Positions 1 through 64,000 of a DNA stretch of 64,000 nucleotides are shown in pieces. Below the pieces are notes generated by a model that saw only the letters and a program-made list of their open reading frames with translations, did not search any database and had not been told where the DNA came from. The stretch comes from Caldithrix abyssi DSM 13497 (GTDB lineage: Bacteria > Calditrichota > Calditrichia > Calditrichales > Calditrichaceae). The DNA lies in contig NZ_CP018099.1 in the NCBI RefSeq assembly GCF_001886815.1, positions 4,152,501-4,216,500 of the forward strand. Direction: 5' to 3'. How positions within the stretch are numbered: the stretch's first letter is position 1; each line of letters opens with the position of its first letter. Both the position numbers and the translations under genes were made by a program.

Positions 1-1522
1 CGGCCCAGCGATGCCAATTATCTACACCGGCGCCCTCATAACCTGGAACAAGATAGTCGGTTTCCGGAGCCTGGTTATTGGGTATAAAGCTGATTAATAC
101 GCTATCAATCGGTTCGCTCCAACGTAAAACTTCGGTTCTCTCGCCATCCAGCGTGGGCGCCACCTCAACAATATACTCATTTCCCACACGGACATTGAAT
201 TTATATTCCGTATTTTCAGAAAAGCCCGATGTCAGGTTGGCTACATTAAAATTGTAAGCAATTGTACTGGTACCGTCGGCCCAACGGTGCCAATTATCCA
301 CTCCTGAACCTTCGTAACCCGCTACCAGATAATCCGTTTCCGGTGCGGCATTGTTAGGCACAAAATCAACGACTTTAGTGGTATCAACCCCACCCATATC
401 AGCATCGGTAATCTTAAATGCAAAAGGCGAAAAGGTAGTTTCTAACGGAGTGAAAGGCTGCACAATATCGCCAGGGACGAATAAATCCAGGAAAGGAATA
501 CGCGCTTCAATTTTGTAACCGTTTTCCGTTTTAACGCAAACGGCTTCGGCTTCAGGCAAAATTCCTTTAACGATCTTCGATTCATAAAGATCAACAGCGC
601 CGTTTGCAACAATTAAAGAAATCTTATAATCCGGTTCGGTTTTATTACGATAACCGCTAAGACCAAGATCTGGCATGTTAGTGTGTGAAGAATAAGCGTT
701 TAATGTATCAAGATTGTATGCGCCAAAATAGAAGGTCAGGCTATCGCCGGCTACCACCACGCTATCATCCGTTACTTCTGCGGCAATATAAAGGTTGTCG
801 TTATCCATGCAGATTGAAACGTGAGCTTCCAGATCAGTAGCATCTCCAACCGTACCATCGGCAATAACGCCTTCTGCTCCTGTTTTCAAATTAACCCATC
901 CCGCTTGAGTATCCCAATCAGCGAAATCACCGTCAACCATTATTAAATCATTGTCCTGAATAATTACATTTACACCATTGTCAGGTATGTTAGCAGGGTC
1001 TTCCTGGTAATAAAAACCGATATATCGGACGCTTGGCCCCCATCCATCCTGCGGTCTTCCATCAAAAAAGGCTAAATACAGATCGGTCCAACCAAGATCA
1101 TAATAGTCTTGTAAAGGAACATCAATCCAGGTTACGTTACTTCCGTCATGCACCGGATTATTTTCAGGATCGTCGCTATAAATGGCTACTAATTCTCCTT
1201 CATCAACATTGGTTATTTCTACGTCTGATATTTTTACGATGTATTCATTCCACAAAAAAATTCTCAAAAACAGCGGATGTTGGTTATTTTCCTGTTCAAA
1301 GCGTGACAAGTCAAAATGATATTCCAACATCGAAGAGGCATCTGCATAACGATGATCGGCATCAATGCCATTACCCTGCGCATGCTCCAACACAAAATAT
1401 TCATCAACAGGGTTGCCATCCAGCGCAAATTTGAACACCGGCACCCAAACTTTATCCTGAGCCACGAGTGCGAAACTCATGGATAATATCAGGATAGTAA
1501 CAATTAAAAAAAACTTCTTCAT
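1..1522 (-). CDS. Secreted CBM9-like protein, C-terminus outside the window
   Basis: An uninterrupted frame of about 507 codons starts at ATG 1522..1520 behind a clear AGGAG (about 1530) and runs off the left edge. The first residues form a short signal peptide (MKKFFLIVTILILSMSFA). Around residues 195-365 there is a CBM9/DUF1083-like pattern: VDGDFADWD followed by a beta-rich stretch with DNDNLYIAAEVTDDSV, which in known families binds carbohydrate or acts as a sugar-binding accessory domain. Near the visible end a segment repeats: APETDYLV-GYEG-GVDNWHRWA occurs at about 281-345 and again at 5-75. It is the last gene of the minus-strand operon that begins with the TonB receptor at 8577, so it is probably exported. 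The sugar-binding call is from family resemblance, and the rest is unknown. Confidence 0.75.
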   Translation of the reverse strand, partial: MKKFFLIVTILILSMSFALVAQDKVWVPVFKFALDGNPVDEYFVLEHAQGNGIDADHRYADASSMLEYHFDLSRFEQENNQHPLFLRIFLWNEYIVKISDVEITNVDEGELVAIYSDDPENNPVHDGSNVTWIDVPLQDYYDLGWTDLYLAFFDGRPQDGWGPSVRYIGFYYQEDPANIPDNGVNVIIQDNDLIMVDGDFADWDTQAGWVNLKTGAEGVIADGTVGDATDLEAHVSICMDNDNLYIAAEVTDDSVVVAGDSLTFYFGAYNLDTLNAYSSHTNMPDLGLSGYRNKTEPDYKISLIVANGAVDLYESKIVKGILPEAEAVCVKTENGYKIEARIPFLDLFVPGDIVQPFTPLETTFSPFAFKITDADMGGVDTTKVVDFVPNNAAPETDYLVAGYEGSGVDNWHRWADGTSTIAYNFNVANLTSGFSENTEYKFNVRVGNEYIVEVAPTLDGERTEVLRWSEPIDSVLISFIPNNQAPETDYLVPGYEGAGVDNWHRWA

Positions 1523-1580
1523 AACACATCTCCTCTCTTGTTAATTTAAGAAAGTTAATTCAAATGTTATTTAAAGGAAG

Positions 1581-1646
1581 CTAACCATCATGAGCCCAAC
1601 GGCTCCATTTCCCTCCTTCCGTTATTGCGATTACATCATTTTTCAT
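1581..1646 (-). CDS. 21-residue ORF with perfect Shine-Dalgarno, translationally coupled
   Basis: This 22-codon frame (ATG 1646..1644, TAG 1583..1581) is preceded by GGAGGTGATC, fully complementary to the 3' end of 16S rRNA, at ideal spacing. The G of the preceding gene's TAG stop is the first base of that site, so the peptide is expected to be coupled to the PorV-like gene at 1658-2665. The tail KWSRWAHDG resembles the NWHRWADG motif repeated in the downstream protein (positions 5-22 and 281-300). It could be a leader peptide for the downstream gene, a small secreted or modified peptide, or a relic of a duplicated repeat. No known family is recognised. Confidence 0.4.
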   Translation of the reverse strand: MKNDVIAITEGGKWSRWAHDG

Positions 1647-1657
1647 CAGATCACCTC

Positions 1658-2665
1658 CTAAAATTTTATTATAACAGAGAATTGTTGAATATCCTGCAAA
1701 TGCTCCATATTCATAAAAGAGTAATCAAATCTGAAGTTCATGTAATTAATGCCGAGCCCCATGGTTAAACCTACTTCACTATTCTTTAAGAATAAAGACT
1801 TATATCCGGCCCTTAACACAAATACATTCATAAAACAATATTCAGCGCCTAAGTTTAGGCTTTCGAAATTATTGTTGGGATGAATAAAATCTCCGGCAAT
1901 GATAATGCGGTTATTTTTAGTATTAACCAGAAGATAAGATAATCCGAATCTAAAAACGATTGGGAGCGACCATTTTTTGGTTCTTAGATGCGACAATACC
2001 GAAGTATTATTCCCCGCCTTGGATTGGTCGATATCCGTAAAAACCATGGCGTCAACGCCTTGAATTTGCATTTTACTGCCAAAATTAGTGATGGACATCC
2101 CCAGTTTTAAATTTTTAACGGGCAACTTATAAAGGACACCAAAGTCGAAAGCGATACCATTGGTGCTCATGTGCCATATTCTTCTTTGTATTAATTTAAA
2201 GGTCGCTCCGAAGGAAAAGCGTTGCGTGAGCTTTCGCGCATAGGTAAGCCCTAAAGCCAGGTCGGCGGCGTCATATCGAATGCCCAGCCCTTCAGGCTCT
2301 TCTACGGTTCTCACGGTCATTTCTGGCGTAGTAAGCGAAGTAACCGAAACGCCAAAAGAGCCATACGCTCCGCTTTGCAACACCCCGCCAGCATAAAAGT
2401 ATTTCATACTAACCAGCCAGTTCATATAGTTGAAAGATACTTGATTGGTCTTTAGCAAAGATATTCCCGCAGGATTCCAATACATGGCGGTGGCTTCATC
2501 TGCAATGGCCGTAAACGCTTCGCCCATGGCAACCGCTCGCGCGCCGGCTCCAATTTCCAAAAAGGGAGCTGCCGTTGTTCCAACTTTTGATATTACATCG
2601 CCAGCCAGAACGTTACTGCAGGCTAAAATTAGCATTACAATAATGCCGGAAATTGTTTTTTTCAT
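1658..2665 (-). CDS. PorV/PorQ-family outer-membrane barrel protein
   Basis: A 335-residue protein starting at ATG 2665 (AGGAG seven bases upstream; the frame is open ten codons further but without a ribosome site). A signal peptide (MKKTISGIIVMLILACSNVLA) is followed by the family signature GAGARAVAMGEAFTAIADEATAMYWNPAG at about residues 36-66 and then alternating beta strands to a C-terminal aromatic-rich end (FSVIIKF), as expected of a 14-strand-type barrel. PorV proteins in type IX secretion accept and shuttle secreted substrates at the outer membrane. Here the gene lies 53 bases after a large secreted protein with a degenerate sorting domain, which fits that role. No other secretion-machine gene is in the window, so the functional link is inferred. 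Confidence 0.85.
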   Translation of the reverse strand: MKKTISGIIVMLILACSNVLAGDVISKVGTTAAPFLEIGAGARAVAMGEAFTAIADEATAMYWNPAGISLLKTNQVSFNYMNWLVSMKYFYAGGVLQSGAYGSFGVSVTSLTTPEMTVRTVEEPEGLGIRYDAADLALGLTYARKLTQRFSFGATFKLIQRRIWHMSTNGIAFDFGVLYKLPVKNLKLGMSITNFGSKMQIQGVDAMVFTDIDQSKAGNNTSVLSHLRTKKWSLPIVFRFGLSYLLVNTKNNRIIIAGDFIHPNNNFESLNLGAEYCFMNVFVLRAGYKSLFLKNSEVGLTMGLGINYMNFRFDYSFMNMEHLQDIQQFSVIIKF

Positions 2666-2718
2666 GAGTTTACTCCTGATATTTTCATAGTGCATTCCAA
2701 ATGAAAGGCCATTTTCTT

Positions 2719-5700
2719 TTAATTAATAATACCAAAAGTGCCCACTTTTTCACCGATTCCCGGAGCCTCAATATGATAGATATAAATACCGAATGAGACT
2801 TCAAGCCCTTCATCGGTTGTTAAGTCCCAGGTGGCCGAACCATCTGAAGCAACACCGGAATGCTGAATGGTTTTTACTAATACGCCGTTTTGTGTAAAAA
2901 TGCGAATGGTACATTCAGCCGGAAGATGAATAAAGTATATTTTCCTTTCACCTCGCCCTGAAAGCACGGATTCCTGCTCCCACGAAGCGGCAACAACATA
3001 AGGATTTGGCACAACGGCAACTTTATCCAATACTTCTTTTCCCACTTCCAACAAACCGCTTTGAAACGTTGTAAATTGATACAGGTCGCCTTCTTTAAAA
3101 GGGCTATCCGATTTTAAATAGAAAACATCGCCAGGTTGCGGGTCAATCACCTCCACATTAGGATCGGTAGGGGCGTTAAAAGTTATTTTATATGCCTTCA
3201 CCAATTTACCTGTACCGGTAGGAGCAATTAGAGAAATTTGGTCGCCTTCGCCAATTTTATAATCTCCGTTTTTGTCGTAACTAAAGAAAAAAGGAATTGA
3301 ATCGTTGGTGTAAAAATCATAAACTTTAAAATAGACCTGATAGTCTTTTTTAAAAGGATGGCTGGCCAGCGTATCGGTAATTTCGATGGCCACATTCATG
3401 GGGATTGTACCCTGACTCGATTTAATAATTTCCGGAATTAAATTTGTTTTATAATCTCCGCTCCAGCCAGAAACCGCCTTTATAATATCGAAATCAGGAA
3501 ATTTATTTTCGAAAGATAAAATCATACCAGAAAATATCGGCGTATTCCAGGAGGAAACCGGTGCGTTGGTAGCCGGGTCAATCGGTATTTCCACGCTGTC
3601 AAAAATCACCTCGTTAGTGGTCAAATTTTTAATGGTGTATGTTTTGGTTGTAATCTCACCCAGCTCATTCAAAATATGTGAGAATGAAACCTGAAATTGA
3701 TTCTGATCTGGCAAAATATCTGGATCGACTATTTTAACTTTTATGCTCCCGGTTGCACTGGAATTGTTGACCTTGGAAATATTGCCGTATTCGTCGGCAT
3801 CGGTATAACCGGGCTTGTAATTGGTCGCCGGGGCGTTAGGCGTGGCAATAACGGCGTTGACACTTTTTTCTTTCAGTTCGCCGTACTCATACGTAAATTT
3901 AAAGGGACTTTCTGAAGGAGACATGGGGACTAAATTGCGGTCATCCATTCCCGGATAATAACCTTTGTCATACGAAACTACCGCGTAATAATACGTAACG
4001 CCATTTTGCACATCTGTATCTTCATAATAATATTTAAGTCCGGTATCGTCACCAAGATAGTAATGGATGCCGGAGCTGTATTCTTCTCCTAATTCTTCAC
4101 CCATGGCGATGGGATGAAGTCCTTTAATTCCGTCTTTAAGATCAAACTGTGCAATCGGCTTTCGGTACACAATATTACCGAAGGCATCGGATATTTTCTG
4201 CGATTCGGTCATTTGCGGATTGGTACCACGGTAAATACGATAACCTTCAAAATCGTACCCATACACCGGATCTCTGGAGCGTTCTGCTATATTATCCCAA
4301 TAAAGGGTTATTTTGCCGTCGCCAGGGACTACTTTTACGGTAGGTTGCAGTGGCGGTTTGGTAAAACGATAGTCGTTATCATAAATTCTTTGGGAAGTAA
4401 CCGCATTTCGATAAATTTCCCGTTCGTCTTCGCCGAACAACCAACATACGGAAAAGCGTTCTGTTTGATTGCGTTCAAGCAAGAAAGGTCCAGAAGCAAA
4501 TATCCAAAGATTATTCGAATTTTGCGCCGGGGTTTCGAATACTCCCGGCTGAATATAATTCCAGATGGCTTCATCATTGCTAATATAAACACTACCGTAG
4601 TGAGGTGAATAAAATGAGGTTAAACCGATCTGGTCCGATTCGTCGTTATCGGTTTTTCCGAAATTAGGTTCGCCCTGGTCCGGTTTTCCGTTTCCTTCGG
4701 TACCGTCCAAATCGGGCGCATCATAATTGGGATCTTTGGGGCCGATGCCATCGCTACCCACATCGTCAACCTGCGGATCCCAATCGCCATCTTCGTCACC
4801 GCTCCAGTGCCATTTGGGCTCGCCATAATCCCCAACCGGTCCGAATATCCATTCTCCAGCATCATTATCCCGTCGCTCATCTATTAATCCGTCATCATCA
4901 TTATCTATTCCATCATCTCCAAATCCGGGGCTCTCCAGATACTTCCAGGCCAGATATCCCGGCAAAATATCTCTATATTTCGTCCACACGCCAATATTAT
5001 CATGATCCCAGGCGAAAACCATATCCATCTTCTTATCAAATCCGGAATCATCGTCAGAGGCCCCCAGACCGCCTGGATGTGTATCTGCAAAAGCGCCAAA
5101 ATAAATATTTCGATCATAAACATAATCCGAAACATTCGTCACCTGAAAATGGATGAATATCTGATCTTCCGCAAGGGGGTGTACCCACTGGAACATACGT
5201 GTTTCGCATTGCAATCCCAGACCTCTCCGCGTGCTATCTGCTATAAAGGGATAATAGGGAAATTCAGAATTAGTAAAATCGTCCATCACATAAATACATT
5301 CCTGATCAGCCATAAACTGGTCTTTTCCGAAATAACCATTCCAGCGCCCATTCCATGTGGCGTCTTTTCCTGGCCATGTCTCCGGCCATGTGGTCTTATC
5401 GGTGCTGGTAGCGATTAAAGAAGTGCTATCGATTTCACCGGTATTGGGATTTATGTAAATTCTATGATCATTAGCATAACCCGGCTTTGGATTCCAAAAA
5501 TACTCGGTACCATCGGGAGCACGGTCCGGAAAATCTCCGTATGAATCACTGATAATATGATACGTCTGTCCATCAATTCCGGTTACTTCGGCGCCCACTA
5601 AAATAGTCATCTCATGAACGTGTCCATGCCCTGTGCCTTTGGGCCACACTCCGGAATAGGGATGGTTAACTTTACCAAAAATCCCCCAGTTGCCTACAAT

Positions 5701-5883
5701 GGACTCAACTTTATTGGAATTCATGATTAATTCTTTTCGAAACTCTTTAGCGCCTCTATTGGGGTCAATGTAAATATCTTCCTGAGCATGGAGGATTTGT
5801 ACCCCAATCAAAAGTGCAAAGAGAAGGAGCCAATGTAAATAACCTGTTTGCAAATGTTTTTCTTTCATAACCTTATAACCCAT
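2719..5883 (-). CDS. Large secreted protein with Asp-rich and Ig-like domains
   Basis: A 1054-residue protein with an N-terminal signal sequence (hydrophobic core LLLFALLIGVQ, cleavage near HAQ). The start is uncertain: ATG 5883 has no clear ribosome site and ATG 5868 has only a crowded AAGG. Residues about 330-420 hold an Asp/Gly-rich run (IDNDDDGLIDE, DEDGDWDP, DLDGTEGNGKPDQGEPNFG) resembling calcium-binding thrombospondin type 3 repeats. A fibronectin-III-like segment follows from about 540 to 680 (ITLYWD...YEGYRIYRG, then TYYYAVVSYD). The C-terminal 95 residues (VVPNPYVVAASW to GIYIYHIEAPG) resemble FlgD-like or type A sorting domains. It lies 39 bases after the TonB receptor in the same operon and probably forms part of one surface complex. 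Its substrate is unknown. Confidence 0.8.
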   Translation of the reverse strand: MGYKVMKEKHLQTGYLHWLLLFALLIGVQILHAQEDIYIDPNRGAKEFRKELIMNSNKVESIVGNWGIFGKVNHPYSGVWPKGTGHGHVHEMTILVGAEVTGIDGQTYHIISDSYGDFPDRAPDGTEYFWNPKPGYANDHRIYINPNTGEIDSTSLIATSTDKTTWPETWPGKDATWNGRWNGYFGKDQFMADQECIYVMDDFTNSEFPYYPFIADSTRRGLGLQCETRMFQWVHPLAEDQIFIHFQVTNVSDYVYDRNIYFGAFADTHPGGLGASDDDSGFDKKMDMVFAWDHDNIGVWTKYRDILPGYLAWKYLESPGFGDDGIDNDDDGLIDERRDNDAGEWIFGPVGDYGEPKWHWSGDEDGDWDPQVDDVGSDGIGPKDPNYDAPDLDGTEGNGKPDQGEPNFGKTDNDESDQIGLTSFYSPHYGSVYISNDEAIWNYIQPGVFETPAQNSNNLWIFASGPFLLERNQTERFSVCWLFGEDEREIYRNAVTSQRIYDNDYRFTKPPLQPTVKVVPGDGKITLYWDNIAERSRDPVYGYDFEGYRIYRGTNPQMTESQKISDAFGNIVYRKPIAQFDLKDGIKGLHPIAMGEELGEEYSSGIHYYLGDDTGLKYYYEDTDVQNGVTYYYAVVSYDKGYYPGMDDRNLVPMSPSESPFKFTYEYGELKEKSVNAVIATPNAPATNYKPGYTDADEYGNISKVNNSSATGSIKVKIVDPDILPDQNQFQVSFSHILNELGEITTKTYTIKNLTTNEVIFDSVEIPIDPATNAPVSSWNTPIFSGMILSFENKFPDFDIIKAVSGWSGDYKTNLIPEIIKSSQGTIPMNVAIEITDTLASHPFKKDYQVYFKVYDFYTNDSIPFFFSYDKNGDYKIGEGDQISLIAPTGTGKLVKAYKITFNAPTDPNVEVIDPQPGDVFYLKSDSPFKEGDLYQFTTFQSGLLEVGKEVLDKVAVVPNPYVVAASWEQESVLSGRGERKIYFIHLPAECTIRIFTQNGVLVKTIQHSGVASDGSATWDLTTDEGLEVSFGIYIYHIEAPGIGEKVGTFGIIN

Positions 5884-5922
5884 TTTTATGTTTGCACATC
5901 TTTTGACATTTTTTCAGAGCGT

Positions 5923-8577
5923 TTACATTTCAACGTCAAGTCCAACTTTAACTAATCTTGGCATCGGTTGTGTTGCAGGATTAAATCGATATTCATAAAG
6001 CGAATTCAAAAACGTTTTGGGCTCATGGACTCGCAAATCTCTTTCCGTAATTTCAGGCCGGTATTCATTACGCAGATTGTCAAAAACATTTTCTATATTC
6101 ACAAAGAAGCGCGTGGTAATCTTTCCGAAATGAATACTTTTGTAGAGTCGCAGATCCATATTAAATTCAGCCTTACGTCTTCCTTCATTCTTTAGCTGGA
6201 TATTAGGGGATCGATTGTAGGTCGTAATCGGCGTGTAAGGAAAACCCGTATGGAATTTGCTTATGGAACTGATTCCCCAGCTTTTACCCGATACGGTCAC
6301 AATTGCATTCAGTACATGGCGTTGGTCCCAGTCCAGCGGAATCAAGGTTTTGGCAGATTCATCGCGATTTCTGGCGTCATAAAAAGCCTGCTTCGGATCG
6401 GAACCGTTGCCTTCTGCGATCTGGTAGGTATAATCCAGATTGGCAGATATCATTCCCATCTTTCTTAAATCTAACGAGGCAGTAATCCCCCATACGTTTC
6501 CATAGTCATTATTAGCATACTGACCATATTCATCTTGCTCAAATGTTTTATAGAGTTTGGTTCCCGCCAGATGGCGGATATCCTTGAAGTAACAGGTTAC
6601 ATTCATCACTAAATTTTGAATTAACTGTTGTTGAAGGCCAATTTCATACATGGTGGTACGTTGCGGTTCCAGGTCTGCGTTACCAATAAAAGATTCAAAG
6701 CGGCCGATCACTTCAAACTCCGGATTTTCATAAAGCCGGCCCAGGTCAGGAATCTGGAAAAAATGGCCATAAGCAACGTGGATATTACCTCTATCAGAAA
6801 TCGGAAAGGCCAAACCAAATCTGGGACTGATTTGTGTTTTAACCGTAGCGTCTCTGTAGGCGTAATCTTCCGGCGCGCCTCGCTTATTCGAAGGGTCTGT
6901 CATATTCACCGGCACTTTACTATTGGGATCAAAATAATCAAAACGAATGCCCGCATTAACGACCAGGTCTTCTATTTCAATTTTATCCTGGATATAAGCG
7001 GCAAGCTCAAGCGGTTTTTTGTGATAATAGTTGTGGGCGAATGAGCTTAAATCATCAATTTGCAACTGCCAGTTCGTTCCCTCATCTTTCCGGACAACAA
7101 ACCATTCATCTTTTAAATCATGCCGGCGGTATTCTACTCCAATTTTAATAAGATTGTATTTATTGACCTGAGAAACCAGATCATATTTTATGGCCGTGGT
7201 CAAATTTTCACGATATTCAAAGCCGGCATCCACGCCTCCCACTGCAAAAACATCCTGAGGAACGTCAATTTTTTTATGAATGCCTTGATCGTAAAACGGA
7301 TCAAACGGATCCTTTCGACAATGCCGCTCATACTTATCCCAATAATAAGACATTCTAAATTCATGAAATGTGCTGGCGCTGATTGTATGGGTGAGCACAA
7401 AAAGATTGGTAATCCCCTGAGAATAATGGGTGGGGATGTATTCCGGATTGTATTTATTATGATGATCATAATTTTTCCATCGAGAACTATTTCCCAGAAA
7501 GTTGTAACTCATTTTTAGATTGCTAAATGGCTTAAAAGTAAGCTTAGCCTGATACGATACCTCGCGCGAGGGATTCATTGGAATGATCTTTCCATCGCCT
7601 GTATACTGCACCGCCCAATTTTCAGGGTCCGGGCTTGTAAAGTCGGCCGTATCGCTTGGCATGTGGAGGCGTTTGCCATACAACCAATTTTCTTCATCTC
7701 TAAATCTTCCCGAAATAAAATAATAAATCCGCTTGTTAAATAAAGGGACAGGACCGCTGATAGCGCCTTCAACATATTTCTGAGAAAATGGATCGATGTG
7801 GTTAATATTCATAAACACATCATCATGGGTTGAAACAAAATCTCCACTATAGGCCGAAAACGATACATTGGTCTGATCACCGCCCTCTTTTGTTACAATA
7901 TTAACAATGCCGGACATAGCCTGCCCATACTCTGCATTAAAAGTACCGCTGATCACTTCCATTTCCTGAATAACATTATTCTGAACGGGAACGGCCAGCC
8001 CCCGGCCAAAGGGATTAGTAACGGCAATACCATCCACATAGTATTGAATTTCATCGGAACGACCGCCTCGTAAATGTATCCCGCCGCCAGGATCCTGAGT
8101 TACACCTGCCTGCAAACTTAATATATCGCCAAGATTTTCAACGGGTAATTGACGTATTTGCGCGCCACTAACCTTTTGACTTGTTGCGGTAAGGTCCCTA
8201 ATTATGTCTTCTCGCTCGGCTACTACTTCCACCACTTCTGTTTCCAGAACAGTAGGCTGGAGCTCAAAGTTTACCGTAGTCGTTCTATCTACCGTTACAA
8301 CAACCTTTTGTTTCCTTACCGTCTGATATCCTATAAAACTAGCCTCTATATCATAAACGCCGGGGGGGATGTTTATGATATAATAAGTCCCATCCAGATC
8401 TACTGAAGCTCCCAGTGAAGTATTCAGGATTACAACATTAGCGCCTGCTAAAGCTTCCTTGGTTTGTGCGTCAATTACTCTTCCAGCGATCTTTCCGGTT
8501 GTACCCGCATAAAGGTTAAACTGAAAAAATACTATGGAGACAAAAATAAAAGAAATAGACTTAAGCCATTTTTCCAT
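5923..8577 (-). CDS. TonB-dependent outer-membrane receptor with regulatory-like N-domain
   Basis: An 884-residue protein, start ATG 8577 with AAGGA upstream. After the signal peptide (to about residue 24) comes a carboxypeptidase-regulatory-like domain (GKIAGRVIDAQTKEALAGANV, about 28-110), a plug domain (about 130-235, with LRGGRSDEIQYYVDGI and SGIVNIVTKEGG), and a long beta-barrel ending LVKVGLDVEM. Such receptors either import ligands using TonB energy or, in SusC-like forms, work with a partner surface protein. Instead of a SusD lipoprotein the partner here is the large secreted protein at 2719-5883 plus a PorV-like barrel, an arrangement I associate with FCB-group genomes. It is the first gene of the operon, read from the promoter at 8719-8747. 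The ligand cannot be told. Confidence 0.9.
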   Translation of the reverse strand: MEKWLKSISFIFVSIVFFQFNLYAGTTGKIAGRVIDAQTKEALAGANVVILNTSLGASVDLDGTYYIINIPPGVYDIEASFIGYQTVRKQKVVVTVDRTTTVNFELQPTVLETEVVEVVAEREDIIRDLTATSQKVSGAQIRQLPVENLGDILSLQAGVTQDPGGGIHLRGGRSDEIQYYVDGIAVTNPFGRGLAVPVQNNVIQEMEVISGTFNAEYGQAMSGIVNIVTKEGGDQTNVSFSAYSGDFVSTHDDVFMNINHIDPFSQKYVEGAISGPVPLFNKRIYYFISGRFRDEENWLYGKRLHMPSDTADFTSPDPENWAVQYTGDGKIIPMNPSREVSYQAKLTFKPFSNLKMSYNFLGNSSRWKNYDHHNKYNPEYIPTHYSQGITNLFVLTHTISASTFHEFRMSYYWDKYERHCRKDPFDPFYDQGIHKKIDVPQDVFAVGGVDAGFEYRENLTTAIKYDLVSQVNKYNLIKIGVEYRRHDLKDEWFVVRKDEGTNWQLQIDDLSSFAHNYYHKKPLELAAYIQDKIEIEDLVVNAGIRFDYFDPNSKVPVNMTDPSNKRGAPEDYAYRDATVKTQISPRFGLAFPISDRGNIHVAYGHFFQIPDLGRLYENPEFEVIGRFESFIGNADLEPQRTTMYEIGLQQQLIQNLVMNVTCYFKDIRHLAGTKLYKTFEQDEYGQYANNDYGNVWGITASLDLRKMGMISANLDYTYQIAEGNGSDPKQAFYDARNRDESAKTLIPLDWDQRHVLNAIVTVSGKSWGISSISKFHTGFPYTPITTYNRSPNIQLKNEGRRKAEFNMDLRLYKSIHFGKITTRFFVNIENVFDNLRNEYRPEITERDLRVHEPKTFLNSLYEYRFNPATQPMPRLVKVGLDVEM

Positions 8578-8718
8578 CTCTAATCCTTTTTACTTTTTGT
8601 ATCGCTAATTTAAATTCAAAAATTTAATTCCGGGATTATTCATCCTGAACAGCAATATAATAAAGAAACGCCTTCCCACTACAATGCCCTTTACGCTATT
8701 GTAACTGTATGCATACCC

Positions 8719-8747
8719 ATAATAAATAAATTTTTTTTAAAAGTCAA
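8719..8747 (-). promoter_or_regulatory. Sigma70-type promoter of the TonB receptor operon
   Basis: On the minus strand TTGACT (8747..8742) and TATTAT (8724..8719) are separated by exactly 17 bases. Transcription would start near 8712, leaving a leader of about 135 bases before the ATG at 8577. The match is five of six in both boxes. Confidence 0.55.
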
Positions 8748-9851
8748 GTACTCTTGTTATTTTTTTACTTTTTTTATCTAAATTCGAACGAATTGCAAAC
8801 GCTGCATTTTTTCATCTTTATATTTTATTCATTTACATGATGTTAAGTCAATTCAATTTCTGGCATGAATCCGCTATACATTCCTAAATAATTTCAAGGA
8901 ACCACTCTCATTTTTCAGCAGAACAGCAAGGGCAGTTTGCAGTGCCTGGCTCTAAAAAATCTAACTTACATGCCTTCCAATCAGGGAGACGCGATTCATT
9001 ATAACATACAATCTTGCAAAAAAGAGCGATCAACCAACAAATAAGATACAATCTAATCAAGGAAACTGTATTTGCGGCTTCAACTCCCTTTATCTAAAGG
9101 GGATGCCCCTGGTTTAAGCAGACCAATTACGATTTTTTACAGCTACAATATTTATAATTATCTCTTTATTTTTCACCTTGCCTTTGATGATCTGACTTGC
9201 TATGAACACATCTGTAAATCAGATATAAACTTTAAAATAATTGTTTTTCTGAGAAAAATGGGCAGCAACGATCCGATTGCGCTTACGATCACAACACCTT
9301 GATTTACTAAATATTAACGTCATCTCTTATTCACATTTGGGCTGCTCGTAAATGCACTATTCAAAGGCTTCTAAAATGGCCTGCGGCTCCATTTCCATTC
9401 CTCCGGCCCTTTCATATTTTTATTTTTCACGCCATCTATATGCATACAATGTTGTTTTGAAACAATTGAATCGCAAGGCCGGCGCCGAAATTCTGTCTTC
9501 ATGGCTTATTTCTTTAATAATGGGTTGCTTCTTCTCCGGATTAAAAAAACAGACATCGACGCCTTATCTTTATAATAGTGGGCGTTTAATATAAATAAAC
9601 CAAATTGCGTGACTATGGCGTTTTTTGTTTTTAATTTCTGCCACAACTTGTAACGCGTACAAACTGTGCGAAAAAAATAGTTGCACTTTAACGATTTTTT
9701 TGCGTTCTTTGCTGGATAAAATAAGGCGCGTCGCAGGCAACGAGTTTGCTACGAACGCTAAAAACTTAAAAAAACCGGGTGTTATGTTTCATATTCATTA
9801 AGCTCCCGGCGGTTGATAACATTAAAAGTTAGGGATAAGGGAAGGGAAACA
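8748..9851. other. AT-rich intergenic region without a supported gene
   Basis: About 1.1 kb with no ORF that has a ribosome site, family signature or plausible codon use. Two plus-strand ORFs (9072-9302 and 9352-9594) look like chance. A small hairpin (CCCTTT / AAAGGG) lies near 9088-9103. The last 100 bases presumably hold the promoter of the oxidoreductase gene, but no convincing pair of boxes is seen. Confidence 0.5.
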
Positions 9852-10874
9852 TTGAGTTACAAGCGCGTCGTTGTTACCCGTTATGGCGGGCCAGAGGTTC
9901 TCAGAGTGATCGAAGAGAATAAGCTGCCAGAGCCCGGACCTGGAGAGGTACGCGTAAAAGTACTGGCTACGAGTGCGGCTTTCACAGACGTGATGATTCG
10001 TAAGGGCAAGTATCCGGGAATAAAGGTAAAACCGCCCTTTACGCCAGGCTACGACATGGTCGGCGTTGTGGACAGGTTAGGACCGGGCGTAGCTCGCGTC
10101 AAAACTGGACAACAGGTAGCTGCTCTTACCATCATTGGCGCCTATTCGGAATATCTGTGTTTATCAGAAAATTGTTTAACGCCCGTTCCTGCCGGACTGG
10201 ATCCGGCGGAGGCTGTCAGCCTGGTGCTTTCTTACGTTACGGCATATCAAATGTTACATCGAGTAGCAAAGGCAAAGCGTGGTCAGCGTATTTTGATACA
10301 TGGCGCCGGCGGAGCTGTTGGCACGGCATTACTGCAACTGGGCGGCCTAATGGGACTTAAAATGTATGGCACAGCTTCCAGCGCCAAGCACGATCTGGTA
10401 AAACGTCTGGGCGCAACACCAATAGACTACGTAAATGAAGATTTTGAAGAACGAATCCGCAGCCTGACGGGCGCAGGAGTTGATATCGTTTTTGACGCGA
10501 TAGGCGGCGATCATTTCAAACGCTCGTTCGATGTTTTACAACGGGGCGGAAAGCTGGTTGCGTATGGCTTTTATAACGCCGTTCTGGGAAGGGGCGGCAG
10601 CATCCCGCTTGATTTTATCCGGCTTCAGTTATGGAACTGTTTGCCCAATGGAAAGTCAACGGCGTTTTATTCCATTGGTTCCTTATACAAAAAGAAAATG
10701 GACTGGTTTACAGAGGATCTGCGACGCCTGTTCGAGTTGCTGGTTCAGAACAGGATCAAACCGGTTATTGCGGCGCGCATGCCCTTAACCGATGTTGTGC
10801 GTGCCCATGAACTTCTCGAGCGGGCAGAGATATCTGGTAAAATTGTTCTAAATGTTTCCTCAACGGCAGGATGA
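9852..10874 (+). CDS. Zinc-independent MDR oxidoreductase (quinone-reductase-like)
   Basis: A 340-residue medium-chain dehydrogenase/reductase. I prefer the TTG start at 9852, which follows GGGAAGGG at good spacing and gives MSYKRVVVTRYGGPEVL, the usual family N-terminus. An upstream TTG at 9813 would add 13 residues that do not fit. Domains: GroES-like fold (about 1-125) with PGEVRVKVLATSAAFTDVMIRKGKYP, then a Rossmann fold with HGAGGAVGTALLQLG near residue 152 for NAD(P)H. The catalytic zinc ligands of alcohol dehydrogenases are missing, as in quinone oxidoreductases. Family members reduce quinones or enones with NADPH. It is a lone gene between non-coding stretches, with no functional context. 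Confidence 0.85.
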   Translation: MSYKRVVVTRYGGPEVLRVIEENKLPEPGPGEVRVKVLATSAAFTDVMIRKGKYPGIKVKPPFTPGYDMVGVVDRLGPGVARVKTGQQVAALTIIGAYSEYLCLSENCLTPVPAGLDPAEAVSLVLSYVTAYQMLHRVAKAKRGQRILIHGAGGAVGTALLQLGGLMGLKMYGTASSAKHDLVKRLGATPIDYVNEDFEERIRSLTGAGVDIVFDAIGGDHFKRSFDVLQRGGKLVAYGFYNAVLGRGGSIPLDFIRLQLWNCLPNGKSTAFYSIGSLYKKKMDWFTEDLRRLFELLVQNRIKPVIAARMPLTDVVRAHELLERAEISGKIVLNVSSTAG

Positions 10875-10906
10875 AGTCATCTTTTAGTTCCAGGCGATAA
10901 ACCGGC

Positions 10907-10935
10907 AAAAAAGGTTTATTAAAGAATACCTTTTT
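10907..10935 (+). terminator. Possible terminator of the MDR gene
   Basis: AAAAAGGT and ACCTTTTT form an eight-base-pair stem with a 12-base loop, ending in five T. The stem is weak and A/T rich, so the call is tentative. Confidence 0.35.
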
Positions 10936-10991
10936 AACAATACGTAAAAATTTATTTTTGGGATACTTACTAAAAAAATATGCTTTAGTAG

Positions 10992-11127
10992 TTATTTTTT
11001 CACGACCAGCGCCGGCATCAATATCTTGTCCTTCTCGACTTCTTTGCCCTTTTTGTGGTTGCTTAAATCGATTTTTTTACCGGGTGCCTGGTTAGGATAC
11101 TTCCTCTGGAAGATCCAGTCCCGCCAG
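10992..11127 (-). pseudogene. 3' end of an unidentified gene split by the IS element
   Basis: On the minus strand an open frame reads WRDWIFQRKYPNQAPGKKID... and ends LMPALVVKK-TAA (stop 10994..10992). It enters directly from the left end of the IS. Beyond the right IS end (from 12837) the same frame can be continued as SRPP before hitting a TAA, so SRPP-WRDWIF may be the original junction, but the rest of the gene is not recognisable. It is therefore a C-terminal remnant of about 45 codons. No family is assigned. Confidence 0.45.
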
Positions 11128-12836
11128 GGAGGCTGTTGCATGGGGGGGAGGAATTAATGCTTATATTCTCCGATATTGATAATTTTTTCTCATTCTTAAG
11201 CGTTGGGCAAAATATAGAATTAAAAACGCCAAAATATTCTTTGAAAATAAAATTAATAGATCATCTTTTTCTTGTGATGCTGTTATAAACGCTGCTAAAC
11301 GTTTCCCTAACATATTTTTAAATAGAACATTAATATTATGCCCAATACACATTAACGTAAATTCACTACGAACATTATTAAGACCAGATAAGGAAAATCC
11401 ACGATAGCCTAAATTATGCTTCAAGTTACCAAAAACAGGTTCAACTGTCACCGAACGCTTTTTTAGTCGTTCCTGCGCCGCTGAAGTTTGTAACTTTTTC
11501 GCCATACGTTCGCAATAACTCTCATTAACTGAACGATGGATTTGCTTAACTTTCTTTTTACTGGAAATGCATAAATTAATTAAGGGACAGTCCTGACAAT
11601 CATTGGAACGATATACGATCCGTTCGCTATTCCTCTCAACTGGAAAAAGCTTCTTACCCGCCGGACATTCATAGTAATCTCCCTGTTCATGATACACAAA
11701 ATCACTTCGTTTTAGTTTTCTTTCTTCTTTTTGCAATTCTTCCTTGGAGGTCGGTGTCTCCTTTATCGAACGATTGGATAACTGGGGATCGGCTATTACG
11801 GCATCAATCTGCTTTTCTTCCAATTCTTTTAGGTCTGTGCTATTGTGATAACCGGAATCGGCCGTGTAAGATCGCTTATCATCTGAACCAAGATTCTTCT
11901 CTACTTGTTCTTGGATCGGTATGAATTGACCCTGGTCGTTGGGCTGGCTTACCACTTCATGGGCTACAATTAAATGACTGGACATATCTACGCCTAATTG
12001 TGCGTTATAACCCGGCCCATCCACCGAAGGCATCATGCGGGCATCCGGCTCTTTTACATTTATTTGATGTCTTGAACGATGTTCTGATTTGAGCTGTTTC
12101 TTACGCTCTTTCAATTGGGCTTTACGTTCTAATATCTCTTTCTCTAAGCGCTCAAGCCGTTCTTTCTCCGCTCGAAGAGTTTCTAAATCTAATTCATCCG
12201 TGGCCCCCTGTTCTACAAAATTACAGCGCTGCATGTATTGCTTGATCTCTGCTCTTAACTTCTCTATACGTTTGTCTAATTGATCCTCAGTGTAGCCATG
12301 ACGCTTACTGCTGTGCGCTTTGATTTTCGTGCCATCTATGGCTATCTGGTTGAAACTACTTATGCCTTCGGCCTGGGCAATTAAAAGTATCTCTACAAAA
12401 TATTGGTCTAATAAATCCAAATGTGCCTTGCGAAAACGACTTAATGTACTATGATCCGGATGCTGATTCCCAGTGATATAAATGTAGCGCGTATCATATT
12501 TACACAATTCCTCCAGCTTACGGGTGCTGGTAATGCCGTTACTATAAGCATAAAACCATAAGGCAAGCATCATGTCTGGGGCATAAGAATCACCGCCTTG
12601 TGAACTATAACGGGAATAAAGTGCACTTAAATCAAGGCGCGAAACCAACTCCACTACAAATCGACTCTTTGGATCGTCTCTGGCAAAATCTTCCACACTA
12701 TAGCCAAAGAGATTCATTTGTGAGCGATTATAAGTAATAAAACTCATGGAATTCCTTTGTTATTACTTGTTTTATCTGTCGCCCAGAATTTACAAATTTT
12801 TTGAATTTTACTCAAACTGAATTTGCAACAGCCTCC
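11128..12836 (-). mobile_element. IS1182-family insertion sequence, apparently intact
   Basis: A 1709-base element bounded by perfect 13-base inverted repeats, GGAGGCTGTTGCA at 11128-11140 and its complement at 12824-12836, enclosing one transposase gene. No clear target duplication is seen next to the ends, which is common in this family. It lies in a remnant gene, and the flanks on both sides are poorly coding. The true outer ends might extend a few bases further. Confidence 0.75.
11161..12747 (-). CDS. IS1182-family DDE transposase
   Basis: A 528-residue transposase. The N-terminal DUF772-type domain has FVVELVSRLDLSALYSRY and the DDE core follows: first Asp in IAIDGTKIKAH (about 141), second in YTADSGYHNST (about 294), and the Glu in VEPVFGNLKHNLGYRGF (about 438). 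An Arg/Lys/Glu-rich coiled region (about 180-230) and a Cys cluster near 363-395 (YECPAGKKLFP, CQDCPLINLC) are typical. The frame is unbroken, so the element may still move. The gene fills the element, starting about 77 bases inside the right repeat. Encoded proteins cut and rejoin element ends. Confidence 0.9.
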   Translation of the reverse strand: MSFITYNRSQMNLFGYSVEDFARDDPKSRFVVELVSRLDLSALYSRYSSQGGDSYAPDMMLALWFYAYSNGITSTRKLEELCKYDTRYIYITGNQHPDHSTLSRFRKAHLDLLDQYFVEILLIAQAEGISSFNQIAIDGTKIKAHSSKRHGYTEDQLDKRIEKLRAEIKQYMQRCNFVEQGATDELDLETLRAEKERLERLEKEILERKAQLKERKKQLKSEHRSRHQINVKEPDARMMPSVDGPGYNAQLGVDMSSHLIVAHEVVSQPNDQGQFIPIQEQVEKNLGSDDKRSYTADSGYHNSTDLKELEEKQIDAVIADPQLSNRSIKETPTSKEELQKEERKLKRSDFVYHEQGDYYECPAGKKLFPVERNSERIVYRSNDCQDCPLINLCISSKKKVKQIHRSVNESYCERMAKKLQTSAAQERLKKRSVTVEPVFGNLKHNLGYRGFSLSGLNNVRSEFTLMCIGHNINVLFKNMLGKRLAAFITASQEKDDLLILFSKNILAFLILYFAQRLRMRKNYQYRRI

Positions 12837-12970
12837 AGGGTGGTCGCGAAAATTTTTATGCTGCTGGATTGGTTGAATAGTTAATTAGTTGAATGGTTGA
12901 ATAGAAATTTACAAATGCGCAAATATTGAACATCATTGGAGAAAAATTTCCAACGAACAGTTCTTCCCAC

Positions 12971-13080
12971 TCTCCCAGACTCTTTTTCTTGGAAAGGGGG
13001 TGAGGGCAATTGAAACTATTTTTAATTTAAAAGCGTTTTTGCGCCTTTGTGACTTATCTGAGCTATCTGTGGTCGCTTAA
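12971..13080 (+). repeat. Dispersed intergenic repeat, copy 1
   Basis: This stretch (CTCTCCCAGACT ... AGGGCAATTGAAACTATTTTTAA ... GCGCCTTTGTGACTTATCTGAGC, given in pieces) recurs in diverged form at 13428-13540 and inverted at 30059-30128. It has no coding frame. Confidence 0.55.
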
Positions 13081-13427
13081 AATAATTTGTTTAATCATTT
13101 TCTGCGATTATTGGCGTAATCTGCGAGAAAATTACTTTGCGCGCGTTGCGGTTGATTTTGGTTACGGCTACGCTGCCTTAGATGTTTAGAGATAGTTTTT
13201 AAACCTTGATTGATATGATTACAGGATTAACTTGATTTTTTTCACTCGTGAAAGTTTACACTCAATTTTAAGCCAAAATTTTGTAGGCAAAAAAAGCAAA
13301 TCATGAAAATCCAGAAATCAAGTAAATCATGGTTCAAAATTGATTGGTCACCGGCCTGGCATTACTAACTGGTCAGCGCTGAAATCACTTACACCGTTGG
13401 AAATAACTCCCAACGCTCAACTGCCCT

Positions 13428-13540
13428 TCTCCCAGACTTTGATTCTGAGAGATGGGATCGAAGGCAATTGAAACTATTTTTAATTTTTAACATTCTTTGC
13501 TTCCTTTGTGACTGCTCTGTGCGCTCTGTGGTTGCTTAAA
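13428..13540 (+). repeat. Dispersed intergenic repeat, copy 2
   Basis: Shares TCTCCCAGACTTT, GGCAATTGAAACTATTTT and CCTTTGTGACTGCTCTG-like blocks with 12971-13080 in the same order and orientation, about 457 bases away. Together the two copies frame non-coding DNA with no supported gene. Confidence 0.55.
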
Positions 13541-13633
13541 TCCATGCAAAATATTTTTGGTTGAGGCTGAATACTTCTTTTGTAATATCTAATGCCTTAG
13601 CGTTTGAAAATTTTTGTTCTTTTTTAAAATAAA

Positions 13634-13741
13634 AGGGCGGAACGGGCCGCTATTTTTTACACCATATTGGCCCATACCCAGCTTAAAGGTCTTGAATCAA
13701 ATGGCTATTTAAGAGAATTATTTACCACCCTGCCAGATTAA
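13634..13741 (+). pseudogene. IS66-type transposase C-terminal relic
   Basis: A plus-strand frame reads AAIFYTILAHTQLKGL, then YLRELFTTLPD and TAA at 13739-13741. This matches the end of IS66-family transposases, where an ILA/ET-KLNG-PY-YLRDVLTRLP pattern precedes the C-terminus. Nothing of the rest of the element (about 2.5 kb in intact copies) is present. The fragment marks old mobile DNA next to the restriction operon. Confidence 0.5.
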
Positions 13742-13890
13742 CCTGAAAATAAGTTTGCAGACCTACTTGCCCAAAAACTGGAAATAGAATTTCGAAAAAT
13801 AACTATCTACAAACCTCATTTAAAAGTCAAGATGTACTTCACCGGATGGATACCAAACAACACCTTGTGAAAAATTTTTTCGCCGTGCTC

Positions 13891-14046
13891 CTATCGCTTC
13901 AGCCAGTCGGTCAGCAATTCTTCTTCCACATTGTCGTTGCCCTCGCGGTCTTTCCAGTTGCCGAGATAGCGGTAACCGAGGGCGTTGTGGAAAAAAGCGA
14001 TTACCCGTTCCTGTGTTTGCCGAGCACGCTCGCCGATGATGCTCAT
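13891..14046 (-). pseudogene. hsdR: hsdR truncated after 51 codons (type I restriction subunit)
   Basis: The frame begins at ATG 14046..14044, overlapping the stop of the DUF262 gene as ATGA, and reads MSIIGERARQTQERVIAFF, then ALGYRYLGNWKDREGN, EEELLTDWLKR and TAG at 13893..13891. This is the standard HsdR N-terminus, just before its nuclease domain. Full HsdR has about 1000 residues with nuclease and helicase motors, and nothing of these follows. The next bases on this strand are unrelated, so the gene was cut by deletion rather than by a point stop. Without it the operon cannot restrict DNA by the usual type I mechanism, unless hsdR lies elsewhere. Confidence 0.8.
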
Positions 14047-16013
14047 GCGATTTTTTCCTTTTCTTCAGCCAGAATTTCATATCTGACATATTCTTTAAAT
14101 TCACCAATTGAAGTAAAACAACGAAATCTTGCTTGACTGGCCAGTGCAATTACCTCAGGGGGCTCGTTAAGTAAAATCGCTACCGGTTCGCTCAGCTCCT
14201 CTTGAATCCCATTGGGCCAGGCTAAATCAAATACCGCCTTTTGAATCCCCGTTTCAGGATCGGCAAAATCATAAGACAAAATGCCTTTCGGTAAACCCTG
14301 CTCCTCCATCCAGGCATTAAGCGCTTCCAGTTCCTGTTCTTCTTCTTCGCTGCTTATTCCGCCAAGCACTGTTTCAGGAGTCGGTGTAATCACTCTGGTT
14401 TCTTCAATCCATCTCGTATCGCCATGGAGCAATTCCTTTAACCGTTCGTTTACAGCTTTGGCCAGGAGCTTTTTTCGAGCTTCCAAAAAAGCGAGGAAGT
14501 TTTCAATTTTCCATAATTCCGGATCCATAGGAATCCACTGGGAAGCCAGTGCCCCCGGATGTTTTTTTTCTATTTCCGGAAAGTATTCCTCAGGCAACCG
14601 ATCGCTAATTTGAAGGTTTGTATCTTTTGTTAAAAGACAGAAGTTGGCCAGGGCGTTTACTTCGGACTTTTTGTAACGCCATTTTTTATCTTTATCATAT
14701 AATTTTGCCTTGGGGAAAATATGATGCACTTCTAGCTTGCTGCCTTGTCCCAACAAATTGGCTTTGAGTGGCAATCCCGTTCCCCAGTCTCGTGCTTCTC
14801 CCATGCGAGTCAGCATATAGAGTACCGGATAAAAACGGGCTCCTAAACTCCAACCGGTAAAATGCCCAGGTTCTACCCGCAGACCGCCATGCCAGAGTCG
14901 CAATTGTTCAATCAGTTTATCCAGCCCCCCATCCGGTCCTTCCAGCGCTTCCAGGTCCTGATCAATGTAAGTCTCAGTTGAACCAGAAAAGCGGCCCCAC
15001 ATTCCCGCCTGCAAAAACCAGAATAGCAACTTATCCCGTTCCACCTCATCCATCAGTCCCGTGCGCTTATCCAGATAGCGAACCATCACCGGGATACCAA
15101 AACGCCCAAACAGAACCCGGTCGTGATCCAGCCCCAGACGACTGCTAATTAGATTCAAGCAAGTGTTTATATGTTTTACAGCCCGCTTTAGACCGTCCTG
15201 GATTTCCCCAGCCGTTTTATCGTGCAGGAATTGAAACTTAGCTTCTCCAGTAAGCACAGTATTAACGGAGCGCAGCAGCCAGTCCAGATTGAAATGATAA
15301 CCAGCTTTCTCCCATTCGGCAAGATGTTGCTTCATGACTTCACGCGCTTCTGGCCATTCGGTACAGATTTTGGCCAGTGCCAGATCCCCTTTGGAGAGCT
15401 TAGTACCGCCGCTGTTCACCCGGTTAAAAATATCCACCACTACCTCAATGGTTTTGTCTTTTCCGGTAACTTCTTCCACGTGAAGATCAATATCCAGTAT
15501 GGCGATTAGCCGGCTAAGTCGCCCAGCATATTCACCGACCCGGGGCGCCAGTTCTGGTTGAGCACTGAGCCGGGCAATAAACTCGCCCAGACCGCTGGTA
15601 CCCTTTTGCATCAGCCTGGATACATCAATCCACAACGGATCATCTTTCATCTTTAGCGGTTGGTAGAAAGAAAATACTTCCTGATCCAGATGAAAATATA
15701 GCCCGGTGAAAGCACTGGCATTGCCATCGAAAAATTTGGGCGGTTTACCCCGCACTACTCCGTAAATGGAAGTCATCCGTTGCTGGCCATCCAGCAATAA
15801 TTTAACCACTCCTGGCGCCAGTTGCCCATCTCCGCGATAAAGGGCAGAACGAGATTCTGTAACCCATACCAATAGCCCGCCAATGGGATGGCGCCGGTAG
15901 AGGGAATCGAAAAGCCCGCGCACCTGATCGCGGTTCCAGACATACCCGCGCTGGAATTCCGGTAAAGCCATGTGGCCACTATCAATGTGGTCCAAGATGG
16001 TGGATATTTTCAT
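14043..16013 (-). CDS. GmrSD-like DUF262/DUF1524 nuclease family protein
   Basis: A 656-residue protein, start ATG 16013 overlapping the hsdS stop (ATGA). The N-terminal DUF262 domain has LPEFQRGYVWNRDQVRGLFDSLYRR (about 17-41) and the nucleotide-linked DGQQR motif at 75-79. The C-terminal part has an HNH-like segment, LEVHHIFPKAKL, followed by NALANFCLLTKDTNLQISDRLPEEYF, as in DUF1524. In GmrSD (type IV restriction) these domains together recognise and cut DNA with modified bases, using nucleotide binding. The gene sits between hsdS and hsdR with four-base overlaps on both sides, so it belongs to the operon. It may add protection against modified phage DNA or replace lost restriction activity. 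The role in this organism is inferred. Confidence 0.85.
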   Translation of the reverse strand: MKISTILDHIDSGHMALPEFQRGYVWNRDQVRGLFDSLYRRHPIGGLLVWVTESRSALYRGDGQLAPGVVKLLLDGQQRMTSIYGVVRGKPPKFFDGNASAFTGLYFHLDQEVFSFYQPLKMKDDPLWIDVSRLMQKGTSGLGEFIARLSAQPELAPRVGEYAGRLSRLIAILDIDLHVEEVTGKDKTIEVVVDIFNRVNSGGTKLSKGDLALAKICTEWPEAREVMKQHLAEWEKAGYHFNLDWLLRSVNTVLTGEAKFQFLHDKTAGEIQDGLKRAVKHINTCLNLISSRLGLDHDRVLFGRFGIPVMVRYLDKRTGLMDEVERDKLLFWFLQAGMWGRFSGSTETYIDQDLEALEGPDGGLDKLIEQLRLWHGGLRVEPGHFTGWSLGARFYPVLYMLTRMGEARDWGTGLPLKANLLGQGSKLEVHHIFPKAKLYDKDKKWRYKKSEVNALANFCLLTKDTNLQISDRLPEEYFPEIEKKHPGALASQWIPMDPELWKIENFLAFLEARKKLLAKAVNERLKELLHGDTRWIEETRVITPTPETVLGGISSEEEEQELEALNAWMEEQGLPKGILSYDFADPETGIQKAVFDLAWPNGIQEELSEPVAILLNEPPEVIALASQARFRCFTSIGEFKEYVRYEILAEEKEKIA

Positions 16014-16534
16014 ACCAATCGAATCCTCCCGGTTAACAGTTGTTGTATCATGCCTTGTTTAATTTTTTTGATTTTCTCCTGCCGCCGTTCTTACGCCTGT
16101 ATTTCAGAATCTACCCTGGAAAGATTTTGGGCAATGGCGCGTTGTTCGGGGAGGGGAGGAATACGTATTCGTCGAGCATGTGCTGCTTCCCGGTTCAGTC
16201 CAGGAACAGCACTATCTGCATTCATTTGGTCAAACCCAAGCGTTTGAAGAAGATAATATGTAAAATGAATATCTCTGCTTTTACCATTAGCTATGTAAAA
16301 TGTAGTATCAATAGGCCAAAATGAAACAGGCGACAAATGTACAGAGCCTACTGTTCCTTTACGGCCAATTATTATTCCAGGCCCATTAACAAGAGATTTA
16401 TTATGTTTTCCAATTATTCCATTAGATCCAAACACCGGCACTTGCCCAGATTCGCGTTCTTTTTTGGGTAGCCTTTTTCCATAGTGAAATGGGCAAAACT
16501 TCCCAATTGTGGTCTCAATCCATTCACTCCCCAT
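16010..16534 (-). pseudogene. hsdS: Half-size hsdS with one in-frame TAA stop
   Basis: From ATG 16534 (AGAGG upstream) the frame gives MGSEWIETTIGKFCPF, one target-recognition domain, and the conserved IPPLPEQRAIAQNLSRVDSEIQA, then TAA at 16093..16091 (codon 148). In the same frame translation would resume with ERRQEKIKKIKQGMIQQLL, TGRIRLV and TGA at 16012..16010, exactly the normal HsdS C-terminus. A Leu codon (TTA) changed to TAA would explain this. The total frame is only 174 codons with a single recognition domain, while normal HsdS has two domains in about 400 residues. Such half subunits could act as dimers. Alternatively, termination at codon 148 leaves a still shorter protein. HsdS selects the DNA target for HsdM. 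Confidence 0.75.
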
Positions 16535-16697
16535 ATTCCGGTACCTCTTTCTTTCGCATGGGAAAAACTTGTTCTGGAACCATATCATTTCCTGACAAAA
16601 GGAATATCATCCCTGTACATGTAACAGACATCCTTAGAATAGTTTGTTTTCTCACATCAATCATGAAGGAATTGGCACCTCCTATCGTATTTTACAA

Positions 16698-16755
16698 TGC
16701 ACTAATTTATTAAATATTAGTGCAATTCTTGGAAGCGTGCACTAATTCAGTGCAC
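16698..16755. promoter_or_regulatory. TGCACTAAT inverted and direct repeats between fic and hsdS
   Basis: TGCACTAAT (16698-16706) is followed by its inverse ATTAGTGCA (16716-16724), then GTGCACTAAT (16737-16746) with a partial inverse AGTGCAC (16749-16755). The four half-sites lie just beyond the stop of fic (16759) and about 165 bases before hsdS. They look like an operator for a dimeric winged-helix protein, and the Fic protein itself ends with such a domain. Binding is inference, and a role as a terminator hairpin is also possible. Confidence 0.45.
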
Positions 16756-16758
16756 ATC

Positions 16759-17847
16759 TCATCCGCTTGAGAGAAGTTCGAAAAGTCTCCAATTCAAATA
16801 GAGCATTTCGTTGCCGGCTTTATGAGGTTTTAAAATACCCGCTTTAACAAGTTCTTTCAGATAACCGGCGGCAATATTACGTGAGGCAATTCCAGCCTTT
16901 ACCAAGAAAGCAATCTTACAATAGGGTTGACGAAACAAAATTTCAATAAGCTCTTTAGAATAGATGCGTTTTGGAAGTTTCTTTTTAACTTCCTCCTCGA
17001 CTTCGTCCATCAGCTCACGAATAGCTAAAATGCGTCTGCGCGTAAAATCGGCCGTTTCTTCAATGGCCTGAAGCATAAACAAAATCCATGGCTCCCATTG
17101 GCCATTCTCTGTCACCTCTCTGAGCAGTCGGTAGTATTCGCTTTTGCGTTCAATAATGGCTTTACTCAGATACAAAACAGGCAGTTCCAGTAACCCCTGC
17201 TGAACAAGAAAGAGAATATTGATGATACGACCGGTTCTGCCGTTTCCGTCTGAAAAGGGATGAATGGCTTCGAATTGGTAATGAATCAGCGCTAGTTTTA
17301 CCAATGGGTCCATTTCATCTTCTGCGTGAATGAATGCTTCCAGGTTTTTCAGCTTTTCACGAATTACATTTTCGCCTTCCGGCGGTGTATAAACGACCTC
17401 CCCGGTGGCGTCATTAATAATTTTAGTGCCCGGAGTTTTTCGGATGCCTGCCTGGTTTTGTTTAATGATCTGCACCAGCCTAATAAACAAATTAGTAGTA
17501 AGCAGATTATCCTGCTTAAGTAATCGGTATCCTTCCCACAGCGCTTCACGGTATCGGAGTACCTCTTTGGTCGCCGGATCTATTTTGCCGGCAGCTACCG
17601 CAAATGCTCTGTACAGGGCATCATTTGTGGTGATGATGTTTTCAATCTCGGAACTGGCTTTGGCTTCCTGAAGGATCAATGAATCGATTAACATGGCCTG
17701 ATTGGGAATGGTAAGCCCTAATCCCTTAAGCTCAGCCAAAACCCGATTGGCTGTAATTGCTTTCTTCAGCACAGGCCTGGTCTCTACTTCCTTTCCCGGT
17801 GGGAGTAAAGGGAGCTCATTAAAGGGCTTTAATGGATCAAGTCTCAT
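16759..17847 (-). CDS. Fic-domain AMPylase-type protein with winged-helix tail
   Basis: A 362-residue protein, start ATG 17847 with GGAG upstream, overlapping the end of hsdM by 11 bases. The Fic core motif [12 protein letters not shown] starts at His196, with all catalytic residues present. The autoinhibitory helix motif SSEIEN (65-70) places it in the class with the inhibitory helix N-terminal to the Fic fold. A Fic N-terminal domain (about 1-90) and a C-terminal winged-helix (about 290-362, [16 protein letters not shown]...[13 protein letters not shown]) complete it. Members transfer AMP or other nucleotide groups to Tyr/Ser/Thr of proteins. The gene is part of the hsd operon, a position suited to a toxin or a regulator of the restriction system. 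Its target is not known. Confidence 0.9.
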
Positions 17848-19408
17848 AGTCTTCTCCAAAGCCTAAGTGCTTCAGATTCTTTCTGATTTCCGCCTCCAGC
17901 CGCTGGGCTTCCGTAAATTGCTCAAACAATTTCGCCGTCAGTTCAGTCATCTTTTCCTCAAAAGGGATTCCGTCATCTTCCTGAGGAGGAGCGCCTACAT
18001 AGCGTCCCGGTGTTAAAACATAACCGTGCTTACGGATATCCTCTAATGTGGCGCTTTTGCAAAAGCCGGGCACGTCCTCATATGTTCCAGCGTCAGACTC
18101 ACCACGCCAGGCATGATAGGTATCTGCAACTTTACGTATCTCTTCATCCGTTAATTCGCGATGCGTCCGATCGATCATTTGTCCCATATTTCGGGCATCA
18201 ATGAACAAAACTTCACCCCGCCGATCGCGAAAACGATGGTTCTTTTTATCCCGCGCTAAAAACCACAAGCAGGCCGGAATCGGTGTGGAATAAAACAATT
18301 GTCCGGGCAGAGCCACCATGCAATCCACCAAATCGGCTTCAATGATTTGTTTACGGATTTCCCCTTCACCGGATTGATTGGAGGACATGGAACCATTCGC
18401 CAGGACAAAACCAGCAACACCGGACGGCGACAAATGATGGATCATGTGCTGAATCCAGGCATAATTGGCGTTGTTTTTAGGAGGAATACCAAACTTCCAG
18501 CGTTTGTCATCTTTCAATCGATCGCCGCCCCAATCCTTCATGTTAAATGGAGGATTAGCGAGGATAAAGTCGGCTTTTAAATCGGGAAACCGGTCATTCT
18601 GGAAGGTATCGCCCTGTTCAATTTTACCTTCAATACCCCGAATGGCCAGGTTCATTTTAGCCAGTCGCCAGGTTGTGTAATTTGACTCCTGACCGTAAAT
18701 AGCGATATCTTTTACACGCCCGCCATGCGCTTTAATGAATTTTTCCGATTGAACAAACATTCCTGCCGAGCCGCAACAGGGATCGTAAACGCGACCTTTG
18801 TAAGGTTCTAACATTTCTACCAGAAGTTTGACCACGCTACGCGGTGTGTAAAATTCGCCGCCTTTTTTACCTTCGGCGCTGGCAAATTGAGAAAGAAAGT
18901 ATTCATAAACGCGTCCCAAAACATCTTTAGATCGCGCTTCTGCATCACCAACCATAATATTACTAACCATATCAATAAGTTGCCCCAGACGTTGTTTATC
19001 CAGAGAAGGCCGGGCATAATCTTTAGGCAACACATTCTTTAGTGAGGGATTATCTCGTTCGATGGCGTGCATGGCATCGTCAACAAGCGTGCCTATATTG
19101 GGCTGTTTGGCATTGTTTTTAAGCGCTGACCAGCGTGCCTCTTTGGGCACCCAGAATACATTTTTAGCACGATACTCATCCGGATCTTCCGGATCGGCTC
19201 CCTGGTCAATTTCTGCTTCTAATTTAGCATGCAATTCTTCAAAGGCATCGGAAATGTATTTTAAAAAGATTAATCCTAAAACGACATGTTTATATTCTGC
19301 GGCATCCATACTGCCACGTAGGGCGTCTGCCATACGCCATAGTTCAGCTTCGTAACCTATGTTTGCGCCATTATTGGATTTGTTGTTTTGTGCATTCCGC
19401 TTTGCCAA
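17837..19408 (-). CDS. hsdM: Type I restriction-modification DNA methyltransferase
   Basis: A 523-residue subunit. I place the start at TTG 19408, which has AGGAGG six bases upstream and gives [14 protein letters not shown], instead of an ATG nine codons earlier without a site. An HsdM N-terminal helical domain (about 15-150) precedes the N6-adenine methyltransferase: [27 protein letters not shown] (SAM binding, near 208) and NPPF (catalytic, near 285). It methylates adenine at sites chosen by HsdS. The gene looks intact, in contrast to hsdS and hsdR in the same operon, so a retained methylase with lost restriction is possible. Confidence 0.92.
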
Positions 19409-19486
19409 TTGCGGCCTCCTTTTGAAACGGATCATTGATAATAAGTAGAACTTAGGCTTCCATTAAAATATATCACCCTGGTAAAA

Positions 19487-19515
19487 AAGATATGCAATTT
19501 ACACAACACTTTCAA
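19487..19515 (-). promoter_or_regulatory. Possible hsdM promoter
   Basis: TTGAAA (19515..19510) and TATCTT (19492..19487) with 17 bases between them on the minus strand, about 80 bases upstream of the TTG start. The -10 box is only four of six, so the call is weak. Confidence 0.3.
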
Positions 19516-19552
19516 TTTATTATCCAATTGTCAAAGTCCCTGGTTCCTGCTA

Positions 19553-19600
19553 ACGGCGGTTTTTCCCAAAAGGGATCCCTACGGGACAAGACCGCTGCCT
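19553..19600 (-). pseudogene. tRNA-Ser-like fragment with hairpin insert (unit B3)
   Basis: Shortest member of the downstream set: AGGCAGCGGTCTTG, two hairpins (the second with a four-base TTTT loop), then AAAACCGCCG. The variable arm and T-arm are replaced by unrelated sequence. Confidence 0.6.
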
Positions 19601-19654
19601 CTAATTTTACACAATGAAAACTCTGTTCAGAACGCCTGTCAAATAAATCAAAAA

Positions 19655-19677
19655 ACCCCGGCCAGAATTGACCGGGG
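19655..19677 (-). terminator. Intrinsic terminator behind unit B2
   Basis: CCCCGGTC / GGCCGGGG stem read on the minus strand followed by a T-run, a diverged copy of the terminator behind the intact tRNA-Ser. It shows that the terminator was duplicated along with the tRNA. Confidence 0.7.
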
Positions 19678-19684
19678 CTTGGTG

Positions 19685-19786
19685 CGGAGGATGAGGGACT
19701 CTCCACAGGATGCTGCGCAGAACCCCCAAGTCCTTTCGGACGGCGGTTTTTCCCAAAGGGATCCCTACGGGACAAGACCGCTGCCT
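19685..19786 (-). pseudogene. tRNA-Ser 3'-part with hairpins in anticodon and T loops (unit B2)
   Basis: Read on the minus strand it starts in the D-arm (AGGCAGCGGTCTTG), carries the 22-base hairpin pair in the anticodon loop, keeps the variable arm GTCC-GAAA-GGAC, has an 18-base hairpin insert in the T-loop and ends with the acceptor ATCCTCCG. The 5' acceptor strand is lost. It is nearly identical to unit B1, 199 bases away. Confidence 0.75.
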
Positions 19787-19853
19787 GTAATCGGGCACAA
19801 AGAAAAGCCTTCAAAAAACTTTGCTCCGTACCCCCTCTCAGGCAAAACAAAAA

Positions 19854-19875
19854 CCCCGGCCAGAATTGACCGGGG
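19854..19875 (-). terminator. Intrinsic terminator behind unit B1
   Basis: CCCCGGTC and GGCCGGGG with an AATTCT loop and following T-run on the minus strand. Homologous to the terminators at 19655-19677 and 20051-20076. Confidence 0.7.
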
Positions 19876-19883
19876 GTGTAAAG

Positions 19884-19985
19884 CGGAGGATGAGGGACTC
19901 TCCACAGGATGCTGCGCAGAACCCCCAAGTCCTTTCGGACGGCGGTTTTTCCCAAAGGGATCCCTACGGGACAAGACCGCTGCCT
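19884..19985 (-). pseudogene. tRNA-Ser 3'-part with hairpins in anticodon and T loops (unit B1)
   Basis: Identical in plan to unit B2. Compared with the 62-base matching part of the intact gene it is exactly 40 bases longer: 22 in the anticodon loop (TCCCGTAGGGA and TCCCTTTGGGA in tandem) and 18 in the T-loop (TGCGCAGCATCCTGTGGA). All tRNA stems are otherwise conserved. Confidence 0.75.
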
Positions 19986-20050
19986 GTAATCGTGCACAGG
20001 GAAAAGCCTTCAAAAAAACTTTGCTCCGAACGCCCGTCAGGCAAAACAAA

Positions 20051-20076
20051 AACCCTGGCAAAAATTGACCAGGGTT
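20051..20076 (-). terminator. Terminator of tRNA-Ser(UGA)
   Basis: On the minus strand AACCCTGG, a loop, then CCAGGGTT and TTTG form a classical intrinsic terminator six bases after the tRNA end. Confidence 0.75.
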
Positions 20077-20082
20077 TTAAAG

Positions 20083-20165
20083 CGGAGGATGAGGGACTCG
20101 AACCCCCAAGTCCTTGCGGACGGCGGTTTTCAAGACCGCTGCCTTACCAATTAGGCTAATCCTCC
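20083..20165 (-). tRNA. tRNA-Ser (anticodon UGA)
   Basis: An intact 83-base tRNA without encoded CCA. Acceptor GGAGGAT pairs ATCCTCC, discriminator G; D-stem GCC/GGC; anticodon stem GCGGT/ACCGC with loop CTTGAAA (anticodon TGA); long class II variable arm GTCC-GCAA-GGAC; T-stem GGGGG/CCCTC with loop TTCGAGT. Discriminator G and the long variable arm are serine features. It reads UCA and related Ser codons. It is followed by a terminator and surrounded by broken copies on both sides. It is the only undamaged copy in the window. Confidence 0.93.
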
Positions 20166-20685
20166 AACCTATCTGCCATACATGCTCAAAGATCCTTGCG
20201 GACGGCGGTTTTTCCCAAAGGGATCCCTACGGGACAAGACCGCTGCCTTACCAATTAGGCTAATCCTCCAACCTATCTGCCATACATGCTCAAAGATCCT
20301 TGCGGACGGCGGTTTTTCCCAAAGGGATCCCTACGGGACAAGACCGCTGCCTTACCAATTAGGCTAATCCTCCAACCCATCTACCATACATGCTCAAAGA
20401 TCCTTGCGGACGGCGGTTTTTCCCAAAGGGATCCCTACGGGACAAGACCGCTGCCTTACCAATTAGGCTAATCCTCCAACCTATCTACCATACATGCTCA
20501 AAGATCCGTGCGGACGGCGGTTTTTCCCAACGGGATCCCCACGGGACAAGACCGCTGCCTTACCAATTAGGCTAATCCTCCAACCTATCTACCATACATG
20601 CTCAAAGATCCGTGCGGACGGCGGTTTTTCCCAACGGGATCCCTACGGGACAAGACCGCTGCCTTACCAATTAGGCTAATCCTCC
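20166..20685 (-). repeat. Five tandem 104-base units containing tRNA-Ser 5' parts with hairpin inserts
   Basis: Units at 20166-20269, 20270-20373, 20374-20477, 20478-20581 and 20582-20685 are nearly identical. On the minus strand each holds the full acceptor 5' strand, D-arm, anticodon arm interrupted by two 11-base hairpins, and the start of the variable arm, and then switches within that arm to a 25-base non-tRNA tail (TTTGAGCATGTATGGCAGAT...). The T-arm and 3' acceptor are absent. Differences among units lie mostly in hairpin loops (GTA/GTG, TTT/GTT) and the tail, while the stems stay paired. The array directly precedes the intact tRNA in transcription order. Confidence 0.9.
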
Positions 20686-20708
20686 GACAAAATTTATTAT
20701 TTTAATTT

Positions 20709-20737
20709 AATTTAATTTAATTCCTTTTTATTTTCAA
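20709..20737 (-). promoter_or_regulatory. Possible promoter upstream of the tRNA-Ser array
   Basis: TTGAAA (20737..20732) and TAAATT (20714..20709) with 17 bases between, inside a run of TTTAA pentamers (20699-20722). It would drive the whole array plus the intact tRNA. The -10 is poor. Confidence 0.25.
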
Positions 20738-20755
20738 ATCTTTATCCAATCACAA

Positions 20756-21799
20756 TTATCTCGCGCAGCTCATTTCCGATGTTTGTTTTTCTGCATTATT
20801 GTACCAGTCTAATTGTACGGTTTCTTTTATTTTTTTACTACTTTTCAACATTTCCAATTTCTCAATGATCGGTTCTAAACGTTCAAAGCGCATTAACTCG
20901 TTTCTAAATCGGGCGATGTGCGGCAGCCCCTTTAAATAGCCGCTTAAATGCTTGCGCATTTCAATCACTCCGCGCCGTTCGCCTTTGTACTCCACACTTA
21001 ACCGGTAATGACGAATCAATAGCTCGACACGTTCGGCCAACGTCGGTGGAGGTGGAATTTCCCCGGTTTCAATGTAAGCTCTGGCGTCCCGAAACAACCA
21101 TGGATTGTTAATCGCCCCGCGACCAATCATCACCGCATCGCAGCCCGTTTGTTCAAACATCTGTTTTGCCAGCTGCGGGGTGGTTACATCGCCGTTACCG
21201 ATCACCGGAATGGAAACCGCTTCCTTTACCTTTCGAATCCATTCCCAGTCCGCCTGGCCTTTATAGCCCTGAGCGCGCGTTCGGGCGTGCAAAGTAATGG
21301 CTTCGATGCCCACATCCTCCAGACGCTTCGCCACATCAACAATTTGAATGGAATGGGCATCCCACCCCAGCCTTGTTTTTGCGGTAACGGGCAGCGAAAC
21401 CGCCCGCGCCACCGCAGCGCTGATCTTAACCATCAAAGGAATATCGCGCAGCAGGCCGGCGCCCGCCCCTTTTAAGGCAACTTTCTTTACCGGACAGCCA
21501 AAATTAATGTCAATAAAATCCGGCCCCTTTTCTTCAGCCAGTTGCGCGGCTTTGACCATGGCCTCCACCCGATTGCCGTAAATCTGAATGCCAATCGGAT
21601 GCTCTTGCGCTTTGATGGTCATCTTCAAAAAGGCTTTTTCAGCCTCCCGAATCAGAGCCTCGGAACTAATAAACTCCGAATAAACCACATCCGCGCCCAG
21701 TTCCTTGCAGATCATACGAAAAGGGTAATCGCTAACATTTTCCATGGGCGCCAGAAACAATCCGCGCTCTATTTTAAATTTCCCGAACTCAATAACCAT
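20756..21799 (-). CDS. dusB: tRNA-dihydrouridine synthase, DusB-like
   Basis: A 347-residue flavoenzyme that reduces uridine to dihydrouridine in the tRNA D-loop with NADPH and FMN. The TIM-barrel starts with [14 protein letters not shown] (15-28), the catalytic Cys is in [11 protein letters not shown] (Cys102), and FMN phosphate is held by GNGDV (about 205) and IGRGA. Length and motifs fit bacterial DusB. The start ATG at 21799 gives the usual N-terminus. It follows DUF2203 by 69 bases on the same strand and lies just upstream of the tRNA-Ser array, a natural but possibly accidental neighbour. Confidence 0.93.
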
Positions 21800-21868
21800 G
21801 TCTCACTCAATTTAATTAAGGAGTAAAATTAAAGATTTTTTAGTCAAATGTAAAAAATGAATGAATTG

Positions 21869-22252
21869 CTAAAAAGTTCCCAGAGGTTGTCGTCCGATGA
21901 ATCCTGCGTCCACAGGATGCCAGTAAAAAATATCTTCTTCGCCCAACTTCCAGCAAAGGAATACCTCTTCGCCATTGCTGCGGATAGCCGGAAAGTCGAT
22001 CAGTCCTTCTTCAATGCTTTTAATCTGAATGCCTTCATCCAGAATCTTATTAACCAGATTGAGGAAACGGCGATACTGATACGGAAATGCTTCTAATGTA
22101 TCGGGATTAAAACCCGGTTTGTAGCGTCCGGTGTAAATATCAAATCCCACTGCTTTCAGCTCTTCAAAAATGCGCTGAATTTCAGGCAGGTCTTTCTTCA
22201 AACCGGGCAGATACAATCTCGCCTCCTTTATACTAAAATGTTTTTCAAACAT
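21869..22252 (-). CDS. DUF2203 family protein
   Basis: A 127-residue soluble protein matching DUF2203: MFEKHFSIKEARLYLPGLKKDL at the N-terminus (helical, members start with FTLEEAN-LLP), GIQIKSIEEGLIDFPAIRSNGEEVFLCWKLGEEDIFYWHPVDAGFIGRQPL in pieces at the C-terminus, including the conserved DFP, CWK-GE and W/H-D-GF-GR-P. The biochemical role of the family is unknown. It lies in a row with a ferredoxin and the E2 gene. Confidence 0.85.
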   Translation of the reverse strand: MFEKHFSIKEARLYLPGLKKDLPEIQRIFEELKAVGFDIYTGRYKPGFNPDTLEAFPYQYRRFLNLVNKILDEGIQIKSIEEGLIDFPAIRSNGEEVFLCWKLGEEDIFYWHPVDAGFIGRQPLGTF

Positions 22253-22327
22253 AATGCCCCTTCAGCGTGGCAGTAAGTATTTTGGTTTACTTAAGATGGA
22301 TCATTCATCTTTAAAGCGCGCATTCTC

Positions 22328-22642
22328 CTATTTTTTCAAATCCAGCCGCTCAATGACCTCGTTATCCAGAATCGACTTTTTGATGATTTCATCCACATCG
22401 TTCAGCGTAACGCGGCCGTACCAGATGCCGGCAGGGTAAATGACCAGGGTCGGCCCACAGCCGCATTTTCCCAGACAGCCGGCTGTATTCACGCGGTACG
22501 TTTTATGCAATCCCTTCTCGAGCAGCCTTTCTTTCAAGCGCGCTCTGATTTCCCCTCCGCCGCTATTTGCGCAGGAAGCTTGCGGAGCATTCGCATCACG
22601 CTGATGCACACACACAAATATATGCTTTTCCGGAAATTGCAT
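22328..22642 (-). CDS. Thioredoxin-like 2Fe-2S ferredoxin
   Basis: A 104-residue protein with FVCVHQRDANAPQASCA at the N-terminus and NTAGCLGKCGCGPTLVIYPAGIWYG later. The four cysteines in a C-x12-C and C-x3-C pattern on a thioredoxin-like fold bind one 2Fe-2S cluster, as in NuoE C-terminal and shethna-like ferredoxins. It is an electron carrier or regulator of unknown partner. The stop of the E2 gene is 15 bases upstream, indicating co-transcription with the dehydrogenase complex. Confidence 0.85.
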   Translation of the reverse strand: MQFPEKHIFVCVHQRDANAPQASCANSGGGEIRARLKERLLEKGLHKTYRVNTAGCLGKCGCGPTLVIYPAGIWYGRVTLNDVDEIIKKSILDNEVIERLDLKK

Positions 22643-22657
22643 TATCCCCTCATGGTT

Positions 22658-23908
22658 TTAAACAATCATAGCAGGATCATATTTTTCCAGATACTCCCGC
22701 ACCCATTCCAAAAATTGTGAGCCCATGGCGCCGTCGATTAGACGGTGGTCGATAGTCAGCGAAAGGTACATAATCGGCCGGATGGCTATAGCGTCATTTA
22801 TGACCACAGGTCGTTTTTTAACCGCGCCAACGCCAAGGATGGCCACCTGCGGTTGATTAATAATCGGAAAGCCAACCACCGTTCCAAAAACGCCAAAATT
22901 GGAAATGGAAAACGTGCCGTTCATAATTTCGTCTGGTTTTAATTTTTTGCTTCTGGCGCGCATGGCTACATCGTACAGAGCCCTGGCCAATCCCAGTAAA
23001 TTCTTGCTATCTGCATTAAAAATATTGGGCACAATCAGGCCTTTTTCCACAGCCACGGCAATGCCGATGTTGTAATATTTTTTCAGAACAATGTTATCAC
23101 CGTCGATGGAAGCATTTAAAAACGGGAACTCTTTAAGCGCCTTCACCGTGGCTTCCACAATAAAGGGCGTGTAAGTCAGGCTAAATCCTTCCCGTTCTTT
23201 AAAGGCTTTTTTATTGCGCGAAATGATGGTCTCCACGGCCTGCATGTCCACTTCGGTATAAAGGCTAACATGCGCAGAAGTTTGTTTAGAATGCACCATG
23301 TGTTCGGCAATGCGTTTACGCATGTTATCCATGGCAATGATATCCGAAGGCCCGCCGGCAAAAACATTGGTCTCCATCGCAGGCGCGGCGGCTGTCGCAA
23401 CCTTCGGCCCTTTTTCGCGCTCTTCAATAAAACGCAAAATATCTTTTTTAGTAACGCGTCCCCCGGCGCCGCTTCCTTCCAATTGCTCCAGCTCGCTCAT
23501 CGGAACGCCGTGTTCGCGCGCAATATTCAGCACAACGGGCGTGTAAAAGCGGTTTGTACGGCCGTCTGTTTTTTTACTTTTTATATTAGATTTTTCATCG
23601 GGCGTTTCTATTTTTGCTTCCCTTTTTTCGGAAGCCGCAGGCTCGGTAAGCGCTTCTTCCGCCTCGCCTTCTACTTCAATCAGCGCAATCGGTTTCCCCA
23701 CCTCCACCACATCGCCTTCACTGGCTAACAGCTTTACCAGTTTCCCGGGAACAGGCGTGGGGATTTCCGAATCCACCTTGTCCGTGCTGATCTCCAGAAT
23801 GATTTCATCGTTGCCCACCACATCGCCTTCTTTTTTTAACCATTTGAGAATGGTTCCTTCCGTAATGGATTCGCCCATCTTGGGCATGACCATTTCAACT
23901 GTCTTCAT
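22658..23908 (-). CDS. 2-oxoacid dehydrogenase E2 (dihydrolipoamide acyltransferase)
   Basis: A 416-residue protein taken from ATG 23908 (MKTVEMVMPKMGESITEG, the standard E2 start). A TTG 14 codons earlier is less likely. Order: lipoyl domain with lipoylated Lys in EISTDKVDSEIPTP (about 43), linker, E1/E3-binding domain (FYTPVVLNIAREHGV...GGRVTKKDILRFI, about 118-158), and catalytic core ending with LTIDHRLIDGAMGSQFL (His and Asp of the active site). It transfers acyl groups from E1 to CoA. Adjacent fused E1 is upstream; E3 is not in the window. Branched-chain or pyruvate specificity cannot be settled from sequence alone. Confidence 0.93.
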   Translation of the reverse strand: MKTVEMVMPKMGESITEGTILKWLKKEGDVVGNDEIILEISTDKVDSEIPTPVPGKLVKLLASEGDVVEVGKPIALIEVEGEAEEALTEPAASEKREAKIETPDEKSNIKSKKTDGRTNRFYTPVVLNIAREHGVPMSELEQLEGSGAGGRVTKKDILRFIEEREKGPKVATAAAPAMETNVFAGGPSDIIAMDNMRKRIAEHMVHSKQTSAHVSLYTEVDMQAVETIISRNKKAFKEREGFSLTYTPFIVEATVKALKEFPFLNASIDGDNIVLKKYYNIGIAVAVEKGLIVPNIFNADSKNLLGLARALYDVAMRARSKKLKPDEIMNGTFSISNFGVFGTVVGFPIINQPQVAILGVGAVKKRPVVINDAIAIRPIMYLSLTIDHRLIDGAMGSQFLEWVREYLEKYDPAMIV

Positions 23909-24090
23909 TTTCTTCTTTTCTATTTTTGGTTTAACATTATTACCTACCAAAACCCGGAGCTACTGCAAAGTTTAAGAGTTGAATGGTTTATTCGAATTCA
24001 GAACAGTGTAACACCATTCACAATTCTTCCTTTCCTGACTTTTACTCGCACACACTTCAACTTGTACTCTCTTAAACTTGTAACCGGTCA

Positions 24091-26127
24091 TTAATAAGCC
24101 AACAATTCTCTTGCTGCTTTCACAACATCTTCCGTTTGCGGTAGAGCGGCTTTTTCCAGCACCGGACTGAAAGGCACGGGCGTATCTGCGCCGGCCACGC
24201 GTTTTACAGGTCCGTCCAGATACTCAAAAGCCTGCTCGGCAATTTGCGCGGCAATCTCGGCGCCAAAGCCATGGAACAGGGTATCTTCATGGGCAATCAG
24301 AACTTTGCTCGTCTTTTTTACAGAACGAATGATCGTTTCCATATCCAGCGGATTGATGGTACGGATATCGATGACTTCAATATCGGCGCCTTCTTTTTCC
24401 AGCAGGCGGGCGGTCTCCAGTGATTTTTGCACCAGCGCGCCCCAGGTGACAATGGTCAGATCGGAGCCTTCTCGTTTAACGGCTGCCTTGCCAAAAGGTA
24501 AAAGATATTCTTCATCCGGCTCGGGCGCGGCGGTGTAACTTTGACGATACAGCCCCTTGTGTTCCAGAAAGAGCACCGGATCCTGAGAGCGAATGGCCGT
24601 TTTCAACAGGCCCTTGGCGTCGGCTGCATTAGAAGGATAGGCGATTTTGATGCCCGGCAAATGGGCAAAAAATCCTTCGATATTCTGCGAATGGCAAAGC
24701 CCACCATGAATATAGCCGCCCACCGGTACGCGCACCACCACCGGCGCGCTCCAGTAATTGTAAGAACGCCAGCGCATGGTGGCCAGTTCATTGCGAATCT
24801 GCATCATAGCCGTCCAGATGTAATCGCCAAATTGAATTTCAACCACCGGTTTCAATCCGTTAATCGCCATGCCGATAGCCACGCCAATAATGCTCGATTC
24901 GGCCAGCGGCGCGTTAAAGCACCGTTCTTTGCCGAATTGCGTGGAGAGCCCCGAAGTAGCTGTAAACACTCCGCCCTTTTTATCGGCCACATCCTCGCCA
25001 AACACGTACATTTTGTCGTTGCGCGCCATCTCTTCTTTTAAAGCATGATTAATGGCATCCACCATCACCACGCGATCGCCCGACGGTTCCTGATGTTCAA
25101 AAACCAGATTCGCTGTCTCTTCTTCCGGAGCGTACAGATAATCGTACAACGTTTGCGGATCGGGATCGGCATGTTTCTGGGCGCGCTCCGCCGCTTCGTC
25201 CACCTCTTTTTTAATCTGTTTTCTAAAATCTTGCAGCTCTTCAACCGTGAACAATTCTGCTTCAAGCAGCATATTTTCGAGCCTGGGAATGGGATCGTTT
25301 TTCTGATCTTCTTCCAGCTCTTTTTTTGAACGATACTTGATTTGCGAATCGGAAGAAGAATGGGGCAAAAGACGAACCGTTTCGGCTTCGATTAGCACCG
25401 GTCCTTTGCCCTCCCGCGCTTTAGCCACGGCCTCCTTCATCACGCGGTACGATTCAAAAAAATCCGTGCCGTCCACCTTGTAGCGCTGCAGGCCTTCATA
25501 ACCGGCAGTAAAGCGATAAACCGAATGTCCGGCCATCTGCTCGCTGACATGCACCGAGATAGCGTATTTATTGTTTTGAATGACAAAAATAACTGGCAGA
25601 TTCTCCCGTGCCGCCCAGTTAATGGCCTCGTGAAAATCGCCCTGGCTGGTGGTTCCTTCGCCGGATGAAACATAAACCACCTCGTCTTTGCCCTGTTTTA
25701 CGGCCGCCATGGCCGTACCCACGGCCTGTAAATATTGCGTGCCCGTAGGACTCGACTGCGAAACGATGCGCAATCCCTTATGGCCGTAATGATTGGGCAT
25801 CTGTCTGCCGCCGGAGCTCGGATCGTCCTCTTTAGCCAGAAAATTCAAAAAAACTTCCTCGGGGGTAAGACCAAACTGCAGCACAAAGGCCAGATCGCGA
25901 TAGTAGGGGTAGGCAAAATCGTAACCTGCCTGCAGCCCAAAACCGGCCGCGGTCTGGATGGCTTCATGCCCGGAACAGCCGATGTGGAAAAAACTTTTAC
26001 CCTGTTTTAACATGATCAGCATTTTCTCATCCATAAAGCGGGCAAGAATCATGTTGCGATAGATCAATTTTAGAGTATCCTTGTTTAATCCCTGCAAATC
26101 CGTCTTTTTTACCTTTGTTTCCGGCAT
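24091..26127 (-). CDS. Fused E1 alpha-beta 2-oxoacid dehydrogenase
   Basis: A 678-residue protein from ATG 26127, which has AAGGAG upstream; the frame is open 12 codons further, overlapping the preceding gene. Residues 1-335 are E1-alpha with the thiamine-diphosphate motif GEGTTSQGDF...QNNKYA (156-188) and the phosphorylation-loop-like PHSSSDS. Residues 345-678 are E1-beta with GVAIGMAINGLKPVVEIQFGDY and HEDTLFHGFGAEI. Alpha and beta are separate genes in most bacteria, but the fusion is known in branched-chain-type enzymes. It decarboxylates a 2-oxoacid and loads the E2 lipoyl arm. A 182-base gap separates it from E2. Confidence 0.92.
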   Translation of the reverse strand: MPETKVKKTDLQGLNKDTLKLIYRNMILARFMDEKMLIMLKQGKSFFHIGCSGHEAIQTAAGFGLQAGYDFAYPYYRDLAFVLQFGLTPEEVFLNFLAKEDDPSSGGRQMPNHYGHKGLRIVSQSSPTGTQYLQAVGTAMAAVKQGKDEVVYVSSGEGTTSQGDFHEAINWAARENLPVIFVIQNNKYAISVHVSEQMAGHSVYRFTAGYEGLQRYKVDGTDFFESYRVMKEAVAKAREGKGPVLIEAETVRLLPHSSSDSQIKYRSKKELEEDQKNDPIPRLENMLLEAELFTVEELQDFRKQIKKEVDEAAERAQKHADPDPQTLYDYLYAPEEETANLVFEHQEPSGDRVVMVDAINHALKEEMARNDKMYVFGEDVADKKGGVFTATSGLSTQFGKERCFNAPLAESSIIGVAIGMAINGLKPVVEIQFGDYIWTAMMQIRNELATMRWRSYNYWSAPVVVRVPVGGYIHGGLCHSQNIEGFFAHLPGIKIAYPSNAADAKGLLKTAIRSQDPVLFLEHKGLYRQSYTAAPEPDEEYLLPFGKAAVKREGSDLTIVTWGALVQKSLETARLLEKEGADIEVIDIRTINPLDMETIIRSVKKTSKVLIAHEDTLFHGFGAEIAAQIAEQAFEYLDGPVKRVAGADTPVPFSPVLEKAALPQTEDVVKAARELLAY

Positions 26128-26152
26128 TCCAAAATTCTCCTTAATCTCCTTT

Positions 26153-26347
26153 TCAAAGCCCATTTTTTGCTTCTTTTTGCTGTTCGGCGCGCAGAATCGC
26201 GCAATTCATCAACAGGTAGTCCCGGAAGTCAGAAACAGGATCATAATTTCCCTCTTCCAGTCTTACGCGGCAGGCTTCTGACGCCTCATCGCCCCGCGGA
26301 CAGGGGATGTCCGGAAATAACGGACACATCGCTTGTTTTTCACTCAT
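26153..26347 (-). CDS. Small Cys-containing protein upstream of E1
   Basis: A 64-residue protein from ATG 26347 with AGGGAAAT upstream. The N-terminal half contains four cysteines spread as MCPLFPDIPCPRGDE...ACRVR and NCAI, and the C-terminus is helical and charged. No family is recognised. It ends 25 bases before the E1 start on the same strand, so the two are likely co-expressed. It might be a metal- or cluster-binding accessory. That is a guess from the Cys content. Confidence 0.55.
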   Translation of the reverse strand: MSEKQAMCPLFPDIPCPRGDEASEACRVRLEEGNYDPVSDFRDYLLMNCAILRAEQQKEAKNGL

Positions 26348-26475
26348 TATTTCCCTTTCTCCGTTAAAAATAAAGCCCCGGCAACAAGCCAGGCCCGACA
26401 ATACTTTATTAACTAAAATTTTCTTTAAATATTCCTGATTCTCAAAACGAAAACGTTAACACCTACACCAAAGAT

Positions 26476-27390
26476 TTAATGCCCGTCTTCATAAATCATT
26501 TCACCGGCGGTTATTCGTACAGGCAAATGGTTTTGCGCCGGCGGCAGCGGACAGGTGGCATATTCCGTAAAGGCACAGGGCGGATTGTACGCTTTGTTAA
26601 AGTCGATGATGGTTTCGCCTTTTTGATTTACCGCTTCTGTTTCCAGAAACCTTCCCGCTCCGTAGGTTTCCCGACCGTTGGTTTCGTCGGAAAAAATAAT
26701 AAAAAGCGGTTCGTTCGGCGAATCGGCCAGCGCCTGCAGGCGGAATGTGCGTCCATCCATTGTAAACTCCAGCTCTCCCGGCGATCGGGACGGCGCTTGC
26801 GTACCCAGAACCGTGGGCACCATAACCATTCTGACCGAATCATAAGGTACAAAACGCGCCTTAATCCGCCACTTTAAGTCCACCGGAAAGCGTTTGATGC
26901 CTTTGAACTGCTTGATCTTCGGATTCTGACGATCTTTCAAGCGAATGCCAAAACGTTCGCCCCGCTTAATAACGTACCACAAATAGCGTCCGCGCTCCAT
27001 GCGCGTAGGCCGTCCCTGCAGATCATCTTTCAATTCGCTCTGCAAAACAAACTGTGAGTCCACCAGTACCTGCGCCTGCGGATTTAAGATTACGCTAACT
27101 TTTCCCTCGTGCAGCAAAAAACTTCCCAGCTGTGCCTGCCCATTTTCACCCGGAAATTCAATATCATGCCCCCTGCCAAAACCAAAGGTGTTTTCGCCTT
27201 CTTTCAACCAGTACAATCCCGCCAGACTCAACCAGCCCTCCGGTTTTGTAAGCCGGACAACACGCTCTTTGTGCCAGCGGTCGATTGAGGCCCGGTAGGT
27301 CTGTTCATCAACGCCTTCTTGTTTATTACAAAAGACGGCAGCGGCGATGATAAAAAGAGCAAAAACAGCAAGACGGACCAAACGTTTCAT
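26476..27390 (-). CDS. DUF1684 lipoprotein
   Basis: A 304-residue protein with a lipoprotein signal (AAAVFC, Cys21) and the DUF1684 signatures [24 protein letters not shown] near the N-terminus, [31 protein letters not shown] in the middle and [31 protein letters not shown] at the end. The family is widespread in FCB bacteria and of unknown function. It is expected to be anchored to a membrane facing the periplasm. It is a separate unit from the dehydrogenase genes or the first gene of that row. Confidence 0.85.
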   Translation of the reverse strand: [304 protein letters not shown]

Positions 27391-27569
27391 TTACAATTTT
27401 CTCCTTCCTGTATCGATTTATTCAAACGCCGGAAGCCCCATTTTACACAAAGTGCGCTTCCCCTTCATTTACGGTTAGCTGACAACGGTTACTGAAAAAC
27501 TTCGACATTTAATGATTTACCGCTCATTTTTTCGGGAAAGCAACGGCGCTTTTACAGTGTTTAAAAATT

Positions 27570-28484
27570 TTAATACAGATAAAACACCAGGCCCACCACA
27601 AATGAGCTACGATCGTCCATAGATTGATACCCCTGCGGCTGCAAAGCTTCAACAAACCCATAGAGCCGGTAGCGGTAAAAAGCTGTAACGCCTAAAACAG
27701 GCGTGATGTTCATATTGCTTCCAAAACACAATTGCACATGCATTCCTGACACGCTTTTGTTCTTCCATTGATTGTATCGGTATTCTTTCAGGGTGCCGCT
27801 CCCCCATCCTACCTCCACCCCGTACAGCCAGCCAGCCACACGGCGGTAGTCCACCCACAGCAAACGAGCGCTCACACCGGAAATGCGCCCATCCATAAAC
27901 ACCATCTCAGGCCCTGTTTCGCCCGCAGCAGTCGATTCATAATTGTACGATGCTTCTTGTGTGTAATAATGAACGCTTATGGTCGAGGGCAGATATTTTT
28001 TTTCAGTGAGCCTTCGGTAGAGCAACCCACGATAAAAGCCCGGGCTGGCAAGCTCTAAAGAAATTCCCGTTTTTTTAAAGACGACGTTTCGCTTTTTTGT
28101 ATGAATAGTCTTGCCGACATCGTCTCTATATTTAATCGAAGCGTATAATGTGCCTAATGCAAATCCAAGAGCTCCCCCGCCCAGAGTTGCCACTGCGTAG
28201 GCAATGGCGCACCCCAAATCGCACGTCGGCTGATTGCGCGTATTAAGCCAGATGAGCCCGGCGCCCAGGCTCGCTCCTGCTATGCCGGATAACACGCCGT
28301 ACTTTGCTACCTGATAGGCGTAACGATTGAAGTATAAAATACTCCTAGCGTCAACACTATCAGGTTCAAAAACTTGCCACAATGCTGGAGAACGATATTC
28401 CAGAATACGCGAAGTTTCCGTGTTCTGCGCTTCCAGGGATGAGAATATGATAAAAATCAAAATAAAAACGCGCAGGCGCTGCAT
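27570..28484 (-). CDS. Uncharacterised membrane/outer-membrane protein
   Basis: A 304-residue protein from ATG 28484, which follows GGGGGGATTAT; the open frame extends 41 codons further without a start site. A signal peptide (LRVFILIFIIFSSLEA) is followed by two Gly/Ala-rich hydrophobic segments (VLSGIAGASLGAGLIWL and AVATLGGGALGFALGTLYA), then a beta-strand-rich remainder ending FVVGLVFYLY, as in outer-membrane barrels. No family is recognised. It diverges from the selenoprotein gene across a 268-base gap. Confidence 0.6.
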   Translation of the reverse strand: MQRLRVFILIFIIFSSLEAQNTETSRILEYRSPALWQVFEPDSVDARSILYFNRYAYQVAKYGVLSGIAGASLGAGLIWLNTRNQPTCDLGCAIAYAVATLGGGALGFALGTLYASIKYRDDVGKTIHTKKRNVVFKKTGISLELASPGFYRGLLYRRLTEKKYLPSTISVHYYTQEASYNYESTAAGETGPEMVFMDGRISGVSARLLWVDYRRVAGWLYGVEVGWGSGTLKEYRYNQWKNKSVSGMHVQLCFGSNMNITPVLGVTAFYRYRLYGFVEALQPQGYQSMDDRSSFVVGLVFYLY

Positions 28485-28752
28485 ATAATCCCCCCTTTTG
28501 ATTTTCAGACAATTTACATAGAATGGGCGGTAATAATCAAATTCTGACTTTCCAATAAGTGCAATCGGTTTAAATATTAACGAATTAAAGATCAGAAGTA
28601 CCCCCAAAAAAAATTAAACCGGCTGTGATATGATTTCCTGCAACATATTGATAATTGGTGATTTTTTTAAACGTCTTTTAAAACTCCTGAAATTTCCTTG
28701 AATTTATTTACGTTTGATTTATTAATGATCATATTATAGAACGGAGAAAGAA

Positions 28753-29526
28753 ATGCGCATTATTTCACTGGTTTTAATATGGGCTTCCATCAGCCTGTCA
28801 CAAAACGTCGGCCAGCCTGCGCCGGATTTTACCTTAACCGATCTAAACGGCGTTCAGCATAAACTATCTGACTATCGGGGAAAAATCGTGTACATTTTCT
28901 GGTTTGGCTACAGCTGACCTTTTTGCATTTCTGCCGGCGGCAGTACAGAAACCGGAATCTATCAAAAATATACGCGCGACGACGTGGTAGTGCTTGGCAT
29001 CGATTGCTGGGATGGCAGCCAACAATTCGTTGAGAATTTCAAAAACAGCACCAGTCCACCACTCACCTACCCCCTGCTTTTAAATGGCAGCCAGACCATG
29101 CAAAACTACCAGATCGTTTACGACTACAGTACGATTATTGATCGGCAGGGTATTTTACGTTTTAAGGCAGCGGGCGTGCCCTTACAGGAAATTCAACAAA
29201 CCATCGACGGCTTATTGGCCACGGCAATTGATCAACCAAAAGCCCCTGTCCGTACATTCCGTTTAATCGGGAATTTTCCCAATCCTTTTAACCCTTTTAC
29301 AACCATTCGCTTTGAGTTACACAAATCCCAGCAAATCGAATTGCAAATATTCGATTTGAATGGTAGATTAGTGCGGCAATTGGTAAAAGGCACGCTGCCT
29401 GCGGGGTTGCATCAGGTTCAATGGGATGGCCGCGACGATCGACAGAAGCCGCTGCCTTCCGGCAGTTTTTTTTACCGATTGTCCGCTGAAGGACAACAAA
29501 CTAAAAAGATGCTTTTGATCAAATGA
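28753..29526 (+). CDS. Secreted thioredoxin-like selenoprotein with sorting domain (in-frame UGA)
   Basis: From ATG 28753 (GGAG upstream) one frame of 258 codons runs to TGA 29524-29526, interrupted only by TGA at 28915-28917 (codon 55). Both sides of it are one protein: signal peptide, VGQPAPDFTLTDLNG, KIVYIFWFGYS-U-PFCISAGG, VVVLGIDCWDG, then the sorting domain GNFPNPFNPFTTIRFELHKS ... SGSFFYRLSAEG. The UGA falls precisely at the first Cys of the redox motif CxxC, giving UPFC, and a bacterial SECIS-like hairpin lies 18 bases after it. Redoxins with UxxC are known selenoproteins. It likely reduces disulfides or peroxides outside the cytoplasm. A nonsense mutation of a Cys codon (TGC/TGT to TGA) is the alternative. 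A later start at 28984 would lack the active site. Confidence 0.75.
28918..28951 (+). promoter_or_regulatory. Possible bacterial SECIS element after the in-frame UGA
   Basis: CTGCC (28931-28935) pairs with GGCAG (28939-28943) around loop GGC, starting 18 bases after the UGA, inside the distance range typical of bacterial SECIS. A competing longer form pairs TTTCTG (28928-28933) with CAGAAA (28946-28951). A G at the first loop position fits the SelB-binding preference. Only one of the two foldings can form at a time. Confidence 0.5.
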
Positions 29527-30014
29527 AGTTTTTACGAATTCTGTTTTTGATTAACACACTCGTCGTACTGGTCTTTTTTACGCTACTTCTTACTTCGGAA
29601 TCTGAAAGCGCTTTATCGTCCGACTTTACCACGGATATTCCCAGGCCGGCGGCTTTTAAGCTGCTGGTCAAACAGTTGACCGCTTCCGGCGAATCGCCCC
29701 TTACCATCGAATTTACTTATGGAACTAACGACCATGCTTTAAAACTTTCGTATCAAATGCAGCGAGACGAAGTAAACTACCGGCTGACCTTACTTCCCGA
29801 CATGGATTCCCCTTCCCTTTTCGCCTGGAAAGAAATGCGTCATCAGATCACCTTAAAAGAACTGGTGGATGGAAGCACCGATATTCAGTGGCAGTTAAAC
29901 TACCGCGTTTCCGGCTGGACGGCGCGTTTGCTGAACCGCTTTTTCTGGAAGCCCGCGCTGCAAAAATTTTTAAATGAAAAAATTAATGCCTTGAAACAAT
30001 CGTTTGCCAGTTGA
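29523..30014 (+). CDS. Membrane-anchored SRPBCC-like protein
   Basis: A 163-residue protein whose ATG overlaps the selenoprotein stop (ATGA), so the two are coupled. The first 25 residues form a membrane anchor or uncleaved signal (MKFLRILFLINTLVVLVFFTLLL). The rest has the pattern of START/SRPBCC lipid-binding folds: beta strands with YQMQRDEVNYRLTLLPD, then HQITLKELVDGSTDIQWQLNYRVSG and a C-terminal helix ARLLNRFFWKPALQKFLNEKINALKQSF. The family call rests on the last helix and strand pattern, not on a specific motif. Its job beside a secreted redoxin is unknown. Confidence 0.55.
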   Translation: MKFLRILFLINTLVVLVFFTLLLTSESESALSSDFTTDIPRPAAFKLLVKQLTASGESPLTIEFTYGTNDHALKLSYQMQRDEVNYRLTLLPDMDSPSLFAWKEMRHQITLKELVDGSTDIQWQLNYRVSGWTARLLNRFFWKPALQKFLNEKINALKQSFAS

Positions 30015-30058
30015 GGATGAGAAGAAAAACTCCTATTTCCGCAGGGATTTAACCAATC

Positions 30059-30128
30059 ACCGAGAGCTCAGAGAAGTCACAAAGGGCGCGAAGAATGTTT
30101 CAAATTAAAACATTTGTCCTCGCCCCCT
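30059..30128 (-). repeat. Dispersed intergenic repeat, inverted copy 3
   Basis: Read on the minus strand it gives ATTCTTCGCGCCCTTTGTG, ACTTCTCTGAGCTCTC and an AT-rich lead, matching the two copies near 13 kb. It fills part of the 302-base gap between the SRPBCC-like and Spy-like genes; the rest of the gap holds GC-rich short repeats (CGGCAGTT twice) and the promoter below. Confidence 0.45.
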
Positions 30129-30250
30129 GCGCTGCATCTTTTGCATGAGTATTCCAGGAACTCGGCAGTTTTGCCGCCGCCCTTCGGCAGTTCTGTCCTA
30201 TATCCTTTCTAATTACGCTGTTTTCACTGACAAACCGCCTTTTTTTCTCC

Positions 30251-30266
30251 TGGCACGATTATTGAA
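30251..30266 (+). promoter_or_regulatory. Sigma54-type promoter of the Spy-like gene
   Basis: TGGCACG, four bases, TTGAA reproduces the -24/-12 consensus (TGGCACGN4TTGCW) with one mismatch and exact spacing, about 50 bases before the ATG at 30317. Transcription would start near 30276 and would need an enhancer-binding activator, which is not visible in this window. Confidence 0.5.
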
Positions 30267-30316
30267 CTACATTAAAGCAAATGTCAAAGTTTTACCAAAA
30301 CAAAGGAGGTTACATT

Positions 30317-30802
30317 ATGTTAACCAAAAAAATTTATTCCGTCGTAGTAATCGGTTTGCTCCTGGTGGGTGGACTATTCGCTCAGCCAGGTCCCGGCCCA
30401 ATGCAGGGACAGTTTGGCAATATGCCCATGCTCAGGGGACTCGATCTGACTGCCGAGCAGTTGAACAGCGTCCTGGATATCCGTCTTGATATGCAAAAGA
30501 AGATGATAGCCATGCAGGGCGATTTGCAGAAATTACAGAAAGATTTCCGCTTAATGGTTATTGACGAAAAAGTTTCTGACAAACAACTGGAAAAACAATT
30601 ACAGAAGATTCATGATCTAAAATTAAAAATGGCGCTGGAAAGAGCAAAACATCATCGGCAAATTCGTTCGCTTTTAACCGATGCCCAGAAGAAAAAATTC
30701 GACACCATGTTTCTAATGGGACATAAAGGTAAAAAGGGTTGTCGGCCAATGATGCAACCCGGTATGAAAATGGGGCCAAAAGGTTTCCCTCCCAGACCAT
30801 AA
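30317..30802 (+). CDS. Spy/CpxP-like periplasmic LTxxQ protein
   Basis: A 161-residue protein from ATG 30317, which has AAAGGAGG at ideal spacing. A signal peptide (VVVIGLLLVGGLFA) precedes a Met/Gly/Pro-rich stretch and a long helical hairpin with two LTxxQ motifs (LTAEQ near 43 and LTDAQ near 131). The C-terminus is Met- and His-rich (MGHKGKKGCRPMMQPGMKMGP), suggesting metal binding. Relatives act as periplasmic chaperones or sensors of envelope and metal stress. The sigma54-like promoter in front suggests tight inducible control. It is followed by a strong terminator. Confidence 0.8.
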   Translation: MLTKKIYSVVVIGLLLVGGLFAQPGPGPMQGQFGNMPMLRGLDLTAEQLNSVLDIRLDMQKKMIAMQGDLQKLQKDFRLMVIDEKVSDKQLEKQLQKIHDLKLKMALERAKHHRQIRSLLTDAQKKKFDTMFLMGHKGKKGCRPMMQPGMKMGPKGFPPRP

Positions 30803-30825
30803 AATTGCACACAACGATTCCAAAG

Positions 30826-30857
30826 AGCCCTGTTTTTACAAGCAGGGCTTTTTTTTT
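30826..30857 (+). terminator. Intrinsic terminator of the Spy-like gene
   Basis: AGCCCTG (30826-30832) pairs with CAGGGCT (30843-30849), followed by eight T. Clear rho-independent form. Confidence 0.85.
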
Positions 30858-30942
30858 ACCATTTTCTCTCCTGAACATCAAGTTTTCTCTTTTTTTTTCG
30901 ACTTTATATTATTAAGGCTTGAAAACAATTGAGGAATAATAG

Positions 30943-31839
30943 ATGTTAAATAAAATAATCATTCTGGCTTTGCTTGCTGCTTTTTACTTTACAGGCTGTC
31001 AGTCAAAAATAGATTTTCTGAAAAAAGAGCAATCGGCAAAAACCATGGTTAGCTCTGGCCCAACGCTTCCGCAGGAGTTTGACGGCATGATTTTAATACC
31101 CGGCGGCTGGTTCATGATGGGGTCAAACAAAAAAGCCGACGAACAGCCGGTGCACAAAGTTTACGTAAAATCGTTTTACCTGGACAAATACGAAGTAACC
31201 GTTGCCGAGTTTAAGCGCTTTTGCATTGCCACAGGCCGGCAGATGCCTCTTCAGCCCTTCTGGAATTCGGACAACCATCCGGTAGTCAATGTTAACTGGT
31301 ACGATGCCCAGGCTTACGCTAAATGGGCCGGCAAACGCCTGCCCACCGAAGCGGAATGGGAATACGTGGCTAAAGCCGGGGGCAACTCCCTGAATTACAC
31401 ACTGACCGCTGAGCGTTCCTATATAACGTCTTTGGGCAATGTGGCCGATTTTTCTCTGCGGCAAAAAGATTACCACCGCATCGTCATGAATAACTACGAA
31501 GACGGTTTCCCTTACACTTCGCCGGTCGGTTATTTTCCGCCCAATCCTTTTGGCATTTATGATCTTGAGGGAAATGTATTAGAGTGGTGCGCCGACTGGT
31601 ACGATCCGCAATATTACGCCCAATCCCCCGCGGAAAACCCCACCGGCCCGGCGCAGGGTAAGTACAGAGTAATCAGAGGCGGTTCATGGAACAGAAGCGG
31701 CGATTACTTACGCACCACTTACCGCACCTGGTATCCACCGGAATGCACCTTTGAATTTTTGGGATTTCGCTGCGCCATGGATGCGGAAGCCGCCTTGCCT
31801 GCGAAAAAAATAAATCCACTTTTAACAAATAATCAATAA
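30943..31839 (+). CDS. Formylglycine-generating-enzyme-like (SUMF1 fold) lipoprotein
   Basis: A 298-residue protein with a lipobox (YFTGC, Cys19) and a C-type-lectin-like SUMF1 fold. Signatures are IPGGWFMMGSNKKADEQPVHKVYVKSFYLDKYEVT (in pieces), VVNVNWYDAQAYAKWAGKRLPTEAEWEYVA, GNVLEWCADWYDP and RVIRGGSWNRSG...FLGFRCA. True formylglycine generators activate sulfatases and use a Cys pair, and the active-site Cys pattern is not obviously complete here, so a non-catalytic relative is as likely. No sulfatase is nearby. It probably works on the outside of the inner or outer membrane. Confidence 0.85.
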   Translation: MLNKIIILALLAAFYFTGCQSKIDFLKKEQSAKTMVSSGPTLPQEFDGMILIPGGWFMMGSNKKADEQPVHKVYVKSFYLDKYEVTVAEFKRFCIATGRQMPLQPFWNSDNHPVVNVNWYDAQAYAKWAGKRLPTEAEWEYVAKAGGNSLNYTLTAERSYITSLGNVADFSLRQKDYHRIVMNNYEDGFPYTSPVGYFPPNPFGIYDLEGNVLEWCADWYDPQYYAQSPAENPTGPAQGKYRVIRGGSWNRSGDYLRTTYRTWYPPECTFEFLGFRCAMDAEAALPAKKINPLLTNNQ

Positions 31840-31931
31840 TCGTAAAGTATGATTTAAATCAAATCAAAGTCAGGTAGCTTTTATTACCTTTGAATAAACA
31901 TTTTGTGAAAATTTTGACAGGAGGTCATCGT

Positions 31932-34900
31932 ATGCGAAAAGTTTTTTACTTAGTATCTTTTATCCTGCTCGCAAGCTCATTTTTGTTCGCCGACACCTGG
32001 AGTCAATCTACCATCAGCGCCAACACCACATGGACTAAGAACAATGCTTCTGGCGACGGCGTGTGGATTGTGGATGTTCCCAACGACACATTGATTGTCG
32101 AGGCCGGCGCCACTTTGACCATCGAAGCCGGGGTTACTGTAAAATTTCATGATGATGTATTGTTTCTGGTTTATGGTTCGTTGATCGCCGAAGGCAACAC
32201 CCAGGATTCAATCATTTTTACGCTGGATGACGCGCCGGGCAGCGCCACGGAATGGAGCGGCATCAAACTGCTTTCCGGGGCTTCAACGGTAAATAAACTG
32301 ATTCACTGCCGCATTGAAAAAGGCGATGCCGATATCGACCTTTCCGGCGGCAAGGATTACGAGAACAATGGCGGCGGCATCTTTTGCGCTGCTTCAATCG
32401 ATTCCAATACGGTTATCAAACATTGTACGATTCAGCATAACAAAGCGGTTGAAGGCGGCGGCGGGATTTTTACCGCAGGCGCGCCAAAAATTGAATTTAA
32501 TTTGATCCGTCACAACATTGCCGGTCAATACGGCGGCGGAATTGGCATTAAAGGCGGTTCGGTATTCGAACTGGCTACTCCGACGCTTAAAAATAATATC
32601 ATCATTCACAACAAAGCCGACGGACTGGGCGGCGGCGGAATCGGCTCCTTTGCCAACACCAATATGACCATGCTCAACGACCTGGTTTACGACAATTCCT
32701 CGCTCAATGGTTCTGGCGGCGGTATTTTTCTTTACAGTTCTTCCAGCCTGCTCAGCGGTAAAAATTTAATCGTCCGCGGCAACTCCGCCAACTCCAGCAA
32801 CCAGATATTCGGCGTGCCCGACTTAACCTACTCCAACGTCGAAGGCGGCTACTCGGGCGAAGGCAATATCGACGCCGATCCTCAGTTTAAAGACGCGGCC
32901 AACGACGACTTCCATTTCGAAGCCAACTCGCCCGTGGTCGATGCCGGAGATAACACCAATGCGCCAACTGTCGATTTTGACGGCGAACCGCGCCCCTTTG
33001 ACGGCGACCGCGACGGTACGGCGGTGGCGGATATGGGACCATACGAGTATCAGAACACGCCTCCGCAAATCGTTTCTCAGCCCGTTACCCAGGCCACCGA
33101 GGATCAATTGTACACCTATCAGGTGGTGGCCGAAGATCCTGACGCGGAAGAAGTTTTGACCTATGCCCTGCTGCAGGGGCCCGCTTTTTTAAGTATGGAC
33201 GCCGCTACCGGCCTGCTTTCTGGAACGCCCCAGACCGATGAAGAAGCCGGCGATTACACGGTGGTTATTCAGGTTTCTGACCTGAATAATGCCACCGATA
33301 CGCAAACCTTTACTTTAACGGTTGTGGCCGTCAATGACGCGCCGATCGTTTCGGATATTCCCGACCAGACCATTGACGAAGGTCAATCCTTTACACAGAT
33401 TTATCTGGATAATTACGTGGAAGATGAAGACAATGCCGACAGCGAAATGACCTGGACCTATTCCGGCAATTTGCAGTTAATTGTAACCATCGATGAAAAC
33501 CGGGTGGCCACCATTCAAACACCCGATTCCGACTGGTACGGCAGCGAAACTATCACCTTTACGGCCACCGATCCGGGCGGCCTTTCCGGCAGCGACGCCG
33601 CCACCTTTACGGTAAACAATGTGAATGATGCGCCGGTCGTCTCCGATATTCCCGACCAGACCATTGACGAAGGTCAATCTTTTACACAGATTTATCTGGA
33701 TGATTATGTCACCGATATTGACAATGTGGAATCGGATCTGACCTGGACATACAGCGGCAACCAGGAGCTCATCGTGACAATTGATGAAAACCGGGTTGCA
33801 ACCATCAGCACGCCCAACGCTGACTGGTACGGCAGCGAAACCATCACCTTTACGGCCACCGATCCGGACGGCCTTTCCGATAGCGATCCGGCCACCTTTA
33901 CAGTGAATGCCGTAAATGATGCGCCGGTCGTTTCCGACATCCCCGATCAGACCATCGACGAAGGCCAATCCTTTGTGTCCATTGCGCTCGACGATTATGT
34001 AACAGACGTGGATAACGACAAATCGGAACTGACCTGGACTTACAGCGGCAATCAGGACTTAATTGTTGTTATTTCTGCCGACCATATTGCAACGGTTTCT
34101 GTGCCTGATTCCGACTGGTTCGGCGCCGAAACCATCACCTTCAGGGCCACCGATCCAGACGGCGCTTACGGAGAGGATGCCGCAACCTTTACCGTTAACA
34201 ACATCAATGACGCCCCCGTCGCGGTTGACGACAATGCTACCACTTCTGAAGATGTGGCCGCCACCATCGATGTGCTGGCCAATGACTCAGATGTTGACGG
34301 AGATAATTTACTGGTTAGCGCAGTTAGCTCTCCCACGCACGGCACGGCAGTCATCGACAACAATCAGGTGATTTACACGCCTGAAACAAACTGGTCGGGC
34401 AGCGATTCATTTACCTATACCATTGACGACGGCAATGGCGGAAGCGCGCAGGCAACCGTTTATGTGACCGTTGAAGCGGTAAACGATGCGCCGGTTGTCT
34501 CTGATATTCCCGATCAAACCATTAACGAAGGCGAAACCTTTAGCGATATTGTATTGGATAATTACGTGAACGACGTGGATAACGCCGATTCCGAGATTAA
34601 CTGGACGTACAGCGGCAATCAGGATCTGCAGGTTTCCATTTCGGCCGATCGCGTGGCGCACATTGCCATCCCCGATCCCAACTGGAACGGCAGCGAACAG
34701 ATCGTTTTTACGGCAACCGATCCGGGCGGCTTAAGCGACCGTGACACCGTGACTTTTACCGTACAGCCGGTTAACGATCCGCCCCTGGCTGTGGATGACC
34801 ACGCCGCCACCAGCGAAGATTCCTCGTTGCACATTGCCGTCCTGCAAAACGATTCGGACGCCGAAAATAATCCGTTGACCATAACTCAAATTTTGAATTT

Positions 34901-36794
34901 AAATCACGGTACGGCCAGCATTGTGGCCGACACATTGATTAAGTACACGCCGGCCGCCAATTATTACGGCGACGACTCCTTTCAATACGTGGTCAGCGAC
35001 AACAACGGCGGATTAGACACGGCTTCGGTATTTGTAACTATCTCGCCGGTTAACGATCCGCCCATGATCAGCGGCCTGAATGAACAACAGACCAACGAGG
35101 GGCAGGCTTTTGAGCCCATTGAACTCGATGCTTTTGTCAGCGATGTGGACGATCCGGACAGCGTTTTACAATGGCAGGCAGGCCCTACACAAAACATCGC
35201 GGTTTCTATATCCAATGACCGCGTGCTCACTGCCCAACCCGTTGATGAAAACTGGTACGGCTCTGAAATCGTTGTGCTCACGGTTACGGATACTTCCGGC
35301 GCCATGGATCAGGATTCCGTCAAGTTTACAGTGCTGCCGGTTAACGATGCGCCCGTGGCCATGAACGACACGGCCAGCGTTGCAGAAGACAGCAGCCTGG
35401 TTATTGCTCTGCTTGAAAATGATTTTGATGTCGACGGCGATTCGCTACAAATAGCGGCCATCGATTCTGCTCTGCACGGCCGGATTGCGCTGGCAAACAA
35501 TCGCTTAACCTATAGTCCGTTTGCCAACTTTTTCGGCGAAGACAGTCTGAGCTACGTGATTAGCGACGGCAACGGCGCTCTGGACACGGCAAAGGTCTTA
35601 ATTACCGTTACGCCCGTCAATGATGCGCCGGTTGTGATCCAGATGGACGATCAGATCATTATGGAAGGGCAATCCTTCGACGTTTTTGCGCTGGATAATT
35701 ACGTAAGCGATGTGGATGATCCGGACAGTTTATTGAGCTGGTCGGTCAAAGGACAGATAGAACTTTCTGCCACGATTACGCCCCAGCGTTTTCTCTTTGT
35801 GGAACCGCCTTCAAGCGAATGGAACGGCAGCGAAGTATTAACATTGACCGTTGTCGATACGGCTGGGCTGGCGGATAGCATGACTGTTACGTTTGAAGTG
35901 CTGGCCGTGAACGACACCGTTAGCTTTAGCCTGCCGCTGCCAACCTTAACCTTTAAGGAAGACGACTCGCTGCTCTATGACATTAGCAACTGGTATCCGT
36001 ATGTGGAAGATAAAGACAATCCCGATTCGACATTAAACTTTGATTTGACGGGCGCAAAGGTCGTTACGGTTGTAAAGAAAGACCACGCCTTCCTCCTAAA
36101 AGCGCCGGCCAACTGGTTTGGCAGCGACACTTTGACGCTTACGGTTGACGACGGTCTGGTGGGCAATTCTACCAGTGTATTGGTTAATGTAAAAGCGGTT
36201 AATGATGCGCCTGAAATCAGGAACCTGCCATCTGAGATCACCTTTGACAATGACACCACTTATGTTTTGACCATGAAAGACTTTGCCTTTGATATCGATA
36301 CGCCCGATTCTCTGCTAAGCTGGAATTTCATGGTCAGCAATGACTCTTTGAAATTTAGCTATGATACGGAATCAACTAATCTAACGTTAAGCGCGCCGCA
36401 GTTTGCCGGAACGGTTCAGCTGACCTGCATCCTTAGCGACGACAGTTCCGCCACGACCAGAGACACCATCGAAGTGGTGGTTACCTCGCCCACCGGCCTG
36501 CAGGACGATTTGTTCTCGCAAATTCCGAAATCATTTGAATTACGCCAGAATTTCCCTAATCCGTTTAATCCATTGACTAAAATCCGTTTTGGTCTGCCCA
36601 GAGCCGGAAAGATTTCCATTACGGTTTACAATATTCTGGGTAAAAAAGTGGCTACCGTTTTTGAAGGCGACAAGCCGGCGGGCTACCATGTGGTAACCTT
36701 CAATGGTTCGCAACTGGCTTCAGGAATCTATTTTTACCGTTTGACCACTGAAGACGGTAAGGCTTTTATCCGTAAGATGGTGCTTTTGAAATAG
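31932..36794 (+). CDS. Secreted beta-helix/Ig-repeat adhesin-like protein with sorting domain
   Basis: A 1620-residue protein from ATG 31932, with AGGAGG eight bases upstream; the frame is open 14 codons earlier. Order: signal peptide; parallel beta-helix repeats (about 20-330: IEAGVTVKFHDDVLFLVYGSL, Gly-rich turns, SPVVDAGDNTNAP and DMGPYEYQ as in choice-of-anchor Q proteins); one He_PIG-type Ig domain; tandem VNDAPVVSDIPDQTIDEGQSF-type domains mixed with VAVDDNATTSEDVAATIDVLANDSD (tandem-95) domains up to about 1500; and the sorting domain ELRQNFPNPFNPLTKIRFGLP to the end. Such proteins are surface-attached or released and act in adhesion or polysaccharide contact. Specific ligand unknown. 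Confidence 0.88.
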   Translation: MRKVFYLVSFILLASSFLFADTWSQSTISANTTWTKNNASGDGVWIVDVPNDTLIVEAGATLTIEAGVTVKFHDDVLFLVYGSLIAEGNTQDSIIFTLDDAPGSATEWSGIKLLSGASTVNKLIHCRIEKGDADIDLSGGKDYENNGGGIFCAASIDSNTVIKHCTIQHNKAVEGGGGIFTAGAPKIEFNLIRHNIAGQYGGGIGIKGGSVFELATPTLKNNIIIHNKADGLGGGGIGSFANTNMTMLNDLVYDNSSLNGSGGGIFLYSSSSLLSGKNLIVRGNSANSSNQIFGVPDLTYSNVEGGYSGEGNIDADPQFKDAANDDFHFEANSPVVDAGDNTNAPTVDFDGEPRPFDGDRDGTAVADMGPYEYQNTPPQIVSQPVTQATEDQLYTYQVVAEDPDAEEVLTYALLQGPAFLSMDAATGLLSGTPQTDEEAGDYTVVIQVSDLNNATDTQTFTLTVVAVNDAPIVSDIPDQTIDEGQSFTQIYLDNYVEDEDNADSEMTWTYSGNLQLIVTIDENRVATIQTPDSDWYGSETITFTATDPGGLSGSDAATFTVNNVNDAPVVSDIPDQTIDEGQSFTQIYLDDYVTDIDNVESDLTWTYSGNQELIVTIDENRVATISTPNADWYGSETITFTATDPDGLSDSDPATFTVNAVNDAPVVSDIPDQTIDEGQSFVSIALDDYVTDVDNDKSELTWTYSGNQDLIVVISADHIATVSVPDSDWFGAETITFRATDPDGAYGEDAATFTVNNINDAPVAVDDNATTSEDVAATIDVLANDSDVDGDNLLVSAVSSPTHGTAVIDNNQVIYTPETNWSGSDSFTYTIDDGNGGSAQATVYVTVEAVNDAPVVSDIPDQTINEGETFSDIVLDNYVNDVDNADSEINWTYSGNQDLQVSISADRVAHIAIPDPNWNGSEQIVFTATDPGGLSDRDTVTFTVQPVNDPPLAVDDHAATSEDSSLHIAVLQNDSDAENNPLTITQILNLNHGTASIVADTLIKYTPAANYYGDDSFQYVVSDNNGGLDTASVFVTISPVNDPPMISGLNEQQTNEGQAFEPIELDAFVSDVDDPDSVLQWQAGPTQNIAVSISNDRVLTAQPVDENWYGSEIVVLTVTDTSGAMDQDSVKFTVLPVNDAPVAMNDTASVAEDSSLVIALLENDFDVDGDSLQIAAIDSALHGRIALANNRLTYSPFANFFGEDSLSYVISDGNGALDTAKVLITVTPVNDAPVVIQMDDQIIMEGQSFDVFALDNYVSDVDDPDSLLSWSVKGQIELSATITPQRFLFVEPPSSEWNGSEVLTLTVVDTAGLADSMTVTFEVLAVNDTVSFSLPLPTLTFKEDDSLLYDISNWYPYVEDKDNPDSTLNFDLTGAKVVTVVKKDHAFLLKAPANWFGSDTLTLTVDDGLVGNSTSVLVNVKAVNDAPEIRNLPSEITFDNDTTYVLTMKDFAFDIDTPDSLLSWNFMVSNDSLKFSYDTESTNLTLSAPQFAGTVQLTCILSDDSSATTRDTIEVVVTSPTGLQDDLFSQIPKSFELRQNFPNPFNPLTKIRFGLPRAGKISITVYNILGKKVATVFEGDKPAGYHVVTFNGSQLASGIYFYRLTTEDGKAFIRKMVLLK
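33333..34205 (+). repeat. Three near-identical 291-base repeats within the adhesin-like gene
   Basis: Units begin at the Asn codons 33333, 33624 and 33915, exactly 291 bases (97 codons) apart, each coding the VNDAP-SDIPDQTIDEGQSF domain. DNA identity is high between the first two (long stretches like CCCGACCAGACCATTGACGA are unchanged), indicating recent duplication or gene conversion. Confidence 0.85.
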
Positions 36795-36821
36795 AAGTAC
36801 TTTCTTTAGCAATTTGAGATG

Positions 36822-36860
36822 AATCCGGATGCATGGTTTGCCGTGCGTCCGGATTTTTTT
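36822..36860 (+). terminator. Terminator of the adhesin-like gene
   Basis: AATCCGGATGCA and TGCGTCCGGATT pair with one wobble around a short loop, followed by a run of T. Confidence 0.85.
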
Positions 36861-36920
36861 TTAGCTTTTGGAACGGAGTGAAAAAGTAAGGGGAAGGGGG
36901 GAGATATAGAAGTTGGGGGA

Positions 36921-36945
36921 AAGCCCGCTCTGACAGAGCGGGCTT
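36921..36945 (+). repeat. Perfect palindrome / second terminator hairpin
   Basis: AAGCCCGCTCT (36921-36931), loop GAC, AGAGCGGGCTT, then T-run. May also terminate transcription. It is the first of four short palindromes within 270 bases. Confidence 0.7.
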
Positions 36946-36964
36946 TTTTGTGGGCTGAGAACGC

Positions 36965-36987
36965 AGCCCGGGGCAACGCCCCGGGCT
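36965..36987. repeat. REP-like palindrome, loop AAC
   Basis: AGCCCGGGGC, loop AAC, GCCCCGGGCT. The same stem occurs inverted at 37165-37187, exactly 200 bases away. Confidence 0.7.
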
Positions 36988-37121
36988 TACACTCTTAATC
37001 CCACGTCATGATCATTTCGGCCAACTGTCTTTGTAAGGCCGGACGTTATTTGTGTTTGACTTATCGGCGGTTTCACGCGGTGATATCACCCAATGACAAT
37101 CCCATCGTAAAAGAGAAAGTC

Positions 37122-37144
37122 GGAGCGCTCTTTCAGAGCGCTCC
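37122..37144. repeat. REP-like palindrome, loop TTC
   Basis: GGAGCGCTCT, loop TTC, AGAGCGCTCC: a perfect ten-base stem. Confidence 0.7.
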
Positions 37145-37164
37145 ACCCTCACCTCCCCCACCAC

Positions 37165-37187
37165 AGCCCGGGGCGTTGCCCCGGGCT
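37165..37187. repeat. REP-like palindrome, loop GTT (inverted copy)
   Basis: AGCCCGGGGC, loop GTT, GCCCCGGGCT: the reverse complement of 36965-36987. The about 180 bases between them have no gene; the ORF at 37008-37262 is built from these repeats. Confidence 0.7.
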
Positions 37188-37336
37188 TCTCCCCCTCAAC
37201 ATCCCCACCACCTATCTTTTTTACGCCCATTCTTCCTTGCATTTATTTTTCCCTTTCCATAAACCTCACTGTTTTTTGCAAAATATTTTTTCCTTAACTT
37301 GCGTTATCCAAAATAAAAAGCAACTTACGGAGTAAA

Positions 37337-38437
37337 ATGAAAGAAATTTCCCTGGCCCTGGTTCAATGGTTTAAACATCACAAAAGAGACTTACCCTGGC
37401 GCCAAACCAACGATTGGTATCCCGTGTTTCTGTCGGAATTTTTATTGCAGCAAACCCAGGTAACTCAGGCAATACCTTATTATCAAAAATTTATCCGGCG
37501 TTTTCCTACCATTTTTGAATTAGCCCGCAGCATCGAAGACGATATCTTGCAAATGTGGGCCGGACTGGGCTATTACTCCAGAGCGCGCAACCTGCTAAAA
37601 GCAGCCCGGCAAATTGTAACCCATTTTAACGGCCGCTTTCCTACTGATCTTAAAACTGCGCTCACCTTACCGGGAATCGGCCCTTACACCGCCGCGGCCG
37701 TCCTTTCCATCGCCTTCAACCAGCCATTATCCGTAGTCGATGGTAACGTCATTCGCGTCATATCCCGTTTGTTTGCTATTGAAGACGATGTTCGGCTTTC
37801 CGCCACACGTAAAGCCATTCAATTAAAAGCGCAGCAATTGCTTTTACCGACGCAGGCCGGCCTTTTTAACGAAGCCATCATGGAATTAGGCGCCCTGGTT
37901 TGCAAACCGGCCGCTCCATTGTGTGCGCAATGCCCGCTTCATACCAGCTGCCAGGCTTTTCACCGCAACAAGGTGGACGCCATTCCTTTTAAGTCTTCTA
38001 CGCCTGCCAGAAAAAAGCGATTTCATCTGGTGTTCGTCATTCGCCACGGAAGCTACTTACTGGTCGGACAAAGGCCTGGCAAAGGCATGCTGGCCGGCAT
38101 GTGGGAATTCCCTACCATCGAACTCGACGCGCCGCTGCAAAAAAACTCTCCGCAGGTTGCAGCCATCCTGAGCAGCAAATTTCCTCAATTTACCGTGAAA
38201 GCCTGCAAACCCATGCCGGTTCTGAAGCAGATTTACACACACATTCATCTGCAATACCGGCCGATTTTACTGCAAAGCGCCGCAAAAATCTCTTTTAATT
38301 CTGAAAAATACATTCAGACGCGCTGGATTCGGCGGAACGAGCTGGAAGAGTGGGCCATTCATAAAGCCCACCAAAAAATTTTACAACATGCGCAATTTAA
38401 ACAATGGTGGATGGCGTCGTCAGTAATTGAATCCTAA
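37337..38437 (+). CDS. mutY: A/G-specific adenine DNA glycosylase MutY
   Basis: A 366-residue enzyme removing adenine mispaired with 8-oxoguanine. Catalytic residues Glu34 (SEFLLQQTQV) and Asp135 (VVDGNVIRV) are present, the helix-hairpin-helix is LPGIGPYTAAA (111-121), and the iron-sulfur loop Cys189-x6-Cys196-x2-Cys199-x5-Cys205 is complete. A C-terminal NUDIX-like domain (FVIRHGSYLLVGQRPGKGMLAGMWEFP in pieces) recognises 8-oxoG. Start ATG 37337 follows ACGGAG. Its 3' end overlaps the patatin gene's by 18 bases, the two being convergent. Confidence 0.94.
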   Translation: MKEISLALVQWFKHHKRDLPWRQTNDWYPVFLSEFLLQQTQVTQAIPYYQKFIRRFPTIFELARSIEDDILQMWAGLGYYSRARNLLKAARQIVTHFNGRFPTDLKTALTLPGIGPYTAAAVLSIAFNQPLSVVDGNVIRVISRLFAIEDDVRLSATRKAIQLKAQQLLLPTQAGLFNEAIMELGALVCKPAAPLCAQCPLHTSCQAFHRNKVDAIPFKSSTPARKKRFHLVFVIRHGSYLLVGQRPGKGMLAGMWEFPTIELDAPLQKNSPQVAAILSSKFPQFTVKACKPMPVLKQIYTHIHLQYRPILLQSAAKISFNSEKYIQTRWIRRNELEEWAIHKAHQKILQHAQFKQWWMASSVIES

Positions 38438-41068
38438 AGAAATATAGCCCACGGTTCTACCTCCCGTCAAATGCCCGATGGCAAAATGAAGCGGCCCCAG
38501 AACCGTGTCGATTCCCAGCGCGCCCCCAATACCGGTAAAAAAATCTTCCAGAGAAAACACCAGCTGTGGATCGAGCCATATTCCCCCCAGGTCATAGCGC
38601 GCCGAAACATAAAAATTCCTGAACATGAAATTATCGCGCAGGAATGATTCCAGAGGTAGTTTGATGCGATACTCGCCGCTAAACAAAAACAACTGTCGGC
38701 CAAAATATTCGTTTTTGTAAAGACCGTAAAATTCATCCATACCGCCCAGCCGAAAATTCTCGGAAAAGGGCGTACTGCGATCGGCCACGCCAAAAAAGGT
38801 GCGCACATGCCAGGTGGCCCGCTTTCTGAAGGTGTAATAACCTTCCAGATTGACTAAAATTTTAGTAAACGGCTCCGTGCTGCCCAGCACCAATTTATTG
38901 CCCGATTCCCACGACCAGTAGTTATTGATCCCCTTCGTAGGGAAGTCGATTCGATCGCGTTTGTCCGCAATGGCTTTAATGGCAAAAGTCCGCAAATTGA
39001 TGTTTTGTGTATACGGAAAAACGCCGTCTTCTTTTACATCCTTAATATTTTCGTGGCGCAGCTCAATGATAAACTGCCCCAGCCGCTGGAGCTGCTGGCC
39101 GACCTGAAATCTTACGCCTCGCCGCTCTTCTCGATAGCTGCCGCCCTTTCCGGACGGCGTTGTAATGGGATTCACCTGCCAGGTGTAATAGCCCTGCAGG
39201 TCAAAGGTCAGATAGGTCGTAAAAATCCGGTCGTCTCTCAATTTGAAGCCCACCTTGCCGTCTTTTGTGCCAAAGCGCCCCACGAACATGGACTTAATGC
39301 CCATGCCCAGTAAGGCCTCGTCCCCGAATTCAATATAAAGCTGAGCGCGGCGATCCGTATCGTACTTTCCGCCAAAACGCATAACAACCGATGATTTTTC
39401 TTTAACTCTTACAAGCAACCTGTAATCCGGCCCGTTTCCTGAAATATCAACGGTCACACGATCAAACAGCTGCGTGGAATACACATTTTGAATGGCCTGC
39501 GCAATATTTTTCCAGTTAAACACGCGTCCTTTTTGACGCGAAAATTCGCGAGCAATGACGTAATCTTTTATCTTTGTATTTCCGGAAATCTCAATCTCTT
39601 TAATGATGCCTTCGTTAATATGAATGGTTAAGGTCTGCCCATTCCTGTCCCAGCAAACGCTATCTATCCGCATCAAAGAAAAACCGTCTTCCCGGTAAAG
39701 ATCGGTAATGTTTTTCAAATCTTCTTTTAACAACGCCACATTTAACGGTTTTCCTTCCTGCAAAAACATTAAATCGCGGACGGTTTTTTCATCCTTTTGC
39801 TGAAGCCCTCTAATATTGATCGTTTTTATTGGAGGGAAAGGTTCAACATGAACGCCAACTTTTAACGAATCACCCAGCGTATCTGCGAAAACTTCGATTT
39901 TTCGGTAGTTACCCGTGGCGGCCTGCTCCATAAGGTTGTTAATAATATCGCTCAGAGCAACCCATTTCTTTTCCATGCTCAGTAACTTTGCCGCTTCCTC
40001 TATTTCGAGGGTGGACTGATTGAAGGCGATACGCTTAATAAAAAACTTTTGCGAAGATTGATGACTCCGACGTTTAATCAACGCCTTAATTTCGGAAATA
40101 TGTTTTTTTGCTTCTTCAAAACCTGTGTGTACAAGTTCATCCAGGTTGGAATAATCGTCATTGCGGCGCAGGCCAACAGGCGGCACGATAAGCACATCGG
40201 CATTTTTCCGCTCTAACTGGCGTTCCATTTCGGCCATGATGGTCGTCGCCTGATCAACAATTTGCCAGGGCGCGTTAATCTCGTCCTTTTTCCGCAGAGG
40301 CGAAGTTACATCCACGGCGATGACCAGGTCGGCGCCTTCGCTGCGGGCCACATTGACCGGCAAATTGGAACGCAGCCCGCCATCCACCAGAAGCATGGAA
40401 TCTCTTTCGATGGGCACAAAAAGCAGCGGAATACTACTGGAAGCGTTGATCGCCTCGGCCAGATTGCCGTCTTTTAACACAATGGTTTTACCGCTTACCA
40501 GATCGGTAGTCACCGCCCGGAAGGGAATTTTTAAACAATCAAAACTACTGGTGGCCTGGTAGCGCGCTCGCAAAATAATATCCGATAAAGTCATCAAAAT
40601 ACGCTGGCCGGGAGAAATGGCAACCGGAATATACGGCGTGCCGTTTTTAAAACGCAAATTGACCAGGTACCGATCCTGCTCGCCTTTTTGCCCGACAAAC
40701 AGCGAGGTTCTTTGTGTTCTATCCTGGTAAATTTCGTCCCAGCGAATGGATTGCATGATCTTCAGGATTTCATCTGTGGTGTAACCCGAGGCGTACAATC
40801 CGCCAACCACGCTGCCGATACTGGTGCCCACAATCAAATCGATGGGAATTTTGTACTTTTCAAGCGCTTTGAGCACCCCAATATGAGCCACGCCACGCGC
40901 TCCGCCGCCGCTTAACACCAGGGCAACTTTTGGATGTTTTTCTATTGGCCCTCTTGTTTCTACCACGATTTGCCCGTTGCAAAACTGATACGCCTGTTCA
41001 AAAACCAGGCCCGTCCGTCCGGAAAGTGTCAAAAGCAAAACAAAAAAAACCGTTAAGCTCTGGCGCAT
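38420..41068 (-). CDS. Patatin phospholipase fused to POTRA and BamA-type barrel
   Basis: An 882-residue outer-membrane protein. After the signal peptide comes a patatin domain with oxyanion loop GGGARG (54-59), nucleophile Ser83 in GTSIG and Asp in VDGGLRSN (near 220), so the dyad is intact. POTRA-like domains follow (IKTINIRGLQQKDEKTVRDLMFLQEGKPL and IKEIEISGNTKIKDYVIAREFSRQKGRVFN in pieces) and then a surface-antigen D15 barrel to FGVADRSTPF...AIGHLTGGRTVGYISLGFNY. This resembles type Vd PlpD proteins and may display or release a lipase. It may be co-transcribed with the DUF4175 gene, 22 bases upstream. Confidence 0.9.
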   Translation of the reverse strand: MRQSLTVFFVLLLTLSGRTGLVFEQAYQFCNGQIVVETRGPIEKHPKVALVLSGGGARGVAHIGVLKALEKYKIPIDLIVGTSIGSVVGGLYASGYTTDEILKIMQSIRWDEIYQDRTQRTSLFVGQKGEQDRYLVNLRFKNGTPYIPVAISPGQRILMTLSDIILRARYQATSSFDCLKIPFRAVTTDLVSGKTIVLKDGNLAEAINASSSIPLLFVPIERDSMLLVDGGLRSNLPVNVARSEGADLVIAVDVTSPLRKKDEINAPWQIVDQATTIMAEMERQLERKNADVLIVPPVGLRRNDDYSNLDELVHTGFEEAKKHISEIKALIKRRSHQSSQKFFIKRIAFNQSTLEIEEAAKLLSMEKKWVALSDIINNLMEQAATGNYRKIEVFADTLGDSLKVGVHVEPFPPIKTINIRGLQQKDEKTVRDLMFLQEGKPLNVALLKEDLKNITDLYREDGFSLMRIDSVCWDRNGQTLTIHINEGIIKEIEISGNTKIKDYVIAREFSRQKGRVFNWKNIAQAIQNVYSTQLFDRVTVDISGNGPDYRLLVRVKEKSSVVMRFGGKYDTDRRAQLYIEFGDEALLGMGIKSMFVGRFGTKDGKVGFKLRDDRIFTTYLTFDLQGYYTWQVNPITTPSGKGGSYREERRGVRFQVGQQLQRLGQFIIELRHENIKDVKEDGVFPYTQNINLRTFAIKAIADKRDRIDFPTKGINNYWSWESGNKLVLGSTEPFTKILVNLEGYYTFRKRATWHVRTFFGVADRSTPFSENFRLGGMDEFYGLYKNEYFGRQLFLFSGEYRIKLPLESFLRDNFMFRNFYVSARYDLGGIWLDPQLVFSLEDFFTGIGGALGIDTVLGPLHFAIGHLTGGRTVGYISLGFNY

Positions 41069-41090
41069 CAGAAAAAAATCCCCATCTGCT

Positions 41091-44000
41091 TTATTGATTT
41101 TCGTTCTGGTAACGTTCCATCAATTTTTTAAAATAAGCCTCAATCAAAATCTGGTAGTCGCGATTGTAGCCCTGTTGCAGCGCATTGCGCATGGCATCCT
41201 GCAGTTGTTTTAAATCCAGATCATAAATATTTTCTAGTTTTCGCGGATCGCGCGCCAGGTATTTTTTTGCCTGCTCTGCTTTGCGCTTTTTGGAATATTC
41301 TCTTTCGCGAATGGACTTCTGAGCGTCCAGCATGCGGGACAAAATGCGCTGCTGGCGTTCAATGGTTTTGCGGCTAATATTTTTATTGAGCAGATCCTTC
41401 ACCACCTTTTCCATTTCCTGCGCCACCTGCCCCAGCCGCCCAAGTACGTTCTGCCGCTCGCCCATTTCTTCGGACAATTTTTGCAGAGCCTGTTTCAGCG
41501 CAGCTTGTTGCGCCGCCAGCCGCTGCATGGCCTGTTGCTGTTCCAGCGAAAGCCGACCCTGGTTGCCCTGACCAAATAGATTCATCGTTTCGTTATTAAG
41601 CTGCCCCTGCTGGTTGGCCATTTGCTGAAGTTGCTGCATAAATTGTTCAAAACCGGTGCCGGACGAACTGCCAGCCATTTGTTGTTGCGCTTGCATCATC
41701 TGTCCGATGCTTTGATTGAGCGCCGACATGGCCTGCCGTTGTGATTGCATGGCGCTGTTTTTGAATCGCTCGCTTAATTGCTGCAACGCCCGATTCATGC
41801 TGCGCGCGGCGTTTTGCAGACTTTTGCTCATTTGCGGTTGAATGAAAAACGTCTCCTTCGAAAGCTGAACAACATCGGAAATGGCTTTGTTCAAATTTTC
41901 GTTCAGTTGCCCCTGCTGCCGAATCACCTCGTTAAACTTCTCGCTTAACTGTGAAGTTTGCTTTGTTTTTCGCTGCAACCGTTCCTGAGCCTGCGATAAT
42001 TGCAACAACCGCTCAAGCGTACGTTGCATCTTTTGGGCGATCTTTTGCTTACTCTGGTTCAACATCTTCTGGTATGCCTGCTGTAATGCGCTCTTCATGC
42101 TTTGATATTGCTGCTGCAACCGCTGCGAACTATTTTGGGCCTGCGTCGTATTCGACTGTTGAAGGCTTTGCTGCAAATCTTTCAATCCCTGCTTCATCTC
42201 TCCGTTTTGCATTTGCGTCAAGGCAGAATCGATCTGCTTTTGTGCCTCAGGATATCTGGCCAGCATGGGATTTTTTTGCAGCTCCTGCAAATCAAATTGC
42301 AGCCGGTCGGTTAGCTGTTCCTGCTTCTTTTGCTGCTGCAACAGTCTGTTCTTCTCCGCGCTGTTCAGTTTCTCTTTTTCTTTCAACTGCTGCGACATTT
42401 TTTCCTGCTGTTTGTACAGCGCCTCGGCCTTCTTTACCAGCTCTTCCATCTTTTGCTCAAACTGCACCTGTTTAAGCAGCTCCATGGTGCGCTCAATTTT
42501 TTCTTCAAATGCTTGCTGATTAAGCCGGAATTCTTTCAGCGCTCTCTCCACATCTTTGGGCCGTACGCCCTTTTCCAGAGCCTGATTTAATTTCTTCAAA
42601 GCCTCTTCCAGTTCGGGTGTCAAAACTTCTCTGAACAAATCCTGCAACTTCATGTATTTTTGTAAAAGCTCTTCGCTGATCAAATCGTTCTGTTCCAGTT
42701 TTTTTATGGCCTCGTCCAGCTCTTTGCGAATTTGCTCCACTTTCTTCTGCAGCCGTTTCTGACGTTCCAGATCCTGCGCCAGTTGATTTTTCTTTTCCCA
42801 ATCCAGTTTTTGCGATTGTTTGATCTCCCGTTCCAGCTTTTCGAGATTCTCTTTCATTGTTTTGGCTTCTTTAACCACGTCTTGCAAATCTTCCACATTC
42901 TCCTGCTGGGTTTCATCAACCGCCTGAAATATCTCTTCGATAGATGGAAAGCGAATGTAATAAATCCGACTCTTTCCCCTTCCCGGCCCGTTGATTACAT
43001 TATTATCCAGCGCCATAGCGTAATATTTAAACTGATCGCCAAAGGCCAGCGGAAAAGTGTTAAAATCCAACACGTGCGTGATTGAAACGTGTTTGGCGCC
43101 CTGTTCGGCAAGCGGCAGAGATATGGCCTGCCACAGGGTATCGCCGCGCGGCGGATCGTGGACAATTTGATAAACTATTTTTACCTGCTGCAAACCAAAA
43201 TCATCACGGGCGTCAATACTTACCGGTAACTGCGAATCGAGCGTTAATTCCAGGTCTTCTCCCGGGCGGACAATCTCCACCAGCGGCTGGTAGTCGCTTA
43301 AAACCGAAAGACGGTACCGGATTGGATTGCGATTACGATAGCCGGCGGTATCGACCAGCACAATGTGGTAGGCATCTTCTTTTTTCAATGTAAAGCGACC
43401 GGTTGCGATTTGGTTGTTAACATTCATATTCAAAGTATCGCCGGATTCAAAAACCAGCCTGGCCCGGCGCAAAGGGCTGGCGCTTACCGCCCGTACCTTT
43501 ATGGTTGAGCCGCGCAGAGCCTGAACATCGCCGATATTGCGCTCTAACTTTTGTATTCCAAGCCCGGTGTAAGAAGGCGGCAAAACTGTTACATCCAGAA
43601 TTTTTACAAACGGCAGCGCAATAACCTTTGCCCTGAATTCCCTGGATTCCAGAAAGGAGTCCACACCCTTTTTTAACAACGGCTCGCCCGCAATTTTGTA
43701 GGTAAACGACTGCTGAACATTTTTCAAAAGCGCCGTAAAACCATTATCTACTGGCTGACAGACTAAAAATTGTTTGTCGCCCGTATGATGAATGACCACA
43801 TAACATTTCTCCAGCTCCGGTCCCCGGTACTCAACGCTAATTTTCAACGGATCACCTTTTACAAGCGTCGTGTCGCCGGGTAACACTTTAAATTCAAACG
43901 CCGGCAACTGAGCGTAAGTCCTGGTCGGATTCAAAATACGCAGCGTCGAAATCCACAAAGCATCATGCAGCAAGCCAAACATTAGCAAAAACACCAGCCC

Positions 44001-44483
44001 AAAACCAGCGGCCCATTTCCACTCAGGGAAAAAGTTTTTAAAGCGAATAGCCCGTTCAAAATCGTAATCCTCATAGCGGGAAACGATTTGGCGCACGGCG
44101 GCCTCTTTTAGCTCTTCCGAAACCAGTCGTTCTTCATTTTCATGCGCCAGTTGATAAGCGTTAACCAGATCGTCTCCTATTTCCGGGTACAGCCTGCCCA
44201 GTAAACGCGTTAATGCTGAAAGGTCGCTTTTACGGGAAAGGGAGAAATATCTTTTGATAGGATTGAACAATAAGGTAAAGACCAGCCAGAGCACAACGCC
44301 CAAATTAATAAACCAGATGCCCCAGCGCGTAATTTCCGAAAAATAGAACAAATCGTCGGCCAGAGCCACGCTCAACCACAAAAGCAAAACGATGGTCAAA
44401 AAGCGAAGCGTGGAGGCCAGCGCCTGCATTCTAAAATAACGCTTTCCAAAACCGTAAATTTTATCTGTAAAAAAATCTGTCAT
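41091..44483 (-). CDS. DUF4175-like membrane protein with long Gln-rich coiled coils
   Basis: A 1130-residue protein. Two or three transmembrane segments lie in the first 170 residues (LRFLTIVLLLWLSVALA, WGIWFINLGVVLWLVFTLLF, WKWAAGFGLVFLLMFGLL), then a periplasmic Ig-like region (about 200-480), and from about 490 to the end mostly alpha-helical, Gln/Lys/Glu-rich coiled coil (many MLKQ, QQQ, LQQLSE). Length and plan match DUF4175 proteins, whose role is unknown. DUF4159 ends six bases before its start, so the pair is co-expressed. Gln-rich composition is notable but usual for this family. Confidence 0.75.
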   Translation of the reverse strand: MTDFFTDKIYGFGKRYFRMQALASTLRFLTIVLLLWLSVALADDLFYFSEITRWGIWFINLGVVLWLVFTLLFNPIKRYFSLSRKSDLSALTRLLGRLYPEIGDDLVNAYQLAHENEERLVSEELKEAAVRQIVSRYEDYDFERAIRFKNFFPEWKWAAGFGLVFLLMFGLLHDALWISTLRILNPTRTYAQLPAFEFKVLPGDTTLVKGDPLKISVEYRGPELEKCYVVIHHTGDKQFLVCQPVDNGFTALLKNVQQSFTYKIAGEPLLKKGVDSFLESREFRAKVIALPFVKILDVTVLPPSYTGLGIQKLERNIGDVQALRGSTIKVRAVSASPLRRARLVFESGDTLNMNVNNQIATGRFTLKKEDAYHIVLVDTAGYRNRNPIRYRLSVLSDYQPLVEIVRPGEDLELTLDSQLPVSIDARDDFGLQQVKIVYQIVHDPPRGDTLWQAISLPLAEQGAKHVSITHVLDFNTFPLAFGDQFKYYAMALDNNVINGPGRGKSRIYYIRFPSIEEIFQAVDETQQENVEDLQDVVKEAKTMKENLEKLEREIKQSQKLDWEKKNQLAQDLERQKRLQKKVEQIRKELDEAIKKLEQNDLISEELLQKYMKLQDLFREVLTPELEEALKKLNQALEKGVRPKDVERALKEFRLNQQAFEEKIERTMELLKQVQFEQKMEELVKKAEALYKQQEKMSQQLKEKEKLNSAEKNRLLQQQKKQEQLTDRLQFDLQELQKNPMLARYPEAQKQIDSALTQMQNGEMKQGLKDLQQSLQQSNTTQAQNSSQRLQQQYQSMKSALQQAYQKMLNQSKQKIAQKMQRTLERLLQLSQAQERLQRKTKQTSQLSEKFNEVIRQQGQLNENLNKAISDVVQLSKETFFIQPQMSKSLQNAARSMNRALQQLSERFKNSAMQSQRQAMSALNQSIGQMMQAQQQMAGSSSGTGFEQFMQQLQQMANQQGQLNNETMNLFGQGNQGRLSLEQQQAMQRLAAQQAALKQALQKLSEEMGERQNVLGRLGQVAQEMEKVVKDLLNKNISRKTIERQQRILSRMLDAQKSIREREYSKKRKAEQAKKYLARDPRKLENIYDLDLKQLQDAMRNALQQGYNRDYQILIEAYFKKLMERYQNENQ

Positions 44484-44488
44484 GATGC

Positions 44489-45133
44489 TTAATTTAACAA
44501 TCCGTAAATAAAAATGTTCACGGCCATTTTCAGGGCCTGTTCTCGGATTTCCGCAGGATCTCCGTGGATTTCAGGATCTTCGCAACCGTCGCTGATATCA
44601 GTATTCCAGCTATAAAAACAAACCAGCCGGCCTTCGTAAATTAGTCCAAACCCTTTTGGAGGCCCCCCTGCATGTTCATGCACTTTGGGCAATCCGTTGT
44701 TAAATTGATAGTAGATGTGATAAATGGGATGGGAAAAGGGCAATTCTACAAAATTCAGTTCCGGAAAAACTTTTTTCATTTCTCGCCGAAACGATGCGTC
44801 CATGCCATAATCATCATCGGCAAACAAAAAGCCGCCGGAGGTTAAATATTTACGCAACAGGCGCGCTTCTTCATCGGAAAAACGGATGTTGCCATGCCCG
44901 GCCATATAAGCAAAGGGATACTGAAAAAATTCAGCATCCGTAATGCGATAGGCAACTTCGCGCGTTGCAACATCAATATTGAATTCCTGCTTTACTCTAT
45001 TCAGAATATTGCGCCAGGTCGTTTTGTTGCCGTACCAGTCGCCTCCGCCGCCATAATGAATACGCACCGGAGCAACAGGCTGCGTATAGCCGGCGCTGAT
45101 AACCATCAGCAGCAATAATAATTTTTTAATCAT
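44489..45133 (-). CDS. DUF4159 domain protein
   Basis: A 214-residue protein from ATG 45133 with a signal peptide (LLLLLMVISAGYT). It shows the DUF4159 signatures VRIHYGGGGDWYGNKTTWRN, FAYMAGHGNIRFSDEEARLLRKYLTSGGFLFADDD, DASFRREMKKVFPE and LPFSHPIYH, an amidotransferase-like alpha-beta fold often found beside MoxR/DUF58 genes. The start follows directly on the T-run of a hairpin (45134-45167). The frame is open upstream to 45196, through that hairpin, so a longer start is possible. Function unknown. Confidence 0.85.
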   Translation of the reverse strand: MIKKLLLLLMVISAGYTQPVAPVRIHYGGGGDWYGNKTTWRNILNRVKQEFNIDVATREVAYRITDAEFFQYPFAYMAGHGNIRFSDEEARLLRKYLTSGGFLFADDDYGMDASFRREMKKVFPELNFVELPFSHPIYHIYYQFNNGLPKVHEHAGGPPKGFGLIYEGRLVCFYSWNTDISDGCEDPEIHGDPAEIREQALKMAVNIFIYGLLN

Positions 45134-45167
45134 AAAAAAATCCCGAAATGTGCTAACATTTCGGGAT
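45134..45167 (-). terminator. Perfect hairpin with T-run touching the DUF4159 start codon
   Basis: ATCCCGAAATGT (45167..45156), loop TAGC, ACATTTCGGGAT (45151..45140), then seven T and the ATG. It has the exact form of an intrinsic terminator for transcripts from the DUF456 side, but it lies where the ribosome site of DUF4159 should be. Confidence 0.65.
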
Positions 45168-45336
45168 AAATTAAGGTAAAATGTAATATCTAACAAGATT
45201 ATCTTTTAACCGATGCTTTACCCCTGCTGCAACCGCTTAAAGCGGAAATCGTAATCTTTTGCAGAAAGAAGGAGTTTCGCGCGAGCCGCAACCTCCTCCA
45301 GAGGAAAATAGCCGGCTTAAAGACGGGGGCAATTTT
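45168..45336 (-). other. Intergenic region with possible RNA structure
   Basis: Between DUF456 and DUF4159. Contains the palindrome CCGCTTTAAGCGG and a GGAGGAGGTTGCGG...AAACTCC stem on the minus strand. No ORF with a ribosome site is seen. It might be a leader RNA; no riboswitch class is recognised. Confidence 0.3.
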
Positions 45337-45834
45337 CTACAGATGCGTAACAATCATAATGCCAAGCGTAACGGCGCCGATTACCTTTACGCTCAATCCG
45401 CCGATTCGTCCTAAAAAAGCGCCATACGCAGCTTTTAAACTATTCTGAATTTTAGCGCTTCTGATAAATTCCACGATAAAGGTGCCGGCAAATACGCCTA
45501 AAAACGAGCCGATCACGCCGCCCAGCACCGGCGTAAAAAACGCGCCGGAAATAGCTCCTGCAATGCCGCCGATAATGGCGCCGGCCACGCCCCAGCGCGA
45601 CGAACCGTAATGCCGCGCCGATATGGAAATTAAAATAAATTCTAATGCCTCAAACAAAATCATTACCGCAAAAATGGTCAGAACAAAACCAAACGAAAAC
45701 TCGCTAAAGCCTGTCGAAACCGCATAAAACAAACTGCCCAGCGCAATCAAAACATTGCCCGGGATACCAAAAAAATTGGCTATGGTAGATGCCGTTACAA
45801 TGGAAATTAAAGCAATTTCTAAAATCGTTGTCAT
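45337..45834 (-). CDS. DUF456 membrane protein
   Basis: A 165-residue hydrophobic protein with four or five membrane segments and the Gly-rich DUF456 pattern: FFGIPGNVLIALGSLFYA, then GSSRWGVAGAIIGGIAGAISGAFFTPVLGGVIGSFLGVFAGTFIVE and AAYGAFLGRIGG (in pieces). The family is widespread, of unknown function. It lies 14 bases after the STAS gene on the same strand, so it may be the last gene of the large signalling operon. Confidence 0.85.
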   Translation of the reverse strand: MTTILEIALISIVTASTIANFFGIPGNVLIALGSLFYAVSTGFSEFSFGFVLTIFAVMILFEALEFILISISARHYGSSRWGVAGAIIGGIAGAISGAFFTPVLGGVIGSFLGVFAGTFIVEFIRSAKIQNSLKAAYGAFLGRIGGLSVKVIGAVTLGIMIVTHL

Positions 45835-45848
45835 AAACCTTTCCTGAA

Positions 45849-46559
45849 TTAATTCGAACTCATTGCAAATTGATAACGCTTGGACTTGGAATTTAGATCC
45901 ATTGCAGCCAGAATGGAACGAACTTTAAACCAGCCGACCTTTGTAAAGCCGTACTTTTCGGTATTTAATCTCTTCTTTATTCTGTAGGCGCCCAGACTCG
46001 GGTCTTCCTTAATAATCTCTTTGATCTTATCTTCCAGGCTTAAATTGGCCGGGTCTATCGTCCGCTCTTCCTGGATGGGTTCTTCAGGGGCTTTGGGCTG
46101 ACTTGCAACGCTGGCCTGAGGCGCTGGCGCGGTATCTGCGACTTCTTTTACCGGTTGAGCACTTTGAGGCTTACCGGCCGGAGCAACCGACGCCCCGCTC
46201 TCCGCCATCTCAAATTTATTGATCGCTTCATCAACCGAATCATACACATCCAGAATATGGTGAAATTCCAATAATTCAAAGATCTCATAAACGTCGGGCA
46301 CCATTCGAACCAGCTTCAGGTCTCCGCCATTTTCTCTGATAGATTTAATCTCACTGATGAAAATACCCCAGCCTGCGCTGCTGATGTAATCGACATTGCC
46401 CAGGTCCACAATAATATTAAAGCGACCTTGTTTCAGAAGGGAATCGAGCGCTCTCTCCAGTTCAGACGCGGTGGTAGTATCTATGTAACCGCCAACCTTG
46501 ATAATAGAAATATGATTCCGGCTACCCGCTACTTCTGTTGAAACTTGAATACCTTCCAT
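45849..46559 (-). CDS. STAS anti-sigma-factor antagonist with extra winged-helix-like domain
   Basis: A 236-residue protein. The STAS domain (1-115) has the phosphorylation site motif VDYISSAGWGIF, with Ser60/Ser61 as the target of an RsbW-like kinase. A Pro/Ala-rich linker (about 118-170) leads to a C-terminal domain of about 60 residues (SLEDKIKEIIKEDPSLGAYRIKKRL...YGFTKVGWFKVRSILAAMDLN) that recurs in the neighbouring kinase/phosphatase. In partner switching the unphosphorylated STAS protein binds the kinase and frees a sigma factor or other partner. It lies 24 bases after the kinase/phosphatase gene on the same strand. Confidence 0.88.
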   Translation of the reverse strand: MEGIQVSTEVAGSRNHISIIKVGGYIDTTTASELERALDSLLKQGRFNIIVDLGNVDYISSAGWGIFISEIKSIRENGGDLKLVRMVPDVYEIFELLEFHHILDVYDSVDEAINKFEMAESGASVAPAGKPQSAQPVKEVADTAPAPQASVASQPKAPEEPIQEERTIDPANLSLEDKIKEIIKEDPSLGAYRIKKRLNTEKYGFTKVGWFKVRSILAAMDLNSKSKRYQFAMSSN

Positions 46560-46583
46560 TGATTCCTCCTTTAGCGATGGGCA

Positions 46584-49500
46584 TTATTTTGTTTTCTGCC
46601 CCACTATCGCATCATCAGAAATTATTTTTTTATTTTTTAATTGCTCCCTCAGGCGTTGCAAAGGATTATCGGCAGAAACTTGTTTTTGTTGATAGGCTCT
46701 TATTAATTGGAAATTCATTATTCCTACTGCATTTATGGTCTCTATTAACTTATCGTAAGATGCAAATATATTATTATTTTTGAAATAATTCAATATAAGT
46801 TTAACGCCTTGTAAAATTTCCTCCCTTTCCAATTCATCAAAACGCAATTTGTAAAAAGAAAACAAACTGTGCATCTCTACAAATAACTGCCTTATTGCCT
46901 GCATCTCATCTTTCTTTAACATCGGATGAGTTTTAATAATTTTTAACAAAATATTGATTTTATTGATCACGTTGGGCAGGTGATCGGATTTGACGGCAGA
47001 ATCTAATAACTCAATGATTTGGTTGTAATCGTCTTTAACCAACCGGAAAAACTCTTCCGCTCTATCGCTCTCATATTTATCTGCCATCATCTTTCGCAGT
47101 TCGGCGGCCGAATAGGCATTGCCAATCAATTCCTTTCCGGCGGATTCCGGTTCTGCAGGGCCGGGACTCTGTAAAAAGGCTGAGGTATCCTCTATTTTTT
47201 TCATATCGGAAGCGATGGCCGTTTCTTCGGGCGTCTGGTCTGTTTTCGCTTCTGCCGCAGGTTCTTTAGCCCGCTCTTCGTCCTCTTTTATTTCCGCTGG
47301 CGCCGCCTCTTCAACGTCCGGTTCATTTTCTGGGCCAGATTCCGCTTCCGCCAGTTCGCTGGTTACGCTTTCTGATTGTTCAACAGTCCCCGCGATGGTC
47401 TCTTTTTTTGTTGAACTTTCTTCGGTTTTCTCAACCAGCTCTTCTTCAACGATCTCTTCGGAATCCTCTTCGCTTTCCGCCTTTTCAGATAAAGGGGTTT
47501 CAACCCGGGCTTCATCCGCGTCGTCGGTCTTTGCCGCTTCTACCGTTTCCGGAGCCGCTGTTTCTGCAGCGGGCGACGCTTCTTTTTCGGAAACTTCCTC
47601 GGCCGTTTTTTCTGCCTGTTCCTCCGTCGTCTCCTTTTCTGATTCTTCGCTCACCAGTTGAATGGATCTTTTAAGAGGCTTGTGCGCGCGCTCCTCTTCC
47701 GGCACCGGCGTGGCAATAGTTTTACCCATGCGTTGTGCCACCACCTGAGCGCTTGATTCAAAATTCAAAATAACCTGACCATCCAGGGTTAACAGCGGGG
47801 TTCCTGGCTGCTTCAGCGGACGCGTTCCGCCTTTTTCAATCCACCGTCGCCTCAGGGTTTCGGTGTTCAGGCGCATTCTCACAAGTTCATCATAAATTCT
47901 GTCCGGATCCACTTTTATATTGCCATACTCATCTCTGCGCAATTCGTAGGCGATGAGCTTTGGCCCAAATTCCGGATGCTTTCGGACGATGTCGTAAATC
48001 TTTGTTTTAACCTCAATGCTTAAATGTTTTTTCTCGATCGGATCGTCCATTACCGAAAGGAATTCTTTAAGAGCATTTAATCCCTTGCTTTCGATAATAT
48101 TTTTGTAGCGGTAATAATGGGCGGGCGAAACTTTCAACTTAGCCAGGGCGTCTTTAACCTTCATACCGGAATCGATCAGCTTTTTAAGCTCTTGCTGCGT
48201 TCTGATGATGACCTCGCTGGGCATCATCTTTTCACGAATGGCCACTACCGTAATGTCGTCATTTTGCGGTGCCCCGCCAGTAAATTCCTTTAGTTCTTTG
48301 TTGATCGTTTTAATAAACTCCACCACGCTCAAATGCGCGTTTCGGCGGATTGAATCCAGAAAACGTTCTTCGCGGTACAATTCGCGTTTACGGTTCATGG
48401 CTTCCGTAACGCCATCGGTGTAAAGCACCAGGATGTCGTCTTCACGCAGGCGGATGGATTCGGAGGTAATGGTGCGACGAAAAAGGTCCGGATCGGGCAA
48501 TTGAATTCCCACCGGAAAGCCCGGCGGATTCAAATAGTAGGTTTGCTTGGTAGAATTGCGGTAAAGGATCATGGGATTATGACCGGCGCTGGCAAAATGA
48601 ATCTCCCGGTTACGCGAGTCGAGCACCACATAAAACATGGTCACAAACATGCCGCGCTTCATGTCATCCACCACAAACTCATTCACGCGCGCCAGTACAT
48701 CGGCTGGATTTTTATTGCCCCGCGCCTCAAGACGCAGCGCCGTCCGGATCATGGTCATAATCATGGAGCCGGGCACGCCCTTACCGGAAACATCGGCCAC
48801 GCAAATGCCAATGGTGTCGTCGTCCACTTCCACAAAATCGAACAGATCGCCGCCCACCTCTTTGGCCGCCTCGTAGTAAGAGGCGATGTCGTAGCCTTCC
48901 ACTTTGGGAAAATCACTGGGCAGGAGCATTTGCTGAATTTCCTGCGCCACCTGCAACTCTTTTTGCAGCTTTTGCTGTTCGACCAGAGTGACCTGCGCTT
49001 CACGAAACTTATTGGTCATCTCATTAAAGGCCTGAGCAATTTCACCGATTTCATCGGAGGCGTCAATATCGATTTCGTCCTGATCCACCTTGCCGTGCAC
49101 CACCTGCCGTACCCATTCGGCCAGACTGTGGAAAGGCTGTAAAATACGATGGATGAGAAAAAAGATGGGCACATAACCTGCGATTAAAATGATCATTAAC
49201 ACGATGATCAAACGCAGTTTTTTGTTGAAAACCAGGTCTTCAATGGTCTTTTCATTCACCCAAACGTGCACTTCGCCCAGTTGCAGACCGTTCGTCATTT
49301 TTACCGGAATCGACAGGTCTTTAACCGTTAACGTATCGTTAACCTGATAGGTTGACAGAACCGCCCGCTGAACGGTGTCGGGCTTTTCTGCGACCGGTTT
49401 GAACGCCAACTTTTTAAAAGGATAAATTTTTTCCGGATTGCTCCAGGCCAGAAGCGAGCTATCGGCATCTACGATAAACACCTCGTAAATAAAGGTAGGA

Positions 49501-50189
49501 TGGCTGGCCCTTACTTTATAAGCTTTTTCGAACAGGATCGCCGAATTTTCCGCCAGCATATCGTCAACAATATTGGCGGCAAGCGCTTCGCCGGCTGTCG
49601 CCGAAAGCGTGTAAATATCGTTCCTGATATTTTTCTCAGTATTGTAATAGATGGGCACAAAAAACAACAGCGCAATAATGGTAAAAATAATACTGGCCAG
49701 AATCGAATATTTAGCCTTTAAATTTAACGCATTCCACTTTTCCAGAAGTAACGGCTCATGGGTCTGATCCCGGAACTTGGTCAAGCGCAGCTCATTTCCT
49801 CGCTCGGTTACGGCATACTGCATATCGTCCATTAGCTTGCGCATCATCAAAATGCCCAGCCCGCCTTTTTTGCCGATTTTAATGTACTTGTCCAGGTCGG
49901 GTGTATTGGCCTGGCGGGGGTCATAACTAATTCCCTGGTCGATGATGATAATGGTCAGGCTTAACCTGCGAATGATGGCCTTGATCGTAATTTCACCGTT
50001 TTTAATATCGCGATAGCCATGGCGGATGATATTGGTACAGGCCTCATCAACCACCAGTTTAAAAGAATTGATAATTTTGTCGTCAAACCGGAACTTCTTC
50101 CCGATTCTTTCGATGAAATCCCGCACCTGAGTCAGGTAACTCATCTGGGCGGGAATGGTAATCTCTTCTTTTCGGACGTTTTTAAACAT
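46584..50189 (-). CDS. RsbW-like kinase - sensor/HAMP - SpoIIE-type phosphatase fusion
   Basis: A 1201-residue membrane protein. Residues 1-140 are an RsbW/SpoIIAB-type HATPase (VVDEACTNIIRHGY N-box, IIDQGISYDP, KKGGLGILMMRKLMDDM). Transmembrane helices (about 160-182 and 328-350) enclose a periplasmic sensor (about 185-325), followed by HAMP (about 350-400) and a PP2C/SpoIIE domain (about 420-650: YYEAAKEVGGDLFDF, VADVSGKGVPGSM, ASAGHNPMILY, LYTDGVTEAMN, NDDITVVAI). Then come helix-turn-helix-like segments (about 660-780), a long Glu/Ala-rich acidic region (about 830-1030) and a helical C-terminus. Kinase and phosphatase for the adjacent STAS protein would be one molecule, with output set by a periplasmic signal. 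Confidence 0.88.
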   Translation of the reverse strand: MFKNVRKEEITIPAQMSYLTQVRDFIERIGKKFRFDDKIINSFKLVVDEACTNIIRHGYRDIKNGEITIKAIIRRLSLTIIIIDQGISYDPRQANTPDLDKYIKIGKKGGLGILMMRKLMDDMQYAVTERGNELRLTKFRDQTHEPLLLEKWNALNLKAKYSILASIIFTIIALLFFVPIYYNTEKNIRNDIYTLSATAGEALAANIVDDMLAENSAILFEKAYKVRASHPTFIYEVFIVDADSSLLAWSNPEKIYPFKKLAFKPVAEKPDTVQRAVLSTYQVNDTLTVKDLSIPVKMTNGLQLGEVHVWVNEKTIEDLVFNKKLRLIIVLMIILIAGYVPIFFLIHRILQPFHSLAEWVRQVVHGKVDQDEIDIDASDEIGEIAQAFNEMTNKFREAQVTLVEQQKLQKELQVAQEIQQMLLPSDFPKVEGYDIASYYEAAKEVGGDLFDFVEVDDDTIGICVADVSGKGVPGSMIMTMIRTALRLEARGNKNPADVLARVNEFVVDDMKRGMFVTMFYVVLDSRNREIHFASAGHNPMILYRNSTKQTYYLNPPGFPVGIQLPDPDLFRRTITSESIRLREDDILVLYTDGVTEAMNRKRELYREERFLDSIRRNAHLSVVEFIKTINKELKEFTGGAPQNDDITVVAIREKMMPSEVIIRTQQELKKLIDSGMKVKDALAKLKVSPAHYYRYKNIIESKGLNALKEFLSVMDDPIEKKHLSIEVKTKIYDIVRKHPEFGPKLIAYELRRDEYGNIKVDPDRIYDELVRMRLNTETLRRRWIEKGGTRPLKQPGTPLLTLDGQVILNFESSAQVVAQRMGKTIATPVPEEERAHKPLKRSIQLVSEESEKETTEEQAEKTAEEVSEKEASPAAETAAPETVEAAKTDDADEARVETPLSEKAESEEDSEEIVEEELVEKTEESSTKKETIAGTVEQSESVTSELAEAESGPENEPDVEEAAPAEIKEDEERAKEPAAEAKTDQTPEETAIASDMKKIEDTSAFLQSPGPAEPESAGKELIGNAYSAAELRKMMADKYESDRAEEFFRLVKDDYNQIIELLDSAVKSDHLPNVINKINILLKIIKTHPMLKKDEMQAIRQLFVEMHSLFSFYKLRFDELEREEILQGVKLILNYFKNNNIFASYDKLIETINAVGIMNFQLIRAYQQKQVSADNPLQRLREQLKNKKIISDDAIVGQKTK

Positions 50190-50203
50190 TTAAACTACCA
50201 ATG

Positions 50204-52120
50204 TTACTTAGTCTTTTTCAAGCGCTCACGGGCATTTTCTATGGCCGTTAACACTTTTTTATTATACGGATAATCTTTCAAAATTTCCTGCCAAATGTCA
50301 ATAGCCTGCTGATATTTTCCTTTCACAAACATATCGACGCCCTGCAAAAAGCGTTTTTCGGCCGCCGGATCCAGTTCTTCCTGTTTGCTTCTGGATTCGA
50401 TGCGCGCTTTTTCGTAATACTGTTTTACCAGCTCATTTTCCGGATTCAGTCTCAGGGCTTCTTCAAACACCTTTAAGGCCAGGTCGTACTCTCCCAATTC
50501 AAAGAAACTCAAACCACGCTGAATGGTTTCCTGCACCTTAATACGCTGACTTAAAGTTTCGATTTCATTTTGCAGAGCCTGATTATCGGCGCCCAACAAT
50601 CGGGCCTCGCCCACCAGTCGAAGCGCTTCTGAGTAATTGCCTTTTCTGAATTCCTCTCTTATTTTGGTCACCAGGCGGTTCAGTTCCTCATTCAGTCGCC
50701 GCTTGGTGGTTTGAATCGCCTGCAAAATGGTCGGATCTTCCGGCGCACGCTCCAGCGCTAAATTAAATTCAATTAAAGCCTGCGTAAACTGATTATTGTT
50801 CAGATACGTTTTCCCTCTTTCAAAATGCTTCTGAATAAATTGTCGGTCAAGTTCCGCCCTTTCTTTATCTAAAGCTAATTTTATAGTTTTCTCGCGTTCT
50901 TCTTCAAATCGTTTTTGTAATAAAGCATCGGCAGAATCGAGCATTACTTTTGCTTTTTGATTAAAGGCGTCGTAACTCAACACCTGCTGATACTCCACAA
51001 TGGCATCCAGATACTGTCCTTCTTGAAAAAACTTATCGCCCTGCTCCAGATGCTGCTTAATCATTTTTTTGCGATCCGCCTCACGGATGGCGGCGATCAA
51101 TTTTTCTTCTTCCGCTCTCTTACGCGCCTCGGCTAATTTGAACAGGTCGTCGCGCGTCGGCCCAAAGTTAAGGGAAACGGAAAAACGGTGTACGCTGGAA
51201 AACACATCGCTGTAAGGGCTGGAAGAAAAGGCGTAATCGATCTGAAAAATGCTGTATTTTACGCCCGCGCCAAAAGTGGGAGAACTGCCGTCCATTCCCA
51301 GGCGAACCATCGCCAGATTGCGGAATTTATACTCCGCTCCAACGTGAATCAAAAGGTCTCTTTTCTGGGAATAGTCGAAATCGAGCATTACATTAAACTG
51401 ATTGCCAAAGCCCTTCATCAAAATGCGGCGCATCAGGCCAAAGCGCACCGTTAAAGGAAACTCATCCACATTATCGCCTTCTTTAACCTGCGGCGCAAAC
51501 AAATTGCGAAGATTCAAACCAACCGACCAGTCGCGCAGCAGAACGTTGGTGTAAATTTGCGGGCGATACATAAAACCCAGATCCATGCCCACGCCCATAT
51601 CCACCAGACTTCCCTGATCCACCAGGCCGCTCCACGCCCGGCGCACCAGCCGGATGGTTAAACCCGTGGTAAGGTCCCAGGGCAGTTTTTTAGCGTAAGA
51701 GAAAAAACCGTGGTACTCTTCCCAGGAAAAGACGCCCAGATCGGTGTTAAACACATCCGTTTGACGAATGCCGCCAATGCCGATTCTGGCCACGCCCAGG
51801 CCAAAGGTTCCCAGATTTAAAGTGGGTAATGCGTAACCCAAAAAGTCGTAATTGGTCCCTTCAAAAAGCGAGGTGTGAAAAAAGGTGGCGCTTTGCTGAT
51901 ACACAAACTCAAGTCCGGCCGGGTTCCAGAACACCGCCGTGGGATCATCGGCAATGGCCGTAAAGGCCCGGCCCACGCTAAAAGCGCGGGCGCCAAAGCC
52001 CATGCTCAGGTTACTTTCTGTTCCGCCCTGGCCCTGTTGTGCAAACAGCTCCATGGCTGGCAACAGAAACAGGATCAAATATATCGCGATTTTACTCATT
52101 CGTTTAATGCTCTTCATCAT
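50204..52120 (-). CDS. PorV/PorQ-type barrel fused to TPR repeats
   Basis: A 638-residue protein with signal peptide (IYLILFLLPAMELFAQ) and the PorV signature NLSMGFGARAFSVGRAFTAIADDPTAVFWNPAG (about 36-68), barrel to about 325, then a charged helix and at least six tetratricopeptide repeats (about 350-638, such as FFQEGQYLDAIVEYQQVLSYDAFNQKA and FFELGEYDLALKVFEEALRLNPENELVKQ in pieces). PorV-like proteins carry type IX substrates; TPRs give a protein-binding face. It is 18 bases after the giant secreted protein, and 14 bases before the kinase/phosphatase. Such a fusion links export at the outer membrane to a scaffold. Confidence 0.85.
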   Translation of the reverse strand: MMKSIKRMSKIAIYLILFLLPAMELFAQQGQGGTESNLSMGFGARAFSVGRAFTAIADDPTAVFWNPAGLEFVYQQSATFFHTSLFEGTNYDFLGYALPTLNLGTFGLGVARIGIGGIRQTDVFNTDLGVFSWEEYHGFFSYAKKLPWDLTTGLTIRLVRRAWSGLVDQGSLVDMGVGMDLGFMYRPQIYTNVLLRDWSVGLNLRNLFAPQVKEGDNVDEFPLTVRFGLMRRILMKGFGNQFNVMLDFDYSQKRDLLIHVGAEYKFRNLAMVRLGMDGSSPTFGAGVKYSIFQIDYAFSSSPYSDVFSSVHRFSVSLNFGPTRDDLFKLAEARKRAEEEKLIAAIREADRKKMIKQHLEQGDKFFQEGQYLDAIVEYQQVLSYDAFNQKAKVMLDSADALLQKRFEEEREKTIKLALDKERAELDRQFIQKHFERGKTYLNNNQFTQALIEFNLALERAPEDPTILQAIQTTKRRLNEELNRLVTKIREEFRKGNYSEALRLVGEARLLGADNQALQNEIETLSQRIKVQETIQRGLSFFELGEYDLALKVFEEALRLNPENELVKQYYEKARIESRSKQEELDPAAEKRFLQGVDMFVKGKYQQAIDIWQEILKDYPYNKKVLTAIENARERLKKTK

Positions 52121-52138
52121 ACTTCACCATCATTTTCT

Positions 52139-55100
52139 TTATTTAATGTAGGCGATTTTTGTAATATATCGCTTCACGTTGCCGCCGGACAGGGGCTTAA
52201 TGTCTATGGCACACAGGTAAACGCCGTTTAAAACGCGCTGCCCCCGATCGTTTCTGCCATCCCATCGAACCAGACGGTCATAAAAACCTCTTTGCAATCC
52301 GTCCAGCTTTTTGCTCCACACCAGCTCGCCGGTTAAGGTAAAAATTCGAATCTCCACGTTGGACGCCTCTTCCAGCAAAAAGGCAATATTGGTGTAAGGA
52401 TGCTGGCGACCAAACGGATTGGGAAAGTTGCCAAAAGCCTCTTCGGGATTGGTAGAAACCAGAGTAAAAGGTTTGGAAATCAGCGCATCGCTTTCGCTTA
52501 ATTTATTGCCTTCTTCGTCTGATGTACTCAACGGCTTGTCGGCGTCAAAATCATAGGCGTTTACTTCCTGCAACTGGGCGCGGAACATGCGATTGACCAC
52601 ATTGTTTTGAAATTCGGCCACCACCATCAACTTTTTCTCCGTTTTGGGTTCGAGATCCGCCGTTTGCGCAAAAGTAATCGACAACGGGTTTGGCGTGGAA
52701 TCGGTGAAAAAGTATTCCGCGTAGGTAATAGTCGGTTTAGCCAATCCCTGATAGTCGTCATAATCGATTACCTTTAGCGATTTGAGCATCTGGAACAGCG
52801 CCCTGGTCGATAGCAGATTACTCGGATCCGGAGCGTCGTTGGTGCCGTAAAAAGCCAGCTTTATGCCATTAACATGCAACGGATCGTCAAACTCTTTATT
52901 GGAAACAATGATGGACATCAACGGCACGTTTTTCTGTCCTCTGGTCAGGCTGGTGTCTGCAACGTCCAGCGGTTCGGTTTTAATGACAATCGTTTTCTGG
53001 CGGACGCGGATCGGCACAGAAACCTTGCCCAGCTCTTTATCCAGTTCGGCCGGCTGGTTCAGGTTGGCGTCCAGCGGAAGCGCATCAAAGTTGAAATTAA
53101 AACTGGTTGTTAATATCTCGTAAGGCGCCTTAATCGTCCAGTTTAAAGTTTTTCCCGTATCCGAAAACGTCTGAACGATGGTTGAACCGTTGGTTAACTT
53201 AAAGCCTTGCTTAAAGATAGACGTGTCGATTCGTACGCTTCCCTCGCCTTCCAAAGCGGCGTATTTAAGCGTGCGTTCTGTGGGGGCGTACACCGGTTTA
53301 AGCGTAATCGTTATTTCCTGCCCCTGCGACAACAAGCCCGTGTTGGCCACGGTAATCGGCGTAATGACCGGATCGCTCAAAGCCAGTTTTGCTTTAAGCT
53401 GGATGGTTAAAGTCGTCTGTTTCTGATCGGTTACCTGCAGCCCGCTATTTTCATCGACGCCGACGACCTGCACGCTTACCGTCTCCTGTCCGCTGCCGCT
53501 GTAGTCTTCGGGGATGCTCAAACTCCAAACAGCCTTATTGTTAGCGCCCACCGGAATCGGCTCCTGCGGCGCAGGCAGTTTATTGGACGGCACCTGAATA
53601 ATAAGGTAAGGATTGATTACATTATCCGTTTTTTGAACCAAAACATTAAAGGCAAAGTTTTGCCCTGTAGAAACCGTGCCAGCGGGTAATTCCACAAGCG
53701 TAATACTGGCTTTTTGACTGATGAAAATGGTTTTCAAAATTTTTTCGTTTTGAATGAACGCCGGCTCGCCGGTGTTTTCATCCAGCGGCAGCTCGGTCGC
53801 CTCAATTTCCAGTTGATTGTCTTGCAACGCCAGGGTGGACAGAATTTGCGGCGTCACGTCTCCGCCCTCCTGCGCGTTTACGCGTTCCGGGGTCGCAGAA
53901 GCCACCGCTACCTGGCTGCTAACGCGTGTGGTCGTTTCCTGAACCTTGATCCACCAGAACACAGGCTGTCCTTCCGTAAAGATTTTAACGGAATCTGCCG
54001 GAGTCGGGGCGCCCTGCTCATCGACAATGGCAAACGCCCGACCAAGACGCAACACCACTTTACCCTGGCCCTGCACTCCGGCCACTTCGGGTTGATTTTG
54101 AACCAGAGCCTGCAGTTTAAAAAGCTGTCCGATCGAAACCGAATCGTCAATGGCTCCGGCCGGTTCCACGATTCTGGCCGTTAGGCTTAAACGCGCCTTT
54201 TGCACCACCTTCACGTAAATGGTGTCGGTTTGCACCACCTCGTTTAATCCGGGGATGGAAACACTTTTAGCCATTGCCGTGATAACCATGGGTTGCCAGT
54301 CCATGGCTTTGGCTGGCGCGCGCACCGTCCAGGCTACATCGGCGATCTGCTGGGTTACAGTGCGTGTCAGGCTGGTATCCAGAGACGTAAAGCCTTCGGG
54401 CAGACCAAGAACCACCTTTTTGGCCCCATCCAGCAAATAGTAGAAAACAAGGCGCGAGGCAATGTTAATGGGCGCCTGATCGGTTGAAACGATCAAACTG
54501 TCGTTGTTGTTATTCACAAAGTTCGTGGTGATTTCAATATTGTCGATCTTTTTAACGCTGATGTGCATGGTATCGGCCGATGATTGCAAGCTTGTAAAAG
54601 CCAGCGTGCCGCTGTTTTCATCCAGAGCGGGGCGAGCGGTATCTGCCGTTACGCGGATCATGCCCCGGAAGTTAATAGAAGGCGCAACGACCTTCCACAC
54701 CGTCTTTTCTCCGACGTCCACCCTGTGGCTTAAAGAATCGCCTGCCGCCAGCGTTAAGTGGCTGCCCAGGGTATCCAGGCGGAGCCAGACGCCTGAACTC
54801 AGGCCGGCCTGACCGTTATTGGTAACGGTAGCTTCCAGATTAAACTGCTGATTGGTGGAGCGGAAAAGGGTATCGTCCACGGTTTCTGATTTGTTAAAAC
54901 GAACCACAAGGTCGGCGCGTTTAACGATTTGAAAGGCAATGCCCACCGAATCTCTTTTAACCACAGCCGGCAGTCCGGAATTGACATCGGCGGGACGCTC
55001 GTTCTCCAAAATTTTTACATAAACCATGCCCTGTCCCGCGACATCCGGCATAACCAGCGTGTCTTCATAAGCGCCGGACCGGAAGCCCTCAATGATATTT

Positions 55101-58100
55101 TCGGTCGTATTGGTCTGTCCGGTTTTGCGATTTTTAGTGAACACAATGCCGCCTTCCGCCGCAAGGCGCAGCGTTCCGCTTGTGTCAAAATCGGCCATAC
55201 CGGCATTGCCGATCAGGGATTGCAGAACCACCTTCTGACCGGTTGAGACCACAAAATCTTTTGCTCCGGCCGGCTCTTTCACTCTGGCGCTCAAAAAAAT
55301 CTGCGGCGGCGTAATTACTCTTACGGGCAAAGATTGCGAACGCAAAATTAGGGTTTGTCCGCTGTTGGCGTCCTGCACCAGGGCGTCCACGTAAATATGG
55401 AACGCTTCCGTTGAAGCCGTTCCCGGGGCCACCAGTTTCCAGGAAACCGGCGGAGTGTTCAGGCCGTCTGGCAGGTTTTGCAAGGAACTGTCTTTTACCG
55501 AAAAGCCCTGCGGCAGAATGATGCGTGCCTGTTTATTCTGCGGCGAAATGGGGCCAAAGAACTGAAATTGAACCTGTACTTCAAACTCCTGGCCGGCAGA
55601 AAGCACGCTGTCTGCCGCGCCCGGCGGAGATGCAATGTTCCACAACACCTGCATCACGCCCTTATTTTCCACTTTCACCGGAACATAATCTGCCGCTTTA
55701 GCCACCAGTACCGGCAACGTGGTGTTAGAATCCAGTGGCGCTGATTTCAGCCTTACTCTAATGCTGTCAAAGCGATCATTTACGCTTATATCCACCGGCC
55801 GAATCGTCCACTCCACGCCCGGATTATCATTGGAAAAGGTTTTCACCGAATCCTGCGCATTGTCAACCAACTGGTAGTTGTCGGGCAGGGTAATGGCCAG
55901 TTGCCCTGTTCCAAACGGCGAGTTGCCCAGATTTTGCACGGAAGCGGTTACCACAAATTGCTGATTTACGCTAACCACAGAATCCAGCGCGCCATCGGGA
56001 GCGGTTATTTTGGCATTAACCAGTAACTGGCTGGGCTGATGAACGATAAGCTCTTCGCTGTTATCCAGCGGTTGCGCAATATCTACAAACTGGCCGATCA
56101 AATCCAGCGCTGAGGCCACCTCTGCCTTAAATTGATTACTACCCAACTGATCGGCCTGCCAGATCAGCCTGCCGCTCCTCACCGAATCTGGACCGGGCGG
56201 TATGTTTTCAATGGCTACCGAGCCCAGCAACACGGAGTTGTTCTGATAAATTTTTACAGTTGCCGTTTTTACCGTGTCCTGGCCAAGATTAGAAACTTTT
56301 ACGATAAGCGGCGCATTCTGGTCAAAATTGAGATAAGGCGCGTTGGGTACGTTACTGTCTTTTCTGACGAGCAATGAATCGATCCGTAAACGGGCCGGGC
56401 GTATTACGCGCACCAGATCATTGACCAGCACGGAATCGGATTGTTCGATAACATGGGGGCGCCTGACGTCGTTAAACCGTATGTTCGGCGTTGCATAAAC
56501 CAATCCCGTATCGGCCGAACTGCGGACATTAAAATACACCGTAAATTCCAGACTGTCTCCGGCGCTGATGGTGGTGTCTTCCACGCTTCCCTGCACCTGC
56601 ACCCAGCCGGAAGAAACGTCCTGTTGGTTGCCTGCCTTTTTAAAATGGTAGGTCAGGTCATACAAATAGGCTGCCGATTGCCCGCTGTTTTTGAGCCGGA
56701 ACATTACTGGCACGTTTTCTTCGCCCTGACGAACAACGGTCGGTTCGAAATCGATCTTGCTAAAATACAAGTAGCCGGGATTAACCACCTTGAGAATTCC
56801 GCTTAACACCGTGTCGCGGCTGAATATATTCCCCCCGATGGTCTCGCCCATGGTGTGCAGCTTTACATCATAACTGCCGGGCGCCAGATCAGCGGGCAGC
56901 TCAACCTCTTCAAAAACGACGGTAATCGTATCTTTACCTAAAAGAGAATAATTGGTCGAAAAATAGATCGGCGCGATAGCAGTGTTTAATATTTGTAAAT
57001 AGTTGTCATTTTTATTAAGCGTAATCTGAGCGCTGCCCGTATCCGTTAAACTTACAGAAAAACGAACTTTTTGCTGAGCCACCACCGTATCCGGAGAGAA
57101 CGACCGATCCACATACAAAGCGTTGCCAATGGTCTGGACAAACAGCTCATCGTAGGTATTAGAAACTTTCACCAGAGCGCCTCCGTCCAGCCCGATCTGA
57201 CCGTAAATGCGCGTAGCGTCATTGGCCGGGAAATTTTCAGACAGATCGAAGCGAAATTTAAACAGATTGTTCTCCTCGCGCTTTAAAACGGTAAGCGTAT
57301 CCAGACGCGTCATATTCAGGACGAAAGCTTCGCGGTCTTCGTCATTGGGTCCCTTAAAAATTAATTTGGTCAAATCTGGTTCAATGGGTTTGGCTTCCTG
57401 GGTGTTGGAGACCTTCATGTACACGATGATGGAATCCGCGCCCTGGACCACCTGATCGTCTGTTTGCAGTTGCACCGATTTAATGGAGATGATGCTGTCG
57501 CCAAAGGCAAATTGTCCGGCATAAATTTCAGAAGTATAAACAGAGTCGTTTGTGGCGCCGGATAAATGCAAAAAGAGTTCATATTCGTCGGCGGCAATGG
57601 GCAATACTTCTTTTCTAAAGGTCAGCAAGGTGGAATCTGGCTTACCGGCAATGGTTTTAACGCTTTGCACATCCAGGGGAATCTGATGCACCACGGTGGT
57701 CGAATTGACATTCCTGATTTGTAATCTTGTTGTGCTGGTATCCAGTTGCACAGTAGCCAGGCCAGAGTTGATCAGTTTGGTAGTAAACTGTACGGCGGCC
57801 GTGTCCACCGCCCATGAGGTTGGATCGGTTTCAACCCACTGAACACTGGCCCTGGTTTCTAACAGGAATGAAGCCGGCGAGGCCGACTGCGCGCTTGTGC
57901 TTTCGTTTGAATTTAAGTCAATGCCTTTTATTTCGCTGTTAACGTGCACCGTTACGCTATCGGCGCTGATGTCCGGCATTTCAAGCGCATAAATCAGCGT
58001 ATCCTTACTCAATCCGGGCTGAGTAAAAGGCGTGGAATGACTGATTAAATTCGGATTAAAATCAAACGGCTGATCAAACTGCAGATTTACCGTGCGTACC

Positions 58101-61100
58101 TCAACCTTCGCCTCTCCGTCATTGCTAAACTCAATATACAGTTTTCCATGATCCTGGAACTCGCTTAATGTGTCCGGCGCTACCCACGTCTGACTGAGAT
58201 TCAACTGTCCGCGCGTTTGCACCGTCAAAACATCCGGCGTGTCAACCGCGCTAACCTGGAAGGCCAGCCCGTCGTTGACGTCTTCGCCGTTAACGCGGGC
58301 ATAAACATCGTAATTGCCAGAAGTTGCGTTTGTTTTAACATCTACATCAAATTCGAATTTAAGAACCTTGCCGTTTTGCAAAACGATGGGTAAGGAAGGT
58401 TCGTTGGAACGCGTGATGGTAAACTGGTCGTTCGAAGGCTCGCCATCCTTGCGAAAGGTAAGATTCACTGAATTAATCCGGGCGTCGGCTCTGTAGGCGG
58501 CCTGCTCGTTGCTTACCCAAACGCTGGCTATCAAATTTTGCTGACCGGTTGAAGCGGTATCCGGCGAAACGATCACCTTGCGAATGACCACATCCGGCCG
58601 CAGTTGTACCACCCAATTGTCGTTGACGTCTGGATCCTCTATAGTGTAATTGCGTCCGGTTGCCGGCTCATTGACATCCACAACGGCCCAGAAGGTGTCC
58701 GGCCCTGTCGTGGCCGTGGAATTGACGTCGATGGGAACGGTGTAAGTTATTTCCACTCCGGGCTGCAAGGTCCCGGGCGCGGGGCTTACGGCGCCCTGAG
58801 TGTAATTAGCGGCGCCATTGCTAAAGTTTAATGTCAGGTTCTGGATTTGCGCATCAACATCGCCCACATTTTTTAGATGCACCAGTACGTTGACGCCCTG
58901 TTGTCCTCTGGAAACCTCCTCTGGCGTTGCCTTTACCGAAACAACGCTAATGGCCGCGCCTCCGGATGTAATCTGCCAGAATAGCTGGGGAGCGCCGGTT
59001 TGCGATGAAGTCAATCCGGAAAAAAGATCGGTGTAATTTACCGAGGCGCTCAGCGTATCGTTGCCGGTGGCGGAATTCATTTTAACATCGGTTAAAATGG
59101 TCAGCGTTGTGTCAGAATTACCGCCCAGATTAAAACCAAACGTCGGATAGGTAAAGTCGTACAAACCGATTTTTTTCAAAATCTGCACATCATTGATGCG
59201 CGCCGTGGCGTTACCGGAATTTGTGAGGGTGACAAAAATTTGTTTGCCGGTATCGCCCTGGGCAACGGCGGAATCCGGCGAGGTAATGGCCGTCACCGAA
59301 ACGCTGGCCGGCGAAAACACCGTCCACAAATCCGGTACATTGGCCGAATTATCAGCCAGAGTCGAATCGATATTGCTGTTCACCAGGTTTTGATCGCGCC
59401 CGCGGGCGACGGCATCCAATATTTTAAGACCTTCTGGGTCATCGGGCGGAACCTGAAAGTTCAAAGTAAAGCGCGTCTTGCCTCCGCCGGCAATGGTCGC
59501 AGGCAGGGCCGGCGTTACCTGATCGATTTGTGGATAGGCGCTTAAATACAGTGAATCGACGATTAGCGTGGCCTCGCCCTCATTTAAAACGGTAACCACC
59601 ACCGAAGTATCGGTGCCCTGCGAAATGTTCTCCGCCGCCGCGATCACAGAATCGATGGTTAGCACCGCACCCTGTTCAATGGTCAACAGATCCGGTACAT
59701 CGATATCCTGATTATAAAAAGAACCGTTTTCATCGCCGGTTAAATTCAATTTTAAAGCGTACTGTCCGGAAGTGCCGCTGGCCACATCGCTTTCAAAAAA
59801 TAACGTGTCGGTGGTCAACCCATCGATTGACAGCGGCCGTACCAGCAAACGACGAAATGTGGGATCGTCCACCAGATAAAGATAGGTTTTGGTAGGATCA
59901 AAATGCACAATGGCCTGGCCTTCATTCTGTACTGTGACCCACGGCGCGACCATCTGCCCCGAAGATATGCGTTCCGGCTCGTAGTTGAGCGCAACCAGAT
60001 TGGCCGCGCTCACGATCAGCCAGCTATCGGTGGTATCCGCGCCCGTATCCGATATCTGGATGCCTGTATTGCCATCATGGCCGTACAACCAGCCGTTGAT
60101 GGAAGCTGTGCCAGTGGCCGAGGTTGCTTCTACCTGAACCTTAAACTGGATGGTGTCGCTTTGATTAACGGCCAGGGTGCGTGTTAAATACCGTTTAACC
60201 GTCGAAGCGACGTAACTGCCGTAAGAAAAGGTTAACGCGGCGCTATCCAGTTGAACCGCATTTTGACCGATGTTTTTAAAACGCATGGTAACCAGAATGC
60301 TGTCCTGTCCCGTGCTGACCGAATCGTAATTGGTTAAAACCGACAGGATAGACAGCGTGCCTTTGCCCAGCACTTCCCAGGAGTCAAACTTCTGGGCGTC
60401 GCTGGCATGATAGGCGGTTTCGCTATTTACGTCCTGATAACCGATTTCAACGCGGAACGTGTCCAGTCCCAGCGGCGCGTCGGCCGCCACTTTGATGAGA
60501 TAGCTCAACGTCGAACTTGAGTTTCCGGGCACATCAAAGGGAAAGGACTGCAAGGGCGTTAGAACATAATCGGATTGATACTGAATCAAAACGCTATCGC
60601 CGGTTGTAATGCGCGCCGTCGCCTGGCCGATATTCTGCAACGTAATGCGTAAGGTGTCGCCCTGTTCGCCCTGACTGACCAGGGTATCGCTCAGGCTAAC
60701 GCTATTGATGGTCAGCTGGGCAATGGTTTGCACTGCTAAAGAATCGTTTTTAGAGGCGGTGTAAAGCGTATCGTAAATGGTTTGCGTGTTTTCATCGCCT
60801 ACCACATAAAGAACGCCGGCGTAGGGACTGTTTGCCGCCGCAAGGTTGACGGTAGAAGCGGCAAAGATTAAATCGCTCACGCCGTTGGCCACGGCGGTTT
60901 GATTGTTGGTTAAAAAGAAGGCCTGGCTTCCGAACTCCAGACGCGTTTGATTTTTATCCAGAATGATGTCGTACTGACCATTGTTTTGAACCTGAAAGGT
61001 AAATTGGACCTGCTGATTTTCGGAGACGGTCATGGGCGAAAAAGCCACATATTGCAGATCGGCCTGCGGCGTTATCAGAAAGTAATCGGTCTGATCGGCG

Positions 61101-64000
61101 GAACTGTCCGTAACCCTGTTGCCGCTGGAGATGGCCGTGACAAAAATTTCGGCATCAACAGTGATGGAATCTTCCGGGGCAGCCGCAGGCACCGTAACGC
61201 TAAACTCATAAAAGGCGTCGGTGCCGGCTAAAATCGTATCCACACCAGAGGTGCGCACCTGTTGAAAATTGTAATCGGGCGTAAAGGTCAGATGAATGGA
61301 ATCCACCTTTACATCATAGTTGCCGGAGTTGCGCACCTTTATTTTGATTTGATCTTTTTGAGCGCCGCGCGCCACGGTTTTAGGAGCGGGAACCGTTACC
61401 GATAGCAGACGAACAGGCTCCACGCTCAATTCGCCGTCGTCCGTGCGCGTGGTTCCGACCATGCCGGCGTAAACCCCGCTGCCGGTGAACTTTAATTCGG
61501 GCGTGTAATTACCGCTGCCCACGCTGCTTAAAATCGATTTTGCCCTGTATTTTAAACGGTTAACGCCCGGCGAGAGAACCAGCGGAGAATCAATGCTGGA
61601 AACAAACTGCCCGTTGGCAAAACTGAAAGTAGTGTTTGCCGTATCCAGGGCCACTGCATCTTTGCCGGAATTGGTAACCGTTACATAAAAGCTTATCGGT
61701 TCGTTGAGATTAACCACTTTCGGTTGTAAGGAAGCGCTTTGATAACGGATGGCGTAAAGCGTAAAAAGGGCGGTATCCACGCCCGTAATGAACGCACGCA
61801 CCTGCGAGCTGTCCACATCTTCGGGACTGGTGTAGGTTGTTTGCGCCTGGCCGTTTTCATTGGTGATCACCGCGTAACTGGACAGATATCCGTTGCTGTT
61901 CAATGTTTCGAAGGAGACCTTTTGCCCGGAAATGACGTTGCCGTATTGATCTTCCACGCGCGCTCTGAGCAATTGATTGTTTCCGGCGACGGCCGTGCGA
62001 TAATTGCCGGAATCGGCCACGACGGCAAAGGGCTGCGCCGGTATTAAACTGGCGTAAACTTCCACGTTTGCCAGGCCGCTGCTGCTGACGACCAACGTGT
62101 CGCGATCCACGGTTTGTCGTAAAATCCATTGCGTTGCCGCCTTTCCGCTGGAATTGGTAACGGAAGAGGCGGGATTAACCTGCCCGGTAGAAGTGGGCTG
62201 CCAGTTAATGGTCACGCCGCTGATGGGATTGTCGTAAGCATCGACCACCTTAACGCGCACCGAATCGCCATAAGAGGTGGCCACCGTATCCTGCTGGTTG
62301 TTCTGGGTCAACAACACGATATGATCGGCGGCGGCCGGATCGGCAGTGACGCTAAAGAAAACCGTGCCGCTGTTCAACAAATTATCGTTGTAGGCGGTAA
62401 TTTGATACAAACCGCTTTTGCTGCCGGGCGTAAAGTAAACGGATGCGCGGCCGGTCTGGTCGGTTGTGGCAGAAGCCCCTGGCGCAAAGTCAAAATCGCC
62501 GCCTCCCTGCGGATAGTTCAAAACGGCAAAGGTCAGCGGTACGTTTTCAACCGGGTTGCCGAGGCTATCGGTAACCTCCACCACCATGGCCTGAGTCAAC
62601 TGGGTTTTTACCACGCCAATGCGCGCGCTGTCGTTGCTGGCATCTACCCAGCGATTTAAGGCATTGGCCTGTGACTCAAGCACATTGGCCGTAAACTTTA
62701 AAGAATCCGGGATAACATTGACCACCGCGTAAGCCGAATCTTTACCGATAGTATTTCTCAGCTTCCATTTGCTTCTGGAAATGCCCAGGGTATTGGTCAG
62801 ATCGGTAGGCGGATTTAACGTACTGGTCGGATCCTGCGTCTTCCAATCTACCGTAACGCCAGGAACCGGGTTATTGAAAGCATCCAGCACTTTAACAGCC
62901 AGCGAATCGTTCAGTTCAGAGCCAGCCGATCCGCTGAAATTATTGGAAGAAACGTAACTCATGCTGACCGGCGCACCCGGATTTACTTTAATGATTCCGG
63001 AAGCATCGCTCAAAGTGCTGGTTCCGTATTTTTTATTGACGATCAATTTACCAGAATTGACGGTTGTAAAATTAAACGTATTGGAAACACTGGAATCAAC
63101 AAGCGAATAGTAGCCAATCGAATCGCCGGAAGCAGACCATTTAACGGCCACATCGCCCAGATAATTGCCGTACAGGTCATATCCCGCCGCGTAAAGCGTC
63201 CAGCTATCTCCCGCGTTGGCGGTCGAATCTCCCAGTTCAACGCCGCCGTTATTGGCCGCCGTACGGATCTTTATGCTGGCCAGGCTGGCCTCGCTCACCG
63301 TAATGGTGCCTGTGGCATCGTCTGTCCAGCCGTTGGCATTGCTGGTTACCACCGTACCCGAACCGGGTTCCGTAGGCGACAGCGACACAACGTAAGTATT
63401 GGTATTATTGGCGCTCAATCCTGTTAACGTGCCGGTGGTGGACCAATCGACATTGGCATTTCCGGCAAAATTATTGTTCGCATCGTAACCGGCTGCGTAA
63501 AGGGTTAAAGTTTGCCCGGCGCTTAAGGATACCGCGCCCACTTCCTGGCCGCCGCCGTTGGCCTCGTCGCGAATTAAAACATAGGAGATGGCGCCGGCGT
63601 TAACGGTGATGCTGCCGGTTTGATCGGAAATTTGCGCGTTGGCCGAAGCCTGCGCGCTGATGGAGCCGCTTCCCGTCTGATCCGGGGTAAATGTAACCGA
63701 TGCGCTCGGATTGGCCGGAGACAGCGTCCCCGTTAAACTGTTTAACGTCCAGTTGGCAGAAGTTTGCCCCAGGTAGTTGCCGTCCGCATCGTAGCCAATG
63801 GCGTAAAGGGTAAGCGTCTGGTCGGCGGTTAAGCTGGTATCGCCCATGGTTTGCCCGCCGTTCACGTCCGCCGTTTGCAAACGTAATTCGGCAAGAGCGC
63901 CGGCGCTGACGGTAATGGTGCCGGTCTGGTCTGCCGTGGCTCCGCCGGTCGGCGTGGCCACAATTTGCCCGCTGCCGCCGGCCACAGAAGGATTAAAGGT
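52139..64000 (-). CDS. Giant secreted Ig/CARDB-repeat protein, N-terminus outside the window
   Basis: An open frame of more than 3950 codons crosses the right edge, so the start is missing. From the visible N-side: three or more about-105-residue repeats (GTITVSAGALAELRLQTADVNGG..., LTLYAIGYDADGNYLG), invasin-like Big_1 domains (DPAAADHIVLLTQNNQQDTVATSYGDSVRVKVVDAYDNPISGV in pieces), then many CARDB-like domains (VSPDTASTGQQNLIASVWVSN, LNNIGQ types) of about 130 residues up to about 3500. The last 90 residues (FGNFPNPFGRQHPYTNIAFLLEEASNVEIRIF...VLNGVYLCAI) are a sorting-type domain. Unbroken over 11.8 kb, so selected. Likely a surface filament, adhesin or sheath. Its export may use the next gene's PorV domain. 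Confidence 0.88.
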   Translation of the reverse strand, partial: TFNPSVAGGSGQIVATPTGGATADQTGTITVSAGALAELRLQTADVNGGQTMGDTSLTADQTLTLYAIGYDADGNYLGQTSANWTLNSLTGTLSPANPSASVTFTPDQTGSGSISAQASANAQISDQTGSITVNAGAISYVLIRDEANGGGQEVGAVSLSAGQTLTLYAAGYDANNNFAGNANVDWSTTGTLTGLSANNTNTYVVSLSPTEPGSGTVVTSNANGWTDDATGTITVSEASLASIKIRTAANNGGVELGDSTANAGDSWTLYAAGYDLYGNYLGDVAVKWSASGDSIGYYSLVDSSVSNTFNFTTVNSGKLIVNKKYGTSTLSDASGIIKVNPGAPVSMSYVSSNNFSGSAGSELNDSLAVKVLDAFNNPVPGVTVDWKTQDPTSTLNPPTDLTNTLGISRSKWKLRNTIGKDSAYAVVNVIPDSLKFTANVLESQANALNRWVDASNDSARIGVVKTQLTQAMVVEVTDSLGNPVENVPLTFAVLNYPQGGGDFDFAPGASATTDQTGRASVYFTPGSKSGLYQITAYNDNLLNSGTVFFSVTADPAAADHIVLLTQNNQQDTVATSYGDSVRVKVVDAYDNPISGVTINWQPTSTGQVNPASSVTNSSGKAATQWILRQTVDRDTLVVSSSGLANVEVYASLIPAQPFAVVADSGNYRTAVAGNNQLLRARVEDQYGNVISGQKVSFETLNSNGYLSSYAVITNENGQAQTTYTSPEDVDSSQVRAFITGVDTALFTLYAIRYQSASLQPKVVNLNEPISFYVTVTNSGKDAVALDTANTTFSFANGQFVSSIDSPLVLSPGVNRLKYRAKSILSSVGSGNYTPELKFTGSGVYAGMVGTTRTDDGELSVEPVRLLSVTVPAPKTVARGAQKDQIKIKVRNSGNYDVKVDSIHLTFTPDYNFQQVRTSGVDTILAGTDAFYEFSVTVPAAAPEDSITVDAEIFVTAISSGNRVTDSSADQTDYFLITPQADLQYVAFSPMTVSENQQVQFTFQVQNNGQYDIILDKNQTRLEFGSQAFFLTNNQTAVANGVSDLIFAASTVNLAAANSPYAGVLYVVGDENTQTIYDTLYTASKNDSLAVQTIAQLTINSVSLSDTLVSQGEQGDTLRITLQNIGQATARITTGDSVLIQYQSDYVLTPLQSFPFDVPGNSSSTLSYLIKVAADAPLGLDTFRVEIGYQDVNSETAYHASDAQKFDSWEVLGKGTLSILSVLTNYDSVSTGQDSILVTMRFKNIGQNAVQLDSAALTFSYGSYVASTVKRYLTRTLAVNQSDTIQFKVQVEATSATGTASINGWLYGHDGNTGIQISDTGADTTDSWLIVSAANLVALNYEPERISSGQMVAPWVTVQNEGQAIVHFDPTKTYLYLVDDPTFRRLLVRPLSIDGLTTDTLFFESDVASGTSGQYALKLNLTGDENGSFYNQDIDVPDLLTIEQGAVLTIDSVIAAAENISQGTDTSVVVTVLNEGEATLIVDSLYLSAYPQIDQVTPALPATIAGGGKTRFTLNFQVPPDDPEGLKILDAVARGRDQNLVNSNIDSTLADNSANVPDLWTVFSPASVSVTAITSPDSAVAQGDTGKQIFVTLTNSGNATARINDVQILKKIGLYDFTYPTFGFNLGGNSDTTLTILTDVKMNSATGNDTLSASVNYTDLFSGLTSSQTGAPQLFWQITSGGAAISVVSVKATPEEVSRGQQGVNVLVHLKNVGDVDAQIQNLTLNFSNGAANYTQGAVSPAPGTLQPGVEITYTVPIDVNSTATTGPDTFWAVVDVNEPATGRNYTIEDPDVNDNWVVQLRPDVVIRKVIVSPDTASTGQQNLIASVWVSNEQAAYRADARINSVNLTFRKDGEPSNDQFTITRSNEPSLPIVLQNGKVLKFEFDVDVKTNATSGNYDVYARVNGEDVNDGLAFQVSAVDTPDVLTVQTRGQLNLSQTWVAPDTLSEFQDHGKLYIEFSNDGEAKVEVRTVNLQFDQPFDFNPNLISHSTPFTQPGLSKDTLIYALEMPDISADSVTVHVNSEIKGIDLNSNESTSAQSASPASFLLETRASVQWVETDPTSWAVDTAAVQFTTKLINSGLATVQLDTSTTRLQIRNVNSTTVVHQIPLDVQSVKTIAGKPDSTLLTFRKEVLPIAADEYELFLHLSGATNDSVYTSEIYAGQFAFGDSIISIKSVQLQTDDQVVQGADSIIVYMKVSNTQEAKPIEPDLTKLIFKGPNDEDREAFVLNMTRLDTLTVLKREENNLFKFRFDLSENFPANDATRIYGQIGLDGGALVKVSNTYDELFVQTIGNALYVDRSFSPDTVVAQQKVRFSVSLTDTGSAQITLNKNDNYLQILNTAIAPIYFSTNYSLLGKDTITVVFEEVELPADLAPGSYDVKLHTMGETIGGNIFSRDTVLSGILKVVNPGYLYFSKIDFEPTVVRQGEENVPVMFRLKNSGQSAAYLYDLTYHFKKAGNQQDVSSGWVQVQGSVEDTTISAGDSLEFTVYFNVRSSADTGLVYATPNIRFNDVRRPHVIEQSDSVLVNDLVRVIRPARLRIDSLLVRKDSNVPNAPYLNFDQNAPLIVKVSNLGQDTVKTATVKIYQNNSVLLGSVAIENIPPGPDSVRSGRLIWQADQLGSNQFKAEVASALDLIGQFVDIAQPLDNSEELIVHQPSQLLVNAKITAPDGALDSVVSVNQQFVVTASVQNLGNSPFGTGQLAITLPDNYQLVDNAQDSVKTFSNDNPGVEWTIRPVDISVNDRFDSIRVRLKSAPLDSNTTLPVLVAKAADYVPVKVENKGVMQVLWNIASPPGAADSVLSAGQEFEVQVQFQFFGPISPQNKQARIILPQGFSVKDSSLQNLPDGLNTPPVSWKLVAPGTASTEAFHIYVDALVQDANSGQTLILRSQSLPVRVITPPQIFLSARVKEPAGAKDFVVSTGQKVVLQSLIGNAGMADFDTSGTLRLAAEGGIVFTKNRKTGQTNTTENIIEGFRSGAYEDTLVMPDVAGQGMVYVKILENERPADVNSGLPAVVKRDSVGIAFQIVKRADLVVRFNKSETVDDTLFRSTNQQFNLEATVTNNGQAGLSSGVWLRLDTLGSHLTLAAGDSLSHRVDVGEKTVWKVVAPSINFRGMIRVTADTARPALDENSGTLAFTSLQSSADTMHISVKKIDNIEITTNFVNNNNDSLIVSTDQAPINIASRLVFYYLLDGAKKVVLGLPEGFTSLDTSLTRTVTQQIADVAWTVRAPAKAMDWQPMVITAMAKSVSIPGLNEVVQTDTIYVKVVQKARLSLTARIVEPAGAIDDSVSIGQLFKLQALVQNQPEVAGVQGQGKVVLRLGRAFAIVDEQGAPTPADSVKIFTEGQPVFWWIKVQETTTRVSSQVAVASATPERVNAQEGGDVTPQILSTLALQDNQLEIEATELPLDENTGEPAFIQNEKILKTIFISQKASITLVELPAGTVSTGQNFAFNVLVQKTDNVINPYLIIQVPSNKLPAPQEPIPVGANNKAVWSLSIPEDYSGSGQETVSVQVVGVDENSGLQVTDQKQTTLTIQLKAKLALSDPVITPITVANTGLLSQGQEITITLKPVYAPTERTLKYAALEGEGSVRIDTSIFKQGFKLTNGSTIVQTFSDTGKTLNWTIKAPYEILTTSFNFNFDALPLDANLNQPAELDKELGKVSVPIRVRQKTIVIKTEPLDVADTSLTRGQKNVPLMSIIVSNKEFDDPLHVNGIKLAFYGTNDAPDPSNLLSTRALFQMLKSLKVIDYDDYQGLAKPTITYAEYFFTDSTPNPLSITFAQTADLEPKTEKKLMVVAEFQNNVVNRMFRAQLQEVNAYDFDADKPLSTSDEEGNKLSESDALISKPFTLVSTNPEEAFGNFPNPFGRQHPYTNIAFLLEEASNVEIRIFTLTGELVWSKKLDGLQRGFYDRLVRWDGRNDRGQRVLNGVYLCAIDIKPLSGGNVKRYITKIAYIK

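Follow-up and report, generated by a model that had tools for sequence, protein, structure and literature searches.

Double hairpins in the loops of partial tRNA copies: an array beside tRNA-Ser(UGA) of Caldithrix abyssi and its counterparts in other FCB bacteria

Introduction

The Ssn family consists of GIY-YIG site-specific single-strand nucleases, reportedly with repeated cognate sequences in Neisseria. The tRNA-linked repeats of Escherichia coli (TLR, tyrT/rtT) lie in tandem downstream of a tRNA gene, each with the 3' end of the tRNA. REP sequences and REPINs are paired, nearly mutually inverted short hairpins found in many copies, and their RAYT protein is an HUH Y1 transposase. The attC sites of integrons, conserved in structure and not in sequence, separate ORF cassettes in tandem arrays.

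The locus considered here lies in a stretch of 64,000 nucleotides from the genome of Caldithrix abyssi DSM 13497 (the window; G000:C1:4152501-4216500, on one contig of 4,978,541 bp), and is an array of partial tRNA-Ser copies whose anticodon loops are split by two small hairpins. I will refer to such paired adjacent small hairpins as a double hairpin (DH); in the anticodon loops of the window it is made of two 4-3-4 hairpins. The loci described below resemble Ssn in that a small stand-alone GIY-YIG protein is linked to a repeated, palindrome-rich genomic target, but the target here consists of paired 4-3-4 hairpins in tandemly arrayed partial tRNA copies, and a tRNA gene directly adjoins the nuclease ORF. 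UPF0213/YhbQ-like proteins offer the closest solved structures by sequence, but no association of them with tRNA or hairpins was found in the literature searched. Where 3' ends of a tRNA are repeated in tandem behind it, as in a tRNA-Glu array (at least 12 units) and in units D1 and D2 of the window, the loci are like TLRs; TLRs are not known, however, to have a hairpin pair in a loop, a nuclease cassette or upstream units made of 5' halves, and they belong to another phylum. With REP/REPIN-RAYT systems the loci share two adjacent short hairpins, many genomic copies and a dedicated nuclease gene nearby, but the partner here is (by adjacency) a GIY-YIG protein, the sites are hairpin loops of tRNA copies, and the sequence is not fixed within a genome. 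Structure-conserved sites and tandem cassette arrays are also features of integrons, whereas here no integrase was identified, there are no attC boxes, and the sites lie within tRNA arms.

Results

The array in the window

Eight partial copies of tRNA-Ser and one intact tRNA-Ser(UGA) gene lie on the minus strand, in the order, from position 20685 downward, of five copies, the intact gene, and three copies. The features, in window coordinates, are:

20582-20685 (-): upstream unit U1, 5' part of tRNA-Ser; hairpin pair at 20629-20650, TCCCGTAGGGA TCCCGTTGGGA
20478-20581 (-): upstream unit U2; hairpin pair at 20525-20546, TCCCGTGGGGA TCCCGTTGGGA
20374-20477 (-): upstream unit U3; hairpin pair at 20421-20442, TCCCGTAGGGA TCCCTTTGGGA
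20270-20373 (-): upstream unit U4; hairpin pair at 20317-20338
20166-20269 (-): upstream unit U5; hairpin pair at 20213-20234
20082-20165 (-): intact tRNA-Ser(UGA) gene, anticodon TGA (ARAGORN; Rfam RF00005, 62 bits)
19883-19986 (-): downstream unit D1, anticodon arm through acceptor 3' strand, then a terminator-like stem; anticodon-loop pair at 19950-19971
19901-19918 (-): T-loop insert of D1, 18 nt, two 3-3-3 hairpins (TGC-GCA-GCA and TCC-TGT-GGA) with flanks GGTTC and GAGTCC, read against the intact tRNA
19684-19787 (-): downstream unit D2; anticodon-loop hairpin pair at 19751-19772
19702-19719 (-): T-loop insert of D2, 18 nt, identical to that of D1 by direct reading
19538-19601 (-): downstream unit D3, degenerate; hairpin pair at 19564-19586, 23 nt, second loop TTTT

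The upstream units repeat with a period of 104 nt and contain the acceptor 5' strand, D arm, anticodon arm, variable arm and a spacer, without a T arm. The 35-nt 5' half of the intact gene is identical in all five (six copies in all). The three downstream units have the anticodon and variable arms without the acceptor 5' strand and D arm, and only two of them have the T arm and acceptor 3' strand. The initial annotation had described eight broken units around an intact tRNA-Ser(UGA), with two hairpins inserted behind the anticodon's G in every broken unit, and that description stands: in 8 of 8 units the DH lies between CTTG and AAA of the anticodon loop. The length it gave for every insert, exactly 22 bases, holds for seven units and fails for the last, where the insert has 23. 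Removal of the insert does restore the anticodon loop, as claimed, but not a tRNA, because the units are only partial tRNAs. Overlooked were the 18-nt hairpin pairs in the T loops of two downstream units and two sister arrays elsewhere in the genome.

A structural probe modeled on the double hairpin (R1), derived from 5 real sequences and 12 synthetic compensated variants, scores 48-56 bits on all eight units, while ARAGORN and Rfam recognize none of the eight as tRNA and find only 20082-20165. A functional-tRNA identity was rejected for the units, which do not make up a complete cloverleaf, as was their reading as tRNAs with introns, since they are partial, either without the T arm or without the acceptor strand and D arm. 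Some full-length split copies in other genomes would become whole tRNAs on removal of the insert; several of these adjoin an intact copy, and two (L189 and L193) have none within the stretch examined. The 22-nt hairpin pair, which the initial annotation had proposed to seek genome-wide, has no other occurrence in the 4.98-Mb Caldithrix genome with up to 3 mismatches allowed. An assembly error is unlikely, given a contig that is a single sequence of 4.98 Mb and the recurrence of the anatomy in independent genomes.

Next to the array, at 14043-19435 (-), are found in a row HsdM (type I), a short HsdS-like ORF (165 aa), a Fic protein and a GmrSD-type (DUF262) protein, a restriction/defence cluster whose specificity subunit is possibly truncated.

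Sister arrays in Caldithrix

The genome holds three arrays: that of the window, T-loop units after tRNA-Glu, and D-loop units before tRNA-Ser(CGA). The second (L082:4818-6935; G000:C1:4552817 onward) has at least 12 tandem copies of the 3' part of tRNA-Glu following tRNA-Glu(TTC), with pairs such as TCCCACAGGGA-CTCCTRCGGAG in the split T loop and a terminator-like stem after each unit. The third (L225:5421-6660; G000:C1:3698420-3699660) has eight D-loop-split 5' copies of tRNA-Ser(CGA) upstream of the intact gene, with hairpins of 11 and 9 nt, the first of them identical to the window's first hairpin. There the intact tRNA-Ser(CGA) is followed by an intact GIY-YIG ORF (G000:C1:3698429-3698662), starting at the end of the tRNA, and then by a degenerate anticodon-loop DH. 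This is the one GIY-YIG/DH cassette of Caldithrix; no trace of a GIY-YIG gene was found within the window.

The same anatomy in related genomes

A degenerate-pattern search turned up two units in G025, a genome of a second family within the class; they have the DH in the anticodon loop and lie immediately upstream of tRNA-Ser(UGA). Their insert, CCCCAAAGGGA-TTCCGATGGAA, is again 22 nt, and its hairpin sequence differs from that of Caldithrix. A pattern free of structure, CGGTCTTG-N(12-40)-AAAACCG, led to a genome from a third family (G024), with the insert CCACGGAGTGG-TCCCTCCGGGA; this genome also has T-loop-split copies of tRNA-Ser(GCU) with hairpin pairs of their own. The neighbors of the loci in both genomes are unrelated to those in the window. 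Probe R1 matches 19 of 40 genomes of the class, in a patchy distribution. One of the loci (L262, genome G067) consists of an anticodon DH unit, tRNA-Ser(UGA), a GIY-YIG ORF and an anticodon DH fragment, and so is the anatomy of the window with the nuclease present.

At the orthologous locus of a genome of the same genus (G003), tRNA-Ser(UGA) comes after Dus without any upstream unit, and the contig ends inside that tRNA. The end in question (L271; G003:C269:1-60) falls within the anticodon arm, which is where a contig would be expected to break off if the next sequence were a collapsed repeat. DH arrays may escape notice in short-read assemblies.

Structure of the double hairpin

Stems covary and loops vary. 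In the T-loop set, the three pairs left free by the search pattern are Watson-Crick in 73, 79 and 74 of 83 FCB loci, and in 3, 4 and 5 of the 10 matches outside FCB. The closing pairs of the DH are C-G, and the loop of the first hairpin is usually purine-N-A, that of the second usually TNY. The anticodon set, partly fetched with a structural model, has 95.5% paired cells and 18 double-sided changes, a level reached in 0 of 500 shuffles. Since part of this set was fetched with the model, the cleanest evidence is provided by three independently fetched sequences (from the searches that found G025 and G024). The contention of the initial annotation that the array reflects conserved structure and not random decay, for which it had proposed an alignment for compensatory changes, is strongly supported by this covariation.

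The MFE fold of a single window unit favors one long hairpin. That form was nonetheless rejected by the T-loop comparison, in which two separate hairpins are 96% Watson-Crick, as against 64% for the one long hairpin. Comparison alone, and not the MFE of a single unit, argues for the two-hairpin form.

Distribution and association with tRNA genes

A scan of about 85,000 species genomes with the T-loop DH pattern gave 93 stretches, about 83 of them in FCB phyla: Calditrichota, Ignavibacteria, Bacteroidota (Balneolaceae, Prolixibacteraceae, Cyclobacteriaceae and others) and Neomarinimicrobiota. A viral origin was rejected, as viral contigs contained neither a match to the T-loop pattern nor a relative of the GIY-YIG protein (0 of each). 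At 45 of the 83 loci an intact tRNA accompanies the split copy and agrees with it in its 3' tail; these tRNAs lie on the same strand as the copy (45/45), mostly upstream of it (42/45), at a median distance of 122 bp, and represent 17 isoacceptors. That diversity and the location in the T loop show that the DH is confined neither to tRNA-Ser nor to the anticodon.

In 0.9 Mb of loci, strict DHs number 128, compared to 2.8 in shuffles, a contrast that measures strength of signal and not genome-wide frequency, the loci having been preselected for DHs. (A scan strict on the outer stem failed to detect tRNA sites and was superseded.) DHs occur in anticodon, T and D loops, at the junction of variable arm and T stem, and at the tips of non-tRNA palindromes, including some in L089 and L095. 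Their insertion points share TT(C/G) on one side and (G/A)AA on the other. The initial annotation's suggestion of a minute palindromic element that targets tRNA loops comes close to this picture, of hairpin pairs in the anticodon, T and D loops of many tRNAs and also at the palindrome tips. It had also named hairpin pairs scattered at non-tRNA sites as a refutation of its reading; this is borne out in part, but such sites too are hairpin tips, so that the feature is broadened, not removed.

Double hairpins tip palindromic repeats away from tRNAs in L249-L256, L261, L264, L265 and L268, for example AACCTTCAAGGTTTT..AAAACCTTGAAGGTT. An 18-nt palindrome of C. abyssi, aAACCGTTgaAACGGTTt, has been published (PMC5317091); its center, TTGAA, resembles the hairpin insertion points. 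The retrieved passages of that paper make no mention of DH arrays.

A GIY-YIG nuclease linked to double hairpins

At three loci (L178, L170 and L173) an ORF of about 80 aa separates a tRNA-Glu copy split by a DH from the intact copy or from the next one. It encodes a member of the GIY-YIG family (Pfam PF01541, E 3e-17), with the catalytic residues Y5, Y16/G18, R26, H30 and E62 invariant in 16 proteins; the nearest solved structures are the UPF0213/YhbQ-like proteins PDB 1ywl (E 4e-8) and 1zg2 (E 1e-5). Among the 83 T-loop loci, an independently fetched set, 32 have a GIY-YIG ORF within 400 bp of the DH, on the same strand in every case, and 51 have no nuclease within that distance. Within the class, 6 of 10 close GIY-YIG genes have a model-detected DH within 300 bp (0.018 expected), and for most of the closest homologues the gene begins 0-21 bp beyond an intact tRNA-Ser, with a DH-split tRNA 3' part behind it. 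Genome-wide searches of 23 T-loop genomes, chosen for having DHs, gave the same adjacency for close homologues.

Elsewhere, then, the element takes a full form: an intact tRNA, the ORF of about 80 aa at or just after its 3' end, and a second, partial copy of the tRNA with a DH in its anticodon, T or D loop. Full cassettes were read directly at L087, L086, L228, L178, L173 and L262. At the cassette loci read closely, the intact tRNA is retained and it is the copy whose loop is split, which would recall a homing endonuclease element only if the cleavage site lay in that loop. More distant GIY-YIG cassettes, between tRNA-Cys or tRNA-Glu and split 3' copies, have one larger hairpin (CCCGCCTGAGGCGGG; TCCCGATTCTCGGGA). 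Distant GIY-YIG genes also stand in tandem after tRNA-Glu or tRNA-Cys in L234, L235, L236, L237 and L239, several with 3' copies split by a single larger hairpin.

A nuclease does not accompany every array. G025, a genome of 100% completeness, contains DH arrays and nothing closer than a distant GIY-YIG (E 1e-6); in G024 and G039 none was detected. A resident nuclease is therefore unnecessary for an array to persist.

Discussion

I consider it reasonably probable that the window array is a tandemly amplified, non-autonomous member, without a GIY-YIG gene, of a tRNA-associated family of elements in FCB bacteria. The paired hairpins themselves are probably a site of nuclease recognition or of recombination, as suggested by their conserved shape, the linkage to the nuclease, and the analogy with Ssn and its repeats. 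The GIY-YIG enzyme would recognize, probably in single-stranded DNA, either the DH or the hairpin loop in which the split arises. A cassette, or a cassette circle, might then recombine with the tRNA in Campbell-like fashion through the homologous tRNA arms that flank the loop. A single crossover through the 3' arm would give the intact tRNA, the payload and a DH copy downstream, and one through the 5' arm would give a DH copy upstream, the payload and the intact tRNA. Both orders are observed, and a working tRNA is kept in both. Repetition of the process or unequal crossing-over could produce arrays, in which cassettes devoid of the ORF would persist, as in the window. The DH might label a copy so that it is not cleaved, or might serve the element as its own recognition site; I favor the latter. 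Against the proposal are the absence of a GIY-YIG gene from the window, the 51 of 83 loci with no nearby nuclease and the persistence of arrays without a close nuclease, as well as the DHs on non-tRNA palindromes, which a purely tRNA-based cassette does not explain.

A stronger version of the proposal can be offered only tentatively: that these are a new class of mobile or self-amplifying element of FCB bacteria, in which a GIY-YIG enzyme acts on paired-hairpin sites in tRNA loops, defined by structure, with nuclease-less arrays as its satellites. Such an element would use tRNA arms as homology and insert beside tRNA genes without breaking them, in the manner of integron cassettes or REPINs, from which its enzyme and its scaffold of tRNA would set it apart.

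The DH could instead be an independent tiny palindromic element, REP/REPIN- or MITE-like, mobilized by a transposase into any hairpin tip, with the GIY-YIG genes as separate passengers. The many DHs on non-tRNA palindromes (L089, L095, L249-L256) speak for this, along with the shared insertion motif and the DHs that have no GIY-YIG nearby. I nevertheless think it unlikely: the linkage to GIY-YIG genes is strong and consistent in strand, the DH sequence varies between sites of one genome, unlike a copied element, and, where tRNA loci were read closely, the copy with the DH is additional to an intact tRNA next to it.

Somewhat less probable still is that the units are functional RNA, transcribed with the tRNA as leader or trailer (as decoys for tRNA enzymes, processing signals or regulators), and that the hairpins are RNA structures under selection. 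Hairpins of the CUUCGG type are stable in RNA, what is conserved is structure and not sequence, and the upstream units fall within the presumed leader of tRNA-Ser(UGA). The downstream units, however, are beyond terminator-like stems, and the distribution is patchy within both class and genus. The units match the tRNA of their own host (in the window and in G025) and differ between species, which marks them as recent or homogenized. Nor does functional RNA account for the same hairpin pairs at the tips of unrelated palindromes or for the linkage to a nuclease ORF.

Anticodon and T loops are crossover regions for integrases, and tRNA genes are hot spots of integration. Split copies of attB-type anticodon and T stems might thus serve as decoy attachment sites that absorb or block integration by tyrosine integrases, and genomic islands adjoining tRNA genes are indeed reported in C. 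abyssi, in passages of PMC5317091. This has little probability, as it does not fit the D-loop and non-tRNA sites and leaves the GIY-YIG cassette unaccounted for. Decoys against anticodon nucleases tied to the neighboring hsd locus, as the initial annotation had suggested, can be dismissed almost entirely: an hsdM/hsdS locus does adjoin the array and anticodon loops are the target of PrrC-type enzymes, but the inserts are not confined to anticodon loops, being found in those of the T and D arms as well, and involve 17 or more isoacceptors, the adjacent ORFs tested (HsdM, HsdS, Fic and GmrSD) include no PrrC-like gene, and the neighbors at the G024 and G025 loci are unrelated.

Real and conserved in structure, the array belongs to a widespread phenomenon of FCB bacteria, most likely a family of GIY-YIG-associated elements. 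No published description of these elements was found in the literature searched, whose scope stopped short of the original description of Ssn, and this family of elements riding on tRNA genes is apparently undescribed. It brings together three subjects that as a rule are kept separate, namely the small stand-alone GIY-YIG nucleases, the palindromic repeats found outside genes, and the use of tRNA genes as sites of integration. If the hairpin pairs are the substrate of the nuclease, they would constitute a structure-specific nuclease system that is directly testable, and would explain puzzling tRNA pseudo-copies in Bacteroidota, Ignavibacteria and Calditrichota that tRNA finders miss. The proposal would also provide a concrete model of how an element may be amplified beside an essential tRNA gene without harming it.
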